A stretch of 64,000 bases of DNA from Planctomycetota bacterium. Lineage in GTDB: Bacteria > Planctomycetota > UBA1135 > GCA-002686595. The notes beneath the pieces are model-generated. The model did no database searches and was not told where the DNA came from. It worked only from the letters and a program-made list of their open reading frames with translations. The first letter of the stretch is position 1. Every line of letters starts with the position of its first letter. Both the position numbers and the translations under genes were made by a program. The DNA lies in contig JANQEJ010000253.1 in assembly GCA_028278425.1 (NCBI GenBank), positions 1-64,000 on the forward strand, given 5' to 3'. Below, in pieces: positions 1 through 64,000 of this stretch.

Positions 1-1
1 C

Positions 2-478
2 GTGTTCATGGAAATGCGCCTGCACCGCCTGGACCGCGTCGAACGGCCGCCGGCGACGCCGGGGCGCCTGCGCCAGGCGGTCGCGCGGGACCGCGAGCTC
101 GCCTACCGCTGGCTGCACGCGTTCGCGGTCGAAGCCGGCGTCTTCGGAGCGGATCCGAAGAAGCCGCCGGACGAGTCGCCGACCTTCGACCAGGGGCGCC
201 TCTCGTTCTGGGAGGTGGACGGGCAACCGGTCTCGATGGCGGCGCGGTCCCGCCCGACGCGCCGCGGCACGTGCATCAGCGGCGTCTACACACCGCCCGA
301 GCTGCGCGGCCGCGGCTACGCCAGCTCGGTCGTGGCCGCGCTGAGCCAGCGCCTGCTCGACGGGGGGCGCGACTTCTGCGTGCTCTTCACCGACCTGGCC
401 AACCCCACGTCCAACAAGATCTACGCGAACGTCGGCTACCGGCCGCTGGCGGACTTCCGCCACTACCGCTTCGACTGA
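2..478 (+). CDS. GNAT-family N-acetyltransferase, C-terminal part (cut by window edge)
   Basis: The frame is open at the left edge, so the start lies outside the window. The last 80 residues carry the acetyl-CoA-binding signature of GNAT enzymes: a beta strand ending in GVYTPPELRGRGYAS (the R/Q-x-x-G-x-G/A loop is RGRGYA), then the helix of motif A and a closing segment with N-P-T-S-N-K-I-Y-xx-V-G-Y typical of the CoA-side helix. The family transfers an acetyl group to amines; the substrate cannot be told. The gene ends in TGA directly against the stop of the convergent gene on the other strand, with no intergenic bases. Confidence 0.8.
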   Translation: MFMEMRLHRLDRVERPPATPGRLRQAVARDRELAYRWLHAFAVEAGVFGADPKKPPDESPTFDQGRLSFWEVDGQPVSMAARSRPTRRGTCISGVYTPPELRGRGYASSVVAALSQRLLDGGRDFCVLFTDLANPTSNKIYANVGYRPLADFRHYRFD

Positions 479-2056
479 TCAGCGCTTCTTCCGGCGGCCG
501 AGACCCGCCTCCACCGGCGCGTCGAGCCGCTCGCCGTACGCGCCGGAAAGGCGCGCGCCGAAGGGAGCCGCGCCGATCGCGTCCTCGGCGATCACGACGA
601 GGTCGTGCGCGCCCGGCGTCAGGCGCAGCTTCACGCGGATCCGGCCGTCGATCGGCGCCTGCACGCTGGTCCCGCTCGAGACCTCCTCGCCGTCGAAGTA
701 CGCGCGCCAGCCGTCCTCGAGCCAGAGCCACAGGAGAGCGTCGACCGGCTCCTCCTCCTCGGGCAGCGTGAGCCGCGTGCCGAGCGCCCACACCGAATGG
801 TCGGCGAAGCGCGCGAGCTCCTCCTCGACGTTCGTCCAGTCGTGGTCCTTCAAGGCGACCCGCTGCCACTTCTTGCGCCCGACCTTGCCGCCGTCCTTGA
901 GCTTCACGCGCGCGGGCGCGAAGGGCGGATCGTGCAGCCCGGTGGCGCCCGGCTTGCCGATGAAGGGCCCGGCGACGAGCCAGTCGGTGAGCCACGGAAC
1001 CTCGGCGTGCAGCGTGGGAGGCTTCGGCTTGGGCTCCGTCGCCTCGGCGTCGATGTCCTCGTAGATCTCGGCCAGCTCCTCGCCGCCGGAGAAGGTCGTG
1101 CGGCGCAGGAACAAGAGCGCGAAGCACGTGTCCTCGTGCTTGCCCCAGCTCCCGTTTTCCTCCTGCAGCGCGACGAGGTGCTCGGCGCCCTCGGCGTACC
1201 AGTCGTGCTCGCCGAGGAGCTCGCGCCCGCTGAGCTCGCAGTAGCGCTCGACCGCCCACAGGTAGGGGAAGCTCCAGGCCGGCGTCCACGCGTTCGTGCC
1301 CCAGGCGTTGCGCGCCGGATCCCAGTTCTCGACGAGCCACGCGTCGGCCGAGGCACGCTCGCGCCGGTACTTGCGCAGCACGCCGCCCACCTCGCGGCGC
1401 GTCTCCGCGAGCCGCTCGAGCCGCTCGAGCAGCGCGACGCTGCCGAGCGCCGCCGCCGTGATTCCGCCGGTCTGCGGCACGTTGAAGCGGTACTGAAAGC
1501 CGCCGCTCGCGCCGTCCTGGTAGCGCCACAGCGCCTTGGCGCAGTCGGCGAGCGCCCGCTCGGGCACGTCGAGGCCGAGCTCGACCGCGGCGTGCAGGCC
1601 GAGCACGGCGAACTGCACGTTGGAGAGATCGATCTCGCCCTCCGGATACGCCCACAGCCCGCCGCGCTGCGTCACCAGCAAGTGGTCGAGGTAGCGCTGC
1701 GCGGGCTCCCGCCAGGCGGCGGGGTCGCGGAGGGACTCGTACAGGAGCAGGCGCGCGCTCGCGCCGTAGGTCGAGCGCGTCTCGATCGTCGCGAGGGCGC
1801 GCAGGGCCTCGGCCAGGTCCGGGTCGTTGCGGCGCACGCCCGACTTGACGAGCGCGTAGGCGACGAAGGCGGTCAGCCCGCCCGGGTAGCGGCCTTCGTC
1901 GCCGGTCCAGCGGCCGTCCTCCCCCTGGCTCTCGATGAGATGCTGCACGCCGCGCGCGATCGAGCGGTTGACGCGCAGGGGCAGCGGCCGTTCCTCCGCC
2001 GGCTCCTGGGCGGGGAGGGCGGCGGCGAGCGCGAGCAGGAGGGCCGCGGGGTGCAT
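479..2056 (-). CDS. Secreted toroid (terpene-cyclase/prenyltransferase-like) protein
   Basis: The protein has 525 residues. A signal peptide (hydrophobic stretch ending LPAQ, residues 1-17) predicts export. Residues 30-330 are helical with repeated Q/E-x-DG-x-W/G-x-W-G segments (SQGEDGRWTGDEG near 43, EENGSWGKHEDT near 298), the pattern of alpha/alpha-toroid proteins related to squalene cyclase and prenyltransferase beta subunits. No catalytic DxDD acid motif is visible, so an enzymatic role is not supported. The C-terminal 180 residues begin with WLVAGPF and look like a beta-sandwich, carbohydrate-binding-like module, ending in a basic GRRKKR tail. A TAGGAT box six bases before the ATG supports this start. 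The function is unknown. Confidence 0.72.
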   Translation of the reverse strand: MHPAALLLALAAALPAQEPAEERPLPLRVNRSIARGVQHLIESQGEDGRWTGDEGRYPGGLTAFVAYALVKSGVRRNDPDLAEALRALATIETRSTYGASARLLLYESLRDPAAWREPAQRYLDHLLVTQRGGLWAYPEGEIDLSNVQFAVLGLHAAVELGLDVPERALADCAKALWRYQDGASGGFQYRFNVPQTGGITAAALGSVALLERLERLAETRREVGGVLRKYRRERASADAWLVENWDPARNAWGTNAWTPAWSFPYLWAVERYCELSGRELLGEHDWYAEGAEHLVALQEENGSWGKHEDTCFALLFLRRTTFSGGEELAEIYEDIDAEATEPKPKPPTLHAEVPWLTDWLVAGPFIGKPGATGLHDPPFAPARVKLKDGGKVGRKKWQRVALKDHDWTNVEEELARFADHSVWALGTRLTLPEEEEPVDALLWLWLEDGWRAYFDGEEVSSGTSVQAPIDGRIRVKLRLTPGAHDLVVIAEDAIGAAPFGARLSGAYGERLDAPVEAGLGRRKKR

Positions 2057-2062
2057 GGCTGC

Positions 2063-2068
2063 ATCCTA
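2063..2068 (-). promoter_or_regulatory. -10-like box TAGGAT for the 2056 start
   Basis: TAGGAT on the minus strand lies six bases before the ATG at 2056, which would put transcription start at or next to the A of the start codon. It is one of twelve such boxes in the window. Confidence 0.5.
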
Positions 2069-2124
2069 TGTCCCGATCGGGTAGAACGGTCGCCCGAACG
2101 CGCGACGCGCGAGGAGCTGAAGAC

Positions 2125-2814
2125 ATGAGAACGACGAAAGCAGGAACGGGATCGCTCGTGGCGCTCGCCCTGACCGCCCTCCTGGCGGGCGGCGCCGCGG
2201 CGGACCCGGGGCAGGAGCGCGGCACGGAGAACAAGGGCGGCCTGGAGACCAAGGAGGCGAAGCCCACCGGCAAGGCGGGCGCCCAGACCGGGGCCAAGAA
2301 GCAGGGCGGCGGCGCCGGCGGCGAGGTCAAGCAGGGCGGCGACGTGCAACGCGGCGGCGCCAAGCCCGCCGACGCGGAGGTCAAGAAGCGCGGTCACGGG
2401 AAGATGGAGCTCAACCGCGAGGAGATCCGCGAGTTCATGCGGCGCCTCGTCCACGAGGACAACCTGCACCACAAGAACCTGGCGAGCATCAAGCGCCTCT
2501 CGCAGCTCGCGAAGGAGCAGGACGACAAGAAGCGGCTGGCCGAGCTCGAGACGCTCCACAGGGAGGAGCTCGCGCGCCACGAGCGCGTGGTCGTCCGCCT
2601 GAAGCGCGTCGTGGGGGACGAGAACTTCCGCCGCGGCCGCGAGCGCATCCGCGAGGCCGTGCTCCACCGGCAGCAGGGCAAGAAGGAGACGCACGGCGGC
2701 GAACGCGGCCACGGCGAAGGCGAGCGCGGCGGCGAGCACGGCAAGGAGCGCGGCCACGGCTCGGAGCAGCGCGGCGACGCGAAAGAGCACGAAGCGAAGC
2801 GCCGGGGAGGCTGA
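2125..2814 (+). CDS. Small secreted charged helical protein
   Basis: The ATG at 2125 is chosen because GAGGAG lies nine bases upstream and the product then starts with a clean signal peptide (MRTTKAG... ending AAADP). The mature part is low complexity: residues about 30-90 are rich in Gly, Lys and Gln (repeated KQGG and RGG), residues 95-185 are strongly helical and charged with many Lys/Arg/Glu/Leu heptads, and the tail is a run of HGGE, GHGE and ERGG repeats. No catalytic motif is seen. It precedes a lipoprotein gene by five bases, so the two form an operon and probably act together in the periplasm. The function is unknown; the His/Glu-rich tail could bind metal. Confidence 0.75.
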   Translation: MRTTKAGTGSLVALALTALLAGGAAADPGQERGTENKGGLETKEAKPTGKAGAQTGAKKQGGGAGGEVKQGGDVQRGGAKPADAEVKKRGHGKMELNREEIREFMRRLVHEDNLHHKNLASIKRLSQLAKEQDDKKRLAELETLHREELARHERVVVRLKRVVGDENFRRGRERIREAVLHRQQGKKETHGGERGHGEGERGGEHGKERGHGSEQRGDAKEHEAKRRGG

Positions 2815-2819
2815 ACACC

Positions 2820-3128
2820 ATGAAGCGTTCGATCTACGCGAGCTCCGTTCTCACGCTGCTGGTCGCCGTCGGTTGCGGCGGCGGCGAGGATGCCGCCGCC
2901 GGTCCGGGCTCCGCGACCAAGGCGAAGCCCGGCGGCGCGACCAAGGCCGACAAAGGGGGCAAGGTCCCCTGGAACGCGGACATGGTGCCCTCGCCCGCCG
3001 AGGACTTCGTCGTCGAAGAGGACGTGTTGTCCCCCGAGGACGCGCAGGCCGCGGCGGAGGCGGAGATCACCGCCGAAAACGCCGACGAAGAGTTCGAGAA
3101 GCTGAAGAAGGCGATCCAGGACGGCTGA
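2820..3128 (+). CDS. Small lipoprotein
   Basis: The product has 102 residues with a type II signal peptide: basic start, a hydrophobic core (VLTLLVAVG) and a Cys in the lipobox V-A-V-G-C-G at residue 19. The mature protein is Gly/Ala/Lys-rich for 30 residues, then acidic, with alternating Ala and Glu (QAAAEAEITAENADEEFEKL), likely helical. The start is five bases after the stop of the upstream secreted protein, implying co-translation. Nothing identifies a function; an envelope role with its neighbour is inference. Confidence 0.75.
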   Translation: MKRSIYASSVLTLLVAVGCGGGEDAAAGPGSATKAKPGGATKADKGGKVPWNADMVPSPAEDFVVEEDVLSPEDAQAAAEAEITAENADEEFEKLKKAIQDG

Positions 3129-3230
3129 ACCGCGACGTTCGTCGCGCTCGTTTGCACTTTGCTACCGCGCGCGCGTCGCGCCACCGCGCGAGAAGCGCGT
3201 ACGGGAATGGCCTGTTCCGGCCCGTTGCGC

Positions 3231-3236
3231 TACGCT
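3231..3236 (+). promoter_or_regulatory. -10-like box TACGCT for the 3245 start
   Basis: TACGCT lies eight bases before the ATG at 3245. No Shine-Dalgarno sequence is seen, which fits a leaderless or near-leaderless message. Confidence 0.45.
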
Positions 3237-3244
3237 TGGTGGGG

Positions 3245-4039
3245 ATGGACGCCGCCGAGCAGGAAGCCCTGGTCGAAGCGCTGAAACAGGTGGGGCTGGG
3301 ACGTTACGAGTCCGCCGTCTACCTCGGCCTGCTCATGGACGAGACCGCCAAGGTCTCCGAAATCTCGAAGCGCACCGGCGTCCCGCAACCGAAGGCGTAC
3401 CAGGCCCTCGATTCGCTCGTCGAGAAGGGCTTCTGCACGCTCGGCTCCGACGCGATCAACCGCTACCGCCCGGTTCCGCCGGCCGACGCGCTCGAGGAGC
3501 ACCGGGCCGAGCTGCGCCGCACCGAGGCGCGCGTCAAGGCGCTGGCCGAGCAGCTCGAGGAGATCCGCATCGCCGGCCAGGGACGGGAGCTCTGGGCGCC
3601 GCCGATCGAGATCATCAAGGGCCACCCGCAGGTGGAGCGCCTGGTCCTCGCGCGCATCGCCGGCGCGGCGGAGGAGATCCTCTTCTTCGGCAAGCGCCCG
3701 CACATGCCCGGCGTGGACATCTCCGAGGCGCTCGAGGCGTTCGCGAACCGCGGCGGCAAGCTGCGTATGCTCGTCGAGCAGGCGTTCCTCGACGAGCCCG
3801 GCCAGGAGCGCGAGGCGGAGAAGTACCGAAGCCTCCACGCGGACTACCGCGTCGTCGACACCCTGCCGAGCAAGATGATCATCTTCGACCGGCAGGTGTC
3901 GATCAGCTCGATCACGCACTCGGGCGGGCGCAACCTCGACCTGGTGCTGCGGCACCCCGGCTTCGTCGACCACTTCGTGTCGTCGTTCGAGCGCTACTGG
4001 TCGCTCGGCGCGCCGCTGGCCGTTCGCTCGACGGCCTAG
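3245..4039 (+). CDS. TrmB-family helix-turn-helix transcriptional regulator
   Basis: The protein has 264 residues. Residues 8-70 form a winged helix of the TrmB type: L-x-x-x-G-L-x-x-Y-E-S-A-V-Y, then recognition-helix sequence V-S-E-I-S-K-R-T-G-V-P-Q-P-K-A-Y-Q-A-L-D-S-L and the wing. A coiled coil (residues 80-115) follows, then an alpha/beta effector domain beginning near ELWAPPIEIIKG, as in the sugar-sensing TrmB regulators of archaea and some bacteria. The ligand cannot be read from sequence. The start at 3245 places conserved helix 1 at the N-terminus and sits eight bases after a TACGCT box. The gene overlaps the convergent nuclease gene by four bases at the stop codons. Confidence 0.85.
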   Translation: MDAAEQEALVEALKQVGLGRYESAVYLGLLMDETAKVSEISKRTGVPQPKAYQALDSLVEKGFCTLGSDAINRYRPVPPADALEEHRAELRRTEARVKALAEQLEEIRIAGQGRELWAPPIEIIKGHPQVERLVLARIAGAAEEILFFGKRPHMPGVDISEALEAFANRGGKLRMLVEQAFLDEPGQEREAEKYRSLHADYRVVDTLPSKMIIFDRQVSISSITHSGGRNLDLVLRHPGFVDHFVSSFERYWSLGAPLAVRSTA

Positions 4040-5094
4040 AGGCTCGGCTCGGGGCCGGCCAGCCGCCACTTGCCGGCGCCGCACCCTTCCATCCGGTACC
4101 CGCGGGGCCCGCGCGTGACCCTGCCGCGCACGTAGACGTAGTTCTGGCGGAACTCCTCGGTCGTCGCGTCGAGGTCGATCGCGAGCTCACCGCGCGCGGC
4201 CGCGGGGACGGACGCGCGGAAGGCCTCGTCCCGCGAAGACGAGCGGAAGAGGACCGTGCGGCTGCCGTCGTCCTCGTCGAAGAAGCGGTCGACCGTGCCG
4301 AAGACCTCGAGCTCGAGCTCCGGATCGGCAGCGCAACGCTCGAGCGCCGCCCGGAGCGCCGCCGGGTCCTCGGCGTCGACCACCGTCGCCGGATCCGCCG
4401 CGCGGAAGCCGTCGATCGCCTCCGCGCGCGCCTCCCACCACGGCAGCAAGCGGTCGTAGGGCCGCTTCGCCGCGGGCGCGTCCCCGGACGCCGGCCGGTT
4501 GGTCGCGGGGTTCCAGACGCCGAGCTCTTCCTCGCGCGCCTTCTCCTGCGCGGCGACGAAGGCCGCGTGGCAGATCCGGCTGTTGCCGTACTTGTTGAAG
4601 TAGGGGCTCTTGCCGAGCTGCACGAGGAGCAGGTTGAAGTCCGTGCCGTCCGGCAGGATCACGTGGCAGAGCAGCCGCCCGAAACCGCCCCGGCGCTCCT
4701 CGCCGCCGGGGAAGAGCAGCCCGACGCGCGGCGGCGCGTCGCCCTCGCGCAGGTCCTCGAAGAACGCCTGCGCCCAGTCCGCGCACTCCTGGCCGAAGAG
4801 CGTCTCCGGCTTCGTCGCCGAGAGGCTCGGCCGGCCGCTGAGCTTCTCTTCCGTGTCGACCGAGAGGAGCCGCAGCTTCTCCACCTCGCCGTCGCGCAGG
4901 ACGTGGATCGTGTCGCCGTCGACGACGCGCACTACGTCGAAGAGCTCGGTCGGAACGCCGGGCTTCCAGTCCTCGGCGTCGACTTGGAGCCGGGCCTCCC
5001 CGGGCGCGGACGTCGCGCAGCTTCCGAGCGCGAGCCCGAGTCCAAGAACCGCGAGCAAGGGGAGACAACGTCGGATTCGGGGGAGGACTCTCAT
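4036..5094 (-). CDS. Staphylococcal-nuclease-like (thermonuclease) lipoprotein
   Basis: The protein has 352 residues. The N-terminus is a lipoprotein signal with Cys in L-A-L-G-S-C-A near residue 27. Residues 50-200 match the SNase fold: V-V-D-G-D-T-I (the metal-binding Asp), then K-L-R-L-L-S-V-D-T-E-E, which holds the Arg, Asp and Glu corresponding to R35, D40 and E43 of the S. aureus enzyme. Later come a GRLLCHV strand with the second Arg and the family-typical C-terminal stretch around YFNKYGNSR and ELGVWNP. The catalytic set looks intact, so an outward-facing Ca-dependent nuclease is likely. About 150 extra C-terminal residues resemble a small OB-like domain. TAGCAT lies six bases before the ATG. 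Confidence 0.85.
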   Translation of the reverse strand: MRVLPRIRRCLPLLAVLGLGLALGSCATSAPGEARLQVDAEDWKPGVPTELFDVVRVVDGDTIHVLRDGEVEKLRLLSVDTEEKLSGRPSLSATKPETLFGQECADWAQAFFEDLREGDAPPRVGLLFPGGEERRGGFGRLLCHVILPDGTDFNLLLVQLGKSPYFNKYGNSRICHAAFVAAQEKAREEELGVWNPATNRPASGDAPAAKRPYDRLLPWWEARAEAIDGFRAADPATVVDAEDPAALRAALERCAADPELELEVFGTVDRFFDEDDGSRTVLFRSSSRDEAFRASVPAAARGELAIDLDATTEEFRQNYVYVRGRVTRGPRGYRMEGCGAGKWRLAGPEPSL

Positions 5095-5100
5095 CCGGGC

Positions 5101-5106
5101 ATGCTA
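5101..5106 (-). promoter_or_regulatory. -10-like box TAGCAT for the 5094 start
   Basis: TAGCAT on the minus strand is six bases before the nuclease ATG. It is the left half of a divergent promoter pair with the TACGAT box at 5133-5138. Confidence 0.5.
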
Positions 5107-5132
5107 CCGCTTTTCCCGACTCCGACGAGCGC

Positions 5133-5138
5133 TACGAT
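5133..5138 (+). promoter_or_regulatory. -10-like box TACGAT for the 5151 start
   Basis: TACGAT (within GCTACGAT) lies 12 bases before the ATG at 5151, giving a predicted leader of about six bases. The same GCTACGAT octamer occurs before the 12958 gene. Confidence 0.5.
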
Positions 5139-5150
5139 ACGGGTCAGCCC

Positions 5151-6923
5151 ATGGACGACCCGAACCCATCGCAAGAGGTCCTGCTCCGCGGGTCGACCGT
5201 CTCGCCGGGCCTCGTGCTCGGGATCGTCCACCGCAAGGACTACGACCTGTCGAAGACGCGCGCCGAGCGGGCGCCGCGCGACGAGGTCGAGAGCGAGCTC
5301 AACCGCTTCCGCCAGGCCCTCGACGACTCGCTCGAGCAGCTCCAGGACCTGAAGCACCGCCTGGCGGGCCGCGTCAAGCCGGACGACGCCCGGATCCTGG
5401 ACACGCACGTCACCTACCTCAAGGACTCGGTCTTCATCGCCGACGTCGAGAACCTGATCCTCGGCGAGCAGATGCGCCTGGAGGCGGCGATCACGAAGGT
5501 GGTCGGCGACTTCGACCGCATCTTCCGCCTCGTGCAGAACGAGACGCTGCGCCAGAGCGCCGTCGACCTGCGCGACGTGGGGATCCGCGTGCTCCGCAAC
5601 CTGGAGCAGCGCGCGGCGCACGCCGGCGACGTCGAGCCGCCGCCGCAGGAGTACGTCCTGATTGCCCCGGAGCTCTCGATCGTCGACATGTTCAACCTGG
5701 CGAACGACCGCGTGCAGGGCATCGTCACCGCGGAGGGTGCGCTGACGAGCCACGCGGCGATCTTCGCGCGTTCGATGCGCATCCCGACGCTCACCGGCGT
5801 CGAGGGGCTGCTCGACACCGTTCAGGAGGGCGACTTCGTCATCCTCGACGCGACCGAGGGGTGCCTGCGGATCAACCCCGACGATGTCGTGCGCCAGCAG
5901 TACGCGAACGGCGCCGAGCAGCGTCCGGAGCCCGAGGGCGACGACGTGCCCGAATGGGCGCGCGGCGAGCTCCGGACGCACGACGGCGAGACGGTGCGCG
6001 TCGCCGCCGCGTGCGGCAACCTGCCCGAGGCCGAGCAGGCCGCCGCGCTGGGCGTCGGGGACGTGGGGCTCTACCGGACCGAGCTCCTGTACCTGGTCGA
6101 CAAGGCGCCGCCGTCGCGCGAGGCGTTGCAGCACCACTACGGCGCGGTCGTCGCGCTAGGGTCGAACGGCGACCGCGTGGTGACGTTTCGCCTGCTGAAC
6201 GCCGATGCGAGCCTCGAGATCGAATACCTGCACCCGCACCGGGAGGGGAACCCGCAGCTCGGGAGCGCCGGCATCCGCGTGCTCCTGGAGCGCGAGAGCG
6301 TCCTGCGCCGGCAGCTCCAGGCGATCCTCGCGGCGGGTGGCGAGCGCGAGGTGCGCGTGGCCGTGCCCTTTGTCACCGACTGCGGCGAGCTCCGGCGGTT
6401 GAAGGAGATCCTCTTCGAGGAGCGCTTCGAGCTGCGCAAGCTCGGCGAGCCCTTCCAGGAGAAGATCGCGGTCGGCGCGGTCGTCGAGACCCCCGCGGCG
6501 CTCCTCGGCATCCGCGACCTGGCGCGCGAGGCCGACTTCCTGACGATCAACCTGGATTCGCTCGTGCAGTACCTCCTGGCCGCCGACCGCGAGAACGCCG
6601 GGTTGACCGCGCACTTCGAGTCGCTGCACCCGGTCGTGCTGCGCGCGCTCGCCGAGGTGGTCGAGGTGGCGCGCGCCGCCGGGCGCGAGCTCTCGATCTT
6701 CGGCGTCACCGCCGGCGATCCGCGCCATCTTCCGCTCCTGCTCGGGCTCGGGTTGCGCGACTTCTGCGTCTCGCCGGCGACCCTGCGCGAGTTCCGGGAG
6801 AGCGTCGCGGCGGTCGACACGCAGGCCGGAGCCGCCGCGGCGAAGAGCGCGTCCGAGGGCTCCTGCCCCGCGGACACGCAGTCACACGTGGTCGGCTACA
6901 AGCACGGCTACGCGCGGCCGTAG
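5151..6923 (+). CDS. Enzyme I (PEP-protein phosphotransferase)-like protein with degenerate PEP site
   Basis: The protein has 590 residues, close to enzyme I length. The N-terminal half has the enzyme I fold and the phosphohistidine swivel motif EGALTSHAAIFARSM with His201 in the active position. The C-terminal TIM barrel keeps GLYRTELLY, the Arg of TFRL, V-V-E-T-P-A-A and A-A-D-R. Against E. coli enzyme I, however, R-T-M-D-I-G-G-D-K reads R-L-L-N-A-D-A-S-L (catalytic Lys lost), G-T-N-D-L reads N-L-D-S-L (Mg-binding Asp becomes Ser), and M-C-G-E reads I-F-G-V (catalytic Cys becomes Phe). PEP-driven autophosphorylation is therefore doubtful, although the His domain survives. No HPr or EII gene is nearby. 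It may be a regulatory or repurposed paralogue. Confidence 0.8.
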   Translation: MDDPNPSQEVLLRGSTVSPGLVLGIVHRKDYDLSKTRAERAPRDEVESELNRFRQALDDSLEQLQDLKHRLAGRVKPDDARILDTHVTYLKDSVFIADVENLILGEQMRLEAAITKVVGDFDRIFRLVQNETLRQSAVDLRDVGIRVLRNLEQRAAHAGDVEPPPQEYVLIAPELSIVDMFNLANDRVQGIVTAEGALTSHAAIFARSMRIPTLTGVEGLLDTVQEGDFVILDATEGCLRINPDDVVRQQYANGAEQRPEPEGDDVPEWARGELRTHDGETVRVAAACGNLPEAEQAAALGVGDVGLYRTELLYLVDKAPPSREALQHHYGAVVALGSNGDRVVTFRLLNADASLEIEYLHPHREGNPQLGSAGIRVLLERESVLRRQLQAILAAGGEREVRVAVPFVTDCGELRRLKEILFEERFELRKLGEPFQEKIAVGAVVETPAALLGIRDLAREADFLTINLDSLVQYLLAADRENAGLTAHFESLHPVVLRALAEVVEVARAAGRELSIFGVTAGDPRHLPLLLGLGLRDFCVSPATLREFRESVAAVDTQAGAAAAKSASEGSCPADTQSHVVGYKHGYARP

Positions 6924-6930
6924 GGCTCGA

Positions 6931-7833
6931 CTACTCCGAAGTCACCCCGGGCGCGTCGTTCACGACGTCTGCCACCACGGCCGTCCCGCTGCCGGTTTCC
7001 GCGCGGAAGGAGTCGGCCATGGCGTCGGCGGCCGCCGGGGCGCTCCCGCGCGGGGCGATCGCGACGAGCGCGGAACCGCTGCCCGAGACGTTGGACGTCC
7101 ACGCTCCGGCTTCCAACGCGGCGGCGAGCGCGCGCTCGCCGCCCGGGATGAGCGGCAGCCGGTGCTTCTCGTGCAGGCGGTCCTTGCCGCCCGCTCGCAG
7201 CAAGGCCCCGTCCGCGGTGCGTAGGCCTTCGAGGAACAGCGGCAGGCGCCGCGCGTTCTCGACCGCGTCGGCGAACGGCACGGAGTGCGGCAGAACCGCG
7301 CGCGCCTCGCCGGTGGCGACGCGCGCCTCCGGCCACGCGACCGCGAAGGCGAGCGACGGGTGGATCGCCGGGTGCAACACCAGCGGCCCGCCGGCGGCGG
7401 GGACGCAGAGGCGCGCTCCACCCCGAAGCGCCGGCGTGACGTTGTCGGGGTGTCCCTCGAGCTCGATGCCCAGCGTGAGCAGGTCGGCCTCGCGACCGGC
7501 GACGCGCGCGCCGAGCAGGAGACCCGCGGCGATCGCCGCTGCGCTCGAACCGAGCCCGCGCTCGATCGGGATGGCGGAGTGCACCGCGAAGCGGAAACCG
7601 CCCGCGGCCTCTTCGCCGCGCGCGCGATCGAAGGCGCGGAAGAGGAGGTTCCCCTCCGCCGGCCAGTCCGCCGCTTCGCCCGTTGCGGTCGCGAGGACGT
7701 GCGCGTCGCTCGCGCCGACGACCCGGACCTCGAGGAAGAGCGAGAGGGCGATCCCGAGCGCGTCGAACCCTGGACCGAGGTTCGAGGTGGAGGCGGGCAC
7801 CCGAACGCGATGCTCTACCGCGCCGGAATGCAC
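6931..7833 (-). CDS. thrB: Homoserine kinase
   Basis: This GHMP kinase phosphorylates L-homoserine with ATP in threonine synthesis. The start of the domain, R-V-P-A-S-T-S-N-L-G-P-G-F-D-A-L-G, is the family signature. The ATP loop follows as P-I-E-R-G-L-G-S-S-A-A-A-I, with E-G-H-P-D-N-V and the C-terminal N-V-S-G-S-G-S-A motif. I chose the GTG at 7833 (300 residues, the usual size), with GGGGG upstream. An in-frame ATG at 7938 would add 35 unconserved residues and leave only 21 bases to the divergent gene at 7960. A TAGTGT box at 7871-7876 fits the shorter form. Threonine synthase lies 1.5 kb further on the same strand, separated by two genes on the other strand. Confidence 0.9.
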   Translation of the reverse strand: MHSGAVEHRVRVPASTSNLGPGFDALGIALSLFLEVRVVGASDAHVLATATGEAADWPAEGNLLFRAFDRARGEEAAGGFRFAVHSAIPIERGLGSSAAAIAAGLLLGARVAGREADLLTLGIELEGHPDNVTPALRGGARLCVPAAGGPLVLHPAIHPSLAFAVAWPEARVATGEARAVLPHSVPFADAVENARRLPLFLEGLRTADGALLRAGGKDRLHEKHRLPLIPGGERALAAALEAGAWTSNVSGSGSALVAIAPRGSAPAAADAMADSFRAETGSGTAVVADVVNDAPGVTSE

Positions 7834-7959
7834 GAAAACCCCCGAGGGATTGCGCTTGAGGATCGGAGAAACACTAGATAGGGTGCTGCGCGACCGCCAG
7901 CCCACCCCACCTGGGACCCTGCGGAACCTGACAGACAACGGGACGGAAGAGAGGACCCC

Positions 7960-8265
7960 ATGGAAGAGGAACGGGAGCGCTTCTACTCGCGGTTGGCCAC
8001 GATCCGGGGCATCCGCCCGATGCCCTCGATCGGGGAGTGGATCCTACTGAAGGTCGACAACCCGAGCGAGCTGGCGCGCAAAATCAACCGCCGCCTGGAG
8101 CCGGGCGTGGTCAGCGTGCCGCGCAACGTCTCCGGAGCGGTGCGCATTCCGGTGCGCGACCCCAAGTCGAACGAAGAGCTCTTCTTCGCGATCCGCGACC
8201 TCGCGCGGAAGAAGGCCCGCGCGCGCTTCTACCAGGAGCTGCGCCGCGAGTCGCAGCCGCACTAG
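7960..8265 (+). CDS. Small protein resembling a detached aminotransferase C-terminal domain
   Basis: The product has 101 residues and is charged at both ends. Residues 20-85 (P-M-P-S-I-G-E-W-I-L-L-K-V, then PGVVSVPR and VRIPVRDPKSNEEL) resemble the C-terminal small domain of histidinol-phosphate aminotransferase or threonine-phosphate decarboxylase, where P-S-x-A-N-F-hhhh-V and the closing R-h-x-V-G-x-P-x-E-N occur. The PLP-binding large domain is absent, so this is not an enzyme by itself. The ATG at 7960 has GGAAGAGAGG upstream. The resemblance is judged by eye, and independent origin is possible. The gene is divergent from homoserine kinase. Confidence 0.6.
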   Translation: MEEERERFYSRLATIRGIRPMPSIGEWILLKVDNPSELARKINRRLEPGVVSVPRNVSGAVRIPVRDPKSNEELFFAIRDLARKKARARFYQELRRESQPH

Positions 8266-8359
8266 CTCTCCGCCGCAATCGCAGCCGGTCGGGCGTTGGG
8301 ATCGCAGGGGGGCGCCGCTAGGATGCTGCGCTTCCTTTCGAGCCACACCAGGAGTTTCG

Positions 8360-9346
8360 ATGTCCCCCCGCGCCACCGCTCGCCCGCCCAAGTCCAAGCC
8401 TTCCGCCCGCGCCAAGGCGGACATCCGCGTCAAAGACGGCGTGGTGACGCGCGCCTCGTCGAAGGCGAAGAGGAAGGCGAAGAAGAAGGACAAGAAGAAG
8501 GACAAGAAGAAGGACAAGGCGAAGAAGCGGAAGAAGAAGCCCGAGAAGCGCAAGTTCACGGCGAAGACCGCGGACCGCCACGAGCTCTACCAGCTCTCGG
8601 TGCAGTCGCCGGAGGAGGACACCCGGTTCTTCGCGCGGGTCTACAAGTCGATCCGCAAGAAACCGGCGGTCCACCTGCGCGAGGACTTCTGCGGCACCGC
8701 GCTCACCTGCGCCGCCTGGATCAAGCGCGGAAAGGCGAACACCGCCGAGGGGTTCGACATCGATCCGGATCCGGTCGGGTGGGGCGTGCAGCACAACTTC
8801 GCGCCGCTGGGCGAGCGCGCCTCGCGCGCGAAGATCCACCTGAAGGACGTGCGCGAGCCGAGCGACAAGGCGCCCGACGTGCGCGTGGCGACGAACTTCA
8901 GCTACTGGGTCTTCAAGGAGCGGGCGGAGCTGCTCGAGTACTTCCGCGCCGCCTGCGACGACCTGAAGAGGGACGGCATCTTCGTCCTCGACATCTACGG
9001 CGGCCCGGACGCGCTGCACGAGGTGGAGGAGGAGCGCGACGTCGAGGAGGGCTTCACCTACGTCTGGGACCAGATCCTCTGGCACCCGGCGACCGGCGAC
9101 TACAAGGCGTACATCCACTTCCGCTTCAAGGACGGGACGACGCTCAAGCGCGCCTTCCGCTACGACTGGCGGCTCTGGGGGCTCACCGAGGTGCGCGACG
9201 CGCTGCTCGAGGCGGGCTTCTCGAAGGCGGAGACCTACTGGGAAGGCACCGACGAGGACGGCGAGAGCGGCAACGGCATCTACCGCCGCTCGACGAAGGG
9301 CGAGAACTGCGAGGCCTGGGTGACGTACATCGTCGCCGTCAAGTAG
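8360..9346 (+). CDS. Class I SAM-dependent methyltransferase with lysine-rich N-terminal tail
   Basis: The protein has 328 residues. Residues 1-75 are a basic tail in which KKKD recurs, encoded by a 12-bp tandem repeat near 8477-8520. From residue 76 a Rossmann methyltransferase follows: HLREDFCGTALTC as motif I, GFDIDPDPV as the acidic strand-2 end that would hold the SAM ribose, NFSYWVFKER as motif IV, and IFVLDIYGG after it. Related bacterial proteins are annotated only as class I methyltransferases, and the substrate is unknown. The basic tail suggests binding to nucleic acid or ribosomes, which is inference. CAGGAG lies upstream of the ATG. It overlaps the convergent threonine synthase by eight bases. 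Confidence 0.8.
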   Translation: MSPRATARPPKSKPSARAKADIRVKDGVVTRASSKAKRKAKKKDKKKDKKKDKAKKRKKKPEKRKFTAKTADRHELYQLSVQSPEEDTRFFARVYKSIRKKPAVHLREDFCGTALTCAAWIKRGKANTAEGFDIDPDPVGWGVQHNFAPLGERASRAKIHLKDVREPSDKAPDVRVATNFSYWVFKERAELLEYFRAACDDLKRDGIFVLDIYGGPDALHEVEEERDVEEGFTYVWDQILWHPATGDYKAYIHFRFKDGTTLKRAFRYDWRLWGLTEVRDALLEAGFSKAETYWEGTDEDGESGNGIYRRSTKGENCEAWVTYIVAVK

Positions 9347-10574
9347 CGGCGAGCGCGTCCCAGTCGATCGTCTCCGGCGAGCCGGTCGCTGGCAGCTCAG
9401 GGGGCTCTGCGCGCAGCGCCTCGACGTACTTCTGCGCGGCGCCGGTGTTGAAGACCACGACGTCCTCGTCGCGCGCGATCGCGCCCTCGCCGACGAGGTC
9501 CGCGAGCACGGCGAGGCACGCCGCCGCCTCCGGGCAGACGGCGATGCCCTCCAGGGCGTTCGCACGGCGCGTCCACCCGACGAGCTCGTCCTCCGGCGCG
9601 CGCCGCGCGGCGCCCCCGGACGCGCGCACGGCGTCCAGGATCATGAAGTCGCCCACCGCCTTGGGCACGCGCAGGCCGCTCGCGACGGTGTGCGCGTCCG
9701 CGACCGGGTCGGCGAAGCGCTCGTCCGCGTCGAAGGCGCGCACGATCGGGTCGCAGCCGGACGACTGGCAGGCGAACATGCGCGGCCGCGCGGCGTCGGC
9801 GAGCCAGCCGAGCTCGTCGAGCTCCGCGAAGGCCTTCCACATGCCGATCAGGCCCGTGCCGCCGCCGGTGGGGTAGAGGATCGCGGCGGGGAGCTTCCAG
9901 CCGAATTGTTCGGCGAGCTCCAGGCCCATCGTCTTCTTGCCCTCGATGCGATAGGGCTCCTTCAGGGTGGAGCAATCGAACCAGCCCATCGGCTCCTTCC
10001 CGGCCGCCACGATCGCCGCGCAGTCGGTGATCAGGCCGTCGACGCGGAAGACCCGTGCGCCGGCGAGCAGCGCCTCGATCTGGTTCACCTCCGGCGTGTC
10101 GGCGGGGAGGAAAACCCAGGCCTCGAGCCCGGCCCGCGCCGCGTACGCCGCGAGGGCCCCGCCGGCGTTGCCCGCCGTCGGGATCGCGAGCCGCTTCACG
10201 CCGAGCTCTTTCGCGCGGCTGACCGCCATGCACAGGCCGCGGCTCTTGAAGGATCCGGTGGGGAGCTGCGACTCGTCCTTGATCCAGAGCCGGTCGAGCC
10301 CGAGCTCCGCGCCCAGCCGCGGGCAGGGAAGGAGCGGGCTCATGCCCTCGCCCAGCGTCACCACGTTCTCGTCGCGCTCGACCGGGAGCAGCTCGCGGTA
10401 GCGCCACAACGCCGGCTCGCGCCGCTCGACGGCGTCGCGCGTCACCGCGCGGCCGACGGCCTCCAGGTCGTAGCGCACCCAGAGCGGCCTGCCCTCGTGC
10501 GTGGTCTGCAGCCGATCGTGCGGCAGCTTCGTGCCGTCGATCGCCGCCTCGAGGTGGGTCACGAAGGAGCTCAT
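9339..10574 (-). CDS. thrC: Threonine synthase (PLP-dependent)
   Basis: The protein has 411 residues, of fold type II PLP enzymes. It converts O-phosphohomoserine to threonine. The N-terminal region has V-T-L-G-E-G-M-S-P-L, the Schiff-base lysine is Lys110 in P-T-G-S-F-K-S-R-G, the cofactor-holding asparagine is in T-A-G-N-A-G-G, and the phosphate loop of PLP is Y-P-T-G-G-G-T-G-L. The N-terminal 65 residues form the zinc-free cap seen in the longer threonine synthases. TAACCT lies seven bases before the ATG and no Shine-Dalgarno sequence is present. A related threonine dehydratase-like enzyme is a weaker alternative; the nearby thrB supports ThrC. Confidence 0.9.
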   Translation of the reverse strand: MSSFVTHLEAAIDGTKLPHDRLQTTHEGRPLWVRYDLEAVGRAVTRDAVERREPALWRYRELLPVERDENVVTLGEGMSPLLPCPRLGAELGLDRLWIKDESQLPTGSFKSRGLCMAVSRAKELGVKRLAIPTAGNAGGALAAYAARAGLEAWVFLPADTPEVNQIEALLAGARVFRVDGLITDCAAIVAAGKEPMGWFDCSTLKEPYRIEGKKTMGLELAEQFGWKLPAAILYPTGGGTGLIGMWKAFAELDELGWLADAARPRMFACQSSGCDPIVRAFDADERFADPVADAHTVASGLRVPKAVGDFMILDAVRASGGAARRAPEDELVGWTRRANALEGIAVCPEAAACLAVLADLVGEGAIARDEDVVVFNTGAAQKYVEALRAEPPELPATGSPETIDWDALAAT

Positions 10575-10581
10575 GACCGCG

Positions 10582-10587
10582 AGGTTA
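10582..10587 (-). promoter_or_regulatory. -10-like box TAACCT for thrC
   Basis: TAACCT on the minus strand is seven bases before the thrC start codon, compatible with a leaderless transcript. Confidence 0.45.
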
Positions 10588-10598
10588 GCGGCGCGGGG

Positions 10599-12713
10599 TC
10601 AGTTCACGAAGTCCAACCCGAGCGGGTTGCTCGCCACCTCGGCGACCAGCGCGCCGTTGATCACCGCGTAGGCGTGGTCCGCGTGTACGCCGATCAGGTT
10701 CGGGAAGAGCCCGCCGCCGGGAAGCGTGAAGAGCGTCGTCGCCTGGCCGTCCGCGTCCAGGTTGCCGAACGAGTTCACGAAGGGCGGCAGGTTCGGCAGC
10801 AGGATCGTCGTGTTGAAGTACGGGTCGAAGTTCAGCGGCATCGTGAGGCCGTTGATCGAGACGCCCGGCGACGTCCCGCTGACGGAGCCGAGGACCCAGA
10901 AGAACTTGCCCGCGTGGGCCGGGCCCGCGTTGAGGCACATGGTCTGCGTGCCGCCGGCGGCGACCGAGATCGTGGCGACGTCGCCCGCGAGGCGCGGCGC
11001 GAAAACGACCGTCTCGGTGTCCATCACGACCGGCGCGCTCATGCCGGCGGCCATCCACTCGTCGTAGGCGATCTGGCCGGCGTTGTTCGTGACGTTCTCG
11101 TTCTTCAGGAACTCGATGTATTCCCTCGAGGTCGTCTGGTGGAAGACCGTCACCGTCGCCGAGGCTGCGTCGCACGGCACCGCGTAGACCGTGTCGTCCC
11201 AGAACTGCCCGTCGGCGTAGCTGTAGCCGACCGGATGGGCCTGGATGGACTCGAAGTTCGCGTTCGTGAAGCCGCGCGGCGGGATCCGGTTGTCCTTGTA
11301 GATCTTGTTGTTCAGGACGAAGTGGAAGCTGGGCGCCTCCGGCAGGCCGGTGGCGCCGGCCACCACGGCGTCGGGGCCGAGGTCCATCTCGTAGACCTTG
11401 GTGTCGGTCGTCGTCAGCGTCGCGGTGAACGAGTCGTAGTGGCCGTGCTCCTGGATCAGGACGCCCTGGCCGTCGAAGAACTGCACGTTGATCCACATGC
11501 GCCGGCCTTCGGGGTAGCCGGACGGGAGCTTGTGGCCGGAGTTGTTCGTGATGCGCACGTTGAGCGAGTCGCCGTCGTGCGTGAGGTCCATGTCCGACGC
11601 GCGCTGGAGCATGTCGATGTTGCGGGCGACCGCGGCCTGGAAGTCCGCGAGCGGAACCTGCGACGCCTCGCTCGCGCCGTAAAGGAGCAGGCTCTGGTCC
11701 AGGCTGTAGATCGCGAGCGGCACCCAGGAGTTCGCGCCGTTGAAGTCGTGCTGCGGCAGGTCGCTCCGCTGCGGGCCGCCGAAGCCGGGCGCGCACCCGG
11801 TGCCCGTCGTGTCGGGCATGTGGCAGTCCTGGCAGGAGCTCACGAGCTGCTTGTTGCCGCCGAAGAGCCCGCCCATGTCGACCGGCCCCTGCCCGAAGTC
11901 GCTCATCAGCCACTCGCTGTACGTGCGCTCGATCGGAAACTGGTCGTAGCGGTTGTGCGTCGGGTGCGGCGCGTCGAGCGCGTTGAGCACGTAGGTGTCC
12001 GTCGGAGCCGGAACCGGCCCGCCGACGCGCGTGTACACGGGGTTGGAGACGTCGTGGCACGTCGCGCAGAGCAGCGACTCCTGGTGGAAGGGCGACTGCT
12101 CGGCCAGGTGGTAGTTCTGGCACACCGACGGGTCGAACGGGGCGCGGCGCCGGTCCGCCGGATCGATGATGTACTGCCCGTTGTGCGAGGGATCGGTCGG
12201 CGGCGCCGTCAGGTTGTTCAGGATGGCGGTGTCCGCGAACGGGTTGGCCGCGTCGGCGATCGGGTCGACCATGCGGTGGCAGAAGTGGCAGGTCACGCCG
12301 TCGTAGTCGACGCCCGAGAGGGCGGAGCCGTCGGTCGGCGACGAGTTGCCCCCGAGCCAACCGCCGGGGGCGTGGCAGCGGATGCAGAGCTCGCCCGACT
12401 CCGCCGCGTCCTGGTTGGCGATCGCGAGAGCCGCGTGGAACACCGGGTCGCGGGTCGAGTTCGCCATCATGCTGGCCGACCACCGCTCGAAGGGCGCGTG
12501 GTCGGGGTCGTAGTTCCCGTGGCAGAAGTAGCAGGCCCCCGACGGCGCGATGGCGTCGGTGAGCGTGTTCGGCTGCGTGCCGGGCTGCAGGTAGTCCTTG
12601 TCCGTCGTGTTCACGAGGGCCGCCAGGGCCATGCCCAGGGCGGAGGTCAGGAAGAGGACCGTGGCGAGGGCCTTGCGGCCGGCACGGCGCAGCGTGAGGG
12701 AGGGAAACCGCAT
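10599..12713 (-). CDS. Secreted multihaem c-type cytochrome (five CxxCH)
   Basis: The protein has 704 residues with an N-terminal membrane or signal segment (residues 14-33). Five canonical haem sites are visible: CYFCH (61), CIRCH (110), CHFCH (142), CATCH (216) and CQDCH (294). One C-x-x-x-H (198) could be degenerate. The arrangement resembles the cytochrome c554/multihaem family that carries electrons in the periplasm. Residues 350-560 look like beta-sandwich domains. The last 125 residues are a module shared with the 15922-18339 protein (AGGTQ, then MPLNFDPYFNT, GNLDADGQAT, NLIGVHADHAY, ASNPLGL). No cytochrome maturation gene is in the window. An electron donor or acceptor role is inferred only from haem content. 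Confidence 0.85.
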   Translation of the reverse strand: MRFPSLTLRRAGRKALATVLFLTSALGMALAALVNTTDKDYLQPGTQPNTLTDAIAPSGACYFCHGNYDPDHAPFERWSASMMANSTRDPVFHAALAIANQDAAESGELCIRCHAPGGWLGGNSSPTDGSALSGVDYDGVTCHFCHRMVDPIADAANPFADTAILNNLTAPPTDPSHNGQYIIDPADRRRAPFDPSVCQNYHLAEQSPFHQESLLCATCHDVSNPVYTRVGGPVPAPTDTYVLNALDAPHPTHNRYDQFPIERTYSEWLMSDFGQGPVDMGGLFGGNKQLVSSCQDCHMPDTTGTGCAPGFGGPQRSDLPQHDFNGANSWVPLAIYSLDQSLLLYGASEASQVPLADFQAAVARNIDMLQRASDMDLTHDGDSLNVRITNNSGHKLPSGYPEGRRMWINVQFFDGQGVLIQEHGHYDSFTATLTTTDTKVYEMDLGPDAVVAGATGLPEAPSFHFVLNNKIYKDNRIPPRGFTNANFESIQAHPVGYSYADGQFWDDTVYAVPCDAASATVTVFHQTTSREYIEFLKNENVTNNAGQIAYDEWMAAGMSAPVVMDTETVVFAPRLAGDVATISVAAGGTQTMCLNAGPAHAGKFFWVLGSVSGTSPGVSINGLTMPLNFDPYFNTTILLPNLPPFVNSFGNLDADGQATTLFTLPGGGLFPNLIGVHADHAYAVINGALVAEVASNPLGLDFVN

Positions 12714-12939
12714 ACCGAGTCTGCGTGGTGGGGAGGGAGAGGGAGGGAGAGGTCAGGCGAGCCGGGCAGAGCCCCGGCTAACCTTATCCTACTTGGAAGA
12801 GGGACGGCGGCAGGCCCGTGGCGGTTCCGTCTCACTTCCCTTCTGTTTTGGAGAGCGGAGCGCCATCCGGGCGGACGCGGCTCGCCGCACGCCGAATCCT
12901 TACGCAACGACGCGCGTAGGCACCCCCCGCGAGGGGCGC

Positions 12940-12945
12940 TACGAT
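12940..12945 (+). promoter_or_regulatory. -10-like box TACGAT for the 12958 start
   Basis: GCTACGAT ends 12 bases before the ATG. It is identical to the octamer before the 5151 gene. The 244 bases from 12714 hold no gene that I can see. Confidence 0.45.
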
Positions 12946-12957
12946 CTTTCCCAGCGT

Positions 12958-14349
12958 ATGGATGCCCAGAAGTGCCTCGCGGCGTGCCTCCTGCTCCTTG
13001 CGGCCGCCCCCGCTCGGGTCGCCGACGATCCCGAGGTCGAAGCCGCCGAGCTCCTCGCCAAGGCCGAGGAGAAGGCCGCGAAGGGCCAGCACCGGACGGC
13101 GGTGAGCCTCTACAAGAAGATCGTCAAGAAGTACCCCGCGACCGCGGCCGCCGAGGTCGCCGAGCGGCGGAGCCAGCCGAACGCCTTCCTCGGGATCGCG
13201 GACGTGATGCGCTCGGGCCCTTCGTCGAACCGGGTCGACGTCGTGATGATGGGGGACGGGTACCCGATCGACGACGTGGACGAGTACGGCGACATCGTCG
13301 ACGACGTGCCGCGGGTCTTCGAGCGCAACCGCACCTTCGAGGAGTACCTGAGCTACCTCAACATCCTGCGCGCGGACGTCGTCAGCGAGGAGGCCGGGAT
13401 CGACGGCTTCGGCCGCGAAAAGTCCACCGCCCTCGGCGGCGCGATCTCCGAGGGCGAGCAGAGCCAGGTCACCGTCGACCGCGCCCTCGTGCGCGCGATG
13501 ATGGACCAGGAGATCCCGGACAACGACGGCGTCGCGGTCGTTCTGGTCCAGCGGGGAACGCTCGGCACCGGGGGCGGGGGCGTCGCCGCGGTCGCCCAGC
13601 GGGAGTTCGACACGCTGGTGCACGAGTTCGGACACGCCTTCGGCAACCTGCGCGACGAGTACACGACCTACACCGGCTTCCGCGGCGACGAGACGACCAG
13701 CCACATCAACGTGAGCGGGACCCCGGACGAGACCAAGGTGCCGTGGGCGCACTGGATCGCGGCCAAGGTGAAGGGGATCGGCGTCTACGAGGGCGCCGAC
13801 GGCCGCGTGCGGGGCGCGTGGAAGCCCACCACGAAGGGCTGTGTCATGGGCGACGGCGAGTTCTTCTGCCCGGTCTGCCGCGAGGCGCTCGTGCTGCGCA
13901 TCTACGACTTCGTCGACCCGATCGACGCCGCGTATCCCGACGCCTTCGCGGAGCCGATCCAGCTCGCGCGCGACGGCGAGCCGATCGAGTTCAGCGTGCA
14001 GGTCATGCGGCCGGCCACGCACAAGCTGGAGGTTTCGTGGTGGTTCCTGCCCGAGGCCGAGGCGCCGGTGTCGCCGCCCTACAACCCCGAGCTCGCCTCC
14101 GCCGGAGCGCGCGCGTCGCGCGGCCCGCTGCCGGCGATCGACGCGAAGCCGGATCAGTTCGGCCGCAACGACAAGCGCGGGATCTACTCGTTCGAGCTCA
14201 AGCCGGCGAAGCTCGCGCCGGGACATTATTCCGTGATCTGCCGCGCGGTCGACACGACGAAGCTGCGCGGCGAGAAGTGGCCCTGGGTCCTGAAGGACGA
14301 CAACGACCTCTTGAAGTCCGAGCGCGTCTGGACGGTCGTCGTCCGGTAG
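12958..14349 (+). CDS. Secreted M64-type (IgA-peptidase-like) metallopeptidase
   Basis: The protein has 463 residues with a signal peptide ending near residue 22. A short helical TPR-like stretch follows (AAELLAKAEEKAAKGQ, AVSLYKKIVKKYP). The peptidase core starts at V-D-V-V-M-M-G-D-G-Y and contains H222-E-F-G-H-A-F-G-N-L-R-D-E-Y, the zinc site H-E-x-G-H-x8-D-E-Y of family M64. A P-x-x-x-C-V-M-G segment (KGCVMGDGEFFCPVC) matches the conserved region after it. The C-terminal 150 residues form a beta-sandwich. Targets of M64 enzymes outside Clostridium are mostly unknown. The start follows a TACGAT box and has no Shine-Dalgarno sequence. The next gene begins eight bases downstream, so they share a message. 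Confidence 0.85.
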   Translation: MDAQKCLAACLLLLAAAPARVADDPEVEAAELLAKAEEKAAKGQHRTAVSLYKKIVKKYPATAAAEVAERRSQPNAFLGIADVMRSGPSSNRVDVVMMGDGYPIDDVDEYGDIVDDVPRVFERNRTFEEYLSYLNILRADVVSEEAGIDGFGREKSTALGGAISEGEQSQVTVDRALVRAMMDQEIPDNDGVAVVLVQRGTLGTGGGGVAAVAQREFDTLVHEFGHAFGNLRDEYTTYTGFRGDETTSHINVSGTPDETKVPWAHWIAAKVKGIGVYEGADGRVRGAWKPTTKGCVMGDGEFFCPVCREALVLRIYDFVDPIDAAYPDAFAEPIQLARDGEPIEFSVQVMRPATHKLEVSWWFLPEAEAPVSPPYNPELASAGARASRGPLPAIDAKPDQFGRNDKRGIYSFELKPAKLAPGHYSVICRAVDTTKLRGEKWPWVLKDDNDLLKSERVWTVVVR

Positions 14350-14357
14350 CCCGTCCC

Positions 14358-15860
14358 ATGTCCCTCCTCGTCGCACTCGCCCTGGCCGGCTGGCAGGAGA
14401 GCGCCTCGCCGAAGCCCCCGCCGGTCCAGGAGCCGGCGTGGCCCGGCGACTTCTCCGCGGTGGTGGAGCTCGCGGGCGGGCCGCGGGTCGTCCACGTCCG
14501 CGGCCGCAGGACCGGCGCCGCCGTCTGCCGGCGGATGCTCCACACGGTCACCGAAGCGCTGCCCCTGGTCGAGGAGGCGGCGGGGTTCCCCCTCCCGGGG
14601 ACGCACCCGGTGCGGATCCAGGTCTACGCGGACCGCGAGCGCACCGGCAACTACGCGGGCAACAACGACGGCCGCGACATCCACGTGTGGCAGGAGATCT
14701 CCGACCGCGGTCTGATCCACGAGCTCGGCCACTACTGGTTCTCGCGGCGTTTCGCGCGCGACAGCTACCGCAGCGAGCGCTGGATGACCGAGGGCCTCGC
14801 GGAGTACGTCGCGGTGTGCGCCCTGCGCGGCGCACCGGCGCTCGGCGACCCGGCCTGGGGGCACCGCGAGAACCTCTCGTACTGGGTGTCCGAGCCCGAC
14901 CCCGCGCGCGGCATCCTCGCGAGCGGGATCCCGACCTACCCGCTCGGCGCGGGCGAGAGCTCGGCCGCGGCGGCGCGCGACTGGTACGCGCGCGCGTACT
15001 CCTTCATCCATCTCCTCGCGGCGCACGTCGGCGACGAGAACCTGCGCAGCGCGCACCGCCGCCTCGCCGCGCGCGCGGAGCCGGTGACCACCGAGTCCTA
15101 CTTCGCGACGCTCGAGGCCCTTGTGCCGGGCGTGCGCGGCGCCGGCTCCGGCTGGCTCTGGGGCGGCGAGTACGCGGAGGGGTTTCACCCCGACCTGCTC
15201 CGGGACCCCGACGACGACGGGCTGAGCTCCGCCGAGGAGCGCGCGCGGGGAACGGCGGAGGAGCACCCCGACACCGACGGCGACGGGGAGTGGGACGGAA
15301 TCGAGGCGTTCGTGCTCGGCACCGATCCATGCGACGGGAGCTCGAAGCCGGCGCGGCTCGCCTACGAGATCGACGGACGGCTGAACGAGTGGTCGGCCCA
15401 GACGACGCCCAGCGCGCGCTTCCGCTACGACCCGCTCTCCGACCTGGAGAACCGCGCGCCCGCGGCCTGCGACCTCGGCGCGGCCTGGTTCGACGCGGAC
15501 GAGACGTACTTCTACGCCGTGTTCCGGCTGGCGAACGATCCCGCGCCGGGCGCGCGCTACGAGGTGGGGATCGACAGCGACGGCGACGACGTCTTCGACT
15601 ACGTGGTCACCTGCGACCACGACGCGACGGTCCGCGTCGGGCGGCTCTACGAGGTGTGGGACGCCTCCGACTGGCACCCGACGGTCGTCGCGCCGGCGGT
15701 CGTACGGGGTCGCGACGTCGAGCTTGCCATTCCGCGCGCCTCGATGCGGGTGCGGGGGAAGGTGCGGCTCTACCCGTTCAGCGTGTTCCAGCCGGCCGAC
15801 GGCTCGGACTGGGTGTACGGCGACCAGTTCAAGGACTGGATCGAGTTCGAGCTCCCGTAA
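14358..15860 (+). CDS. Secreted gluzincin-type peptidase with calcium-repeat and carbohydrate-binding-like tail
   Basis: The protein has 500 residues with a very short hydrophobic signal (MSLLVALALAGW). The zinc site is H121-E-L-G-H-Y-W-F, with the third ligand in T-E-G-L-A-E-Y some 25 residues later, the HExxH...E pattern of gluzincins. Residues 275-325 contain thrombospondin type 3-like Asp-rich repeats (DPDDDGLSS, DTDGDGEWDG) that bind calcium in this family. The last 160 residues begin with YEIDGRLNEW and have a strand pattern of CBM9/DOMON-like domains. It is eight bases downstream of the M64 gene. A hairpin terminator follows at 15868. An extracellular protein-degrading role is inferred. 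Confidence 0.8.
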   Translation: MSLLVALALAGWQESASPKPPPVQEPAWPGDFSAVVELAGGPRVVHVRGRRTGAAVCRRMLHTVTEALPLVEEAAGFPLPGTHPVRIQVYADRERTGNYAGNNDGRDIHVWQEISDRGLIHELGHYWFSRRFARDSYRSERWMTEGLAEYVAVCALRGAPALGDPAWGHRENLSYWVSEPDPARGILASGIPTYPLGAGESSAAAARDWYARAYSFIHLLAAHVGDENLRSAHRRLAARAEPVTTESYFATLEALVPGVRGAGSGWLWGGEYAEGFHPDLLRDPDDDGLSSAEERARGTAEEHPDTDGDGEWDGIEAFVLGTDPCDGSSKPARLAYEIDGRLNEWSAQTTPSARFRYDPLSDLENRAPAACDLGAAWFDADETYFYAVFRLANDPAPGARYEVGIDSDGDDVFDYVVTCDHDATVRVGRLYEVWDASDWHPTVVAPAVVRGRDVELAIPRASMRVRGKVRLYPFSVFQPADGSDWVYGDQFKDWIEFELP

Positions 15861-15867
15861 AGAAGAA

Positions 15868-15903
15868 ACGGGCGCCGCCCCCGCTTCGGGAGGCGACGCC
15901 CGT
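15868..15903. terminator. Bidirectional hairpin terminator
   Basis: Arms 15868-15882 and 15889-15903 pair over 15 positions with two G-T-type mismatches and a six-base loop. The flank on the minus side is T-rich when read leftward (TTTCTTCTTT). It lies between two convergent stop codons (15860 and 15922). Confidence 0.8.
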
Positions 15904-15921
15904 GTTTCCTCGGCCGTCCTC

Positions 15922-18339
15922 CTACGGGTTCAACGTCAGCGGCCAGGGGTTGCTGACGTCGGCGAGCTGGAAGAAGGCGTCGAGAACCACGTAGCAGTGG
16001 TTCGCGGTGATGCCGGCCAGCGTCGGATCGAAGTTCGGCGGGATCGTCCAGGCGGCGGTTCCCTTCCCCTCGGGGTCGAGGAAGCCGAGCGTGGACCCGA
16101 ACGGCGTCGACGCCGAGTTCAGGAGGAAGATGGTGTAGAAGTCGAACGTGATCGGGATCACGAAACCCTGGAACGGGAAGCCCGGCGTGGTCGGACCCAC
16201 CGTTCCGGTGAAGACGAAGATCCGGTTCGCGTCCTCGGGACCGGCGCAGGCCGTGAAGTTCTGCGCGCCGCCGGCCGAAAGCGAGAGCGACGTCTTGTCC
16301 GCCCAGAGCTTCTGCGCCTCGTCCGCCTTGCCGTCGTCGTTCAGGTCGGAGGCCGGCGTGAGCGAGCTCAGGTACAGGAGCACGTTGTAGTCCTGGTCGG
16401 GGCTCGCCGGGTCACCGCCGGCGCCGGTGCACTGGGTGAAGCTCGTGTCGCTGTTGTAGTCGTAGACGATCTCGGCGTTGAGGACCATCCCGCCCAGCGT
16501 CCGCGAGTCTTTCGTGTCGAGCCCCTGCGGGCACTGCTCCATGTGGGCTCCCTGCATGATGTTCTGCGAGAACGCCGTGCCCGAGCTCAGCGAGTTCGAG
16601 TCGGCGAGCGGCAGGAAGGAGAGCTGGTAGTTGAGCCCCGAGTTCAGGCCGGTGAAGACCGTCCCGGTGTCGAAGATCAGCTCGAGCTCGTAGGAGAAGG
16701 TCGCCGGGTCGTACACCGCCCGAAGGAGGCCGGTGCCGAAGTCGCTCGCGCCGCCCAGCGGATCGAAGATCTCGACCACCGCGATGAACCAGATGTTGCC
16801 CACGCCGTCGATCATCGGCGGGCCGATGCTCGGCAGCGCGGAGCCGGTGAACGTCTGGAAGTCGGACAGTTGCCCAATGGCGGTGCCGCCGCTGGCGCTG
16901 GGGCCGTTGAGGATGGCCTTGCCGCCGCCGGTGGAGCTGTTGTTCCAGGCCGCCACCGACCACGTGGTCGCACCGGTGCCCGGGTCGATGCGGGCCACCG
17001 AGATGAAGTGCTCGGTGTTCGTGGCCGCCGACGGTCCGTTGTCCGCGGTGGCGGCGACGATCAGGCGGCCGGCCTGGTCCTGGCCGAGAGCGATTTGCCC
17101 GTTGCCGCCACCGAAGGCGACTTGGCTGAAGTAGTGGCCGTACTCGGGGGCCGCGACCGACGTGAAGCCGCCGGTCGGATCGGTGACCTGCGGAAGCTGG
17201 GCGGCCTGCGTTCCGGTCACGTTCCCGCTCGTGTCGATGCCGAAGATGTTCAGGAAGATCGTCTCGCCGTCCTCGTTCTGACCCAGGACCGCGCAGGTGC
17301 CGGCCGAGTTGCCGAGGAACGGGTAGTTCTCGACCGAGTGCGAGATGTTGCCGCGGTGGTCGGTGACGCCGGGGCCGAGGTGGGACATGTCGAGCCCGAC
17401 CGGGCCGCCGCCGTCGCCGCGCACGTAGTTCGTGTTGAAGTCGGTGCCGATGTAGAGCGAGTCGCCGCCGACGATCGAGCCGGAGACGATGCCCGGCACG
17501 TTCGCCGTGGCGCCGAAGAACGGCAGGATCGTCGTCATCGCGGGCCCGTCCGACAGTCCGCCGCCGCCGACGGCCTCTTCGCTGATCACGTTCTGGACGT
17601 TGCAGTTGCGCGCAGCGGTCTCGACGCGGAAGACGTCGTTTGTCGAAAGGGTGCCCAGGGCTCCGACGCAGGTCGTCGAGCCGGTCGCCGTAAAGGAGTC
17701 GGCCCGGAAGGTGAGCTCGCCGTCCTCGTCGACCGAGCCGAAACCGAGGTCGGCCGTGCTCGAGAGCGGGTCGCAGCCGTTGGTCGCCGCGACCGTGCGC
17801 GAGACGTACAGCTTGCCGGGCGCCTGGGGGTCGACGTTGACCGTACCGCCGATGATCCCCTCGTAGCTGGCGCCGCCGGAGGCGGTGCCGAACTCGGAGA
17901 AGGCCACGCCGAAGCGGTGTCCGACGGCGTTCGAGGTGTCGACCGGCGCGCCCGGGTCGTTGATCGTCGGGTCATTGTTGATGCCGAAGCCGACGCCGGC
18001 CCACGAGGAATAGCTCGAAGCCGAGAAGGGCACGCCCTGCGCGTGCTGGCGGCTGATGCCCTGCGAGTTCACGAGGCTGCCGAAGAACGGCAGGTCGATC
18101 TTGCTCGACTTCATGATCGGGCCGATGCCGTACACCGTGTTCCACGACGTGATCAGCGGAGCAAGGTCCACGACGTAGTCGTTGCACTGCTCGCTGCCGA
18201 AGGGGGCGGTCGCGTCGTCCCAGGGAGCGACGCCGTCGCCGGGGAGGCAGCCGGACTTGGAGACGCTGTCCTGGGCGAAAACGGGGGTAGCCACGAGCGT
18301 CAAGGCAAGCATCCGCTTGCAGCTTTGGGGGAGTTGCAT
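15922..18339 (-). CDS. Large secreted protein with dockerin/EF-hand-like loop and shared C-terminal module
   Basis: The protein has 805 residues. The signal peptide ends at VFAQD. The body is beta-rich with repeated Gly/Asp/Ser/Thr turns and no recognised catalytic motif. A single EF-hand or dockerin-like segment, D-L-N-D-D-G-K-A-D-E-A, lies near residue 665. The last 120 residues (AGGAQ, IPITFDFYTI, GFLDPEGKGT, TLAGITANHCY, SNPWPLTL) are clearly related to the tail of the pentahaem protein at 10599. The ATG has AGGAGAT nine bases upstream, and TACAAT lies at 18374-18379. It is probably an extracellular or cell-surface protein of unknown role. Confidence 0.72.
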   Translation of the reverse strand: MQLPQSCKRMLALTLVATPVFAQDSVSKSGCLPGDGVAPWDDATAPFGSEQCNDYVVDLAPLITSWNTVYGIGPIMKSSKIDLPFFGSLVNSQGISRQHAQGVPFSASSYSSWAGVGFGINNDPTINDPGAPVDTSNAVGHRFGVAFSEFGTASGGASYEGIIGGTVNVDPQAPGKLYVSRTVAATNGCDPLSSTADLGFGSVDEDGELTFRADSFTATGSTTCVGALGTLSTNDVFRVETAARNCNVQNVISEEAVGGGGLSDGPAMTTILPFFGATANVPGIVSGSIVGGDSLYIGTDFNTNYVRGDGGGPVGLDMSHLGPGVTDHRGNISHSVENYPFLGNSAGTCAVLGQNEDGETIFLNIFGIDTSGNVTGTQAAQLPQVTDPTGGFTSVAAPEYGHYFSQVAFGGGNGQIALGQDQAGRLIVAATADNGPSAATNTEHFISVARIDPGTGATTWSVAAWNNSSTGGGKAILNGPSASGGTAIGQLSDFQTFTGSALPSIGPPMIDGVGNIWFIAVVEIFDPLGGASDFGTGLLRAVYDPATFSYELELIFDTGTVFTGLNSGLNYQLSFLPLADSNSLSSGTAFSQNIMQGAHMEQCPQGLDTKDSRTLGGMVLNAEIVYDYNSDTSFTQCTGAGGDPASPDQDYNVLLYLSSLTPASDLNDDGKADEAQKLWADKTSLSLSAGGAQNFTACAGPEDANRIFVFTGTVGPTTPGFPFQGFVIPITFDFYTIFLLNSASTPFGSTLGFLDPEGKGTAAWTIPPNFDPTLAGITANHCYVVLDAFFQLADVSNPWPLTLNP

Positions 18340-18451
18340 GGTGTTGGATCTCCTGAGGTTGGTAGGGGGACGGCATTGTAGCCGCGCCTTCCGCGATCTA
18401 CGGTTAGAATCAGGGCCCTCTCCCCCGGTCCTCGCTTCCCCTCAAAGACCG

Positions 18452-19717
18452 ATGCGACCTGAACGCCTCATGCGCAGGACCCTTTCTCTTCTCCTTCTCG
18501 TCGGAGTCGCCGGACCCGCGCTGGCGCAGGATCCGAGCGGCCACGGACCGTACAAGGTCGGCCTGCGCCTCTCCGCCTACGCGACGCCGGAGACCCAGGG
18601 CATCTTCGGCGCGGTGTACGGCCGCACCCGCTACCCCGCGCTCTTCGACGGGCTCGACGCTCCGCCCGACACCTCCGGAGGTCCTTACCCGCACGTCGCC
18701 TTCCTGCACGGGCTGCCGGTGGACATGACCTCCTACAAGCTGATCTCCTCGCAGATGGCGAGCTGGGGGTTCATCGTCACCGGCGTCGAGACGAACGTCA
18801 GCATCATCGAGCCGTCGATCGTGCAGAACATCGCGAAGGACCAGGAGCTCTTCATGGACTTCATCGAGGCCGACGTCCTGTCGCCCGGGGAGTTCTTCGA
18901 CGACTTCGCCGGCATGTTCGACGGGGGCGACTGGGGCGTCGTGGGGCACTCCTTCGGCGCCTCGGCGGTGTTCTTCTTCCTCGACGAATCGCCGCGTTGC
19001 CGGGTGGGCATCTCGCTGCACCCCTACCTCGGGCCCCTCTACGGCGGCTCCTTCCCCTCGAACTGCAACATCGACCAGTTCACCGGCAGCCTGATGGTCT
19101 ACGCCGGCGACGCGGACACCGACACCCCCTGGCAGACGAGCAACTACCCCTGGTACCAGGCGGCGGTGTCGGCCGGGCGGCGCTTCTTCCCGCTGATCCA
19201 GGGCGCGAGCCACTTCGGCGCCGGCGACGTCGTGCACCAGGGCGACCCGATGACGGGCGAGAAGCAGGACGAGTGCACCTACCTCTTCACGACCGGGTTC
19301 CTGCGCACCGAGCTCAAGGGCGAGATGGGCGTCTACGACTGGATGCTCGGCGAGGCGGCCTTCGCCGAGCCGTGGACCGTCGAGTCCGACGGCACCGAGC
19401 CGACGGTCTGGGCGGTCGACAGCACGACGCAGCCCAACACGATGCTGACGGGCATCGCCGGCGGCTACGGCAACCTGACGTACCTCGCGCTGTCGCCGGT
19501 CACCGCGTCGATCCCCTCGGCCTTCGGGCTGATCCAGATCGACCCGCTCCAGGCGGAGCTGCCGTGGATCGGCAACCTGGACGCCAACTACGGGACGCAC
19601 CTGGAGTTCCACCCGATCCTCCCCGGCGCGTCGGGGACGACGTCCTTCATCCAGGCCCTGATGCTCGACGGCATCGGCGGAGCGGTCGGGAACATGGTGC
19701 CCTACACGGCGCCCTGA
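18452..19717 (+). CDS. Secreted alpha/beta-hydrolase (lipase or PAF-acetylhydrolase-like)
   Basis: The protein has about 421 residues, with a signal peptide ending at ALAQDP. The fold is shown by H-V-A-F-L-H-G-L-P-V (oxyanion strand), the nucleophile elbow V-G-H-S-F-G-A-S with Ser in G-x-S-x-G, a D-A-D-T-D segment that can supply the acid, and G-A-S-H-F-G for the catalytic His. The arrangement fits chlorophyllase or PAF-acetylhydrolase-like hydrolases acting on lipid or ester substrates. The C-terminal 90 residues (WIGNLDANYGT, SFIQALMLD) resemble the tail module of neighbouring exported proteins. An ATG six codons later (18470) is an alternative start. TAGAAT lies at 18405. Confidence 0.78.
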   Translation: MRPERLMRRTLSLLLLVGVAGPALAQDPSGHGPYKVGLRLSAYATPETQGIFGAVYGRTRYPALFDGLDAPPDTSGGPYPHVAFLHGLPVDMTSYKLISSQMASWGFIVTGVETNVSIIEPSIVQNIAKDQELFMDFIEADVLSPGEFFDDFAGMFDGGDWGVVGHSFGASAVFFFLDESPRCRVGISLHPYLGPLYGGSFPSNCNIDQFTGSLMVYAGDADTDTPWQTSNYPWYQAAVSAGRRFFPLIQGASHFGAGDVVHQGDPMTGEKQDECTYLFTTGFLRTELKGEMGVYDWMLGEAAFAEPWTVESDGTEPTVWAVDSTTQPNTMLTGIAGGYGNLTYLALSPVTASIPSAFGLIQIDPLQAELPWIGNLDANYGTHLEFHPILPGASGTTSFIQALMLDGIGGAVGNMVPYTAP

Positions 19718-19734
19718 CCCGCTCCCGTCCGGAG

Positions 19735-19740
19735 TAAGAT
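19735..19740 (+). promoter_or_regulatory. -10-like box TAAGAT for the 19752 start
   Basis: TAAGAT is 11 bases before the ATG of the M1 aminopeptidase, giving a predicted leader of about five bases and no Shine-Dalgarno site. Confidence 0.45.
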
Positions 19741-19751
19741 CCCCGGCGCCG

Positions 19752-21497
19752 ATGGCCCGGGACCTCCACAGCCACGCCGAGCCGGAGCGCGTGCGCGTCC
19801 GCCACGTCGAGCTGGACCTCGACCTCGACTTCGACGTGCGCGCCGCCTCGGGCACGGCGGAGCTCCGCCTCGAGCGAACCGATCCGGCGGCGCCGCTCGT
19901 CCTCGACGCGGCGGGCCTGGAGATCGAGGCGGTGCGCGCGGCGGACGGCGCGCCGCGCGACTTCACGCTGGGGGAGGAGGTGGCGGCGCTCGGCGCGCCG
20001 CTGCGCGTCGCGCTCGCGCCGGACGATACGTCGGTGACCATCGCGTACCGGGCCGCCGGTTCCGGGGCGCTCCAGTGGCTCGCGCCGGAGCAGACGGCGG
20101 GCGGCGAGCACCCCTTCCTCTTCTCGCAGGGCCAGGCGATCCTCACCCGCACCTGGATCCCGCTGCAGGACTCGCCGGGCGTGCGGGTCACGTACGGCGC
20201 GACGCTGCGCTGCCCCGCGGGCTTCACCCCGGTGATGAGCGCGGAGCAACTCGGCGAGGACGGAGACGGCGCCTTCCGCTTCCGGATGCCGCAGGCGATT
20301 CCGCCGTACCTGATCGCGCTCGCCTGCGGCGAGCTCGCCTTCCGCTCCTTCTCCGAGCGCAGCGGCGTGTGGGCCGAGCCGTCGGTCGTCGACGCCGCGC
20401 ACGACGAGCTGCGCGACACCGAGGACATGATCCGCGCGGCCGAGGGTCTCTTCGGCGCGTACCGCTGGGGGCGCTACGACGTGCTGGTGCTCCCGCCGGC
20501 GTTTCCCTTCGGCGGGATGGAGAACCCGCGGCTGACCTTCGCCACGCCGACGATCCTGGCGGGCGACCGCTCGCTCGTGTCGCTCGTCGCGCACGAGCTC
20601 GCGCACTCGTGGAGCGGCAACCTCGTCACGAACGCCACCTGGCGCGACTTCTGGCTCAACGAGGGCTTCACCGTCTACTTCGAGCAGCGGATCATGGAGG
20701 AGGTCTTCGGCCGGGAGCGTTCGGCGATGGAGCAGGTGCTCGCTCGCCGCGCGCTCGAGCGCGAGATGGCGGACCTCGCCCCCGAGGACCAGGTGCTGCA
20801 CGTCGACCTCGAGGGCCGCGCGCCGGAGGAGGGCTGCACCTTGGTTCCGTACGAGAAGGGCGCGTTGTTCCTGCGCCGCCTCGAGGAGCTCTTCGGGCGC
20901 GGGCGCTTCGACCGCTTCCTCGCCGGCTGGTTCGACGGGCACGCGTTCGAGAGCGTGACCACCGCGGAGTTCGTCGCGTACCTGCGCCGCGAGCTCCTCG
21001 ACGGCTCGCCGGAGGTCGCCGCCAACCTCGACCTCGAGGCGTGGCTCTCCGAGCCGGGCCTTCCCGCGGACGCGCCGGTGGCGACGTCCGACGCGCTCGA
21101 CCGGGTCGACGCCGCGCGCGCCGCCTTCCTGGCCGGGGACGGCGGCGTCGAGACCGGTGCCTGGACGACGCAGGAGTGGCTGCACTTCGTCGAGGGCGTG
21201 CCCGCGGACGCCGGCGCCGCCGCGCTCGACAAGCTCGACGCCGCCTTCGGCTTCACGGCGAGCGGCAACGCCGAGATCCTGTGCGCCTGGCTCAGGCTCG
21301 CCATCCGCGCGCGGTACGCCGCCGCGGACGCGCGCGTCGAGTCGTTCCTCTTCGAGGTCGGGCGGCTCAAGTTCCTGCGGCCGCTCTACGCCGCGCTGCT
21401 CGAGCTCGACGCGGCCCGCGCCCGGGAGCTCTACGCGCGCGCGCGGCCGCGCTACCACGCGGTGTCCACCTCGGCCCTGGACCGCCTCCTCGGCTGA
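19752..21497 (+). CDS. M1-family zinc aminopeptidase
   Basis: The protein has 581 residues and no signal peptide. It has the M1 layout: an N-terminal beta domain, the exopeptidase motif F-G-G-M-E-N-P (the G-x-M-E-N loop that binds the substrate amino end), H281-E-L-A-H-S-W-S-G-N with the third zinc ligand in N-E-G-F-T-V-Y-F-E, and a helical C-terminal domain. The size and the helical tail resemble leukotriene A4 hydrolase-type aminopeptidases. It would remove N-terminal residues from peptides in the cytoplasm. It lies between exported hydrolases transcribed in the same direction, but has its own promoter-like box. Confidence 0.9.
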   Translation: MARDLHSHAEPERVRVRHVELDLDLDFDVRAASGTAELRLERTDPAAPLVLDAAGLEIEAVRAADGAPRDFTLGEEVAALGAPLRVALAPDDTSVTIAYRAAGSGALQWLAPEQTAGGEHPFLFSQGQAILTRTWIPLQDSPGVRVTYGATLRCPAGFTPVMSAEQLGEDGDGAFRFRMPQAIPPYLIALACGELAFRSFSERSGVWAEPSVVDAAHDELRDTEDMIRAAEGLFGAYRWGRYDVLVLPPAFPFGGMENPRLTFATPTILAGDRSLVSLVAHELAHSWSGNLVTNATWRDFWLNEGFTVYFEQRIMEEVFGRERSAMEQVLARRALEREMADLAPEDQVLHVDLEGRAPEEGCTLVPYEKGALFLRRLEELFGRGRFDRFLAGWFDGHAFESVTTAEFVAYLRRELLDGSPEVAANLDLEAWLSEPGLPADAPVATSDALDRVDAARAAFLAGDGGVETGAWTTQEWLHFVEGVPADAGAAALDKLDAAFGFTASGNAEILCAWLRLAIRARYAAADARVESFLFEVGRLKFLRPLYAALLELDAARARELYARARPRYHAVSTSALDRLLG

Positions 21498-21556
21498 CCT
21501 CCCGCGAATTGCCTACACTGGTCGGGTCCCCCAGGCACCCAGGAGATCCCCTCGCC

Positions 21557-23302
21557 ATGCGCCCGAGCTTTGCACCCGCTCTCTTCCTATTCGCGCTTCC
21601 CGCCTTCGGCCAGGACGCGCCGCAACCCGCGCCCGACCATCTTCTCCAGGCCCTCGACCTTTCGTCCGGATGGGTCCAGAGCCTCGACCTGCCGCTCTCC
21701 CCGGAGGTTGCGACCGTCGAGGTCTTCCTCGACGGCGGCGTGCGCGTCCTCCATCTGGCGCCCCATTCGGTCCGCGCCGACGAGTTCCAGCTCCTCGTGC
21801 AGGGCGCCGACGGGACCATCGCGCCCGCCACGCCGCCGCCGCCCGCCACCGTGCGCGGCATCGTCGCCGGTTTCCCCGAGAGCCACGTCGCCGGATCGCT
21901 CGAGGGCGGCCGGCTGACCGCGGTGGTGCGCCTGCGCGCCGGCGAGAGGCCCTGGGGAATCCACCCCGCCGCCGACCTCGACCCGGCCGCGCCCGCCGCG
22001 GAGCACGTGCTCTACGACGCCGCGGACGTCCTGCCGCTGCCGGCGGTCTGCGGCGTGCCCGACGTGGTCGGCGACGTGCGCCCCGACCAGCCGACCGGCG
22101 CCGACGGCGGACCGACGACGGAGTACGCGCAGATCGCCTGCGACGCGGACGTCCAGTACTACCAGAAGAACGGGAGCTCCGTCGCCTCGACGGTGGCCGA
22201 CGTCGAGAACGTGATCAACGGCTGCGACGGGATCTACGACTCGGACTTCCAGATCCGCTACATCATCGGGACGATCCTGGTGCGCACGTCCGAGCCCGAT
22301 CCCTACACGACGACGTCGCCGTCGCCGCTCCTCGGCGAGTTCAAGACCGAGTGGCTCGCCAACCAGGGGGCGATCCAGCGCGACGTCGCGCACCTCTTCA
22401 CCGGGAAGAACCTCGCGGGGTCGGTGATCGGCATCGCTTACCTGAACGGAATCTGCAGCTTCGGCTCCGGCTACGGGCTCTCGCAGTCCAAGTACACGAG
22501 CAGCCTCACCTACCGCGTCGCGCTGACGGCCCACGAGCTCGGGCACAACTGGGGCGCCAACCACTGCAACGGGGACTCCGACTGCAAGATCATGTGCTCG
22601 GGCCTCGGCGGCTGCACCGGGGGTGTGACGTCCTTCGGCGCCTCCGCCTCGGCGACGATCCTCGCCAAGAAGGCGATCGCGAGCTGCCTCAGCGGGCCGC
22701 CGCCCACCGTCGCGCCCGTGCTCACGAGCGCGACGCCCTCGACGACGCCGGCGTACCAGCCCGGGACGATCCAGGTGACGGGCACCGGCTTCGAGTGGGC
22801 GACCGAGGTGAAGCTCGGGAACCAGGTCCTCCCCTCGCCGGGCGGGTACTTCGCCCTCGACGACTCGACCCTGCTGCTCACGATCGGCGCGCCCGACGCG
22901 TCCGGCGTGAGCCAGTTGACCGTCAAGAACGACGTCGGGACGAGCAACGCGCTCCCGATCACGTTCACGGAGAGTTTCCCGCCGAAGCTGAACAACCTCT
23001 TCTGGGGGTTTTCGACCTACTCGTACGACTGGAAGTTCGGCGGCGAGGCCAACGACCTCTGGTCGCTTTCGGTCGCGGTGGGCGACGCGAGCACCTTCTC
23101 GCTCTTCGGCTACGACTTCCTCACGAGCGGGATCCTCGTGACCTTCGGGACCCTCGACGGCGCCGGCGTCGGCTCGCTTCAGGCCGTCCTTCCGGCGAGC
23201 GCGGTCGGCCTCTCCTTCTTCTCGCAGATCGGCGTCATCGACGACGCGACGGGGGTCTTCCACTCCGCGAGCAACATCACCTCCACCTTCGTCATCATCT
23301 AG
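21557..23302 (+). CDS. Secreted metzincin peptidase (reprolysin-like) with TIG domain
   Basis: The protein has 581 residues. The signal peptide ends at PAFGQD. A pro-domain of about 180 residues precedes the catalytic domain, whose zinc motif is H326-E-L-G-H-N-W-G-A-N-H-C, the H-E-x-x-H-x-x-G-x-x-H of metzincins. A Met-turn candidate is C-K-I-M-C-S-G. Catalytic-domain Cys pairs suggest disulphides. An IPT/TIG immunoglobulin-like domain (ITSATPSTTP-like start, then G-T-G-F) spans about 395-475, followed by a C-terminal beta module ending SNITSTFVII. AGGAG lies 12 bases before the ATG, and TACACT is at 21514. The next gene starts at the base after its stop, so they are coupled. Confidence 0.85.
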   Translation: MRPSFAPALFLFALPAFGQDAPQPAPDHLLQALDLSSGWVQSLDLPLSPEVATVEVFLDGGVRVLHLAPHSVRADEFQLLVQGADGTIAPATPPPPATVRGIVAGFPESHVAGSLEGGRLTAVVRLRAGERPWGIHPAADLDPAAPAAEHVLYDAADVLPLPAVCGVPDVVGDVRPDQPTGADGGPTTEYAQIACDADVQYYQKNGSSVASTVADVENVINGCDGIYDSDFQIRYIIGTILVRTSEPDPYTTTSPSPLLGEFKTEWLANQGAIQRDVAHLFTGKNLAGSVIGIAYLNGICSFGSGYGLSQSKYTSSLTYRVALTAHELGHNWGANHCNGDSDCKIMCSGLGGCTGGVTSFGASASATILAKKAIASCLSGPPPTVAPVLTSATPSTTPAYQPGTIQVTGTGFEWATEVKLGNQVLPSPGGYFALDDSTLLLTIGAPDASGVSQLTVKNDVGTSNALPITFTESFPPKLNNLFWGFSTYSYDWKFGGEANDLWSLSVAVGDASTFSLFGYDFLTSGILVTFGTLDGAGVGSLQAVLPASAVGLSFFSQIGVIDDATGVFHSASNITSTFVII

Positions 23303-24799
23303 TTGCGCCCCTCTTCGATCGTGCTCCTGACCCGCGGCCGCGGGCCGGAGCTCGAGGTGTTTCTCGTCGCGCGCGCGCCGGAGCTCTCCTTCTTCGGCGG
23401 CTACTGGGCGTTCCCCGGCGGCGTGCTCGACGAGCGCGACCGCGACGGCGGGCTCGACGAGGACGCGGCGCTCGCTCGCTGCGCACTGCGCGAGCTCTTC
23501 GAGGAGACCGGCGTCCTCCCGCCGGAGCTGGCGGCGCGCCTCGCTCCGAGCGAGCGCGAGCGCCTGCGCGGCGATCTGATCGACGGCTCGGCGGGAGACG
23601 CGCGCTGGTTCGAGCTCATCGCCGGCGCGCCCGAGGCGGCCGCCGGGCTGCGCACCTTCGGGCGCATCACGACGCCGCCCTTCACCGCGGTGCGCTACCG
23701 CTCGCGCCTCTTCCACGTGGAGCTTCCCGCGGGCGAGGAGCCGACGATCCTGCCCGGGGAGCTCACCGACGGCGTCTTCCGCCGGCCGGAGACGGCGCTC
23801 AAGGGCTGGACCGCGGGCGAGCACTTGATCGTGCCGCCGGTGCTCTTCCTGCTTCACGCGCTCAGAGAGCGTTCCTTCGAAGACGCGCTCGACCGCGCGG
23901 CGCGCGTGTGCGTGGAGGTCGACGACGGCGTCCTCCATCCGGTGCGCCTCACGCCGGGGCTCTGGATGGCGCCGCTCCGCACCCCGACGCTGCCGCCGGC
24001 GACGACGACGAACGCCTACTTCGTCGGGACCGACGAGCTCTACGTCGTCGACCCGGCGACGCCGCACGCGGACGAGCAGGCGCGGCTCTTCGCGCTGATG
24101 GACCGCTGGCTGGAGGAGGGGAAGCGGTTCGCCGGCGTCCTGCTGACGCACCACCACTCAGACCACGTCGGCGCGGTGGGGGCGACGTCGCGGCGCTACG
24201 ACCTCGAAGTCCACGGGCACGCCCTGACGCTCGACCGCGTCGACCAGGACTTCCGCCCCGGGCGCGCGCTCGCGGACGGCGACGAGATCGACCTCGGCCA
24301 CGCGCCCGACGGTTCGCCGGGGTGGATGCTCCGCGCGTACCACACGCCCGGCCACGACCGCGGGCACCTCGTGTTCGTCGAGAGCCGCTACCGGAGCGCG
24401 ATCGCGGGAGATCTCGTCTCCACGCTTTCGACGATCGTGATCGATCCCCCGGAGGGGCACTTGGCGACCTACCTCGCGAGCCTGAGGCGCATGCTCGCGC
24501 TCGACGTGGGTGTGCTGTACCCCGCGCACGGCCCAAGCTGCCGCGAAGCGGGCCGGTACCTGCGCTACTACCTCGACCACCGCCGCGAGCGGGAGGAAGC
24601 GCTCGTCGGTGCGCTCTCCCGCGGCGTCGAGACGCCCGCGGAGCTCGTGCGGGCGGTCTACGTCGACGTCGACCCCGCGCTCCACCCGATCGCGGCGCGC
24701 TCCCTGGAGGCGGGGCTCCAGAAACTCGCGGACGAGGGCCGCGCGCGCCGGCGGGGGACGCCGGACGATCCGCGCTGGGTCCTGAGCGAATCCCTGTGA
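23303..24799 (+). CDS. Nudix hydrolase fused to LACTB2-like metallo-beta-lactamase-fold hydrolase
   Basis: The protein has 498 residues. Residues 1-200 are a Nudix domain of the NUDT7/19 kind: F-P-G-G-V-L, then R63-E-L-F-E-E-T-G of the Nudix box, with a longer spacer than the classic motif. Residues 225-425 are a metallo-beta-lactamase fold with T-H-H-H-S-D-H-V-G (283-290), a later G-H-D-R-G-H and A-G-D-L, and Y-P-A-H-G-P. The last 70 residues look like the winged-helix tail of LACTB2. One chain could hydrolyse a nucleoside-diphosphate or CoA-type compound and a thioester or RNA. The TTG start directly follows the stop of the metzincin gene; an internal start is possible but would cut into the Nudix core. 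Confidence 0.82.
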   Translation: MRPSSIVLLTRGRGPELEVFLVARAPELSFFGGYWAFPGGVLDERDRDGGLDEDAALARCALRELFEETGVLPPELAARLAPSERERLRGDLIDGSAGDARWFELIAGAPEAAAGLRTFGRITTPPFTAVRYRSRLFHVELPAGEEPTILPGELTDGVFRRPETALKGWTAGEHLIVPPVLFLLHALRERSFEDALDRAARVCVEVDDGVLHPVRLTPGLWMAPLRTPTLPPATTTNAYFVGTDELYVVDPATPHADEQARLFALMDRWLEEGKRFAGVLLTHHHSDHVGAVGATSRRYDLEVHGHALTLDRVDQDFRPGRALADGDEIDLGHAPDGSPGWMLRAYHTPGHDRGHLVFVESRYRSAIAGDLVSTLSTIVIDPPEGHLATYLASLRRMLALDVGVLYPAHGPSCREAGRYLRYYLDHRREREEALVGALSRGVETPAELVRAVYVDVDPALHPIAARSLEAGLQKLADEGRARRRGTPDDPRWVLSESL

Positions 24800-24924
24800 C
24801 CGCGACGCAACGCTTACCCTAGTCCTGCGAGCCGGGGACTCCGCCACGCCACAGGCAGATGGCGGCCGGTGGTTGACGGGTTCCCCGGCCTCCCCCTTTC
24901 GCAACGCCTTCGAGTCGAGGAGAC

Positions 24925-26133
24925 ATGCCGATGCTCGCGTCCATCACCGCACTCTTCTGCGCGATTCCGCTCGCTCAGGACGGACCGATTCCCCAGGACT
25001 GGGTGATCCAGAGCGGCCAGTCCTTCAACTACGACACCTCGCTCGGCCCGCTGCACCTGAACAGTCTCACCGTCCAGGTCGGCGGGTTTCTGCGGGTTCT
25101 CGGACCGCAGCCGTTCGTGCTCGTCGCGGACTCGTTCATCCAGATCGACGGCACCGTCGACGCGGGCGGTATCGACGCGAAGCAGGTGGGAACGCTCTTC
25201 ACACCCACGCAGCCGGAGATCGGAGCGATCGGCGGCCCCGGCGGCGGGCAAGGGGGCACGGGGAGCCCGGAGACCACGGGCTCGAGCAAGAAGGGCGGCG
25301 GCGGGAGCGTCGGCTTCCCGAGCGCGGCGGGCATCCTGCGCGGCGGCCAGGGCGGCGAGACGGGCTTCAGCCCTTCGGGGGACAAGGAGCAGCGCCGCGG
25401 AGCCGGCGGCGGCGGCGGCGCCTTCGGTCCCGACGAGCCGCCGCTCGTCGCCGAGGCCGGCAGCGACGGCCACCCGGCCGGCACCGGCGCCTGCACCTTG
25501 ACGAGCCCGCCGAAGGGCGGCCAGCCGAACCAGATCCCGTTCCAGGACGGGAACCCGCTGAACGACTTCTGGGGGCGCAAGCTCGATCCGGCGAGCGGGT
25601 CCGTGATCCACGGCGAGCTGAAGACGCCGCGCGCCGGCTACGGCGGCGGCGCGGGGGGCGACGCGATCCAGAGCTCCACCTTCCCGACGATCCCTTTCGG
25701 CCCGCCCTTCATCGACAAGAAGGGCGCGGGCGCCGGCGGCGGAGGAGGACTCCTGGTCTTCGTCACGCCGGTGATCACGGTCGGCTCCCTCGGCGAGCTC
25801 CGCGTGGACGGCGGCGACGGCGCGACCGGCGAAAACGTGATCGCCTTCGACCACATCGCGGGCAGCTCCGGCGGCGGCTCGGGCGGGATGATGATCTTGC
25901 AGGCGGAGCTCATCGACCTTTCGCAGGCGAGCGCGGACGCCCTGACCGCGATCGGCGGCGAGGGCGGTATCGGCAGCACGAGCGGCATCCTCGGTCTGAG
26001 CAAAGGCGGCAACGGAGGGCCGGGGCTCGTGCAGTTGCACACGCGCAATCCCGCGAACGTGCTGCTGCGGGTGGGCTCGACGCTCGACGACCTGACGGCG
26101 CCGAACGGGCACGTCTTGCTGCCGGAGCTTTAG
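24925..26133 (+). CDS. Secreted glycine-rich protein
   Basis: The protein has 402 residues. A signal peptide (residues 1-18, ending PLAQD) is followed by a beta-rich N-terminal part and a long Gly-rich body (GGPGGGQGG, GAGGGGGAF, GGEGGIGS). Short strands such as L-G-E-L-R-V-D-G-G-D-G recur, as in parallel beta-helix or adhesin-like exported proteins. No enzyme motif is seen. GAGGAG is seven bases before the ATG. The stop overlaps that of the convergent gene by four bases. The 125 bases before it contain TACCCT near 24816 and no gene. The function is unknown, perhaps a surface structural protein. Confidence 0.7.
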   Translation: MPMLASITALFCAIPLAQDGPIPQDWVIQSGQSFNYDTSLGPLHLNSLTVQVGGFLRVLGPQPFVLVADSFIQIDGTVDAGGIDAKQVGTLFTPTQPEIGAIGGPGGGQGGTGSPETTGSSKKGGGGSVGFPSAAGILRGGQGGETGFSPSGDKEQRRGAGGGGGAFGPDEPPLVAEAGSDGHPAGTGACTLTSPPKGGQPNQIPFQDGNPLNDFWGRKLDPASGSVIHGELKTPRAGYGGGAGGDAIQSSTFPTIPFGPPFIDKKGAGAGGGGGLLVFVTPVITVGSLGELRVDGGDGATGENVIAFDHIAGSSGGGSGGMMILQAELIDLSQASADALTAIGGEGGIGSTSGILGLSKGGNGGPGLVQLHTRNPANVLLRVGSTLDDLTAPNGHVLLPEL

Positions 26134-29100
26134 AGCTCGCGCACCCGCAGGTTCCGCAGCCGGATCGAGCTCGTTCCGGCGTGGAGCTGGAAGCCCAGCC
26201 GCCCCTCCGCGACCGCGTCGTCGCGGAGGTCGGTCGTGACGGAGCCGTTGACCTCGATCCGCAGCCGGTCGCCGCGCGCCTCGACGACGTAGTGGTTCCA
26301 GCCGTCGACGTCGACCACGGGGGACCACACCTCCTCGGGCGCGCGGTGGAGCATGCCGCGGCGGCCCTCTTCGTAGAGCGAGCCCCAGTAGACTTGGCCG
26401 GCGTCGGCCTGGTAGCCGTGCAGGCCGTAGCCCTCGACGCGCTGCGAGCGGAACTGCAGGCCGCTGTTGCCGGCGACGACGCGCAGGTCGAACTCGAGCA
26501 CGAAGTCCGCGTAAGTCCCTTCGCTGATCAGGAAGGACGAGCCTGGCAGACCCTCGCCGTCGCCGGCGATGAGGCCGTCGTCGACCCTCCAGATCGACGC
26601 GTCGAAGATCCAGCCGTCGAGGGTCTCGCCGTCGAAGAGGGTCGTCCACTCCGACGTCTCGGGCGGATGGGGTCGCGCGTCGGACTCGAGGAAGAAGAAG
26701 AGGTCGGCCACCTCCTCGAGCGTGAGCCCGTCCAGGAGCGCGTTCGGCATGAGCGAAAGCTCGGCCGGACGCCGCTCCTCGATCTCCGTCGGCGTCAGGG
26801 TGACGCGCGTGCCGTCGGTCCGTGCGAGCACGAGCTTCGCGCCGTCGTCGACCACGGGGAGACCGGACTCGACGCCGCCGCCGACGAGGAACGCCTCGAC
26901 CGCGCGGTAGGCCTCGGGCACCTGCCGCGAGGGATGGACGATCGTGTCGAGCATGTCCGCGCGCGAGAAGCGGTTGACGGCCGTGGATAGATCGGGCCCG
27001 AGCTCGCCGCCGGTGCCGTCCATCGGATGACATCGCGCGCACCCCGCGTCGAAGACGCGCGCGCCTTCTTGGAGCGAGCGCCGCTCCTCGTCGAGGGCGC
27101 GGCCGAGGAAGGCGAGCGTCGCGTCGTAACCCCACGGCGTTCCGCCGTAGGCGGGCGGCGGCGTCCAGGCGGCGGGGACCGGGACGCCGCTCTCGAAGTC
27201 GAGGAGGTGCGCGTGCTCCGCGCCGAACACCGCGCGCGCGTCCTCGGCGATGCGGTCGACGTAGCCGCCGAAGCTCATGCCGCCGCTCCAGCGGCTCGCC
27301 GCGGCGAGCCAGCCGGCGAATTCCTCGCGCGTCGCGTCGGTCCACCCGCGCGGGATCGCGCGCAGGCAGTAGGCGAGGTGGACCTGCTCCGCGCGCGAGC
27401 CCTCGGTGCGCAACCCTTTCAGGAGCGCCTCGACCGCGCCGTCGGGGGCGAGGTGGGCGACGATCAGCGCGAGCTCGCGGTCCGTCTCGCGGTCCCCGGT
27501 CGGATAGCGCTGCAGGATCATCCGCGCCAACGCCGGATCCAACTCCGCGGGCGCGTCCGGATCGAGGAGGAAGAGCTGCAGCGCGCGGAGCGCCACGCGG
27601 CGCGCGAGCCCCTCTTCGACGAGAAGCCCCGCCGCGCGGTGGATCCCGCGCAGGCAGTCCTCGGGGTCTTCGCGTTCCAATCCGAGCCGCGCCGCGACCA
27701 CGAGTCCCTCGGCGAGCGCGAGGGGATCGAGCCCGCCGGGGAGGTTGACGGCGCGCAGGTTCGTTCGTTCGAGCGCGCGCGCCGCGGCGTAGCGCGCGAA
27801 GCGATCCGGGTCGGACAGGTGCTCCAGGACCAGCGACCGCGGCGTGTCGTCCCCGTACGACGGCCACGCCCGGGGTCCGGGCGTCGCGGCGACGCCGGTC
27901 TCGCCCTCGTAGACCAGCCGGTAGAGCCAACCCTCCGTCCCGCGGCCGCCCGTGCTGAAGAGGAGCGAGCCGTCGGGCGCCACTTCGAGGTCCGTCACGT
28001 TCAGCGGGCGACCGAGCACGAGCTCCTCCGCCTCCGCGGTGTAGCTCAGACCCTGGGGGCGGAGATGAAAGGCCACGATGCGCCCGCGCGACCAGTCGCC
28101 GCACAGGATCGCGCCCCGGTAGCGCGCGGGGAACATCGCCCCGTCGTAGTGCTCCACGCCGGTCGGCGACCCCCGTCCGACCTCGCACGCGGGCGGCAGG
28201 GAATCCGCGTAGCTCGCCGGCCACTTCGTCGTTCCCGTGCGCCAGCCGTACTCGCCGCCGGGAACGACGTGGACCAACCGCACCTCGCGATACCACGGCA
28301 GGCCCAGGTCCCACTCCATGTCGGAGTCGAACGTGAAGAGGTCGCCGTACGCGTTGAAGGCGAGGTCGTAGTGATTCCGGAACCCGCCGGCGAGAACGCG
28401 CCACTCGCGCCCCTCGCGGTCGACGCGGACGACGACTCCGCCGGGCGCGCCGACGTCGGTCGCGTGGCCGCGCGGGTCCTGGAAGGAGGGGAGCAGGTGC
28501 CCCTCGTAGTAGAGGTGGTAGGGAGACGCTTCGCTCCACTCGCTCGCGACCGACGAGTGGTTGCCCACGGCGACGTAGAGCGCGCCGTCCGGGCCCGCGA
28601 CCACCGCGTGGGGACCGTGCTCGCCGGTCCCGCCATCGAACTTGCCGAGCAGCACGGGCTCGCCGGGGTCGTCGCCGTCGACGCGGTACAGCCCGGGCCC
28701 GTCCGGTCCGCGTCCGACGGCGAAGAGCAAGCCCTCCGACCAGAGCAGTCCCTGGCAGTGCGTGAGCTCGTCGGTGAACGGCTCCTCCGCGTCGAACGCG
28801 CCGTCGCCGTCCTCGTCGACGAGCCGCACGATGCCGTCGTCCTGCGCGCCGAGCAGCGGTCGGCCGTCGCCGTCGAGGGTGAGCGAGAGATAGGACCCGA
28901 GTCCGCGCCACGCCTCCTCCACGCGGAAGCCCGGGGGCACCTCGAAGCTCCGCTCGCGCGGCTCTTCGAAGCGGAGCTCGCCCCACGGCCCGTCGCCGTA
29001 GGCGCCGAAGACGCGGGCGGGCCGCCATTCGTCGCCGTCCTCCGCGCGCGTGAGCCAGTCGGAGTCGGTGACCAGCCAGGCTCGGGACCCGTCGAAGAGC

Positions 29101-29468
29101 TCGACGTCGAGGATGGCGATCATGGCCGCCGGTCCGCCGTCGTTCTTCGCGGTCACCTCGACGACGTTTTCCCCGCTGTGAAGGAGCTCGGCGACGTCGT
29201 AGCGCAGCGCGACGTTCCAGTCGCGGCCCTTGCCGACGACGTCCCCGTTGATCGAGCAGTCGTACGCGTTGTCGGCCGTGATCGTCAGCGTCGCCGCGCG
29301 CACGTCGCCGTCGAGAACGATCGAGCGGCGGAAGTCGCAGCTCTCGCCGCTCGGGCGGTCGAATTCCTCCGCCCACGAGCCCCAGATCCACTTCGCGTCG
29401 GCGGGGCCCTGCGCTTCCGGCGTCGCGGTGAGGAAAAACCCGAGCATGGAGCCCCAGAGGAGTCTCAT
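26130..29468 (-). CDS. PVC-type haem-binding dehydrogenase-like protein with DUF1080 domain
   Basis: The protein has 1112 residues with a signal peptide ending TPEAQ. The order is: a jelly-roll like the N-domain of rhamnosidases (residues 20-165, KWIWGSW start); a six-bladed propeller of the sugar or sorbosone dehydrogenase type (about 175-530, with repeated D-G-x-L-Y/L-F motifs); helical HEAT-like repeats (about 545-770); a cytochrome c site C-A-R-C-H near 810 followed by G-G-E-L-G-P-D-L; and a C-terminal DUF1080 or 3-keto-disaccharide-hydrolase-like lectin fold starting WTTLFDGETLDGW. This composite is characteristic of Planctomycetota and Verrucomicrobia. It probably oxidises or binds sugars at the cell surface; the substrate is unknown. 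Confidence 0.88.
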   Translation of the reverse strand: MRLLWGSMLGFFLTATPEAQGPADAKWIWGSWAEEFDRPSGESCDFRRSIVLDGDVRAATLTITADNAYDCSINGDVVGKGRDWNVALRYDVAELLHSGENVVEVTAKNDGGPAAMIAILDVELFDGSRAWLVTDSDWLTRAEDGDEWRPARVFGAYGDGPWGELRFEEPRERSFEVPPGFRVEEAWRGLGSYLSLTLDGDGRPLLGAQDDGIVRLVDEDGDGAFDAEEPFTDELTHCQGLLWSEGLLFAVGRGPDGPGLYRVDGDDPGEPVLLGKFDGGTGEHGPHAVVAGPDGALYVAVGNHSSVASEWSEASPYHLYYEGHLLPSFQDPRGHATDVGAPGGVVVRVDREGREWRVLAGGFRNHYDLAFNAYGDLFTFDSDMEWDLGLPWYREVRLVHVVPGGEYGWRTGTTKWPASYADSLPPACEVGRGSPTGVEHYDGAMFPARYRGAILCGDWSRGRIVAFHLRPQGLSYTAEAEELVLGRPLNVTDLEVAPDGSLLFSTGGRGTEGWLYRLVYEGETGVAATPGPRAWPSYGDDTPRSLVLEHLSDPDRFARYAAARALERTNLRAVNLPGGLDPLALAEGLVVAARLGLEREDPEDCLRGIHRAAGLLVEEGLARRVALRALQLFLLDPDAPAELDPALARMILQRYPTGDRETDRELALIVAHLAPDGAVEALLKGLRTEGSRAEQVHLAYCLRAIPRGWTDATREEFAGWLAAASRWSGGMSFGGYVDRIAEDARAVFGAEHAHLLDFESGVPVPAAWTPPPAYGGTPWGYDATLAFLGRALDEERRSLQEGARVFDAGCARCHPMDGTGGELGPDLSTAVNRFSRADMLDTIVHPSRQVPEAYRAVEAFLVGGGVESGLPVVDDGAKLVLARTDGTRVTLTPTEIEERRPAELSLMPNALLDGLTLEEVADLFFFLESDARPHPPETSEWTTLFDGETLDGWIFDASIWRVDDGLIAGDGEGLPGSSFLISEGTYADFVLEFDLRVVAGNSGLQFRSQRVEGYGLHGYQADAGQVYWGSLYEEGRRGMLHRAPEEVWSPVVDVDGWNHYVVEARGDRLRIEVNGSVTTDLRDDAVAEGRLGFQLHAGTSSIRLRNLRVREL

Positions 29469-29627
29469 GGCCCGCCATGTTGCCCGCGGGCTGCGTGCGG
29501 CGGGGAGAAGAATGCAAAAGAGCTACGGAGAGACGGCCCGACGACGCCGGTGGGGCCGCCGCTTTCGCGGTAGCATGACCCGTGCATTCCCCGTCGCTTC
29601 GACCCGAGCTTTCACAGGACGGCTGCC

Positions 29628-30116
29628 ATGAAACGACTGGTTCTCGCGCTCTCGCTCCTCGCCCTTCCGCTGACGGGCCACGCCGCCGACGGTGACGGCC
29701 CGTGCATCTTCAGCGGCATCACGACTTCGGACTTCGGCTCCGGATCCGGCTTCCTCCAGCCGAGCGTGATCACGTACGGCTTCGACCCGACCAACTGCTC
29801 GCTCGCCTGGAAGATCGACGCGCCGACGTGCTGCAACGTGCTGGTCACCGCGAACTTCCTCGCCGTGGGGAGCGCCCCCGATCCGGTCGGCGTCCCGCTC
29901 GGGCCGCCCTTTTACGCGGGTAGCGTCTTCCACATCACGAGCCTGAGCTTCCTGCTCGGCCCCTTCACCGGCATCGGCGGGACGATCGGCCTGCCCGCCG
30001 ACCCAACGCTGATCGGCCTTCCGCTGCCGGTGCAGGGCGTCGTCGAGTTCTTCACGACGATCGGCGGCGGCTTCGACTACGGCGTCACGCAGGGGACGGT
30101 CCTTCAGCTCCAATAG
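29628..30116 (+). CDS. Small secreted protein of unknown function
   Basis: The product has 162 residues with a clear signal peptide (LALSLLALPLTGHAAD). The mature protein is beta-rich, has four Cys (two adjacent, in T-C-C-N), and ends in G-V-V-E-F-F-T-T-I-G-G-G-F-D-Y-G-V-T-Q-G. Its closing pattern recalls the tail module of larger exported proteins here, so it may be a free-standing copy of that fold. TAGCAT lies 50 bases upstream of the ATG, and AGGACGG is ten bases upstream. The function is not recognised. Confidence 0.65.
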   Translation: MKRLVLALSLLALPLTGHAADGDGPCIFSGITTSDFGSGSGFLQPSVITYGFDPTNCSLAWKIDAPTCCNVLVTANFLAVGSAPDPVGVPLGPPFYAGSVFHITSLSFLLGPFTGIGGTIGLPADPTLIGLPLPVQGVVEFFTTIGGGFDYGVTQGTVLQLQ

Positions 30117-30155
30117 GCGCGTCTCCAAGAGAGCCCGCAACGGTCTTCGTCGGGT

Positions 30156-32108
30156 CTACTGGGGCGCATCAGCTCGATCCGAGAGCAAGATCTGAAGTCC
30201 CGGATTGGCTTGGCGAAGGTCCGAGACTCCGGATCCGCGAAGTCGTCGACAGTTGCGGAGATCGAGCGTTCGGAGCTGGTCGAGGTCGGCCAGGTGCCGC
30301 AAGCCTTCGTCGGTCAGCCCGTCGCAGTTGCTGAGGTCGAGGTTCCGGAGCTTGTCGAGCCTGGCGATGTGCCGCAGGCCTTCGTCGGTCAGCCCCTCGC
30401 AGAAGCTGAGGTCGAGGGTCTGGAGGTGGTCGAGCTCGGCGACCCTAGAGAACAGCTCAGCGCCAGCGAAGCGGCGTAGCCTCAGAGTGCGAAGCGCTCT
30501 CATCCTGGCGTCCAGTTTCTTGAAGGCCAGCTCGACGACCCTGGGGTCCGAATCCAGGGAGACGATGTCACCCCTTTCATCCGTGACGACGATGGCTCCG
30601 AGGTCCCGAAGGTCTTGGATCGCTTGGCGTGCCTGCCATTGGGGGAACCACGAGATCCCGATGGCCGCGAGCACCCAGATGGAGAGCGAGGCATACGCCA
30701 GAGTGGAACGAGCCCTCTCGAACCACGTGCCGGGCCATTTGCCCAGCAGCAGGGCGATCTGTCGCGCGACAAAGTCGTGCGAGACTTCCCAAACCTCCTG
30801 GTCCTTGTCCAGAGGTCGAACCAGACCGTCGTTTCCGAGCCGTATCAGGACCGCCCTGACGCAGTTCCTGGAGAAACCGGTGTTCTCCGCGAGGTCGTCG
30901 ATGGCATGGGAATGTTTGTTCCCGGTGTCGATCGTCATGAATCGCAGCACGGTCGGCGCGTGGTCACGAACGTCGGCCGCGAAGATGCACTCCTCGAGAT
31001 GCTCGCGGAGCATCGTCCCCGGACGCTTCTTCCCGACATCGATGCTCAAGTCCGCCCCGAGCCGTCGCTTCAGCGCGGTGCCGAGGAAGTTGACCGTGAT
31101 TGGACGGACCAGGCGCTCCTCCTCCTCGAGCTCGGCGGCTTCGTCCATGATGGCGTCGAGGAGCTTGTCGCCGAGCCGGACTCCGGGAGCCTGGGCTAAG
31201 AAGTGCCGCGCGTCCGCTCGGGTGAACGGGCCGACCACGCGCCAGTTGGCGTCAAGACGAGGCGAGGGCAGGTTCCGTTCTACGAGCTCCGAGCCGTAGC
31301 TCCGAAAGACGATCAGCGCCTTGAAGCCTGGGATGGGAGTCGTGACGAGCGAGCTCACGAGGCGTTCCAGAGAGCGCCGCAGGCTGAAGTTCCGCTCGCG
31401 AAGGATCGTGAACTCTTCGAATTGGTCGAAAACGACCAGGAGCCTCTCTTTTCTCTTGGCCAGGTACGTGCAGGCCCTCTCGAGGAGAGCCCTCGGGTCG
31501 GTCTCATTCACGGGCGGTCGAGACCAGACGGCGTCCGGACGGAGAAGGCTCCGAACGAGCTCACCGACGGGGTCTTCGTAGCCCCGTACCATCAGGGTCC
31601 GAGTCGCCGGCGATCGTTTCCGGAGCCTGGGAAGGACGGAGGCCTGGAGCAACGAGCTCTTGCCGCAGCCGGACCTCCCGGTGAGGTAAAGGAGGGGCTC
31701 CTCCGACGCGACGATCCAGTTGAAGACCTCGTCGTGAACGTTGTCCGGGCGCGAATACCTCTTGATGTCGGCGGGGCTGTCGGAATAGGGGTAGAGGCGG
31801 AAGTAGTCTGGATCTTTGAGGCGTCCCTTCAGCCCCTCGTCGTCCAGCCGCCGCTCACGGCGGCGACGCAGATGGTCCGGCACGCTCTTGAAGAGCACCG
31901 CCGTGATGAGCGTGCCCGCGACGAGGAGGCCGAGCAGCCGGCCGTGCGGATACTCGATCAGCTCGTTCAGCGGAACCAGAAGAGCGACGAGTGCGGCCAG
32001 CACCGCCGTCAGTGCGGCAACGTAGGTTCCGAACTCTCGCAAGACCCCGCGGAGCCACGGTAGCACACCAACCGTGTCGGTGGCCTTGGACGGGGGCTTA
32101 GTCTCCAT
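30156..32108 (-). CDS. Membrane STAND NTPase with winged helix and leucine-rich repeats
   Basis: The protein has about 650 residues. Two transmembrane helices (about 29-47 and 57-75) precede a P-loop NTPase with Walker A T-G-R-S-G-C-G-K-S-S (144-152) and Walker B L-L-V-V-F-D-Q-F-E-E-F (Asp228), the D-Q-F-E-E form typical of nSTAND1-type signalling ATPases. A winged-helix region (about 398-450) links to a third membrane helix (470-490) and then at least three leucine-rich repeats of 24-25 residues (T-L-D-L-S-F-C-E-G-L-T-D-E-G-L-R-H). STAND proteins act as switches in signalling and, in bacteria, in phage sensing. The G+C content is visibly lower than its neighbours. A TTG at 32117 is an alternative start. 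Confidence 0.85.
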   Translation of the reverse strand: METKPPSKATDTVGVLPWLRGVLREFGTYVAALTAVLAALVALLVPLNELIEYPHGRLLGLLVAGTLITAVLFKSVPDHLRRRRERRLDDEGLKGRLKDPDYFRLYPYSDSPADIKRYSRPDNVHDEVFNWIVASEEPLLYLTGRSGCGKSSLLQASVLPRLRKRSPATRTLMVRGYEDPVGELVRSLLRPDAVWSRPPVNETDPRALLERACTYLAKRKERLLVVFDQFEEFTILRERNFSLRRSLERLVSSLVTTPIPGFKALIVFRSYGSELVERNLPSPRLDANWRVVGPFTRADARHFLAQAPGVRLGDKLLDAIMDEAAELEEEERLVRPITVNFLGTALKRRLGADLSIDVGKKRPGTMLREHLEECIFAADVRDHAPTVLRFMTIDTGNKHSHAIDDLAENTGFSRNCVRAVLIRLGNDGLVRPLDKDQEVWEVSHDFVARQIALLLGKWPGTWFERARSTLAYASLSIWVLAAIGISWFPQWQARQAIQDLRDLGAIVVTDERGDIVSLDSDPRVVELAFKKLDARMRALRTLRLRRFAGAELFSRVAELDHLQTLDLSFCEGLTDEGLRHIARLDKLRNLDLSNCDGLTDEGLRHLADLDQLRTLDLRNCRRLRGSGVSDLRQANPGLQILLSDRADAPQ

Positions 32109-32117
32109 AGTCAGCAA

Positions 32118-32349
32118 TCAAGAACAGAGCCTAACGGGCCGCGCATCGTGCGGTCCACAAGGCGGGTCCCCGAGCACGGCGCCGCAGAGACTCGAGAGTA
32201 CCGTGCTGACTTCTCCCCTCGCTCTCGAGTGGCTCGTTGGAGACTCTGGCCGTCGATCAGGACGTTCGTCGGCGCGACCCGTCGAGCAACGCGCGCCGAC
32301 TTGCCACGCTCACGTTGGTGCGGTCGAATCTCTTGACGCGGATACGAGC
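32118..32349. other. Gene-free spacer behind the STAND gene
   Basis: No supported gene, long repeat or terminator is seen. A TAGGCT box on the minus strand (32128-32133) could serve the STAND gene. Confidence 0.5.
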
Positions 32350-33588
32350 CTACGGCGAGCGGTGCCAGACGAGCATGCAGTTCCGCACGGCTTCGTTCGT
32401 CAACTCCGCGCGCTCGTACCAGGCCGCCGGGCCGAGCTGCATGCCGGAGTCGCGCTTGTGGTAGTGGAACGCGCGGCGGGTGTGCGGGTCCCGCGGTAGC
32501 TCGAGATCGACGTCCGCGAGTCTCTCCGGCCACTCGCCGTGTTCGAGGCGGTGCAACTCAAGGACGAGGGCCGCGCGCGCGAGCTCGAGGCGCGCGTGTC
32601 CGATCTGCGCGGTGCCGACGGACGTGAGGTACTTCGGTGCGAACAGGACGTCGTCCCCTTCGTCCCAGTCCGGGTCCCGGGCGAGCGCGAAGATCTCGTG
32701 CGGCGGCCTCCGTGCCACGCCGAGCGCTTCTTCGTACGCGTCCGCCCAGTCCGTCATCGTGCTGTAGAAGAAGGGGCGCCACCACCAGTCGCGGAGGCTG
32801 GACGCCGACGAGCCCATGACCTCGGCCTCGGTCCCGGTTTCGATCAGCCGCAGGAATTCGGCCCCGTCGCCGCGCAGCGCACGGTCGAGGCGACCGACGT
32901 CGGACAGCGCGGCCAGCCGAGGCTCGAGCGCGGCTTGCAGCGGACGCGGGTCGAGCCCCTCGCTCTCGAGGGCGGTGTGGACGCTGTGTAGGACCATCGA
33001 GTGAAGCGCCTCGGCGACCATGAAGCCGATGAGCGAGCCGTCTTCGACCACTCGCGCGAAGTCGAGCGCCTGCGCGAAGTGCAGCGCCGCGAGGTCGGCC
33101 TTCGCGGGGTCGCCGGCCTCGAGCAGCGCGCGGCCGGTGAGGAGGTGGACCGCGTCGCGGCAGCTCATGAGCCGTGGCCGCCGACCGCTCGTGGGGACGT
33201 TGGCGGAGAGCACCTCGCCGCAGGCCTCGCTCGCGAGGACGGTCTCGAGATCCGCCAGGAGCGGGGCCGCGGACGCGATGACGCCCTCGAGCTCCGCGCG
33301 TGTGTCGTCGCTCCACGCGCTGTGGTCCATGGCGTTGCGGAGCGCCTCGCGGAGCTCTTCGGTCTCCTCGTCTCGGAGCTTCTCGAGCGCGCCGTGAAGG
33401 GTGACGTGCACGGCGAACGCGGCCGCGGAGCGCTTCGCGTCCATCTCGTCGGGCTGGACGAGGAGCTTGCGCTCCTCGATCTCCGCCAGCCGCGTCCGGT
33501 AGCGGTGACCGGCGACGCCGGTCCAGACGAGGTGCGCGGCGAAGGGGACGAGGGTCAGGCTGGAGAGGACGACGTAGCGAAAGCGCAT
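32350..33588 (-). CDS. Membrane-anchored helical protein of unknown function
   Basis: The protein has 412 residues. One N-terminal membrane segment (residues 6-27) precedes a long, mostly helical, acidic region. Recurrent patterns such as A-L-H-F-A-Q-A-L-D-F-A-R and A-R-L-E-L-A-R-A-A-L-V-L-E-L-H-R, and a final segment with W-P-E-R-L-A-D-V-D-L and L-P-R-D-P-H-T, resemble uncharacterised planctomycete proteins in which the end of the chain reads like a processed, pilin-like tail. No catalytic motif is seen. The ATG at 33588 is chosen because the hydrophobic anchor begins there. It is divergent from the S41-like lipoprotein gene with 54 bases between. Confidence 0.65.
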   Translation of the reverse strand: MRFRYVVLSSLTLVPFAAHLVWTGVAGHRYRTRLAEIEERKLLVQPDEMDAKRSAAAFAVHVTLHGALEKLRDEETEELREALRNAMDHSAWSDDTRAELEGVIASAAPLLADLETVLASEACGEVLSANVPTSGRRPRLMSCRDAVHLLTGRALLEAGDPAKADLAALHFAQALDFARVVEDGSLIGFMVAEALHSMVLHSVHTALESEGLDPRPLQAALEPRLAALSDVGRLDRALRGDGAEFLRLIETGTEAEVMGSSASSLRDWWWRPFFYSTMTDWADAYEEALGVARRPPHEIFALARDPDWDEGDDVLFAPKYLTSVGTAQIGHARLELARAALVLELHRLEHGEWPERLADVDLELPRDPHTRRAFHYHKRDSGMQLGPAAWYERAELTNEAVRNCMLVWHRSP

Positions 33589-33630
33589 CCCCCGCCTATC
33601 GACCGTGTCGTCCCGGAAGCTGGAAATGGA

Positions 33631-33636
33631 TACCGT
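33631..33636 (+). promoter_or_regulatory. -10-like box TACCGT for the 33643 start
   Basis: TACCGT (in GGATACCGT) is six bases before the GTG at 33643 with no Shine-Dalgarno sequence, compatible with a leaderless message. Confidence 0.4.
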
Positions 33637-33642
33637 TGCGCC

Positions 33643-34944
33643 GTGCGCGCCCCCTCTCTCTTCGGCCTGCCGCTCCTGCTGGCGGCGTGCGTCGCCCCCC
33701 GGTCGGGCGACCCGTGGTTGGGGGAGTTCTGGGGCGACGAGCCGGCGCTCGGGCGCCAGCGGGTGAAGCTCGTGCTCGACGAGGCGGGCGAGGGCGGCTC
33801 CCGGCGGCGCGCCCTCTCGAACCTGACGGGCAGTCGCCTCGTCGCGCTGGCCGAGCACGTGGCGCTCGACGGCGGCGCGCTGGTGGAGGTGCGCGACGCG
33901 CAGCCCGCCTCGATGCGCCTGGGAACGCCCGTCGGCGAGCTCGTGCTCGAGTGCGAACGGAGCGCGTCGGCGATCGAGGGTCGCTGGAGCGGCGGCGGCT
34001 ACGCCGGCGGCTTCCGCTGGACGCGCGAGCCCGACGCGGCGCCGCTCGAGGACTACCCGGCGCTGCTCGAGGAATTCGTCGCGACGCTCGACGAGCACTT
34101 CGTCCACCCGGCGCGTCTCGCGACCGGCGAATGGCGCGACGCGCTCGCCGGCGCGCGCGAGCGCGTCGCCTGGGTGCGCGACGACTTCGAGTTCGTCGGG
34201 CTCGTCGTTCTTCTCGTGAGGACGCTCGGCATGCCGGACGTCAGCACGAATTGCCTGCGGATGGCGGCGAAGCCGGGCGAGACCGACGCCGAGGTCGAGT
34301 GGATCGACGACGTCGCCGTCGTGCGCTTCGGCGCGGTGCAGAACGGAGTGGGGGAGATCGACGCGGTCTTCGAGGAGGCCCTCGACGCCCGCGCCGTCGT
34401 GCTCGACCTGCGCGGCTCGTTCGGCTACGACCTGACGGCGGCGCGCATGCTCGCCTGGCTCGTGCCGGAGTCGAAGCCCGTCGGCTACATGCTCGGGCGC
34501 CAGCGCGCCGACGCCGGTCCGTTGCCCCCGGAGCAGCGCGACCGCCTGCCCGTGGCGAGCGGCGCGTACCAATTCGACCTCTACCGCAAGCTCCTCGCGC
34601 GCAACGGCGTCACCGCCGGGGCCTGCGAGTCCTGGTCCGAGGACGAGCGCGTCACCGGGCCGCTGATGGTGCTCGTCGACGAGCGCACCTCGGCCGCGGT
34701 CGAGGGCGCGGTCGAGTACCTCCAGCACATCGATCGGGGAACCGTCGTCGGCGCGGAGACCGCCGGCGCGGCGGTCGACGCCGAGCTCTTCCCGCTCTCG
34801 AACGGATGGGTGGCGGTCGTGCCGGTGGCGGTCTGGGTCACGTGGGAGGGACGGATGCTCCAGGGAGCCGGCGTCGTGCCGGACGTCCGCGTCGAGCCCG
34901 AAGAGGCGCTCGACGTCGCGCTCGAGCTCCTGGCTTCGCCTTGA
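33643..34944 (+). CDS. S41-peptidase-like lipoprotein with displaced active-site serine
   Basis: The protein has 433 residues from the GTG at 33643, which gives a lipoprotein signal L-L-L-A-A-C-V. The second half has the S41 (C-terminal processing peptidase/tricorn) core: V-A-V-V-R-F-G-A-V, A-V-V-L-D-L-R-G-S-F-G-Y-D, and M-V-L-V-D-E-R-T-S-A-A-V-E-G-A. In active S41 enzymes the motif is T-A-S-A-x-E with Ser two positions after Thr. Here Ser is one position after Thr and the expected place holds Ala. The later V-V-G-A-E-T-A-G-A and V-V-P-D-V segments are present. It may be an inactive or altered peptidase. A TACCGT box six bases upstream supports the GTG. Confidence 0.75.
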   Translation: MRAPSLFGLPLLLAACVAPRSGDPWLGEFWGDEPALGRQRVKLVLDEAGEGGSRRRALSNLTGSRLVALAEHVALDGGALVEVRDAQPASMRLGTPVGELVLECERSASAIEGRWSGGGYAGGFRWTREPDAAPLEDYPALLEEFVATLDEHFVHPARLATGEWRDALAGARERVAWVRDDFEFVGLVVLLVRTLGMPDVSTNCLRMAAKPGETDAEVEWIDDVAVVRFGAVQNGVGEIDAVFEEALDARAVVLDLRGSFGYDLTAARMLAWLVPESKPVGYMLGRQRADAGPLPPEQRDRLPVASGAYQFDLYRKLLARNGVTAGACESWSEDERVTGPLMVLVDERTSAAVEGAVEYLQHIDRGTVVGAETAGAAVDAELFPLSNGWVAVVPVAVWVTWEGRMLQGAGVVPDVRVEPEEALDVALELLASP

Positions 34945-34963
34945 TCCACTCCGGATCTTTTTT
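34943..34963 (+). terminator. Short hairpin followed by T6
   Basis: GATCC (34943-34947) and GGATC (34953-34957) form a five-bp stem with a five-base loop, followed by six Ts. It overlaps the TGA of the S41-like gene and lies just upstream of the sigma factor gene. Confidence 0.5.
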
Positions 34964-35008
34964 CTCCTAAGAAGGCCGGCGCCCGATCGTGAGGGGGGCG
35001 GCACTTGG

Positions 35009-35548
35009 ATGGCAGCCGAACGCGACCCGCACCGCTGGGTCCTCGACGCGCTCGAACGCTACGAGGGACCCCTGATCCTCTACGCCGCTCGCTTCACGGG
35101 CGACGTGGACCGCGCGCGCGACGTCGTCCAGGAGGCGTTCCTGAAGCTCTGCCGGAAAGACCCGGGCGAGCTGGAGGGACGGCTGGCGGAGTGGCTCTAC
35201 ACCGTCTGCCGCAACCTGGCTTTCGACGTGAGGAAGAAGGAACGACCGATGGCGGCGACGAACGAGAGCGGGCTGGTCGAGCGCACCAGCCCCGAGGCCG
35301 GACCCGGCGAGCGCGCGGAGCGCGCGGAGGCCGTGTCCGAGGTGCTGGAGGTGCTCGGCGCCCTGCCGGCGAACCAGCAGGAGGTCCTGCGGCTGAAGTT
35401 CCAGCACGGGCTCTCCTACAAGGAGATCAGCCGCGTGACCGAGCTTTCGGTGAGCAACGTGGGCTACCTGATGCACGTGGGGTTGAAGACGCTGCGCGAG
35501 AAGCTCGCGGGCGCGGCGGCGCCGGAGCTCGGCGGAGGTGCCCAATGA
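35009..35548 (+). CDS. ECF-type RNA polymerase sigma factor
   Basis: The protein has 179 residues, the usual ECF length. Region 2 includes A-A-R-F-T-G-D-V-D-R-A-R-D-V-V-Q-E-A-F-L-K-L, the core-binding and -10-recognition helix pair. Region 4 includes L-P-A-N-Q-Q-E-V-L-R-L-K-F-Q-H-G-L-S-Y-K-E-I-S, then V-S-N-V-G-Y-L-M-H-V as the -35-recognition helix. A charged linker of about 35 residues separates them. The stop codon overlaps the start of the VWA gene (ATGA), so the two are co-translated. The partner carries an anti-sigma-like head, suggesting that the sigma factor is membrane-held until a signal arrives. GAGGGGGG precedes the ATG. Confidence 0.92.
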   Translation: MAAERDPHRWVLDALERYEGPLILYAARFTGDVDRARDVVQEAFLKLCRKDPGELEGRLAEWLYTVCRNLAFDVRKKERPMAATNESGLVERTSPEAGPGERAERAEAVSEVLEVLGALPANQQEVLRLKFQHGLSYKEISRVTELSVSNVGYLMHVGLKTLREKLAGAAAPELGGGAQ

Positions 35549-37509
35549 AGAACGGAACGAACGACCTGCGGGACGACCCGCGGCTGACGGCCTACGCGCT
35601 CGGCGAGCTCGAGGGCGACGAACGCGCGGAGTTGGAGAGGGAGCTTCGGGACGACCCGCGCGGGTCGGAGGCGGTGGGAGAGGTCCGCGCCCTCGGCGCG
35701 GCGCTGGCGGAGGAGCTCGGGCGGGCGGAGCCTCGGCCGAGCTTGACGGCCGAGCAGCGCGCGGCGATCGCGGCGGCGGGCGGCGAGAGCGGAGGAGGCA
35801 GAGCGTTCCGGTTCCGTCGCGTCGCCGCCGTCGTCGGTTCGCTCGCCGCGGCTGCACTCGCGGTGACGTTCTTCCTGCCCGGCTTGATGAGCAAGCGGCT
35901 TGGAAGCGCCGAAGACGCGGTGCCCGCGCTCGAGTCGGAGCCGGTCGCGATGAGCCCGCTGCCGACGGAGGGAATCGCCCACCGCTACAGGGGACCCGGC
36001 GACTCGGCGCCCGGGCGCAGGGCTCTGAGGCCGGAGCGCGAGGGCGGCGCCGTCCTCGACGAGCTTCGGGGGCTCGGCTATCTCGGCGAGAAGGACACCG
36101 AGACCTACGAGCGCATCGTCGAGAACCCCTTCGTCCGCGTGCTCGACGACCCGCTCTCCACCTTCTCGATCGACGTCGACACGGCGAGCTACGCCAACGT
36201 GCGGCGCTTCCTGAACGAGGGAAGGCTCCCGCCCGCCGACGCGGTGCGGATCGAGGAGCTCGTCAACTACTTCACCTACGCCTACCCGCCGCCCGCGGGG
36301 CCGGATCCGTTCTCGGTGACGACCGAGGTGGCGGCGTGCCCGTGGACGCCGGCGCACAAGCTCGTGCGCATCGGCCTCAAGGGGCGCGCGATCACGAGCT
36401 GGGAGCCGAAGGAGAAGAACCTCGTGTTCCTGATCGACGTGTCGGGGTCGATGAACGACGCGGCGAAGCTACCGCTGCTCAAACGGTCGATGCGGCTCCT
36501 GGTCGAGAACCTGAACGAGTCGGACCGCGTCGCGATCGCGGTGTACGCCGGCGCCTCGGGGCTCGTGCTCCCGGCGACGCCCTGCGACCGCAAGGAGACG
36601 ATCCTCGCCGCGATCGAGGAGCTCTCCGCCGGCGGGTCGACCAACGGCGGCGAGGGCATCGAGCTCGCCTACTGGGTCGCGCGGCGCAACTTCATCGAGG
36701 GCGGCATCAACCGCGTCATCCTCGCCACCGACGGCGACTTCAACGTCGGGGTCACCGATCGCGACGACCTGATCGAGCTGATCGAGAGGAAGGCGAAGAG
36801 CGGCATCTTCCTCTCGGTGCTCGGCTTCGGCACCGGCAACCTGAAGGACGCGACGATGGAGCAGCTCGCCGATCACGGGAACGGCAACTACGGCTACATC
36901 GACTCGCTGCAGGAGGCGCGCAAGGTGCTCGTGCGCGAGGGCGGGGCCACGCTCGAGACGATCGCGAAGGACGTCAAGATCCAGGTCGAGTTCAACCCGG
37001 CCGAGGTGGCGGCCTTCCGGCTGATCGGCTACGAGAACCGCGTGCTCGCGCACCGCGACTTCAACGACGACACGAAGGACGCCGGCGAGATCGGAGCGGG
37101 GCACACGGTGACCGCGCTCTACGAGGTCGTTCCGGTCGGCGTGCCGCTCGACGTCGCCGCGGGGGACGTGGACGATTTGAAGTACCAGGAGCCCGGGGCT
37201 CCGAGCGGAGCCGCCTGGAGCGGCGAGCTGATGACCGTGAAGCTGCGCTACAAGCGCCCGGACGGGGACGTGAGCGTCCCCTTCGACGTGCCCGTGCGCG
37301 ACGAGCGCCGCCCGCCCTCGGAAGACTTCCGCTTCGCCGCCGCCGTGGCGGCCTTCGGGATGACCCTGCGCGATTCCGCCCATCGCGGGGGGATCGGCTT
37401 CGACGCGGTCTACGACCTGGCGGTCCAAGGTGCCGGACCGGACCCGTTCGGCTACCGCTCGGAATTCCTGCGCCTGGTCCAGCGAGCGGGCGAGCTCAGC
37501 GGCCGCTGA
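35545..37509 (+). CDS. VWA-domain (YfbK-type) membrane protein with anti-sigma-like N-terminus
   Basis: The protein has 654 residues. Residues 1-60 (LTAYALGELEGDERAEL and following) have the helix pattern of anti-sigma domains but lack the zinc His/Cys set. A transmembrane helix follows (about 93-112). Residues 195-290 match the domain preceding VWA in YfbK proteins (FSIDVDTASYANVRRFL). The VWA domain (about 295-470) carries an intact MIDAS: D-V-S-G-S-M, a Thr in G-G-S-T-N-G-G and A-T-D-G-D-F. A DUF3520-like C-terminus follows. The MIDAS would bind a metal and a protein ligand in the periplasm. Overlap with the sigma gene supports a one-chain membrane anti-sigma sensor. Confidence 0.85.
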   Translation: MKNGTNDLRDDPRLTAYALGELEGDERAELERELRDDPRGSEAVGEVRALGAALAEELGRAEPRPSLTAEQRAAIAAAGGESGGGRAFRFRRVAAVVGSLAAAALAVTFFLPGLMSKRLGSAEDAVPALESEPVAMSPLPTEGIAHRYRGPGDSAPGRRALRPEREGGAVLDELRGLGYLGEKDTETYERIVENPFVRVLDDPLSTFSIDVDTASYANVRRFLNEGRLPPADAVRIEELVNYFTYAYPPPAGPDPFSVTTEVAACPWTPAHKLVRIGLKGRAITSWEPKEKNLVFLIDVSGSMNDAAKLPLLKRSMRLLVENLNESDRVAIAVYAGASGLVLPATPCDRKETILAAIEELSAGGSTNGGEGIELAYWVARRNFIEGGINRVILATDGDFNVGVTDRDDLIELIERKAKSGIFLSVLGFGTGNLKDATMEQLADHGNGNYGYIDSLQEARKVLVREGGATLETIAKDVKIQVEFNPAEVAAFRLIGYENRVLAHRDFNDDTKDAGEIGAGHTVTALYEVVPVGVPLDVAAGDVDDLKYQEPGAPSGAAWSGELMTVKLRYKRPDGDVSVPFDVPVRDERRPPSEDFRFAAAVAAFGMTLRDSAHRGGIGFDAVYDLAVQGAGPDPFGYRSEFLRLVQRAGELSGR

Positions 37510-37560
37510 GTCCGACTCCCGTAAGGGTTTCCGGTCGCGCTCCCCCTGAGCCTGCGTAGC

Positions 37561-37599
37561 CGGGTGGGATTCAGGTACAGTTCCTGGCCAACCCACCCG
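37561..37599. promoter_or_regulatory. Nested inverted repeat around a -10-like box, upstream of the selenoprotein gene
   Basis: CGGGTGGG (37561-37568) and CCCACCCG (37592-37599) are perfect inverted repeats. Inside them CAGG (37572-37575) and CCTG (37583-37586) also pair, and TACAGT (37576-37581) sits in the centre. This could be an operator over the promoter or an early RNA hairpin. The ATG is 16 bases beyond. Confidence 0.45.
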
Positions 37600-37614
37600 C
37601 TAGGGGAGACTCCC

Positions 37615-38619
37615 ATGAAACGTTCGTTCGTCGCAGGGTTCGCCGCGACCCTGGCCCTCGCCGCTCTTCCGGCCGGGGCCCAGGACGCCAACGCGGCCTT
37701 GCAGGAGAAGTACGAGAAGAAGCTCCAGAAGGAGTTCGTCAGCAAGATCGCCTGGGCGCACTCCTTCGAGGAAGCCCGCGCCACCGCCAAGAAGGAAGGG
37801 AAGCTCGTCTTCGGGTACTTCACCCGCAGCTACGCACCGTGACCGCCGTGTAACCAGCTTGAGGGCGGGGCCCTCTTGAGCGATTGGTGGACGGAACTCT
37901 CCCAGGAATTCGTGCCGTACCTGAACGTCACGGCGCACCTCGACGACAAGCCGGACCAGGACCTGCTCACCGCCAAGGGCGGGAGCGGTTTCCCGACCTC
38001 CTTCTTCTTCGACCCGGAGACCGGCGCCGTGCTGAACGACTGGTTCGCGCCCAGCTCCGCCGACGCGGTCCGCGAGGTGATGAAGAAGGCGAAGGCCAAG
38101 TCCGACGAGCTCACCAGCCTCCGCAAGGACGCGGAGGCGCGGCCCGACGACAAGCCGCTGCAGGCGGAGCTCAAGATCCGGCTCGCGATGATGCGCGCGG
38201 GCGACACCTCGATCGAGGAGCTCGCCGAGCTGGCCAAGACTCCGGGGCTCGACGAGGGGCTCTTGAAGGAGTTCGAGGGCTGGTTCGGCGCGATGCGCGT
38301 CGAGAAGCTCCTCGGCAAGGCCCAGATGGCCGAGACCCGCGAGGAGTTCGAGGAGCAGATCCGCGAAGGGTTCCACAAGCTCCTCAAGGAGGGCGTGCGC
38401 CTGGACTACGAGCACCAGAACGCGCAGTTCTACTACGCCTACGCGTTCCACGGCTCGGTCGACGCGGAGGATCACGCCACCGCGCAGAAGGCCTTCGACG
38501 GCTACAAGGCGGTCATGAAGCTGCTCGTCGCGCAGCGGCCGCAGTACAAGGCCAAGGTCGAGGAGGACCTGCAGAGCTACCAGGAAGCGCTCGACGAGCT
38601 CGCCGCCAGCAAGCGCTAA
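37615..38619 (+). CDS. Probable selenoprotein: exported thioredoxin-fold protein with U-P-P-C redox site (in-frame TGA at 37840-37842)
   Basis: Read through the TGA, the frame gives 334 residues. A signal peptide ends at PAGAQ. The thioredoxin-like N-part has L-V-F-G-Y-F-T-R-S-Y-A-P, then TGA (codon 76), then P-P-C-N-Q-L-E. TGA stands exactly where the first Cys of a C-P-P-C redox pair belongs, and the frame stays open and conserved-looking after it (YLNVTAHLDDKPDQDLL, then GGSGFPTSFFFDPETG with the cis-Pro of the fold). A helical region of about 200 residues follows. A hairpin at 37857-37881 fits a bacterial SECIS. The best reading is selenocysteine at 76. Alternatives are a nonsense mutation, or two genes with the second starting at TTG 37876, which would lack the redox site. 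GGGGAG precedes the ATG. Confidence 0.8.
37857..37881 (+). promoter_or_regulatory. SECIS-like hairpin behind the in-frame TGA
   Basis: A perfect six-bp stem, GAGGGC (37861-37866) with GCCCTC (37870-37875), has the loop GGG. Below it are a two-T bulge (37876-37877) and four more pairs, GCTT (37857-37860) with GAGC (37878-37881). The first loop G lies 24 bases after the TGA. Bacterial SECIS elements need a hairpin with a G at the start of the loop roughly 16-37 bases after UGA, so the geometry fits. Confidence 0.65.
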
Positions 38620-38646
38620 GCGACGAGCCCCGGAGCAGAAGAAATG

Positions 38647-38676
38647 GGTGGCCCCCGCTATCCGGCGGGGGCCACC
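38647..38676. terminator. Strong bidirectional hairpin terminator
   Basis: GGTGGCCCCCGC (38647-38658) pairs perfectly over 12 bp with 38665-38676, with a six-base loop. It follows the selenoprotein gene, and the stop codon of the leftward ABC gene (38658-38660) lies at the edge of its loop. Confidence 0.8.
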
Positions 38677-40555
38677 GCGTTTCTCGCTCCCCGCCGGTCC
38701 CCCCCGGACCAGGCGTTTTCGCGGAGCGAGGATTCGCGCAGCTTCTGCTGGACCACCAGCTCGAAGTAACGGCCGCGGCGCGCCATCAGCTCGCCGTGCG
38801 AGCCCGCTTCCGCGATGCGCCCGCCTTCGATCACGAGGATGCGCTCGGCGGAGCGGATCGTGGAGAGGCGGTGGGCGATCACGAAGCTCGTGCGGTTCGC
38901 GAGCACGCGCGCGAGACCGCGCTGGATGCGCTGCTCCGTCTCCGTGTCGACCGACGCGGTGGCCTCGTCCATCACCAGGAGGCGCGGGCGGGCCAGGATC
39001 GCGCGGGCGAACGAGACGAGCTGCTTCTGCCCGGTGGAAAGGCGGTTGCCCCCCTCGCCGACCTCGGTCGCGTAGCCGTCCTCCAGCTCGGCGATGAAGT
39101 CGTCGGCGCCGGCGAGCCGCGCGGCCTCGCGCACCTCCTCGTCGCTCGCCTCCAGCTTGCCGTAGCGGATGTTGTCCGCGACGCTTCCGCTGAAGAGGTG
39201 CGGCGTCTGGAGCACGATCCCCAGGTTGGACTGCAGCCAGTGCAGCCCGCGCCGGGTGTAGTCCACGCCGTCGATCAGGATCCGGCCCGCGGTCGGCTCG
39301 TAGAACCGCGCGAGCAGGCTCACGATGGTCGACTTGCCGCCGCCGGTCGGGCCGACGAGCGCGACCGTCTCGCCCTCGCGGACGGTGAGGTCGAAGTCCT
39401 GAAGAACTTCCTCGCCGCCGTCGTAGGCGAAGCTCACGCCCCGGAACTCGATCGTGCCGAGCTCGTCCGCGAAGCCGTCCTCGGCGATTCCCTCGCGCGG
39501 GCGCTTGCGATTCGCGTTCACTGCGTAGCGGGTGATCGCCGCGTCGCGGATGCGCGGTTCCTCGGCGATGAGCCCCAGGATGCGCTCCGCCGACGCCTGC
39601 GCCATCTGCATCTCGGCGAACCAGTGCGCCATCTCCTGCACGGGGTCGAACAGGTGTCCGGTCCACGTCAGGAAGGCGATCAGCGTCCCGACCGAGATCA
39701 ACCCGGCGGTGACGTCGTAGCCGCCCCAGGCCAGGGCCAGCCCGGTGGAGAGGCTGCCCAGCGTGAGCACGACGGGCAGGTACAGCGCCGACTGCAGGCT
39801 GTTCTGCATCGACGCGCCGTACATCTTTCCGGTGAGGCCGCGGAACTCCTCGAGGTCCTCGTCCTCGCGCGCGAACACCTTGCTCGTGCGCACCGCCATG
39901 ATGCCCTCGTTGTAGGCGGCGGTGATGCGCGAGTTGGTCTTCCGCACCGCTCGCGAGCTCGCGAGGATCCGGCGCTTGAAGACGGCGGAGACCCACGCGA
40001 GGAACGGGAGCACGCTCAGCACGATCAGGGCGAGCTTGGCGTTCATGACGAGCATCGCCACCGCGATGCTCCCCATGAGGGTCACCCCCCAGACGAGGTC
40101 GAGCACGCCCCAGGCGAGGATGTTCGACAGCCGCTCGACGTCCGACGTCATGCGCGCCATCAACCAGCCGGTGGGGCGGTGGTCGAAGTACGAGAACGAG
40201 AGATCCTGCAGGTTGGCGAAGCCGTCGCGGCGGATGTCGTGCGCCACGTGCGTGCGGATCTTCCCCGCGAGGCGGATGAAGGCCACGATGCACACGCAGA
40301 ACGCCGCCGCCAGCGCGGCGTAGATCCACGCGTACCGGGCGAGCGGTTCGGTCGAACGGGTCTCCGCCACGTCGTCCACGACGCGCCGCGTCACCAGCGG
40401 AAGCGCGGCGTCGATCAGCGCCGTCAGAACGGCGAAGAAGACGAGCAGGATCACCTCGCGGCGATAGGGGCGCGTGTAGCCCCAGAGCCGCCGCCAGAGC
40501 GAGAGGTCGAGCTGCGCAGCGTAGCTCTCCTCGCGCGGACGTCGATCGCGGGAAT

Positions 40556-40559
<4 letters not shown>
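38658..40559 (-). CDS. ABC exporter half-transporter with canonical ATP site
   Basis: The protein has 633 residues: six-helix exporter transmembrane domain (about 30-330) plus nucleotide-binding domain. Visible motifs are Walker A G-P-T-G-G-G-K-S-T, the signature in N-R-L-S-T-G-Q-K-Q, Walker B L-L-V-M-D-E-A-T-A-S-V-D with the catalytic Glu, and the H-loop I-A-H-R-L-S-T-I. The S-T-G-Q signature differs from the usual S-G-G-Q. The gene starts by ATGA overlap with the upstream half-transporter, whose ATP site is degenerate, so the pair should form a heterodimer like TM287/288 or BmrCD. The substrate (lipid, drug or peptide) cannot be told. The last codons run into the terminator hairpin. Confidence 0.88.
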
Positions 40560-42334
<1,775 letters not shown>

Positions 42335-42376
42335 GGGTGCAGGTGGCTCGGGAAGGGTTCCGCCCTCGCGGAAAAC

Positions 42377-42409
42377 GAAAGAGGCCCGCTCCGGGAGCGG
42401 GCCTCTTTC
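42377..42409. terminator. Perfect 15-bp hairpin (first of a tandem pair)
   Basis: Arms 42377-42391 and 42395-42409 are perfectly complementary around the loop CGG. The core AGGCCCGCTC is shared with the next hairpin. Confidence 0.75.
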
Positions 42410-42428
42410 TCGCGCGAGGGCGGTTAAG

Positions 42429-42464
42429 CGAGAAGGCCCGCTCGGGGGCGAGCGGGCCTTCTCG
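42429..42464. terminator. Perfect 16-bp hairpin (second of a tandem pair)
   Basis: Arms 42429-42444 and 42449-42464 pair perfectly with loop GGGG. Read leftward, the two hairpins end the transcript of the 42678-43943 gene and lie upstream of the ABC start. Confidence 0.75.
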
Positions 42465-42491
42465 TTGGTCCTCTTGATCAGCTTGGAGCCA

Positions 42492-42566
42492 TCAACGATC
42501 CGGCACGCCCGCGGGGAGCGCGACGTCGCCTTGCGGCGGCAGGAGGTTCATGAACTTCTGGATCAT
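42492..42566 (-). CDS. Possible 24-residue small protein
   Basis: An ATG at 42566 has GGAG ten bases upstream and opens a 24-codon frame (M-I-Q-K-F-M-N-L-L-P-P-Q, then G-V-P-D-R) that ends in TGA just before the tandem hairpins. It could be the last gene of the beta-helix transcript. The evidence is only the ribosome site, position and a plausible amphipathic start; a chance frame is quite possible. Confidence 0.3.
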   Translation of the reverse strand: MIQKFMNLLPPQGDVALPAGVPDR

Positions 42567-42677
42567 TGGTGCTGACTCCGTCCGGGGACGGCGGGCTGTG
42601 CCGCGACAACCGCGGCTCCAAGCGAGACTATCGGCGCTCTCCGATCTCGCAAGCCGGGAATTGCGAGAAAACTTTGG

Positions 42678-43943
42678 CTACTTCTGGATGACGACCGACG
42701 CGTTGGCGCCCAGCCGGATGTTCCCGGAGGTCGTGAACCAGCCGGACTGCAGGTTCTGGATCACCACCTCGTCGGGCCCGCCGTGCGGCACCGTCGGCGC
42801 CACGAAAACGAGCGTCCCGCCCGGGGGCACGGCCCCGATGAAGACGACGAAGAACTGGAGCGGGTCGGTGAGGAGCGTCCCCTGGAAGGCGGGGAAGAAG
42901 AGATGCCCCGGCTGGAGCGACACGAGGGCGAACGCCAGGTCTCCGGGAACCGCCTCGAAGGTCAGGGTCGTGCTCGCCCCCTCCACGATCGGCGAGGTGG
43001 CCGAGAGGGAGCGAGCGGTACCCGCGATGGGCACGTGGGTTCCCGCGTCGATCTTGACGTCCTCCCCGTCGACCCCGTCGGCGCAGGAGGCCGACGAGAA
43101 CGCGGCCCCGCCGGTCCCGCTGGCGAAGGTGTTCTGGAGGTCGTGGAAGACGCTGCCGCCCTTGAGAAGGACCCCGCTGCCGCCGTCCGCCCCCTCGCCG
43201 CCGAGGGAGAGGATCGAGCACGCATCGTCGCCGTCACCGCCGTCGTCGCCGAGGAACGCCGACCCGGAAGCGAAGAGGAACGAGCCGTCGAGCACCGCTC
43301 CACTCCCGGCCGGCCCCGCAGGCCCGCAGGCCAGCGTGCAGGCCCCGCCGGGCCCGAAGCCACCGTCGAGCACGCTGTCGTAGATGGCCACGGTGGAGCT
43401 CGTCGCGACCAGGCCGTCCGACCCGCCGATGATGAAGGCGCTGGATCCCAGGCCTCCGTCGAGCTGGCAGCGCGAGAAGCTGACCGCCGACGAGCCGGTG
43501 ACGTGCGCGCCGCCGCCGAAGCCGAAGGCATCCGGTCCGGCCTGCGAGTCCTGCACCGTCACGATGCCCGCGCAGTTCTCGATCGCGATCGCGGGGTCGC
43601 CGGCCGTGAACGGAAAGAACGTGACGCCGTTGACGTCGAGGTTCTGGATCAGGACGTCCTGCCCGACGGCCGTGTTGCGGATGCGCAGCCCCAGGTCCGG
43701 GATCACCACGGACGCCCCGTCGTCGCCCACGACGCTCACGCCCTTGCCGTCGATCACCGCGCCGCCGTACGAGCCGTCGCGCACCAACACCACGTCGCCG
43801 TCGCCGGAGGCGTCGATGCCCGCCTGGATCGTCGTGAAGTCGACGCCGGGCCCGCCGTCGTCGTCGACGATCCAGAGCTGGTTCTGGCCGGACGCGGCGG
43901 ACGCGAGCGAGGCGAGTGCGAGGGCCGGGACGAGTTGCTTCAT
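42678..43943 (-). CDS. Secreted parallel beta-helix protein
   Basis: The protein has 421 residues, with a signal peptide ending ASAASGQ. It starts W-I-V-D-D-D-G-G-P-G-V-D-F-T-T-I-Q-A-G-I-D-A, the opening of the pectate-lyase-like right-handed beta-helix (DUF1565/NosD-like) family, followed by irregular repeats rich in I-x-N/D, G and S (IRNTAVGQDVLIQNLDVNG). No pectate-lyase catalytic Asp/Arg set can be identified, so binding or structural roles are as likely as lyase activity. The last 100 residues form the tail module common to other exported proteins here (GGTLVFVAPTVP). AGGAGGA lies seven bases before the ATG and TACGAT at 43967-43972. Confidence 0.78.
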   Translation of the reverse strand: MKQLVPALALASLASAASGQNQLWIVDDDGGPGVDFTTIQAGIDASGDGDVVLVRDGSYGGAVIDGKGVSVVGDDGASVVIPDLGLRIRNTAVGQDVLIQNLDVNGVTFFPFTAGDPAIAIENCAGIVTVQDSQAGPDAFGFGGGAHVTGSSAVSFSRCQLDGGLGSSAFIIGGSDGLVATSSTVAIYDSVLDGGFGPGGACTLACGPAGPAGSGAVLDGSFLFASGSAFLGDDGGDGDDACSILSLGGEGADGGSGVLLKGGSVFHDLQNTFASGTGGAAFSSASCADGVDGEDVKIDAGTHVPIAGTARSLSATSPIVEGASTTLTFEAVPGDLAFALVSLQPGHLFFPAFQGTLLTDPLQFFVVFIGAVPPGGTLVFVAPTVPHGGPDEVVIQNLQSGWFTTSGNIRLGANASVVIQK

Positions 43944-44020
43944 GCGAAGTCCTCCTGTGCGGCCGATCGTAGCCCGGCCGGCGCGATCCCGCAGCCCGGA
44001 CGCAGCGCGAGCGGTTTCCC

Positions 44021-44473
44021 CTACATCTCGATCATCGAGAGCGGGACCGGCGATCCGGCGCCGACGATGAAGACGAGGTTGAGCTTCGTCGGCTCGAAGA
44101 GCTCCTCGGCCTGCAGCGTCGGTTGCAGGGCGGGGTCGGTCCCCTCCTGGCCCGGCGGAACGACGTGCGTGAAGATGCGCCCCAGGATCTGCGGCGGGTC
44201 GTCGTCGAGCCCGAGCTGGAGCAGGACGCTGAAGTTGCGCGCCGGGCTGTAGTACATCGGGTTGAACCCGGTCGGAACGATGTCTCCGAGCCCGTCGGGC
44301 GGAACGGCGTTCGAGGGGTCCGCTTCGCGGTGCGGAGGCGGCGGCGTCGTCACGACCGGGAAGGGCACCAGCGGCTCGGACGTCTGGTTGAAGATCCGGA
44401 TCGTGTAGTCGCCGGACGCGCACGACGAGAGCAGGAGAACGGCGAACGCAAACAGAGCGGAGGCGAGCTTCAT
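44021..44473 (-). CDS. Small lipoprotein
   Basis: The product has 150 residues. The lipoprotein signal has Cys in L-L-L-S-S-C-A at residue 18. The mature part is mixed beta with a Pro-rich stretch (VVTTPPPPHRE) and a final hydrophobic strand (LNLVFIVGAG). The layout T-I-R-I-F-N-Q-T-S-E-P-L-V-P resembles small lipoproteins with an immunoglobulin-like fold (spondin-N-like is one guess). AGGA is upstream of the ATG and TACCAT further up. It sits between the beta-helix gene and the divergent amidase gene. The function is unknown. Confidence 0.68.
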   Translation of the reverse strand: MKLASALFAFAVLLLSSCASGDYTIRIFNQTSEPLVPFPVVTTPPPPHREADPSNAVPPDGLGDIVPTGFNPMYYSPARNFSVLLQLGLDDDPPQILGRIFTHVVPPGQEGTDPALQPTLQAEELFEPTKLNLVFIVGAGSPVPLSMIEM

Positions 44474-44583
44474 GGCGGTCCTTTCGTGCGCCCGATGGTA
44501 CTTGCGCCGCAGAGCGGTCGCCTTCGTTTTCCCGTCCGGAAACACCGCGGAGCCCGTGCTGCGCGCGGCCGGTGCCCGCGAGG

Positions 44584-44589
44584 TAGGGT
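44584..44589 (+). promoter_or_regulatory. -10-like box TAGGGT for the 44596 start
   Basis: TAGGGT is six bases before the GTG of the amidase gene; no Shine-Dalgarno sequence is seen. Confidence 0.4.
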
Positions 44590-44595
44590 AGGGGC

Positions 44596-46116
44596 GTGCG
44601 CCGTCTCGCGATCCTCGTTCTGGCCGCCTTCGTCGCAACGCCCGCCGACGCGCAGACGCGCGAGCTCCTGCGCGCGGTCGGGCCCGACGGCGCCGAGGTG
44701 TGGTGGTCGAACCACGGCGGCCTCCTCGTCCGCGGCTGGCCGGCCGCACCCGGCGGGAGCGTCGTCCTCGGGCGCGGCTCCTACCCGCGCTTCGACGCGC
44801 TCGGGCGGCTCTGGTTCGAGCGCGCGCGCGACGACGGCCATCACCTGACCGCGCGAGAGCTCTTCGTGCTCGAGTCCGGCGCCGCCGCGCCGCGCTCGCC
44901 GCGTCCGGGCGAGCTTCCCCCCGACCGCGATCCACCGGCGCCCCCCGCCGCCGACGGGGGACTGCCGCGCATCTGCGTGGACCCCGGGCACGGCGGCTCG
45001 GACCCCGGCGCTCTGGGCTTCGGGTACGAGGAGGCGGACCTCGTCCTCGACATCGCGCTGAAGCTGGAGCAGCTCCTCGTCGACGACACGCTCGACCCCG
45101 CGGGGGGCGGCGCGTGGGACGTCCTCCTGACGCGCACCGACGACTCGACCGTCTCGCTCCAGGAGCGCGTCGACCTCGCCAACGCCTGGCCGGCGGACCG
45201 GTTCGTGTCCATCCACGCGAACGGCTTCGCGAGCCCGGCGGCGAACGGCACCGAGACGTATTGCTTCCAGGAGGGCACCACGGCGGCGAATCTCCGCGAT
45301 CGCGTGCACGAGGAGATGCTCGCCGCCTGGAGCCTCGCCGACCGCGGCACGAAGACGGCGGGGTTCTTCGTGCTGGTCAACACGACGATGCCCGCGTCGC
45401 TCTCGGAGACCGGCTTCGTCACGAGCCCGATCGACGTCCAGAAGCTCTCCGATCCCGCGGAGCGCCAGGCGATGGCCCTCGCGCACCTCTTCGGCATCCA
45501 GCGGCACTTCGGGATCGCGCCGTACGCGCCGGCCGGCTCCGCGCCCGACGGAACGCTCCAGGGCATCCTCTACGACGCCGCGCTCGGCAGCGGCGCGCCG
45601 ATCGCCGGCGGAACGGTCGCTTTGGCGGACGGAACCTTCGCGACGACGAGCGCGACCGGCTTCTTCGCCTTTCCGCTGGACTCGGGGACGTACGCCTTCG
45701 CCGCGACGGCGCCGGGGTTCGTCGCCGGCAGCGCGCAGGAGACCGTGACGACCGGCGTCATCTGGGAGAGCCTCGGGATCGTCGCCGGCGCCGTTCCCGC
45801 GCTGACCGTCGACCCGCTGCCCGCGGCGGGCGCGCCGATGACGCTGGCGGTCGACGGCGATCCGGGCACGCCGGCGCTCGCGTTCTTCAGCTCTGTTCCG
45901 GGCCTGCCGCTCCTCGACCTCGGCGGGCCGGGCGTCGTCTGGCCGTCGGCGACCGGGCTGGGCTTCGCGCCGCTCGGCGCCGTGCCGGGGAGCGGAACGC
46001 TCGCGGTGACGTTCGCGGCCCCGACCGCGCCCGGCCTGCGCTTGCAGCTTCAGGCGCTCGTCGTCGACGGCGGCGCCGCGCGCCTGAGCAACGGCGCCGC
46101 CTTCGAAGTGCGGTGA
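44596..46116 (+). CDS. Exported N-acetylmuramoyl-L-alanine amidase with C-terminal beta modules
   Basis: The protein has 506 residues and a signal peptide ending PADAQT. After an N-terminal beta region of about 100 residues comes the Amidase_3 zinc enzyme: V-D-P-G-H132-G-G-S-D-P-G, E-E-A-D-L with the second ligand Glu, and S-I-H-A-N-G with the third ligand His. It cleaves the bond between N-acetylmuramic acid and L-Ala in peptidoglycan. A carboxypeptidase-regulatory-like beta domain (about 330-390) and a tail module (LRLQLQALVVDGG, then LSNGAAF) follow. The stop overlaps the GTG of the lipid-kinase gene. The GTG start follows a TAGGGT box by six bases. Confidence 0.87.
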   Translation: MRRLAILVLAAFVATPADAQTRELLRAVGPDGAEVWWSNHGGLLVRGWPAAPGGSVVLGRGSYPRFDALGRLWFERARDDGHHLTARELFVLESGAAAPRSPRPGELPPDRDPPAPPAADGGLPRICVDPGHGGSDPGALGFGYEEADLVLDIALKLEQLLVDDTLDPAGGGAWDVLLTRTDDSTVSLQERVDLANAWPADRFVSIHANGFASPAANGTETYCFQEGTTAANLRDRVHEEMLAAWSLADRGTKTAGFFVLVNTTMPASLSETGFVTSPIDVQKLSDPAERQAMALAHLFGIQRHFGIAPYAPAGSAPDGTLQGILYDAALGSGAPIAGGTVALADGTFATTSATGFFAFPLDSGTYAFAATAPGFVAGSAQETVTTGVIWESLGIVAGAVPALTVDPLPAAGAPMTLAVDGDPGTPALAFFSSVPGLPLLDLGGPGVVWPSATGLGFAPLGAVPGSGTLAVTFAAPTAPGLRLQLQALVVDGGAARLSNGAAFEVR

Positions 46117-46988
46117 AGCTCGTCCTCGTCGCCAACCCGCGCGCGGGTGCCGGCCGCGCGCCGGCCGCGGCGGAGCGAGCCTGCGTGCGCCTTCGATCCG
46201 CGGGGTTCGAGGTCGCCGTGCGCTCGACGGAGTCGGCGGGTCACGCCCGCGCGATGGCGAAGGGCGGCGACTTCGCGGACGCCGTGCCCGTCGCGGTCGG
46301 CGGCGACGGAACGCTGCACGAGCTGGTGGACGGCCTGCTCGGGCGCGACGACGGCGTTCCGACCGTGGCGGTCTTTCCGTGCGGCGCGGGCAACTCGCTG
46401 GCGCGCGACCTCGGGCTCGCGGGCGTCGACGACGCGGTCGCGCGGCTCGTCGCCGGCGCCGAGCGTTCGATCGACGTCGCGCGCGTGCGCGTCGACGGCC
46501 GGACCCTGCACGCGCTCAACCTCGTCGGTTGGGGCGCCGTGGCGCGGATCAACCGCCGCGCGGAGCGCATGCGCTGGGCGCGCGGGCTGCGCTACACGCT
46601 GGCGAGCGTCGTCGAGCTCCTGAGACCGCGCCTGCGGGACTCCGGCGCTCGCGTCGACGGAGCTCGCGACGGGCGAGAGCTCCTCGGCGCCCTGTGCATC
46701 AGCGCGCACGTCGGCAACGGCATCCCGCTGGCCCCGGCGGCGCGGCTCGACGACGGCGAGCTCGACCTCGTCCGGATCCACCGCGCGTTCCGGCCGCGCC
46801 TGGCGTGGTTGCTGGCCGCCGCCTATCGCGGCGCGCACGTCGGCTCCCCCCTGGTTTCGATCCGGCGAGTGTCTTCCTTGCGCCTCGACCTCGATCCGGG
46901 TGAGTGGATCAACGTGGACGGCGAGAACCGGCCCGCCCGCGCCGTCGAGGTCGAGGTTCGCCCGGCGGCGCTGCGCGTGCTGGCGTAG
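46113..46988 (+). CDS. Diacylglycerol/lipid kinase-family protein
   Basis: The protein has 291 residues. It begins V-L-V-A-N-P-R-A-G-A-G-R, the DAGK N-terminal signature. The nucleotide loop G-G-D-G-T-L-H-E is at 63-70, and C-G-A-G-N-S-L-A-R-D matches the G-T-x-N-D/S-x-A-R motif. The C-terminal part has G-I-P-L-A-P-A-A-R-L-D-D-G-E-L-D, the metal-site region of DgkB/YegS-type kinases, and ends V-D-G-E. It should phosphorylate a lipid alcohol such as diacylglycerol or a sphingoid base with ATP. The GTG start overlaps the amidase stop (GTGA), linking envelope lipid recycling with wall turnover, which is inference from context. Confidence 0.88.
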   Translation: MKLVLVANPRAGAGRAPAAAERACVRLRSAGFEVAVRSTESAGHARAMAKGGDFADAVPVAVGGDGTLHELVDGLLGRDDGVPTVAVFPCGAGNSLARDLGLAGVDDAVARLVAGAERSIDVARVRVDGRTLHALNLVGWGAVARINRRAERMRWARGLRYTLASVVELLRPRLRDSGARVDGARDGRELLGALCISAHVGNGIPLAPAARLDDGELDLVRIHRAFRPRLAWLLAAAYRGAHVGSPLVSIRRVSSLRLDLDPGEWINVDGENRPARAVEVEVRPAALRVLA

Positions 46989-46993
46989 TTGTT

Positions 46994-46999
46994 TAGGAT
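46994..46999 (+). promoter_or_regulatory. -10-like box TAGGAT for the 47007 start
   Basis: TAGGAT lies seven bases before the ATG of the M18 gene, which has no Shine-Dalgarno sequence. Confidence 0.45.
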
Positions 47000-47006
47000 C
47001 CCGGCC

Positions 47007-48293
47007 ATGGCCAACACCGCGGCGCGCGAGCTCATCGGCTTCATCGACGCCTCCCCTTCGCCGTTCCACGCGTGCGCCGAGGCGGCGCGGCGGCTGAAGG
47101 CGGCCGGCTTCCAAGAGCTGGACGAGCTCGACACCTGGAACCTGAGCGAGGGCGGCTACTTCGTCGTGCGCGGCGGCAGCCTCGTCGCCTGGACGCTCTT
47201 CCCCGACACGGCGCCCTGGCGCGGCTTCCGCATCGCCGGCGCGCACACCGATTCGCCCAACCTGCGCGTCAAGCCGCGGCCCGACACCGGGGCCGCCGGG
47301 TTCCGCCAGCTCGGCGTCGAGGTCTACGGCGGCGTGCTGCTCAACTCGTGGCTCGACCGCGACCTAGGCCTCTGCGGCCGCGCGTTCGTGCGCGGCGCCC
47401 ACGGTCCTGAGGAGCGCCTCTTCAAGGTCGACCGGGCGCTCTTGCGCGTTCCGCAGCTCGCGATCCACCTCCACCGGGAGATCAACACCGAGGGGCTCTT
47501 GCTGAACAAGCAGAAGCACATGGCGCCGGTGTGGGGACTCAAGAACGGCGACGAGGGCGGGTTCCGCGGCTTCCTCGGCGAGACGCTCGGCGTGGAGACG
47601 GACGACGTCCTGAGCTGGGACGCGATGTGCCACGACACGAACCCCTCGGCGCTCGCCGGCGTCGACGAGGAGTTCGTCAGCGCTCCGCGGCTCGACAACC
47701 TCTGCTCGTGCTTCAACGCGCTCGAGGCGCTGATCGTCGTCGCGGGCGCGGAACCGGCCGCGCGAATCCCCGTCGTGTGCCTCTTCGACCACGAGGAGGT
47801 CGGCAGCGGTTCCTCCCGCGGCGCGGACAGCTCGATCCTGAAGGACCTGCTCGAGCGCACCGTGCTCGCCCGCGGCGGGACGCGCGAGGACTTCCACCGC
47901 GCACTGGCCGACTCCGCCTGCGTGTCCGCCGACATGGCGCACGGCACGCACCCGAACTACGTCGACAAGCACGAGCCCGACCACCACCTGTTCCTGAACG
48001 CCGGTCCGGTGATCAAGATCAACACCAACCTGCGGTACGCCAGCGACGGCGAGACCGAGGCGCTCTTCCAGGACGCCTGCGAGCGTGCCGACGTGCCGTT
48101 CCAGAAGTGGGTCAACCGCACCGATCTCGCCTGCGGGTCGACGATCGGGCCGCTGACGGCGGCCAAGCTCGGGATTCGGACGGTGGACGTGGGCTGCCCG
48201 CAGCTCGCGATGCACTCGATCCGCGAGCTCTGCGGGTCGAAGGACCCGGAGTACATGACGCGGGCCCTGGCCGCCTTCTTCGCGCCGCGGTAG
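47007..48293 (+). CDS. apeB: M18-family (aspartyl) aminopeptidase
   Basis: The protein has 428 residues, the family length. It opens with E-L-I-G-F-I-D-A-S-P-S-P-F-H-A, typical of M18. Zinc-site motifs are A-G-A-H-T-D-S-P (first His), D-H-E-E-V-G-S (catalytic and metal Glu pair), A-D-M-A-H-G-T-H-P-N, and the final G-C-P-Q-L-A-M-H-S-I-R-E. It releases acidic N-terminal residues from peptides in the cytoplasm and forms dodecamers in characterised members. The ATG at 47007 follows a TAGGAT box by seven bases; a TTG 18 bases earlier is less likely. The gene tail (FFAPR and stop) reappears as a remnant at 49643, upstream of the second beta-helix gene. Confidence 0.92.
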   Translation: MANTAARELIGFIDASPSPFHACAEAARRLKAAGFQELDELDTWNLSEGGYFVVRGGSLVAWTLFPDTAPWRGFRIAGAHTDSPNLRVKPRPDTGAAGFRQLGVEVYGGVLLNSWLDRDLGLCGRAFVRGAHGPEERLFKVDRALLRVPQLAIHLHREINTEGLLLNKQKHMAPVWGLKNGDEGGFRGFLGETLGVETDDVLSWDAMCHDTNPSALAGVDEEFVSAPRLDNLCSCFNALEALIVVAGAEPAARIPVVCLFDHEEVGSGSSRGADSSILKDLLERTVLARGGTREDFHRALADSACVSADMAHGTHPNYVDKHEPDHHLFLNAGPVIKINTNLRYASDGETEALFQDACERADVPFQKWVNRTDLACGSTIGPLTAAKLGIRTVDVGCPQLAMHSIRELCGSKDPEYMTRALAAFFAPR

Positions 48294-48320
48294 CTTCGGG
48301 AGCGAAGGGAGGGGATGCGC

Positions 48321-49625
48321 ATGAAGCTCCTCGTGTCCACGGTTCTCGTCCTCCTCGCGACGCCGTCCTCTGCGGCGATCCTGACCGTCGGCCCGCCCGG
48401 CAGCGGTGCGCAGTTCGAGCAGATCAACGCCGCCATCGCCGCGGCGCAGCCGAACGACACGATCCTGGTGCAGCCCGGAACGTATGCGCCGTTCCTCGTC
48501 GACAAGCCGGTGCGGGTGATCGGCGACGGGACCGGCGACGTGATCGTCCAGACCGCGATCAGCACGGGCATCACGGTGGACGCGATCGGACCCGGCGAAG
48601 AAGTGGTCCTCTCCGGCCTCGAAGTGCAGGCGACACCGGTTTGCTCGGGAACGATCGCATCGATCCTCGTGCGCGCGAGCGCGGGCACCGTGGTCCTGCA
48701 CGACGTGCTGGTCGATCACCCCGCGTCGCAGGTCGGCCTCCTCGTCCTCGGCAGCGACCGCGTGCTGCTCCTCTCGTCGCGGATCCTCGACGCAGGCCTG
48801 GACTGCACGGGCATGGGGCTCGGGGCGGTGACCGCGGCTTCCTCCGAGCTCTGGATCGCGGACAGCGAGATCTCCGGGCTGCAACCGTTCAGCCCCTTCG
48901 GCATCCCCCTGCCCGGACGCCACGGCGTCGAGGTCGCCGACTCCACGCTTCACGTCTGGCGCTCGAAGATCCGCGGGGGCGACGCCGAGCCCGGCTTCAC
49001 GTCGAGCTCGATCACACCCGACGGCGGGGCGGGCATCGACGCGACGGACTCGACGGTGAACCTGTACGGCGGATCGGTGGACGACGAGATCCGCGGCGGC
49101 GACGGGGACGTCTCGCTCTCGCTCGTCGTCGGCGAAGGCGGACCCGGCGTCGCCCTCCAAGCCGGCTCGAGCGCGCGCATCCAACAGGACCTCACCGTAG
49201 TCGGCGGGCTCGACGGCAACGGAGCGGTCCAGGCTCCGGCGGTCGACGCGGACGGGACGTCGGCGGCAACGTTCGAGTCGCGGATCTTCCCGACCCTGGC
49301 ATCCGTCTTCCCGCAGATCGGCACCGGCGGAATCGTCGCGTTGGTGCTCGAGGGTACGCCGCTCGCGCCGCAGGTCCTCGTCGTCGACTTCCAGACCGGA
49401 CCCACGCTCACGCTCCCCGGAACGGACGGGATGGGCTATCTCGATCCGTCGACGGCCGTGCAGCTCGAGCTCCTGACGATCAGCCCCACCGGAACCACCG
49501 TGCTCATGTTGCCCGTGCCGCCGAATCCGGCGCTCGTCGGCGCGACGGCCTTTTTGCAGTCGCTCGAGGCGAGCGGGGGCCAGGTCGTCTTCGGCAACCC
49601 GGCGCTCGTGACCGTGACGCAGTAG
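48321..49625 (+). CDS. Secreted beta-helix protein, copy 1 of a tandem pair
   Basis: The protein has 434 residues. I prefer the ATG at 48321 to the one at 48315 because AGGAGGGG then has normal spacing and the copy at 49684 begins at the same place. A signal peptide (ending PSSAA) is followed by I-L-T-V-G-P-P-G-S-G-A-Q-F-E-Q-I-N-A-A-I-A-A-A, the entry of NosD/pectate-lyase-like beta-helices, then helix turns (VQPGTYAPFLVDKPVRV, then GDGTGDVIV). The C-terminal 80 residues (PNPALVGATAFLQSLEASGG, NPALVTVT) are nearly the same as those of copy 2. No catalytic site is visible. It is probably a surface glycan-binding or structural protein. Confidence 0.78.
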   Translation: MKLLVSTVLVLLATPSSAAILTVGPPGSGAQFEQINAAIAAAQPNDTILVQPGTYAPFLVDKPVRVIGDGTGDVIVQTAISTGITVDAIGPGEEVVLSGLEVQATPVCSGTIASILVRASAGTVVLHDVLVDHPASQVGLLVLGSDRVLLLSSRILDAGLDCTGMGLGAVTAASSELWIADSEISGLQPFSPFGIPLPGRHGVEVADSTLHVWRSKIRGGDAEPGFTSSSITPDGGAGIDATDSTVNLYGGSVDDEIRGGDGDVSLSLVVGEGGPGVALQAGSSARIQQDLTVVGGLDGNGAVQAPAVDADGTSAATFESRIFPTLASVFPQIGTGGIVALVLEGTPLAPQVLVVDFQTGPTLTLPGTDGMGYLDPSTAVQLELLTISPTGTTVLMLPVPPNPALVGATAFLQSLEASGGQVVFGNPALVTVTQ

Positions 49626-49642
49626 AGTCCCTGTCGGCATCT

Positions 49643-49683
49643 TTCGCCCCGCGGTAGGCTGGACGGCAAAGGAGGGGACGCGC
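49643..49683 (+). repeat. Duplication scar: remnant of the M18 gene tail and upstream region
   Basis: Bases 49643-49657 read TTCGCCCCGCGGTAG and match the M18 gene end at 48279-48293 (TTCGCGCCGCGGTAG) except for one base. The following 26 bases (with AAAGGAGGGGACGCGC) match the bases before copy 1. The tandem duplication therefore began inside the M18 gene end and carried the ribosome site with it. Confidence 0.75.
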
Positions 49684-50979
49684 ATGAAGCTCCTCACGAC
49701 CTTGGCTCTGGTCCTGCTCTGCGCGCCGACCGCCGCGGCGGTCCTCACCGTGGGGCCGCCGGGCAGCGGCGCGCAGTTCACCGACATCCAGGACGCCGTC
49801 GACGCGGCCGCGCCGAACGACGTGATCCTCGTGCAGCCCGGCACCTACGGGCCAGTGACGGTGACCAAGCCGGTTCGCATCGAAGGCGACGGGACCGGAG
49901 ACGTGATCGTCGCGGTCGCGGTAGGTGTGGCACTCGTGGTGGAGTCGATCGGTCCCGGCGAAGAGGTCGTCATCTCCTCCGTCGAGGTGCAGGCGAACCC
50001 GCTGAGCTTCAACCCTTTCCCCGCGTCCATTCTGGTGCGCAACAACCAGGGCACCGTCGTCCTCCGCGGCATCCGCGTCGACCATCCGAGCTCAGAGATC
50101 GGCGTCGAGATCATCCGGAGCGATCGGGTGCTGCTCCTCTTCTCGGAGATCCTGGAAGCGGGCACCCGGAATGGCGCGACCGTGGGGGGAGCGGTGGTCG
50201 CCGTGCTGTCCGAGGTCTGGATCGCAGGCTGCGAGATCACGGGGGGGTCGCTGCTGACCCCCTTCAACGAGCCCGGGCGTCCCGGCGTGCAGGTGGCGAG
50301 CTCCGCGCTCCACGTCTGGCGCTCTACGGTCCGGGGCGGCGACGCTCTGGGCGGCCTTCCGGACCCCTTTGCCGCAGCCGCGGGTGGGAGCGGCGTCGAC
50401 GCTCAGGACTCGACCGTCGTCCTCTACGGCGGTCCGCCCGGTGACCACGTCCGCGGCGGCCAAGGTGCCGTCTCCTACTTCGGCGCGAACGGCGCCGGCG
50501 GTCCGGGCGTCGACCTGCGTAACTCGAGCGCGCGGATCCAGCAGGACGTCTCGATCGGCGGCGGGTTCGACGGGCTCGGGACGACGCAGGCGCCGGCGGT
50601 GCAGCTCGACGCGACGTCGACCAGCACGACCGAGACACGGATCTTCCCGACGCTGATCGCCTTTCCGCACGCCGTCGTCGGCGGCGGCGTGCTGCTGGGG
50701 GCGGACGGCACTCCGTTCGGAACGCAGACGGTCTTCGCCTCCCTCGACACCGGGCCGACGACCACGCTTCCGGGCGTCGAGGCCATGGGCGTACTGAACC
50801 CGGTATCGGTGGTGGCGCTCACGACGTACACGCTCTCGTTCACGGGGAACCAGAACCTCGTGTTCCTGGTGCCGCCGGACCCGGCGTTCCTCGGGGCGAC
50901 GCTGTTCTTCCAGGCGGTCGAGGCGAGCGGGGGCGAGCTCGCGTTTTCGAACCCGGCGCTCGTGACCGTGACGCTGTAA
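49684..50979 (+). CDS. Secreted beta-helix protein, copy 2 of a tandem pair
   Basis: The protein has 431 residues, paralogous to the 48321 product from end to end: same signal-peptide region, same entry (L-T-V-G-P-P-G-S-G-A-Q-F), same V-Q-P-G-T-Y-G-P and G-D-G-T-G-D-V-I-V turns, same closing PDPAFLGATLFFQAVEASGG and NPALVTVT. Divergence is greater in the middle turns (about 130-260), where ligand contacts of beta-helices usually lie. GGAGGGG precedes the ATG. Its upstream region carries the duplication scar. A convergent flavoprotein gene ends 12 bases beyond. The function is unknown. Confidence 0.78.
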   Translation: MKLLTTLALVLLCAPTAAAVLTVGPPGSGAQFTDIQDAVDAAAPNDVILVQPGTYGPVTVTKPVRIEGDGTGDVIVAVAVGVALVVESIGPGEEVVISSVEVQANPLSFNPFPASILVRNNQGTVVLRGIRVDHPSSEIGVEIIRSDRVLLLFSEILEAGTRNGATVGGAVVAVLSEVWIAGCEITGGSLLTPFNEPGRPGVQVASSALHVWRSTVRGGDALGGLPDPFAAAAGGSGVDAQDSTVVLYGGPPGDHVRGGQGAVSYFGANGAGGPGVDLRNSSARIQQDVSIGGGFDGLGTTQAPAVQLDATSTSTTETRIFPTLIAFPHAVVGGGVLLGADGTPFGTQTVFASLDTGPTTTLPGVEAMGVLNPVSVVALTTYTLSFTGNQNLVFLVPPDPAFLGATLFFQAVEASGGELAFSNPALVTVTL

Positions 50980-50990
50980 AGAGCTTCGCG

Positions 50991-51962
50991 CTACCCGCCG
51001 ACCAGCGCGAGCACGTCGAGCGCGCAGCCGTACGCGAGCGTGAACCCGGACCCTCCGTGGCCGTAATCGTGCACGACGCGGCCCTCGCGCTCGACGCGCA
51101 CGGTGCTCCGCACCGGCCGCCAACCCGCCTTCGGGACGGCGTTTCGGGGCTCCAGACCGACGCGGCGGGCGCGCGCGATGATCGCTTCGGTGAGCTCGTC
51201 CCGCGCAGCCGGCGGCTCGGCCGCGTTCCATTCTTCGGGACCGCCCGCCGCGAGGTTGCAGCCGCCGACGACGTAGCCGCGCTCCGGACCGCGGTCGATC
51301 GTGTAGAAGAGGTCGCCTTCGTCGCGGTCGTCGACCAGGACGCAGCCGCGCGGCAGCCCGCCCGCCTCGGCGTGCAGCACCTGCCCCAGCGTGGGATGAA
51401 GCTCGGGATCGGCGGTGAGCGCGCCCGCGCGCGCGCCGGTGCAGTTCACGACGACGTCGCCCGGAAGCGCGCCGAGGTCGTCGACGCGCCGTTCCTCGAG
51501 CGCGACGCTGCTCCGAAGCCATTCGAGGTGCGCGTGCGGATCGACGACCGGCGCGAGGAACCTCCACGCGCCAAGCGGGCTCCCGCGTCGCCGCAGCGCG
51601 TCCGGGATTCGATCGCCCGGCTCGAAGACCGGCCTCGCCGCGGCTGGAAGGGCTGACGTCCAGTGGGGCGGGGCCTCGTCGTCCGCGGCCGCGAAGATCG
51701 GCGCGAGCTCGAGGACGCCGGCTTGCGGCGTGGAACGGTGCAACCCCTCGAGCCACGTGTACGTCGCTCGCGCCCAGCGATCCACCGCGGCGCGCGGTTC
51801 GGCCAGGTAGGGGAACCAGACCGCCCCCGCCGCGCCCGAGCTCTGGCGCTCGCCCGGAGCATCGGCGACGACGCGAACGCGATGGCCCGCTCCGGCGAGC
51901 ACGTGGGCCGCCGTCAAGCCGACGACGCCGGCGCCGACGACGGTGACGTCCTTCCCGCTCAG
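50991..51962 (-). CDS. FAD-dependent D-amino-acid-oxidase-family protein
   Basis: The protein has about 323 residues. The N-terminal dinucleotide fold D-V-T-V-V-G-A-G-V-V-G-L begins almost at the proposed start. Near the C-terminus V-V-H-D-Y-G-H-G-G-S-G-F-T-L-A-Y-G matches the D-amino-acid oxidase signature, and E-R-G-Y-V-V-G-G precedes it. The enzyme would oxidise a D-amino acid or similar amine with FAD. No ATG, GTG or TTG lies before the FAD motif; the only candidate is a CTG at 51962 whose TGA part is the stop of top6A, so non-canonical or coupled initiation is implied. It is the last gene of the mqnA-top6 operon. Confidence 0.82.
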   Translation of the reverse strand: MSGKDVTVVGAGVVGLTAAHVLAGAGHRVRVVADAPGERQSSGAAGAVWFPYLAEPRAAVDRWARATYTWLEGLHRSTPQAGVLELAPIFAAADDEAPPHWTSALPAAARPVFEPGDRIPDALRRRGSPLGAWRFLAPVVDPHAHLEWLRSSVALEERRVDDLGALPGDVVVNCTGARAGALTADPELHPTLGQVLHAEAGGLPRGCVLVDDRDEGDLFYTIDRGPERGYVVGGCNLAAGGPEEWNAAEPPAARDELTEAIIARARRVGLEPRNAVPKAGWRPVRSTVRVEREGRVVHDYGHGGSGFTLAYGCALDVLALVGG

Positions 51963-53185
51963 GGCAGGAAGCTCTTCTTCGCCCGGAGCTTCCGCGGCAG
52001 GTACTCCTCGATGACGAAGTTCAGTCCCCACTTCGCGAGCGCCTGCTGCTCGGCGCGGACGCCCATCTTGAGCTGTTGGTTGATCGCCTTCGTCCAGGGA
52101 CGGTGCGCCTTGAAGAACGGGTCGTTCTTGAGGGCGTCCTTGGCGCGCTTGACGTCGACGGCGGCGAGCGGATGGGTCGCGTCCTCGAGCTTGAAGTCCT
52201 TGATGTCCTGCGGCGTGACGCCGAGGAACTGGGCGCGCGGGACGCAGAAGAAGCGGTTGATGTGCGCGGCATTGCCGGAGCCGACCTTGAGGGTGCGGTA
52301 GATGTTGGCGATGCCGTAGGGATCGCAGTCGACGAAGGCGTAGACCGGCAGCTTCTTCGCGTCGGAGAGCCGCCGGATGAAGCGGCGCGTCGCGCGGGTC
52401 GGGACGCCGGCCATCTCGATCAGGATGCACTTGGCGGTCTTCCAGAACTTGTGGTTGTTCAGGCGCTGGAACATGCCGCCGGTTTCGATCGCGAGCACGA
52501 ACTTGGCGTCGGTCTCGAACTTCAGGTGCTCGACGGAGTGGGGGATCGAGTAGGAGCCGGTGCCGAAGCTCGTGCAGTCGATCCGGATCGGCGCGCCGGT
52601 CTCGGTGTCGCGGTCGATGACCGTCAGGTTGCCGGCGACCGAGCCGCCGTGCTCCTCCGGGTAGAAGCGGAGTTGCTCGCGCGAGAGGCCGTCGAGCGAG
52701 GCGAGCGCCTCGATGTCGTCCATCACGGCGTCGGACTCGGGCTGGTCCTTGAACTTGGCGTCGCCCCAGTTCTTGGAGACGTAGTAGGCCTCCCGCTTCG
52801 TGGCGAAGTCGTCGTTCTCGACCATCTCCTTTGAGATCGACATCAGCCGCAGGGTCTGCGCGAAGCTCTTGACGGTGTTGACCGAGAGGGCGCGCGCCTT
52901 CCGCCCCTTGCCGAGCTCGAAGTAGCCGACCTTGGCGCTGTACTTCACGTTGGAGAGCGAGCGGATGGGGAACTTCAGCTCGGGCAGCACGCGCCGGTTG
53001 ATGTTCTTGTGAACGCGGTCGGCCGTGGTCTCGATCAGGGACAGCGTCTTCTTGTCCATCGCGTCGAGGTGCGGCGTCCGCTTGCGCGCGGCGGCCTTGG
53101 CCGGTGCCTTCTTGCGCGTCGTCTTCTTGGCGGTCTTCTTGCGAGCCGTCTTCTTCGCGGCGGGCTTCTTCCTGCGTGCGGCCAT
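51959..53185 (-). CDS. top6A: DNA topoisomerase VI subunit A
   Basis: The protein has 408 residues. The Spo11/Top6A fold cuts DNA through a tyrosine: K-R-E-A-Y-Y-V-S-K holds it (Tyr134/135) in a winged-helix domain. The TOPRIM domain shows A-I-E-T-G-G-M-F (Glu) and V-D-C-D-P-Y-G (D-x-D) for metal binding. The C-terminus keeps the archaeal-type D-x-x-R-A-K-x-h region. The first 37 residues are Lys/Ala/Arg/Thr-rich like histone H1 tails (KKTARKKTAKKTTRKK), which archaeal subunits lack. The start shares one base with the stop of top6B, so the subunits are co-translated. The enzyme relaxes and decatenates DNA with ATP. Confidence 0.93.
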   Translation of the reverse strand: MAARRKKPAAKKTARKKTAKKTTRKKAPAKAAARKRTPHLDAMDKKTLSLIETTADRVHKNINRRVLPELKFPIRSLSNVKYSAKVGYFELGKGRKARALSVNTVKSFAQTLRLMSISKEMVENDDFATKREAYYVSKNWGDAKFKDQPESDAVMDDIEALASLDGLSREQLRFYPEEHGGSVAGNLTVIDRDTETGAPIRIDCTSFGTGSYSIPHSVEHLKFETDAKFVLAIETGGMFQRLNNHKFWKTAKCILIEMAGVPTRATRRFIRRLSDAKKLPVYAFVDCDPYGIANIYRTLKVGSGNAAHINRFFCVPRAQFLGVTPQDIKDFKLEDATHPLAAVDVKRAKDALKNDPFFKAHRPWTKAINQQLKMGVRAEQQALAKWGLNFVIEEYLPRKLRAKKSFLP

Positions 53186-54984
53186 CAGAACTTGCGGCTC
53201 CGGTGGAGCACGTCCTCAAGGGTGTTGACGGTCTTGTTCCGCTGCGGATCCGAGAGATCGAGGATCTCCTGGAGCGCGATGCCGATGTGGGGGATGTACA
53301 TCTCGATATAGGAGCGCTTGTCGTACTCGCGCTTCAGGCGCTTGCCCTTGCGGATGTACGTGCCGAGCTTGCGGCCGCACTCCTGCAGGCCGAGCTTGAT
53401 CTCTTTCAGGATCTCCGGGTAGGAGGCGATCGCCTCCTTGGACTCGGAGGTGAACGGCACCCAGACGCTCGCGATGTGCACGAGGATCGCCATCGGGGCG
53501 ACCGGCAGGCCGCCGCGGGGTTGCTGGAGGCCGTAGCCCTTCCAGTTCGTCTGGACGACGCCCTTCGTGATCGCGCACGCGGACTGCTGGTAGAGGAGCG
53601 GGACGCGGTTCGCGAAGCGCAGCACGCGGACCGGATCGTCGGGCTCGCCGACGAGCTCCTCGTGCGCGGTCTTCGGGTCCGCCTTCTTCTTCTTTTTCTT
53701 GATGCGGCCCGTCCCCTCCTCGAGCTCGAGGCCGACGCCGCCCGGCTTGCCGTAGGCGATCCCGACCTCGATCTGGAACGGGTTGCCGCGATACACCGCC
53801 GCGGGCCGCGTCGAGGCGATGTAGAAGTCCGCCTCGAGCTCCTTCTTCAACCCCTTGAGGATCAGGTCCTCGCCGATCGGCGCGATGCAGGCGGTGGAGG
53901 GGGCGGAGATCTTCGTCTCCTGAATCGCATTGTGGAGCGCGGCCGCCTCCTCGCGGGCGATGCGGCTCGGGTAGGACTTCTCGGTCAGGCCCTTGCCCGC
54001 CCCCTTGATCACGTCCTTGACGACCTTGGCGCCGACGCGGCTGAACTCCTCGCGCAGGAAGCCGGAGAGGGAGCGGCAGGTCGTGTCCTTCAGCATCCCG
54101 ATCAAGCGCCCGAGCTCGACCCCGTGCGGGTGCGGCTTGATCTCCTCCGGCTGCTTCGGCTTCTCCTTCGTGGTCCGCTCGTAGGTGACCGCTTCGCCGC
54201 CCGGGTCGGCATAGTGCAGCGTCAGGTGCGGGTTCGCGATCGCCGTCTGCTTCAGGTACATGTCGACCGAGCGCTGGCCCTTCTGGTAGCGGGCCTCCAT
54301 CTCGATCTCGACGCGCGTGCCCCGCTTCTTCTCCCACTTGGTGAGCTTCGAGTCGTGGATGTCCGGCTTGTTCTTCGCCGTGTCCACGGTGAGCAGGAAC
54401 TCGTGCGCGTCGCGTCGCGGACCCGTGCGCGACAGGATGCGCACCGGCTTGCCGGTCGTGAGCTGCCCGTACATGCCGGCGGCGGAGATGCCGATCCCCT
54501 GCTGGCCGCGGCTCTGCGAGAGCTTGTGGAACTTCGAGCCGTAGAGGAGCTTCCCGAAGATCTTGCCGATCTGCGTGTCGACGATGCCCGGGCCGTTGTC
54601 CTCGACGGCCATGCGGAAGGTCTTCGCGCCGGTCTGCTCGATCTCGACGGAGATCTCGGGCAGGATCCCGGCTTCCTCGCAGGCGTCCAGGGAGTTGTCC
54701 ACCGCCTCCTTCACCGCGGTCAGGAGCGCCTTGAGCGGGGAGTCGAACCCCAGGAGGTGGCGGTTCTTCGCGAAGAATTCCGAGACGGAGATCTCGCGCT
54801 GGCGCGAGGCCATGGAGTCGGCGTCCGACCCGCGCCGCGGCTTCGCCGCGGGGGCGGCCTTGGGCTTAGCGCGAGCGGCCCGCTTCCCCTTCGAGGCCTT
54901 CTTCTTGAGCTTCTTCTTGGTCTTCTTCTTCGCCACGGTCGTCTCGGGCTCGAGGTCGAACAGGGTGGGGGTCGCAGCGTCCAT
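53185..54984 (-). CDS. top6B: DNA topoisomerase VI subunit B
   Basis: The protein has 599 residues. The GHKL ATPase is clear: [15 protein letters not shown] (N-box, 92-106), V-E-D-N-G-P-G-I, the [10 protein letters not shown] loop, and [12 protein letters not shown] (ATP lid), followed by the H2TH and transducer regions ([14 protein letters not shown]). It clamps DNA with ATP and drives cleavage by Top6A. Residues 17-52 are a Lys-rich tail. An internal ATG at 54813 (M-A-S-R-Q-R-E-I-S) would give the conserved length and remove overlap with the upstream zinc-ribbon frame, so the true start is uncertain. Topoisomerase VI is mainly archaeal and plant. Confidence 0.93.
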
Positions 54985-55234
54985 CCCGCGTAGTCTGGGA
55001 ATCGCCGTCCTCGATGCAACGGGCGGCCGGCTCGCTCGCGAGGTTTCCGACGCCGAAGGCCGACCCGCCGAGCGCGAGCGCGAGAACCAAGACCGGCGGC
55101 TTGCTCGTCAGGCACCCCCAGGAGAGGTAGCGCTGCTGCAGCGATCCGCCGCACGCGGGACAGGCGCGCGGCAGCGGTTGCTCGAGCTTCTCGCGGCAGT
55201 GGGGGCAGCGGTCGAGGTCGAGGACCCTAGGCAT
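54866..55234 (-). CDS. Small zinc-ribbon membrane protein
   Basis: The frame has 122 codons. Residues 10-30 hold two CxxC knuckles (C-P-H-C and C-P-A-C) of a zinc ribbon, followed by a hydrophobic segment (about 47-66, [12 protein letters not shown]) that could span the membrane, then an acidic tail. The ATG overlaps the end of mqnA by eight bases, which supports translation. The last third overlaps the first 40 codons of top6B in another frame, so either top6B starts later (54813) or the overlap is real. The function is unknown; similar zinc-ribbon proteins are common small membrane proteins. Confidence 0.6.
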
Positions 55235-56021
55235 GGGTCGGCACCTCGACCGCGGCCGGGGTGACGTCCCCGCGGCACAGGCCCAGCGCGGCGGCGCGGT
55301 CCCGGAAGGCGAAGAGGCTCGGCTCGAGCCGGAGGCCCGGGTCGTGCAGCATCTCCTCGCCCAGGTAACGTCGCGCCGGCTCGACCGGCAGGTCCCAGGC
55401 CGCCGCCGCTTCGCGCGCGAGCTCGTCCACCCGCGCGACCCCGCGCGCCCGCGCCCGCGCGAAGGCGGGGGCCCAGGGCTCGACCTCGACGCCGGGCCGG
55501 ACGATCCACGCGGCGAAGACGAACGGCAGTCCGGTGGCCGCGGCCCAGGCCTCGGAGGGGTTGAAGGTCGGCGGCGCGTCGGGGGCGAGGCTCTCGCGGA
55601 GGGCGGCGTCGCCGATCCGAAGCCACGCGTCGGCCTCGACGTCCCGCGGATCCAGCCCGGCTTCGACCTCCAGGAACCGGGGGCGCTCGGCCGCCGGCCA
55701 GACGCACTGGATCAAGGCCGCCGAGGCGCGGCTCGCTGGATCGAGGGCGACGCTGCGCACGTCCTCGACCGGGCGACGCAGGAAGACCTCGACGCTGGAG
55801 ACCCGGCCCGACGCGACGACCGCGGGGCCGTCCAGGTAGCGGTAGCCCTCGCGGCGGAAGAGCTCGATCGAGCTGACCAGGGCGACGTCGAGCTCGCCCG
55901 CGCGGAGGCCTTCGACGAGCTCGGCGGGTACCCGCTTCACGAGCTCGATCTCCGGCTCGTCCTCGAGGCCGAGGTCGACCGGACGCGCGACCAGGTAGGG
56001 GACGGTGCCGACGCGCAGCAT
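55227..56021 (-). CDS. mqnA: Chorismate dehydratase MqnA (futalosine menaquinone pathway)
   Basis: The protein has 264 residues of the periplasmic-binding-protein fold. It starts M-L-R-V-G-T-V-P-Y-L-V-A-R-P, close to the family R-I-G-x-V-x-Y-L-N-x-x-P. Next come V-P-A-E-L-V-E-G-L-R-A-G-E-L-D-V-A-L-V-S-S-I-E and S-V-A-L-D-P-A-S-R-A-S, then A-D-A-W-L-R-I-G-D-A-A-L. MqnA removes water from chorismate to give 3-enolpyruvoyl-benzoate, the first step. TAGACT is seven bases before the ATG. The MqnE and MqnC genes lie 5.5-8 kb away on the same strand but not in the same operon. Confidence 0.9.
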   Translation of the reverse strand: MLRVGTVPYLVARPVDLGLEDEPEIELVKRVPAELVEGLRAGELDVALVSSIELFRREGYRYLDGPAVVASGRVSSVEVFLRRPVEDVRSVALDPASRASAALIQCVWPAAERPRFLEVEAGLDPRDVEADAWLRIGDAALRESLAPDAPPTFNPSEAWAAATGLPFVFAAWIVRPGVEVEPWAPAFARARARGVARVDELAREAAAAWDLPVEPARRYLGEEMLHDPGLRLEPSLFAFRDRAAALGLCRGDVTPAAVEVPTHA

Positions 56022-56028
56022 GGCGGCG

Positions 56029-56042
56029 AGTCTAGCTACACT
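56029..56042. promoter_or_regulatory. Back-to-back -10-like boxes of a divergent promoter
   Basis: TAGACT on the minus strand (56029-56034) is seven bases before the mqnA ATG, and TACACT on the plus strand (56037-56042) is eight bases before the GTG at 56051. Only two bases separate them, so the two polymerases would compete for the same 29-bp interval. Confidence 0.5.
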
Positions 56043-56050
56043 CCTCCGCG

Positions 56051-56959
56051 GTGCGACCGGCCTTCTTCGAGCATCCTGCGTTCGCGGATTACGCGCTCCT
56101 CGACTCCGGCGAGGGCGAGAAGCTCGAGCGCTTCGGCGAGGTCGTTCTCGTGCGCCCGGACCCGCAGGCGCTCTGGCGCCGGAGGCTCGACGAGAGCGCG
56201 TGGCGAGCGGCGCACCTGACGTTCGTGCGCGAGTCGGACCGCGGCGGCCGCTGGGAGGCGGTTCCCGACGCCCCCGCCGTCGCGCGCGGGAAGGAACCGA
56301 GCTGGACGGTGCGCTTCGACGACGCGACGTTCGTCATCCGGCCGACGCCGTTCAAGCACGTCGGCTTGTTTCCCGAGCAGGCGACCAACTGGCGCTGGAT
56401 GCGCGCGGCCTGCGAGCGGCTCGGCCCCGACCCGCCGAAGCTCTTGAACCTCTTCGGGTACACCGGCGCGGCGAGCGTGCTCGGTGCGCGGGCAGGCTAC
56501 CGGGCGACCCACGTCGACGCGTCCAAGACGTCGATCGCGTGGGCGCGCGAGAACGTGCGCGCCTCCGGGCTGCCCGACGACGCGGTGCGCGTGCTGCTCG
56601 AGGACGCCCGGACCTTCGTCGCGCGCGAGGCCCGGCGCGGCAACCGCTACGAGGGCATCCTCATCGACCCGCCGCACTACGGGCGCGGGCCGAAGGGCGA
56701 GAAGTGGCAGTTCGAAGAGAACATCGCGGAGCTCTTCGACGGTTGCTGCAAGCTCCTGGCGGAGCGTTCGTTCCTGTGCCTCTCCACCTACGCGATCGGG
56801 TTCCTGCCCACCGCCTTCACCAACATGCTTCAGGAGCTCGAAGGCGGCACCGTCGAGGCGGGGGAGCTCGTGCTGCCCGAGGAGGATCGTCCGGACGCCG
56901 CGGGCCGGCTCCTCTCCTGCGGCGTCTGCGCGCGCTGGAGCCGCGGCCTCGACCCGTGA
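56051..56959 (+). CDS. Class I SAM-dependent (RlmI-like) RNA methyltransferase
   Basis: The protein has 302 residues. Motif I is L-L-N-L-F-G-Y-T-G-A-A-S-V, followed by H-V-D-A-S-K-T-S-I-A-W-A-R-E-N (acidic residue of motif II and the K-x-x-x-W-A-x-x-N helix) and L-I-D-P-P-H-Y-G-R-G (motif IV D-P-P), the pattern of the YccW/RlmI and RsmB-like C5-cytosine group. No PUA domain precedes it; the N-terminal 100 residues form a small beta domain. An rRNA target is inference from the family. The GTG start follows a TACACT box by eight bases. Its stop overlaps the start of the pseudouridine synthase gene. Confidence 0.82.
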   Translation: MRPAFFEHPAFADYALLDSGEGEKLERFGEVVLVRPDPQALWRRRLDESAWRAAHLTFVRESDRGGRWEAVPDAPAVARGKEPSWTVRFDDATFVIRPTPFKHVGLFPEQATNWRWMRAACERLGPDPPKLLNLFGYTGAASVLGARAGYRATHVDASKTSIAWARENVRASGLPDDAVRVLLEDARTFVAREARRGNRYEGILIDPPHYGRGPKGEKWQFEENIAELFDGCCKLLAERSFLCLSTYAIGFLPTAFTNMLQELEGGTVEAGELVLPEEDRPDAAGRLLSCGVCARWSRGLDP

Positions 56960-57618
56960 AGGTCCTCTACCACGACAACCACCTCTTGGCGGTGGACAAG
57001 CCGGCCGGAATGCCCACCGTTCCCGACGCGAGCGGGGACGAGAACCTGCTCGATTCCGCGCGCGCCTGGGTCGAGCGAGAATACAAGAAGCCGGGTCGCG
57101 CGTTCCTCGGCGTGGTGCACCGGCTCGACCGGCCGGTGTCCGGCGTCGTGCTCTTCGCCCGCACCAGCAAGGCGGCCAAACGCTTGACCGCCGCTTTTCG
57201 CGAACGACGCGTGGAGAAGGTCTACCAGGGCATCGCGACGGACGACCTTCCCGAGGAGGAGGGAACGATCGAGCATTGGCTGAAGAAGGACCGCGACAAG
57301 AACGTCGTCGCTTCCTTCGCGGAGCCCGTCGACGGCGCCCAGCGCGCGGTGACGCACTGGCGCGTCCTGGAGCGCGCGCGGGAAGGCGGCGAGCTGCGCG
57401 TTCTCGTCGAGCTCCGCCCCGAGACGGGGCGACCCCATCAGCTTCGCGCGGCGATGGCCGCCCTCGGCGCGCCGCTCCTCGGCGACCGCAAGTACGGCGC
57501 GCGCCGGGCGTTGCCCGACCGGCGCATCGCGCTGCACGCACTTGAGCTCGCCGTGGCGCACCCCACGCGCGGTGAGACGGTGCGCTTCACGGCGCCCGCC
57601 CCCTGGCGCTTCGACTAG
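56956..57618 (+). CDS. RluA-family pseudouridine synthase
   Basis: The protein has 220 residues. It starts with V-L-Y-H-D-N-H-L-L-A-V-D-K-P-A-G-M-P-T, the first family motif. The catalytic Asp58 is in V-H-R-L-D-R-P-V-S-G. R-P-E-T-G-R-P-H-Q-L-R and L-L-G-D-R-K-Y-G are the following motifs. No S4 domain is present, so it is the short form (TruC/RluA-like) that isomerises uridine in tRNA or rRNA. The GTG start overlaps the TGA of the methyltransferase gene (GTGA), so both RNA-modifying enzymes are made together. Confidence 0.9.
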   Translation: MKVLYHDNHLLAVDKPAGMPTVPDASGDENLLDSARAWVEREYKKPGRAFLGVVHRLDRPVSGVVLFARTSKAAKRLTAAFRERRVEKVYQGIATDDLPEEEGTIEHWLKKDRDKNVVASFAEPVDGAQRAVTHWRVLERAREGGELRVLVELRPETGRPHQLRAAMAALGAPLLGDRKYGARRALPDRRIALHALELAVAHPTRGETVRFTAPAPWRFD

Positions 57619-57673
57619 CCCGTTTTGCTCCGAAACCGCGTAACCCCGGGGCAAGCGCTTTCTATTCCCCCTT

Positions 57674-57945
57674 GCGGCGACGCGACGGCGTTGCCGCGCC
57701 CTGACCTCTGCGGGTCGCGAGCCGCTCGCGGGGGGCTCCTTGAATCCAAGCCGCCAGCTCCGGGGGGGGTGAGTCGCGGGGGGACGTCCCCGCGCAGGAT
57801 CCGTCGAACGACGGCGTGGTCCTGGCGGAACGGAAGAGAGAGCCTTCCGGGATCGGGGGCGGTCGATTGGGGGATCGCCTTCGCGGGCCCGACCCGCGCG
57901 GCTCAGATAGGACGAGGCCGGTGCCAGGCACCGGCCTCTTCCCTT
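57674..57945 (+). ncRNA. Candidate structured RNA ending in a terminator
   Basis: The 363-base interval 57619-57981 lies between two convergent stop codons and holds no supported gene. It contains many perfect hairpins: 57674-57697; 57716-57730 (CGCGAG/CTCGCG); and a three-way junction closed by CCGCCAG (57751-57757) with CTGGCGG (57822-57828), enclosing 57775-57794 and 57801-57814. A terminator hairpin follows at 57914-57938. I could not match it to RNase P, tmRNA, SRP RNA, 6S or a riboswitch class. High G+C makes chance hairpins easier, so confidence is low. Confidence 0.35.
57914..57938 (+). terminator. Hairpin terminator
   Basis: GAGGCCGGTG (57914-57923) and CACCGGCCTC (57929-57938) pair over ten bp with the loop CCAGG, then TTCCCTTT follows on the plus strand. 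Upstream is the RluA-type gene or the candidate RNA. Confidence 0.7.
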
Positions 57946-57981
57946 TCCGGACCTGTCCCGGCCAACGCCGGGTCGGGTCCC

Positions 57982-58764
57982 CTAAAGGCCTCCTTCGAGG
58001 ACGCCCTCCGTCGGCATCCCCATCCGAAACCATTCGCCTTCGGAAGTCATCCCGAAGGAGGTCTTTCGCGTTTCGCCCGTCTCGAGGTCGAGCTCGACCA
58101 GCGTCCCCTTCTCGACGAGGAAGGGCTCCGCGTCCTCGCCTTCATCGCTCGCCGCGAGCTCCTCCGCGTAGGGCTGGAATGCGGCCGAACGGTCGCCCTT
58201 GTCGTCCTCGTCCCCGTCGATGCCGGCGCGGAGCACCGCACCGTCTCCGGCGGGTGAGGTCGCCGGCGGAGCGGCCGACGCGAGCGAGAGCGGGAACGCC
58301 TCGACCTCGAGCGTGTACCCCGACGTGCCGAGGAACGAGTTCACCACGACGTGAAACTCCGTGCCGGGGAGAAGGACGTGCACGGTGCCGACCTCGGGAT
58401 CGAACGGGCTCTCGAAGCAGTCGATGAAAATGCCGAGCTGCGGGTCGTACACGCAGATGTCCAGATCCGCGAACGGGTTGTGCGCGAACAGGCGGAGGTC
58501 CACGGTGAGCGGCTCGGCGGCGATGAACGAGAAGCCGTCGAACGGATCGAAGCCGTTGTCGGTGATCGTTCCTTTGATCGCCAGGAACTCGCCGGCCGAG
58601 AGGAACCCGAAGCTGTCGGGACAGCAGGCGGCGTCGTTGGGCTCGCTCTCCGCGAAGGCGCCGTCGGAGGAGCCGCCCGAGTGAACGCAGCTCGCGAGAA
58701 GCGTCGCGCCGAGGAGGAGAGTTCCGCTGCTCAGGAGCCGGACCGCGTTTCCTTCTATCTTCAT
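57982..58764 (-). CDS. Lipoprotein with PPC-like domain
   Basis: The protein has 260 residues from the ATG at 58764. The lipobox is L-L-A-S-C-V near residue 26. The region E-S-E-P-N-D-A-A, then L-A-I-K-G-T-I, then D-F-F-D-G-F-S-F-like strands and L-D-I-C-V-Y-D, recalls bacterial pre-peptidase C-terminal (PPC) domains, which begin E-x-E-P-N-D and contain D-x-D-x-Y/F. Two Cys pairs may form disulphides. The C-terminal 80 residues are acidic and low complexity. GGAG precedes the start. Extracellular attachment with binding of carbohydrate or protein is inferred. Confidence 0.7.
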   Translation of the reverse strand: MKIEGNAVRLLSSGTLLLGATLLASCVHSGGSSDGAFAESEPNDAACCPDSFGFLSAGEFLAIKGTITDNGFDPFDGFSFIAAEPLTVDLRLFAHNPFADLDICVYDPQLGIFIDCFESPFDPEVGTVHVLLPGTEFHVVVNSFLGTSGYTLEVEAFPLSLASAAPPATSPAGDGAVLRAGIDGDEDDKGDRSAAFQPYAEELAASDEGEDAEPFLVEKGTLVELDLETGETRKTSFGMTSEGEWFRMGMPTEGVLEGGL

Positions 58765-58954
58765 GCCTGTCTCCCTAGACTGGCCCGCCGGAGGACGGGA
58801 CGGAGCGAAGCCGCCGTGGGCTGGCGACCGGGAAGCGGAAGGGCAAGGCGCGTACCAAGCCACCCTCCGCGCCCCGTTGCCGGCCGGGCATCGGCGGCCG
58901 CACCGAACCCGGAATCGCCGTTTTTTCGCCTCTCCTCCGCGAAGGAACGCGTCC

Positions 58955-58973
58955 GGGGCCCGTACCGGGCCCC
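58955..58973. promoter_or_regulatory. Perfect palindrome abutting a start codon
   Basis: GGGGCCCG (58955-58962), TAC and CGGGCCCC (58966-58973) form a perfect inverted repeat whose last base is directly before the ATG at 58974. It could be an operator or an RNA hairpin that hides the start. The upstream 58765-58954 shows no gene. Confidence 0.5.
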
Positions 58974-59324
58974 ATGTCCGAATCCAACCGCACGGTGCTC
59001 GCCTGGCTGTCCGCGATCGGCGGCGCCGTCGCCCTCGGTGTCCTCCTGGCGAGCGCGGTGTGGTCTCCGGAGGCCATGGCGGAAGGCGTGCCGCTGCGGT
59101 TCGTCGGCCTGGTGCCGGAAACCTGTCCGGGATGTCCGCTCTGCGGGATGTCGCGCGCGTTCGCGTGGATGACCCGGGGCGACCCCGGGGAAGCGGTCGG
59201 ACTCAATCCGGGCGTGCTCTTCGCCTATCCGCTCGCCGTCGGTCTCGCCGTCGCGGGGCCGGCCTATTCCCTACGCACCCTGAGAGAACGGAGGCTCAAG
59301 TGCGCGAAGTCACCACGCTCCTGA
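58974..59324 (+). CDS. DUF2752-family small membrane protein
   Basis: The product has 116 residues with two membrane helices (about 8-28 and 75-95). Between them is C-P-G-C-P-L-C-G-M-S-R-A-F, then R-G-D-P-G-E-A-V-G-L-N-P, the DUF2752 signature C-P-x-C-G-x-T/S-R-A-x near the second helix. The family has no known biochemical role. The start lies immediately after a perfect GGGGCCCG palindrome and has no Shine-Dalgarno sequence. The next gene starts inside its final codons (25-base overlap), so both are expressed together. Confidence 0.82.
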   Translation: MSESNRTVLAWLSAIGGAVALGVLLASAVWSPEAMAEGVPLRFVGLVPETCPGCPLCGMSRAFAWMTRGDPGEAVGLNPGVLFAYPLAVGLAVAGPAYSLRTLRERRLKCAKSPRS

Positions 59325-59563
59325 TCGTCCTCGCCGGAGCCTTCACGGCGGCCGGGCTGATCCCCTGTCTCGGCTGGCTCAACTGGTTCGGTATCCCGTG
59401 CTCGGTCGTTTGCGCGAGCCTGGGAATCGCCGGCATGGTCTCGGACAAGGACGCCGGCGGCGCGAACCAGAACACCGGCCTGTACACGGCGGCGATCGTG
59501 GTCGGCGTGCTGTGCGTCGGAATCGGCGCGGTTCGTTGCCTGCTCGGCGGCGGGGTGGTCTAG
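59300..59563 (+). CDS. Small two-helix membrane protein
   Basis: The product has 87 residues from the GTG at 59300 with GGAG seven bases upstream. Two hydrophobic helices (about 4-22 and 63-82) flank a Cys/Gly-containing stretch (WFGIPCSVVCASLGIAG is the middle hydrophobic patch, perhaps a third helix) and a short polar loop (DKDAGGANQN). The layout resembles DUF4190-like or TM2-like small proteins. It overlaps the DUF2752 gene by 25 bases, an arrangement also seen for partner membrane proteins. The function is unknown. Confidence 0.7.
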   Translation: MREVTTLLIVLAGAFTAAGLIPCLGWLNWFGIPCSVVCASLGIAGMVSDKDAGGANQNTGLYTAAIVVGVLCVGIGAVRCLLGGGVV

Positions 59564-59570
59564 GCGCGCG

Positions 59571-61445
59571 CTAGAAGGTCACGCCGACCGCGTTGGTGAA
59601 GCTCTGGCTCGGCGGAAGCCCCGACACCGCCAGGTGCGCCTGCAGCCAGAGCGTCGACCCCGAGAGCGAGGGGAGGCTCGGCACGTTGAAGACCACGTCG
59701 GCCGCGGAGATGAACGAGCCCGCGTCGGCGATCTGGAAGGCGAAGCCCACGTCGAGCACGAGCCCGTAGTCGATCCCGGGCAGGACGAGCGGTGCGGGGA
59801 ACGTCCCGCCGCTCACGGCGAGGGCGTGGAAGACCCAGAAGGGGAGCCCGCTGTCCAACGACACGGTGAGCGTGCCGCCGATGCCGGTGGTCGTCGCGGT
59901 CAGGATGGGGTATTGCGCGAGCGCACCGGCCAGGGCGCCGGTTCCGCCCGGGCCGTCGGCCTCGAGGTCGGCGTAGCCCGGCACGCCGGGCACGGTCGGC
60001 GCGACGGTGAGCGTGTCGAAGCTCTGCGCCTGAATCGCGGCCGGTTGGCCGTCGATCCGCACGGCGGTCGCGGTGTCGAGGAACGCGCCGTTGATCACGA
60101 AGGGCGTCGTCCCGGCCGCCTGGATCGGGCCGCTGACGTTCGCGAGGATCGGCGGCTGCGGGCTTCCGGGAACCGCGACGTTCCAGGAACGCTCCTCGCT
60201 CATCAGCGCCGCCCGCGCCGCCTCGTCGCGCACGAGCGGCGTGTTGTCGGTCACGCGGGCCGAAACGGTATAGAAGCCCGGTGCAAGCGCGAGCGTGGAG
60301 ACGTCGAGCTGCTCCGCCGTCGCGCCGGGGATCGGCACGCCGTCGATCGACCATTCCACGTCAAGCGCGTGGAACGACGGGTCGATCGGGTCGACGAAGA
60401 GCACGACGTCGTCGAGGTACGTGCCCGGCGCCGACGCGTCGTCGATGGGCGAGACGATGCCGTAGATCTGGAGGACGAGCTGCTCCACGTTGACCTGCTC
60501 GAAGGGCCGGCCCAGGTTGCGCATCATCGAGTTGGACGTGGGGCGGTAGATCCCGAAGACCGAGTACATCGCGCCCTCGAAGGTCGACACGTTCGGCTCG
60601 CTCAGCCACAGGTGCCACTTCTGCTGCTGGGCCGCCATCGCCGCCGCGTTCAGGATGCTGGCGTTGGCCGCGCCCGGTTCGCCGCCGGTGTACGTCGTCG
60701 GTCCGCCGTAGGTGTATTCGTCGGCCAGGTTGCCGAGGGAGTGCCCGAGCTCGTGCAGGGCGATGTCGATCGCCAAGCCGTTGTTCCCCGCTACCGTCGC
60801 GAGGTCGGAAGAGCTGTACCCGCCGCCGCCGTACTTGCTCGAGTTCGCCAGGGCGAGAACCTGGTCCCTCCCGGGAGCCAGGCTCGCCTGCGCGTTGGCC
60901 TTGCCGACGCTGACGCACAGCAGGCGCTCGATGCCGCTGCACCAGTACTGCATGTCGAGCGCGGTGTCCTTCTGGATCCCCTGGACCGGATCGTTGTCGA
61001 CGCCCGACTCGTTGGAGACGACGTCGACGCGGTGCACGTTGATCAGGCTCGCGTAGTCGGAGAGCGGCGGCTCGTTCAGGAAGACCGGCAGGATGGCGTT
61101 GACGTGCGACGCGTAGAACCCCAGCTCGCTCGCCGTGTATCCGTCGCCGACGAAGACCAGGTCGAGCCGGTTCTGCGGCGGCCCGTTGTCGATCAGCGTG
61201 ACCACGCCCGCTCCTTCCGCCGCCGGCGCTCCGAGGGGCGTGCCGACGTCCGCGTGGAGCTCGTTGCGCGGGTCCGCCTCGATCCGGCCGCCGCGCAGGG
61301 TGCCGCCCTCGTCGACCCAGTCGTAGTAGATCCAGTCGCCGTCCGCAGGCTGGAGCCGACCGTGCTCGTGGGGCGGCAGCCCGTCGTGGGAGTGGGTCTG
61401 GGCGGAGAGCGGCGCCGCGAGGAGCGCGAGGGGAAGGAGCTTCAT
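59571..61445 (-). CDS. Secreted M64-type metallopeptidase with TIG-like and tail domains
   Basis: The protein has 624 residues, with a signal peptide ending APLSAQT and a His-rich stretch (HSHDGLPPHEH) after it. The M64 core runs from L-D-L-V-F-V-G-D-G-Y-T with the zinc site H231-E-L-G-H-S-L-G-N-L-A-D-E-Y. Further conserved pieces are S-N-S-M-M-R-N-L and F-E-Q-V-N. Ig-like and IPT-like domains follow (about 430-510), and the last 105 residues are the tail module (FWVFHALAVSGG, LWLQAHLAVSG, FTNAVGV). It is larger than the M64 protein at 12958, with the same H-E-x-G-H-x8-D-E-Y site. It is probably an extracellular peptidase. Confidence 0.86.
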   Translation of the reverse strand: MKLLPLALLAAPLSAQTHSHDGLPPHEHGRLQPADGDWIYYDWVDEGGTLRGGRIEADPRNELHADVGTPLGAPAAEGAGVVTLIDNGPPQNRLDLVFVGDGYTASELGFYASHVNAILPVFLNEPPLSDYASLINVHRVDVVSNESGVDNDPVQGIQKDTALDMQYWCSGIERLLCVSVGKANAQASLAPGRDQVLALANSSKYGGGGYSSSDLATVAGNNGLAIDIALHELGHSLGNLADEYTYGGPTTYTGGEPGAANASILNAAAMAAQQQKWHLWLSEPNVSTFEGAMYSVFGIYRPTSNSMMRNLGRPFEQVNVEQLVLQIYGIVSPIDDASAPGTYLDDVVLFVDPIDPSFHALDVEWSIDGVPIPGATAEQLDVSTLALAPGFYTVSARVTDNTPLVRDEAARAALMSEERSWNVAVPGSPQPPILANVSGPIQAAGTTPFVINGAFLDTATAVRIDGQPAAIQAQSFDTLTVAPTVPGVPGYADLEADGPGGTGALAGALAQYPILTATTTGIGGTLTVSLDSGLPFWVFHALAVSGGTFPAPLVLPGIDYGLVLDVGFAFQIADAGSFISAADVVFNVPSLPSLSGSTLWLQAHLAVSGLPPSQSFTNAVGVTF

Positions 61446-61492
61446 GGGGACTCGGGTGGGTGGGATGGGTGCTTCGGCCCCTTTGCCGTCCA

Positions 61493-62641
61493 CTAGGTTA
61501 GAGCCGCCTCGCGGTTTCCAGGTTCCCCTTCTTCCGACCAGACGACGTCGTAAAGCGTGTTCCGCTCGACGGGTATGCGCCCCGCGTCGCGGATCGCCTG
61601 GATCAGCTCCTCGCGTTGGGTCTTCTGCGGCGTCGTCGCGCCGGCGTCGTGGTAGATGCGCTCCTCGACCACGGTGCCGTCGACGTCGTCGGCGCCGAAG
61701 GAGAGGCACGCCTGGGCGACGCCGAGCTCCATCAGGATCCAGTAGGCCTTGACGTGCGGGACGTTGTCGAGCATCAGGCGCCCGACGGCGATCTCGCGCA
61801 GCTCGTCCAAGGCGGTCGGCCCGGGCAAGTGCGACCACTCGTTGTTCTCCGGGTGGAACGAGAGCGGGATGTACGTCTGGAAGCCGCCGGTTACGTCCTG
61901 GAGCGTCCGCAGCCGGTCCAGGTGGTCGACGCGTTCCTCGGCGGTCTCGACGTGGCCGTGCAGCATCGTGCAGTTGGAGCGCAGCCTCGCCGCGTGGACC
62001 TGGCGCGCGATCGCGAGCCACTCGTCGCCGGTGATCTTCAGGTGGTAGCCCTCGCGGTGGATGCGCTCGGCGAAGACCTCCGCGCCGCCGCCGGGGCAGG
62101 AGCCGAGGCCGGCCTCCTTGAGCTCCTCGAGCACCTCCGGCATCGGCTTCTTCGCCACCTTCTGGATCTGGTCGAGCTCCACCATCGTGAAGGCCTTGAC
62201 GTGGATCGCGGGCCGGGCCGCCTTCACCGCGCGGAGCAGGTCGAGGTAGTACTCGTACGGGATCTTCGGCCAAACGCCGGCGACCATGTGGACCTCGGTC
62301 ACCGGCTCGTCGAGCTGCTCCCGGATCTTCGCCGCCGCCTCCTCGGGTGTCATGAGGTAGGCGCCCTCCTGGCCGGGCAGCCGGTCGAAGGAGCAGAACC
62401 GGCAGAACTTGTTGCAGTAGTTCGTGTAGTTGACGTGCTGGTTGACGTTGAAGTAGGCGCGGTCGCCGTGGAGCTTCTCGCGCACGTGGTTCGCGAGGGC
62501 GCCGACCGCGTGCAGGTGCGGCGTTCGGTAGAGCGCGAGGCCGTCGTCGCGCGAAAGCCGCTCGCCCGCGAGCACCTTCGCGGCGATCGGCCCCAACCCG
62601 GCCTCGTCCGCCTGCCGCCGTAGGCGCGCGACGTCCGTCAC
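61493..62641 (-). CDS. mqnE: Aminodeoxyfutalosine synthase MqnE (radical SAM)
   Basis: The protein has 382 residues. The radical SAM cluster motif is Y-C-N-K-F-C-R-F-C-S-F (C-x3-C-x2-C). H-M-V-A-G-V-W-P-K-I-P and G-G-G-A-E-V-F are later family features, and the C-terminal part has S-F-G-A-D-D-V-D-G-T. MqnE adds 3-enolpyruvoyl-benzoate to SAM-derived radical chemistry to form aminodeoxyfutalosine. The start is a GTG overlapping the MqnC stop (GTGA). MqnE and MqnC are paralogues, so the assignment rests on the H-V-N-Y-T-N-Y-C segment and the lack of the MqnC G-G-H-H-P motif. Confidence 0.88.
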   Translation of the reverse strand: MTDVARLRRQADEAGLGPIAAKVLAGERLSRDDGLALYRTPHLHAVGALANHVREKLHGDRAYFNVNQHVNYTNYCNKFCRFCSFDRLPGQEGAYLMTPEEAAAKIREQLDEPVTEVHMVAGVWPKIPYEYYLDLLRAVKAARPAIHVKAFTMVELDQIQKVAKKPMPEVLEELKEAGLGSCPGGGAEVFAERIHREGYHLKITGDEWLAIARQVHAARLRSNCTMLHGHVETAEERVDHLDRLRTLQDVTGGFQTYIPLSFHPENNEWSHLPGPTALDELREIAVGRLMLDNVPHVKAYWILMELGVAQACLSFGADDVDGTVVEERIYHDAGATTPQKTQREELIQAIRDAGRIPVERNTLYDVVWSEEGEPGNREAALT

Positions 62642-63789
62642 GCGGCCGCCTCCTCGCGGCACGAGGGGAACACCGGGCCGTCGTGACGCTCGTCGACGAT
62701 GCCGTACCAGGAGTTGCGCTGCCGCGGCCGCATGCCGGCGGCGGTGAGCATGCGCTCGATCGTCTGGATCGACTCGAGGTGGAAGCAGCCGGCCGCGCTG
62801 ACCACGTTCTCCTCGAGCATCGTGCCGCCGAAGTCGTTCGCGCCGAAGCGCAGCGCGATCTGCGCGACCTTCATGCCCTGGGTGACGTAGCTCGTCTGGA
62901 CGCTCTTGAAGTTGTCCAGGAAGATCCGCGCTACGGCCAGGACGCGCAGGTAGACGGCGTGCGTCGTCCTGGGCGGGTAGATGTGCGCCTCCGGCACGCC
63001 ATCGGGCTGCATGTTCCAGCAGATGAAGGCCGTGAAGCCGCGGGTCTCGTCCTGGAGGTCGCGCAGCCGCGCGAGGTGCTCGATCCGCTCCGCCGGCGTC
63101 TCGAGGTGGCCGTACATCATCGTCGCCGAGCTGCGCAGCCCGGCCTCGTGGATCTTCTTGTGGACCTCGAGCCAGCGCTCGCTGGACGTCTTCTTCGGCG
63201 CGATGAGCTTGCGGACGCGCTCGACGAGCATCTCGGCGCCGGCGCCGGGGACGCTGCCGAGCCCCGCCTCCTTCAGGTCGGCGAGCACGTCCTCGACCGG
63301 CCGCTTGTCCAGCTTGGCCAGGTGGTCGATCTCCGGCGCCGAGAGCGCGTGGGGGTTCACCTGCGGGAAGCGCTCGCGCAGGTCGGCGAGAAGCTCGCAC
63401 CACCAGTCCGTCTTGATCGCCGGGTGGTGCCCGCCCTGGATGAGGATCTGGCGGCCGCCGAGCTCCGCGGTCTCGCGCACCTTCTCGACCAGGACCTCGC
63501 GCGGCAGCACGTAGGCCTCCTTGTCGCCGGGGCGGCGGTAGAAGGCGCAGAAGCCGCAGTCGGCGACGCAGACGTTGGTCGGGTTGATGTTGCGATCGAC
63601 GATGTAGGTGACGATCGGCTCGGGGTGCTTGCGCCACCGCACGCGGTCGGCCAGCGTGCCGAGCGTCGAAAGGCTCGCCTCGTCGTGGAGGAGGAGCGCC
63701 TCCTCCGGCGTGATGCGCTCGCCGGCTTCGACCTTGTCGACGACCCGCGCCAGGGGGGCCTCGGCGGGAGTTTGCGTCGGCGCTTGCAT
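62638..63789 (-). CDS. mqnC: Cyclic dehypoxanthinyl futalosine synthase MqnC (radical SAM)
   Basis: The protein has 383 residues. R-N-I-N-P-T-N-V-C-V-A-D-C-G-F-C-A-F-Y-R is the MqnC cluster region. I-L-I-Q-G-G-H-H-P-A-I-K is the MqnC-specific motif, and F-G-A-N-D-F-G-G-T-M-L-E-E-N-V follows near the C-terminus. It cyclises dehypoxanthinyl futalosine, a mid-pathway step of menaquinone synthesis. The gene is first in a two-gene operon with mqnE. TATACT is eight bases before the ATG at 63789, and a divergent gene begins at 63849. Confidence 0.9.
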   Translation of the reverse strand: MQAPTQTPAEAPLARVVDKVEAGERITPEEALLLHDEASLSTLGTLADRVRWRKHPEPIVTYIVDRNINPTNVCVADCGFCAFYRRPGDKEAYVLPREVLVEKVRETAELGGRQILIQGGHHPAIKTDWWCELLADLRERFPQVNPHALSAPEIDHLAKLDKRPVEDVLADLKEAGLGSVPGAGAEMLVERVRKLIAPKKTSSERWLEVHKKIHEAGLRSSATMMYGHLETPAERIEHLARLRDLQDETRGFTAFICWNMQPDGVPEAHIYPPRTTHAVYLRVLAVARIFLDNFKSVQTSYVTQGMKVAQIALRFGANDFGGTMLEENVVSAAGCFHLESIQTIERMLTAAGMRPRQRNSWYGIVDERHDGPVFPSCREEAAA

Positions 63790-63797
63790 ACGCAGTC

Positions 63798-63803
63798 AGT
63801 ATA
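63798..63803 (-). promoter_or_regulatory. -10-like box TATACT for mqnC
   Basis: TATACT on the minus strand is eight bases before the mqnC ATG. It is the best match to the canonical -10 element among the twelve boxes in the window. Confidence 0.5.
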
Positions 63804-63848
63804 GGAAGGAATGATGTCCGACAGTACCGCCGCTCCAAGGAGGTCATC

Positions 63849-64000
63849 GTGGAACGCCAACTCGCCGTCTGGGCCGCACCGATTCTGGTTCTCGTCGCCG
63901 TGCTCGTCGGCGTCCTGTTCGGGCACGCGCCCGGCAAGCGTCCGGCCGCCCGCGCGGTGGCGAATGCCGAGCCCGAAGAGGCCGCGCCGGAGACGGTGAC
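63849..64000 (+). CDS. Membrane-anchored protein, N-terminal part (cut by window edge)
   Basis: AAGGAGGT (63837-63844) is a near-perfect ribosome site four bases before a GTG that opens a frame running off the right edge. The first 50 residues have an uncleaved-looking membrane helix (A-P-I-L-V-L-V-A-V-L-V-G-V-L-F-G) followed by an Ala/Glu/Pro-rich segment. It is divergent from mqnC. The remaining sequence is needed for identity. Confidence 0.7.
   Translation, partial: MERQLAVWAAPILVLVAVLVGVLFGHAPGKRPAARAVANAEPEEAAPETV

Follow-up and report, generated by a model that had tools for sequence, protein, structure and literature searches.

The gene at positions 37615-38619 (+ strand) of the window, by which we mean the whole stretch of 64,000 nucleotides analysed here, is almost certain, judging from sequence comparisons, to encode a redox protein that is exported and has selenocysteine (Sec) in its active site. 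The product is very probably a selenoprotein in which Sec is inserted at residue 76 through SelB and a downstream hairpin, and which most likely acts as an extracytoplasmic thiol-disulfide oxidoreductase. The family to which it belongs is much larger than this gene alone.

Translation of the region confirmed the gene structure of the original prediction: an ATG at 37615 is followed by 75 codons, an in-frame TGA as codon 76 (37840-37842), a further 258 codons in the same frame and a TAA at 38617-38619. With TGA read as U, the motif region of the encoded protein (hereafter the window protein) is GYFTRSYAP-U-PPCNQLE. The gene and its features are as follows.

37615-38619, + strand: predicted selenoprotein gene, from the translation with TGA read as U and a 28-member alignment over the whole length
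37615-37683, + strand: probable export signal peptide, residues 1-23, assigned by eye from the translation
37840-37842, + strand: TGA codon 76, position 1 of the U-P-P-C redox pair; TGA in 46 and TGC in 3 of 49 motif-bearing members
37849-37851, + strand: Cys79, second (resolving) residue of the UxxC motif, invariant in the 28-row alignment
37857-37881, + strand: bacterial SECIS-type hairpin, a bulged 10-bp stem with a fold of -14.0 kcal/mol, its place conserved and with covariation in relatives
37993-37995, + strand: Pro127, at the cis-proline place of thioredoxins, invariant in the 28-row alignment
38059-38607, + strand: all-helical C-terminal domain, residues 149-331, from an AlphaFold2 model

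Standard gene callers had been expected to split the gene and leave a fragment starting at TTG 37876, and both pieces indeed appear in a mechanical ORF list: the first ends at TGA 37842 and comprises 92 aa from GTG 37564 (75 aa from ATG 37615), and the second comprises 247 aa from TTG 37876. Both were scored as coding by a simple codon-usage gene caller (scores of 48 and 164).

It is the relatives that lift the case above chance, with TGA found at the same codon in 46 of the 49 motif-bearing members. The window protein was used to search 61 genomes, its own and 60 relatives, giving 48 match rows in 26 genomes; exactly one TGA was present in 40 of these rows and none in eight. Within its own taxonomic family, 5 of 37 genomes (its own counted) held a TGA-bearing match, and the protein family is thus patchy there. 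In an alignment of 28 members (27 with TGA and one with Cys), both gene pieces aligned over their full length in every row, and Y68, F69, R71, S72, U/C76, C79, E83, P127 and G137 (window protein numbering) were invariant. Of the 392 sampled Planctomycetota genomes searched with this alignment, 272 gave a match at E ≤ 0.001 and 81 gave one at E ≤ 1e-40, the latter being our own threshold for a strong member, a class that takes in a few Cys forms; some of the weak matches are ordinary CxxC thioredoxin-like proteins.

The 49 members were obtained by filtering 63 loci (L020-L082) with a motif pattern, identical stretches being counted once and loci without the motif, such as L043-L045, falling outside the set. 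L040, from a genome (G052) of the same order as the window's own, and L052 are one gene and were likewise counted once. L042, which contains Ns, was left out of a sliding-window test. The codon at the place of codon 76 was TGA in 46 members and TGC (Cys) in three, a ratio that may favour TGA since the members were taken from the top matches to a query dominated by TGA forms. Ordinary stops elsewhere in the gene, which the original prediction had named as the sign of a misreading, were thus not the pattern among relatives. A true stop at TGA, whether from a pseudogene, a sequencing error or two small genes, would fit the two ORFs of the mechanical list and a hairpin that is unexceptional when the window's copy is taken alone; against it stand the TGA at the same codon in these 46 members, the full-length alignment of both pieces in 28 members and the Cys codon in a sister gene (L050), and we consider a true stop very improbable.

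L050, from bacterium isolate Co_bin.8, is the Cys homologue with Y-A-P-C-P-P-C that had been proposed as a check on the reading; it reads YFTRSYAPCPPCNALEDGPLVSDWW, is 38% identical to the window protein and is its sister in a phylogenetic tree (support 100/99). The tree comprised 51 members (46 Sec and 5 Cys), was unrooted and placed L050 and L042 on long branches. The Cys rows were scattered over it, requiring five changes, three of them forced by well supported branches; among these 51 members, the five changes between Sec and Cys were no fewer than with shuffled labels. A pattern scan of one genome for each of 84,980 species was also made with Sec written as Cys in the pattern, so that outside the phylum only Cys forms were detectable; it gave 19 pattern matches, three of which were relatives, namely L050 and, from Planctomycetota, L051 and L052. 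By eye, 16 regions with non-TGA matches were examined: L103 and L104 appeared to be intact Cys forms, L108 was the L050 gene again, and L112-L118 were ordinary CxxC thioredoxin-like proteins. The remaining ones were paralogues lacking TGA, of which L109-L111 have Cys at the first redox place and have lost the second, and L105-L107 keep Cys at the second redox place only.

The hairpin was found where it had been predicted, 24 bases past the TGA. Its core is formed by the stem GAGGGC/GCCCTC (37861-37875) with the apical loop GGG (37867-37869), which lies 24 nt after the UGA. Published constraints on bacterial SECIS elements comprise a loop of 3-9 nt, a stem of 4-16 bp, an energy of at most -7.5 kcal/mol, a G in the first two loop positions and a distance of 16-37 nt after the UGA (PMC13188914), and the window hairpin, with 6 bp, the loop GGG, 24 nt and -9.1 kcal/mol for the core, agrees with all of these. 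Taken alone it is unexceptional, as an equally good fold was seen in 10 of 200 dinucleotide shuffles of 30 nt and in 88 of 200 of 45 nt, and comparison with synonymous-codon controls gave P = 0.15. The window hairpin was accordingly rejected as sole evidence, its own copy being no stronger than chance.

Across the family, the constraints as coded here were satisfied by 39 of the 46 TGA members, seven failing, and by one of the three Cys members; in the same ORFs, the background rate over other codon positions was 8.6% (871 of 10155). With the energy limit set at ≤ -12 kcal/mol, the corresponding figures were 46% of TGA members and 0.7% of the background. The best uninterrupted stem between +15 and +45 was also compared with controls in which synonymous codons were redrawn without changing the protein: the 46 TGA members averaged 7.7 bp against 4.7 bp in the controls, the stem length reached P ≤ 0.05 in 27 of the 46, and the mean energy Z was -2.2, with values of +0.3, +1.0 and +0.5 for the Cys members.

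A nine-pair helix in 46 aligned stretches was then scored against 500 shuffles, none of which was as high for cells paired (84.8% vs 79.3% in shuffles), for double-change cells (22 vs 6.3) or for the covariation score (0.283 vs 0.208). Two further measures were weak, namely helix pairs with double changes (5 vs 3.0, a level reached by 15 of 500 shuffles) and further pair types (13 vs 11.4, reached by 88 of 500). For cells paired, for double-change cells and for covariation, the true register of the helix surpassed all slid ones, and it tied on the other two measures; all the covariation tests are inflated by kinship among the members. RNAalifold proposed seven pairs of the nine-pair helix; four of these show double changes, and the covariation term is small.

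The original prediction made its reading depend on selA, selB, selC and selD, and all four are present in the genome that carries the window (7.83 Mb in 364 contigs, 89.33% complete, 2.41% contaminated). tRNA-Sec scored 74.8 bits (cut-off 47) and was called by ARAGORN as tRNA-SeC with anticodon tca, SelA scored 495.8 bits, SelB 357 bits with the full model covered, and SelD 313.9 bits. With this machinery, the TGA conserved at the same codon and the Cys homologue, the predicted selenoprotein is supported. As a separate observation, the SelD gene of this genome (L018:560-1520, contig C155) itself has an in-frame TGA at the Sec place of Sec-type SelD, CAG-U-AAK, a context that fits the UxxK motif listed for Sec-type SelD (PMC13188914).

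Of the 81 genomes with a strong member, 74 also have SelA, compared with 168 of the remaining 311 (odds ratio 9.0, Fisher p 4e-11), presence being defined by our own threshold of E ≤ 1e-60, which gives 242 genomes where the standard cut-off gives 239. The seven strong genomes in which SelA was not found are G081, G218, G226, G263, G265 and G374, which are 67-84% complete, and G311 (91%). Among the close-relative genomes, SelA was present in 59 of 61, and with presence so near universal co-occurrence is uninformative there.

UGA could also be read as an amino acid other than Sec, through a changed code or suppression, and the frame is indeed open with TGA read as any residue. We regard this as highly unlikely, given that the full Sec machinery is encoded in the genome, that the TGA lies at the redox Cys place of the homologues and is followed by a SECIS-type hairpin, and that the YfbK-type gene at 35545-37509 ends in TGA just past a full YfbK_C domain. 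A changed genetic code was rejected because UGA ends this neighbouring gene right after its conserved end. Several family members also seem to end at TGA, which is suggestive only, since the script closed frames at any TGA.

An AlphaFold2 model built with four sequences (mean pLDDT 86.6, pTM 0.75) showed a thioredoxin fold in which residue 76 immediately precedes the helix formed by residues 77-83, followed by helices from residue 149 to 331; residues 1-19 were the sole low-confidence segment. In Foldseek, the best match was the thioredoxin 2lst (E 7.1e-5), followed by DsbH 2ju5 (E 3.8e-4), and structures of DsbD-gamma appeared above 0.001. The model and these matches agree with the predicted thioredoxin-fold protein carrying TGA at the first redox position, and the place of Pro127 presumably corresponds to the cis-Pro role in thioredoxins.

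Selenocysteine would be introduced by SelB, which, carrying Sec-tRNA-Sec, would bind the hairpin just past the UGA, and insertion at residue 76 would yield the full-length protein. The product would be exported and would combine a thioredoxin fold bearing the U-P-P-C redox pair with a C-terminal domain made of helices. The Sec76 selenolate may then attack a substrate disulfide and Cys79 resolve the selenenylsulfide, a chemistry like that of the two Cys of DsbH or DsbD-gamma, except that the nucleophile would be more reactive. By analogy with these proteins, the window protein most likely works outside the cytoplasm as a DsbH- or DsbD-gamma-like thiol-disulfide oxidoreductase; the direction of electron flow, the partner and the substrate are points that we infer.

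The main work of the selenoprotein might instead go beyond disulfide exchange and be chaperone-like, with a redox arm and a helical client-binding domain. Such a role is suggested by the modelled helical domain of about 180 residues after the thioredoxin fold, by the six paralogues lacking TGA (L105-L107 and L109-L111) that have lost one redox residue and still match the family, and by the third Foldseek match, 3qdn, aligned over 302 columns with E 5.3e-4. However, TM values of 0.23/0.27 and an rmsd of 21.6 for 3qdn mean that the helical parts do not superpose, and UxxC together with the invariant Pro127 is the classical layout for disulfide exchange; we therefore consider a chaperone-like role unlikely and retain the oxidoreductase as the preferred reading.

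Gene neighbourhoods were inspected by eye in 20 regions around members, using a simple gene caller, and no constant neighbour was found. A conserved operon was thus rejected, as the neighbours differ from place to place in these regions, and for the same reason no partner can be named. Just upstream of the selenoprotein gene, an ECF-type sigma factor gene is followed by a YfbK/vWA-domain gene (35009-37509, +), and the peptidase family S41 gene further upstream (33643-34944) is not evidently linked to the selenoprotein. A pair of adjacent ABC transporter genes with membrane and ATPase domains lies on the opposite strand (38658-42334, -). These and the selenoprotein gene converge, and the very stable hairpin between them (38640-38684, -38.3 kcal/mol, 0 of 200 shuffles as low) is terminator-like on the - strand.

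The window protein reached no NCBIfam cut-off and stayed below that of Pfam Thioredoxin_7 (18.5 of 27 bits), a family matched by 27 of the 28 aligned members. At E ≤ 0.01, the 28-member alignment gave NCBIfam matches to DsbH, TsoB, Trx7/PDZ, VPGUxxT, DsbD and PDI models (best 3.6e-11), and matches to several thioredoxin-type models are as expected from the shared domain. DsbH (NF043050, 2ju5), a Cys protein, shares the exported type of thioredoxin fold and was matched by 26 of 28 members at E ≤ 0.01, including the best match of 3.6e-11; its model, however, has 166 positions and is without the large helical domain, and the window protein scored 17.8 bits where the curated cut-off is 190. Sec-type thioredoxins of PF00085 likewise have UxxC at the start of the active-site helix, but only 2 of 28 members matched this family at E ≤ 0.01, and the window protein exceeds them in length and also has a signal-like N-terminus and a helical domain.

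Two selenoprotein models showed further partial likeness. The Trx7/PDZ domain (seleno)protein NF041199 has a Thioredoxin_7-type domain and was matched by 16 of 28 members at E ≤ 0.01, whereas its motif is listed as CxxU (PMC13188914) and that of the window protein is UxxC; no PDZ family was found among the Pfam matches (E ≤ 0.01) of the 28 members, which places the window protein outside NF041199. TsoB (NF045694, a Rhodanese/DsbD fusion-like selenoprotein) has a DsbD-gamma-like part and was matched by 18 of 28 members (best 1.6e-8), but is described with two Sec, a UxxxxU motif and a rhodanese part (PMC13188914), compared with one Sec in the window family and no Pfam match to rhodanese among the 28 members.

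Table 1 of the 2026 catalogue of selenoprotein families (PMC13188914) lists 119 families, with UxxC ones of thioredoxin type including a generic PF13098 UxxC thiol:disulfide interchange protein. Like the window protein, the latter (representative WP_011366075.1) is predicted to be a selenoprotein and has UxxC within a domain of thioredoxin type, but in a comparison by domain the window protein itself had no PF13098 match at E ≤ 0.01. By the descriptions given in the catalogue, rather than by comparison of sequences, no listed family has this motif or architecture. The string planctomyc* is absent from the main text of both the catalogue and a 2022 review (PMC9312934), and little literature on selenoproteins of Planctomycetes or Planctomycetota was found, namely a single genome paper that devotes a section to the subject (PMC4807772), which names planctomycete selenoprotein candidates in its supplement.

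The family may already be known, either under the generic name PF13098 UxxC or within the supplementary table of that Porphyra planctomycete paper. In favour of this, PF13098 was matched by 14 of 28 members at E ≤ 0.01, the catalogue holds the PF13098 UxxC family (PMC13188914), and the candidates of two planctomycetes are listed in the supplementary table (PMC4807772). On the other hand, the window protein reaches no NCBIfam cut-off, the NCBIfam models matched among the 28 members are general thioredoxin-type ones alone and matched weakly, and neither review mentions planctomycetes in its main text (PMC13188914, PMC9312934); on balance we find a previously known family somewhat unlikely. The kind of protein, a UxxC thioredoxin-fold selenoprotein, is already known, and the window family appears to be new. 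Judged by the catalogue's descriptions, a new family is likely rather than certain. The word "new" in the original prediction thus holds against NCBIfam, the descriptions of one 2026 catalogue and the literature found, and its support extends no wider than these.

Taken over the phylum, the gene probably represents an undescribed selenoprotein family spread across Planctomycetota, with a motif of about YF[TS]RSYxxUxPCxxLE and a thioredoxin fold joined to a helical domain, often in several copies per genome and split by gene calling, in which Sec is usual and Cys rare and scattered. It would add a seemingly large selenoprotein family to a phylum for which little literature on selenoproteins was found, and redox genes of Planctomycetota are likely annotated as two fragments. 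With Sec the usual form, Cys forms rare and scattered and some copies without a redox residue, thiol chemistry that is based on selenium and located outside the cytoplasm may rank among the major uses of this element in Planctomycetota. Sec is kept nearly always (46 of 49), copies have multiplied within genomes, and a small number of Cys copies no longer have the hairpin; this natural series lends itself to studying the reasons for retaining Sec and the requirements of a SECIS element.

Tandem copies were also seen. In G043, a TGA copy and the paralogue L105 are arranged in tandem, and G049 has seven TGA-bearing matches (contigs C10, C77, C124, C126, C168 and C213), two of which are in tandem on C77.
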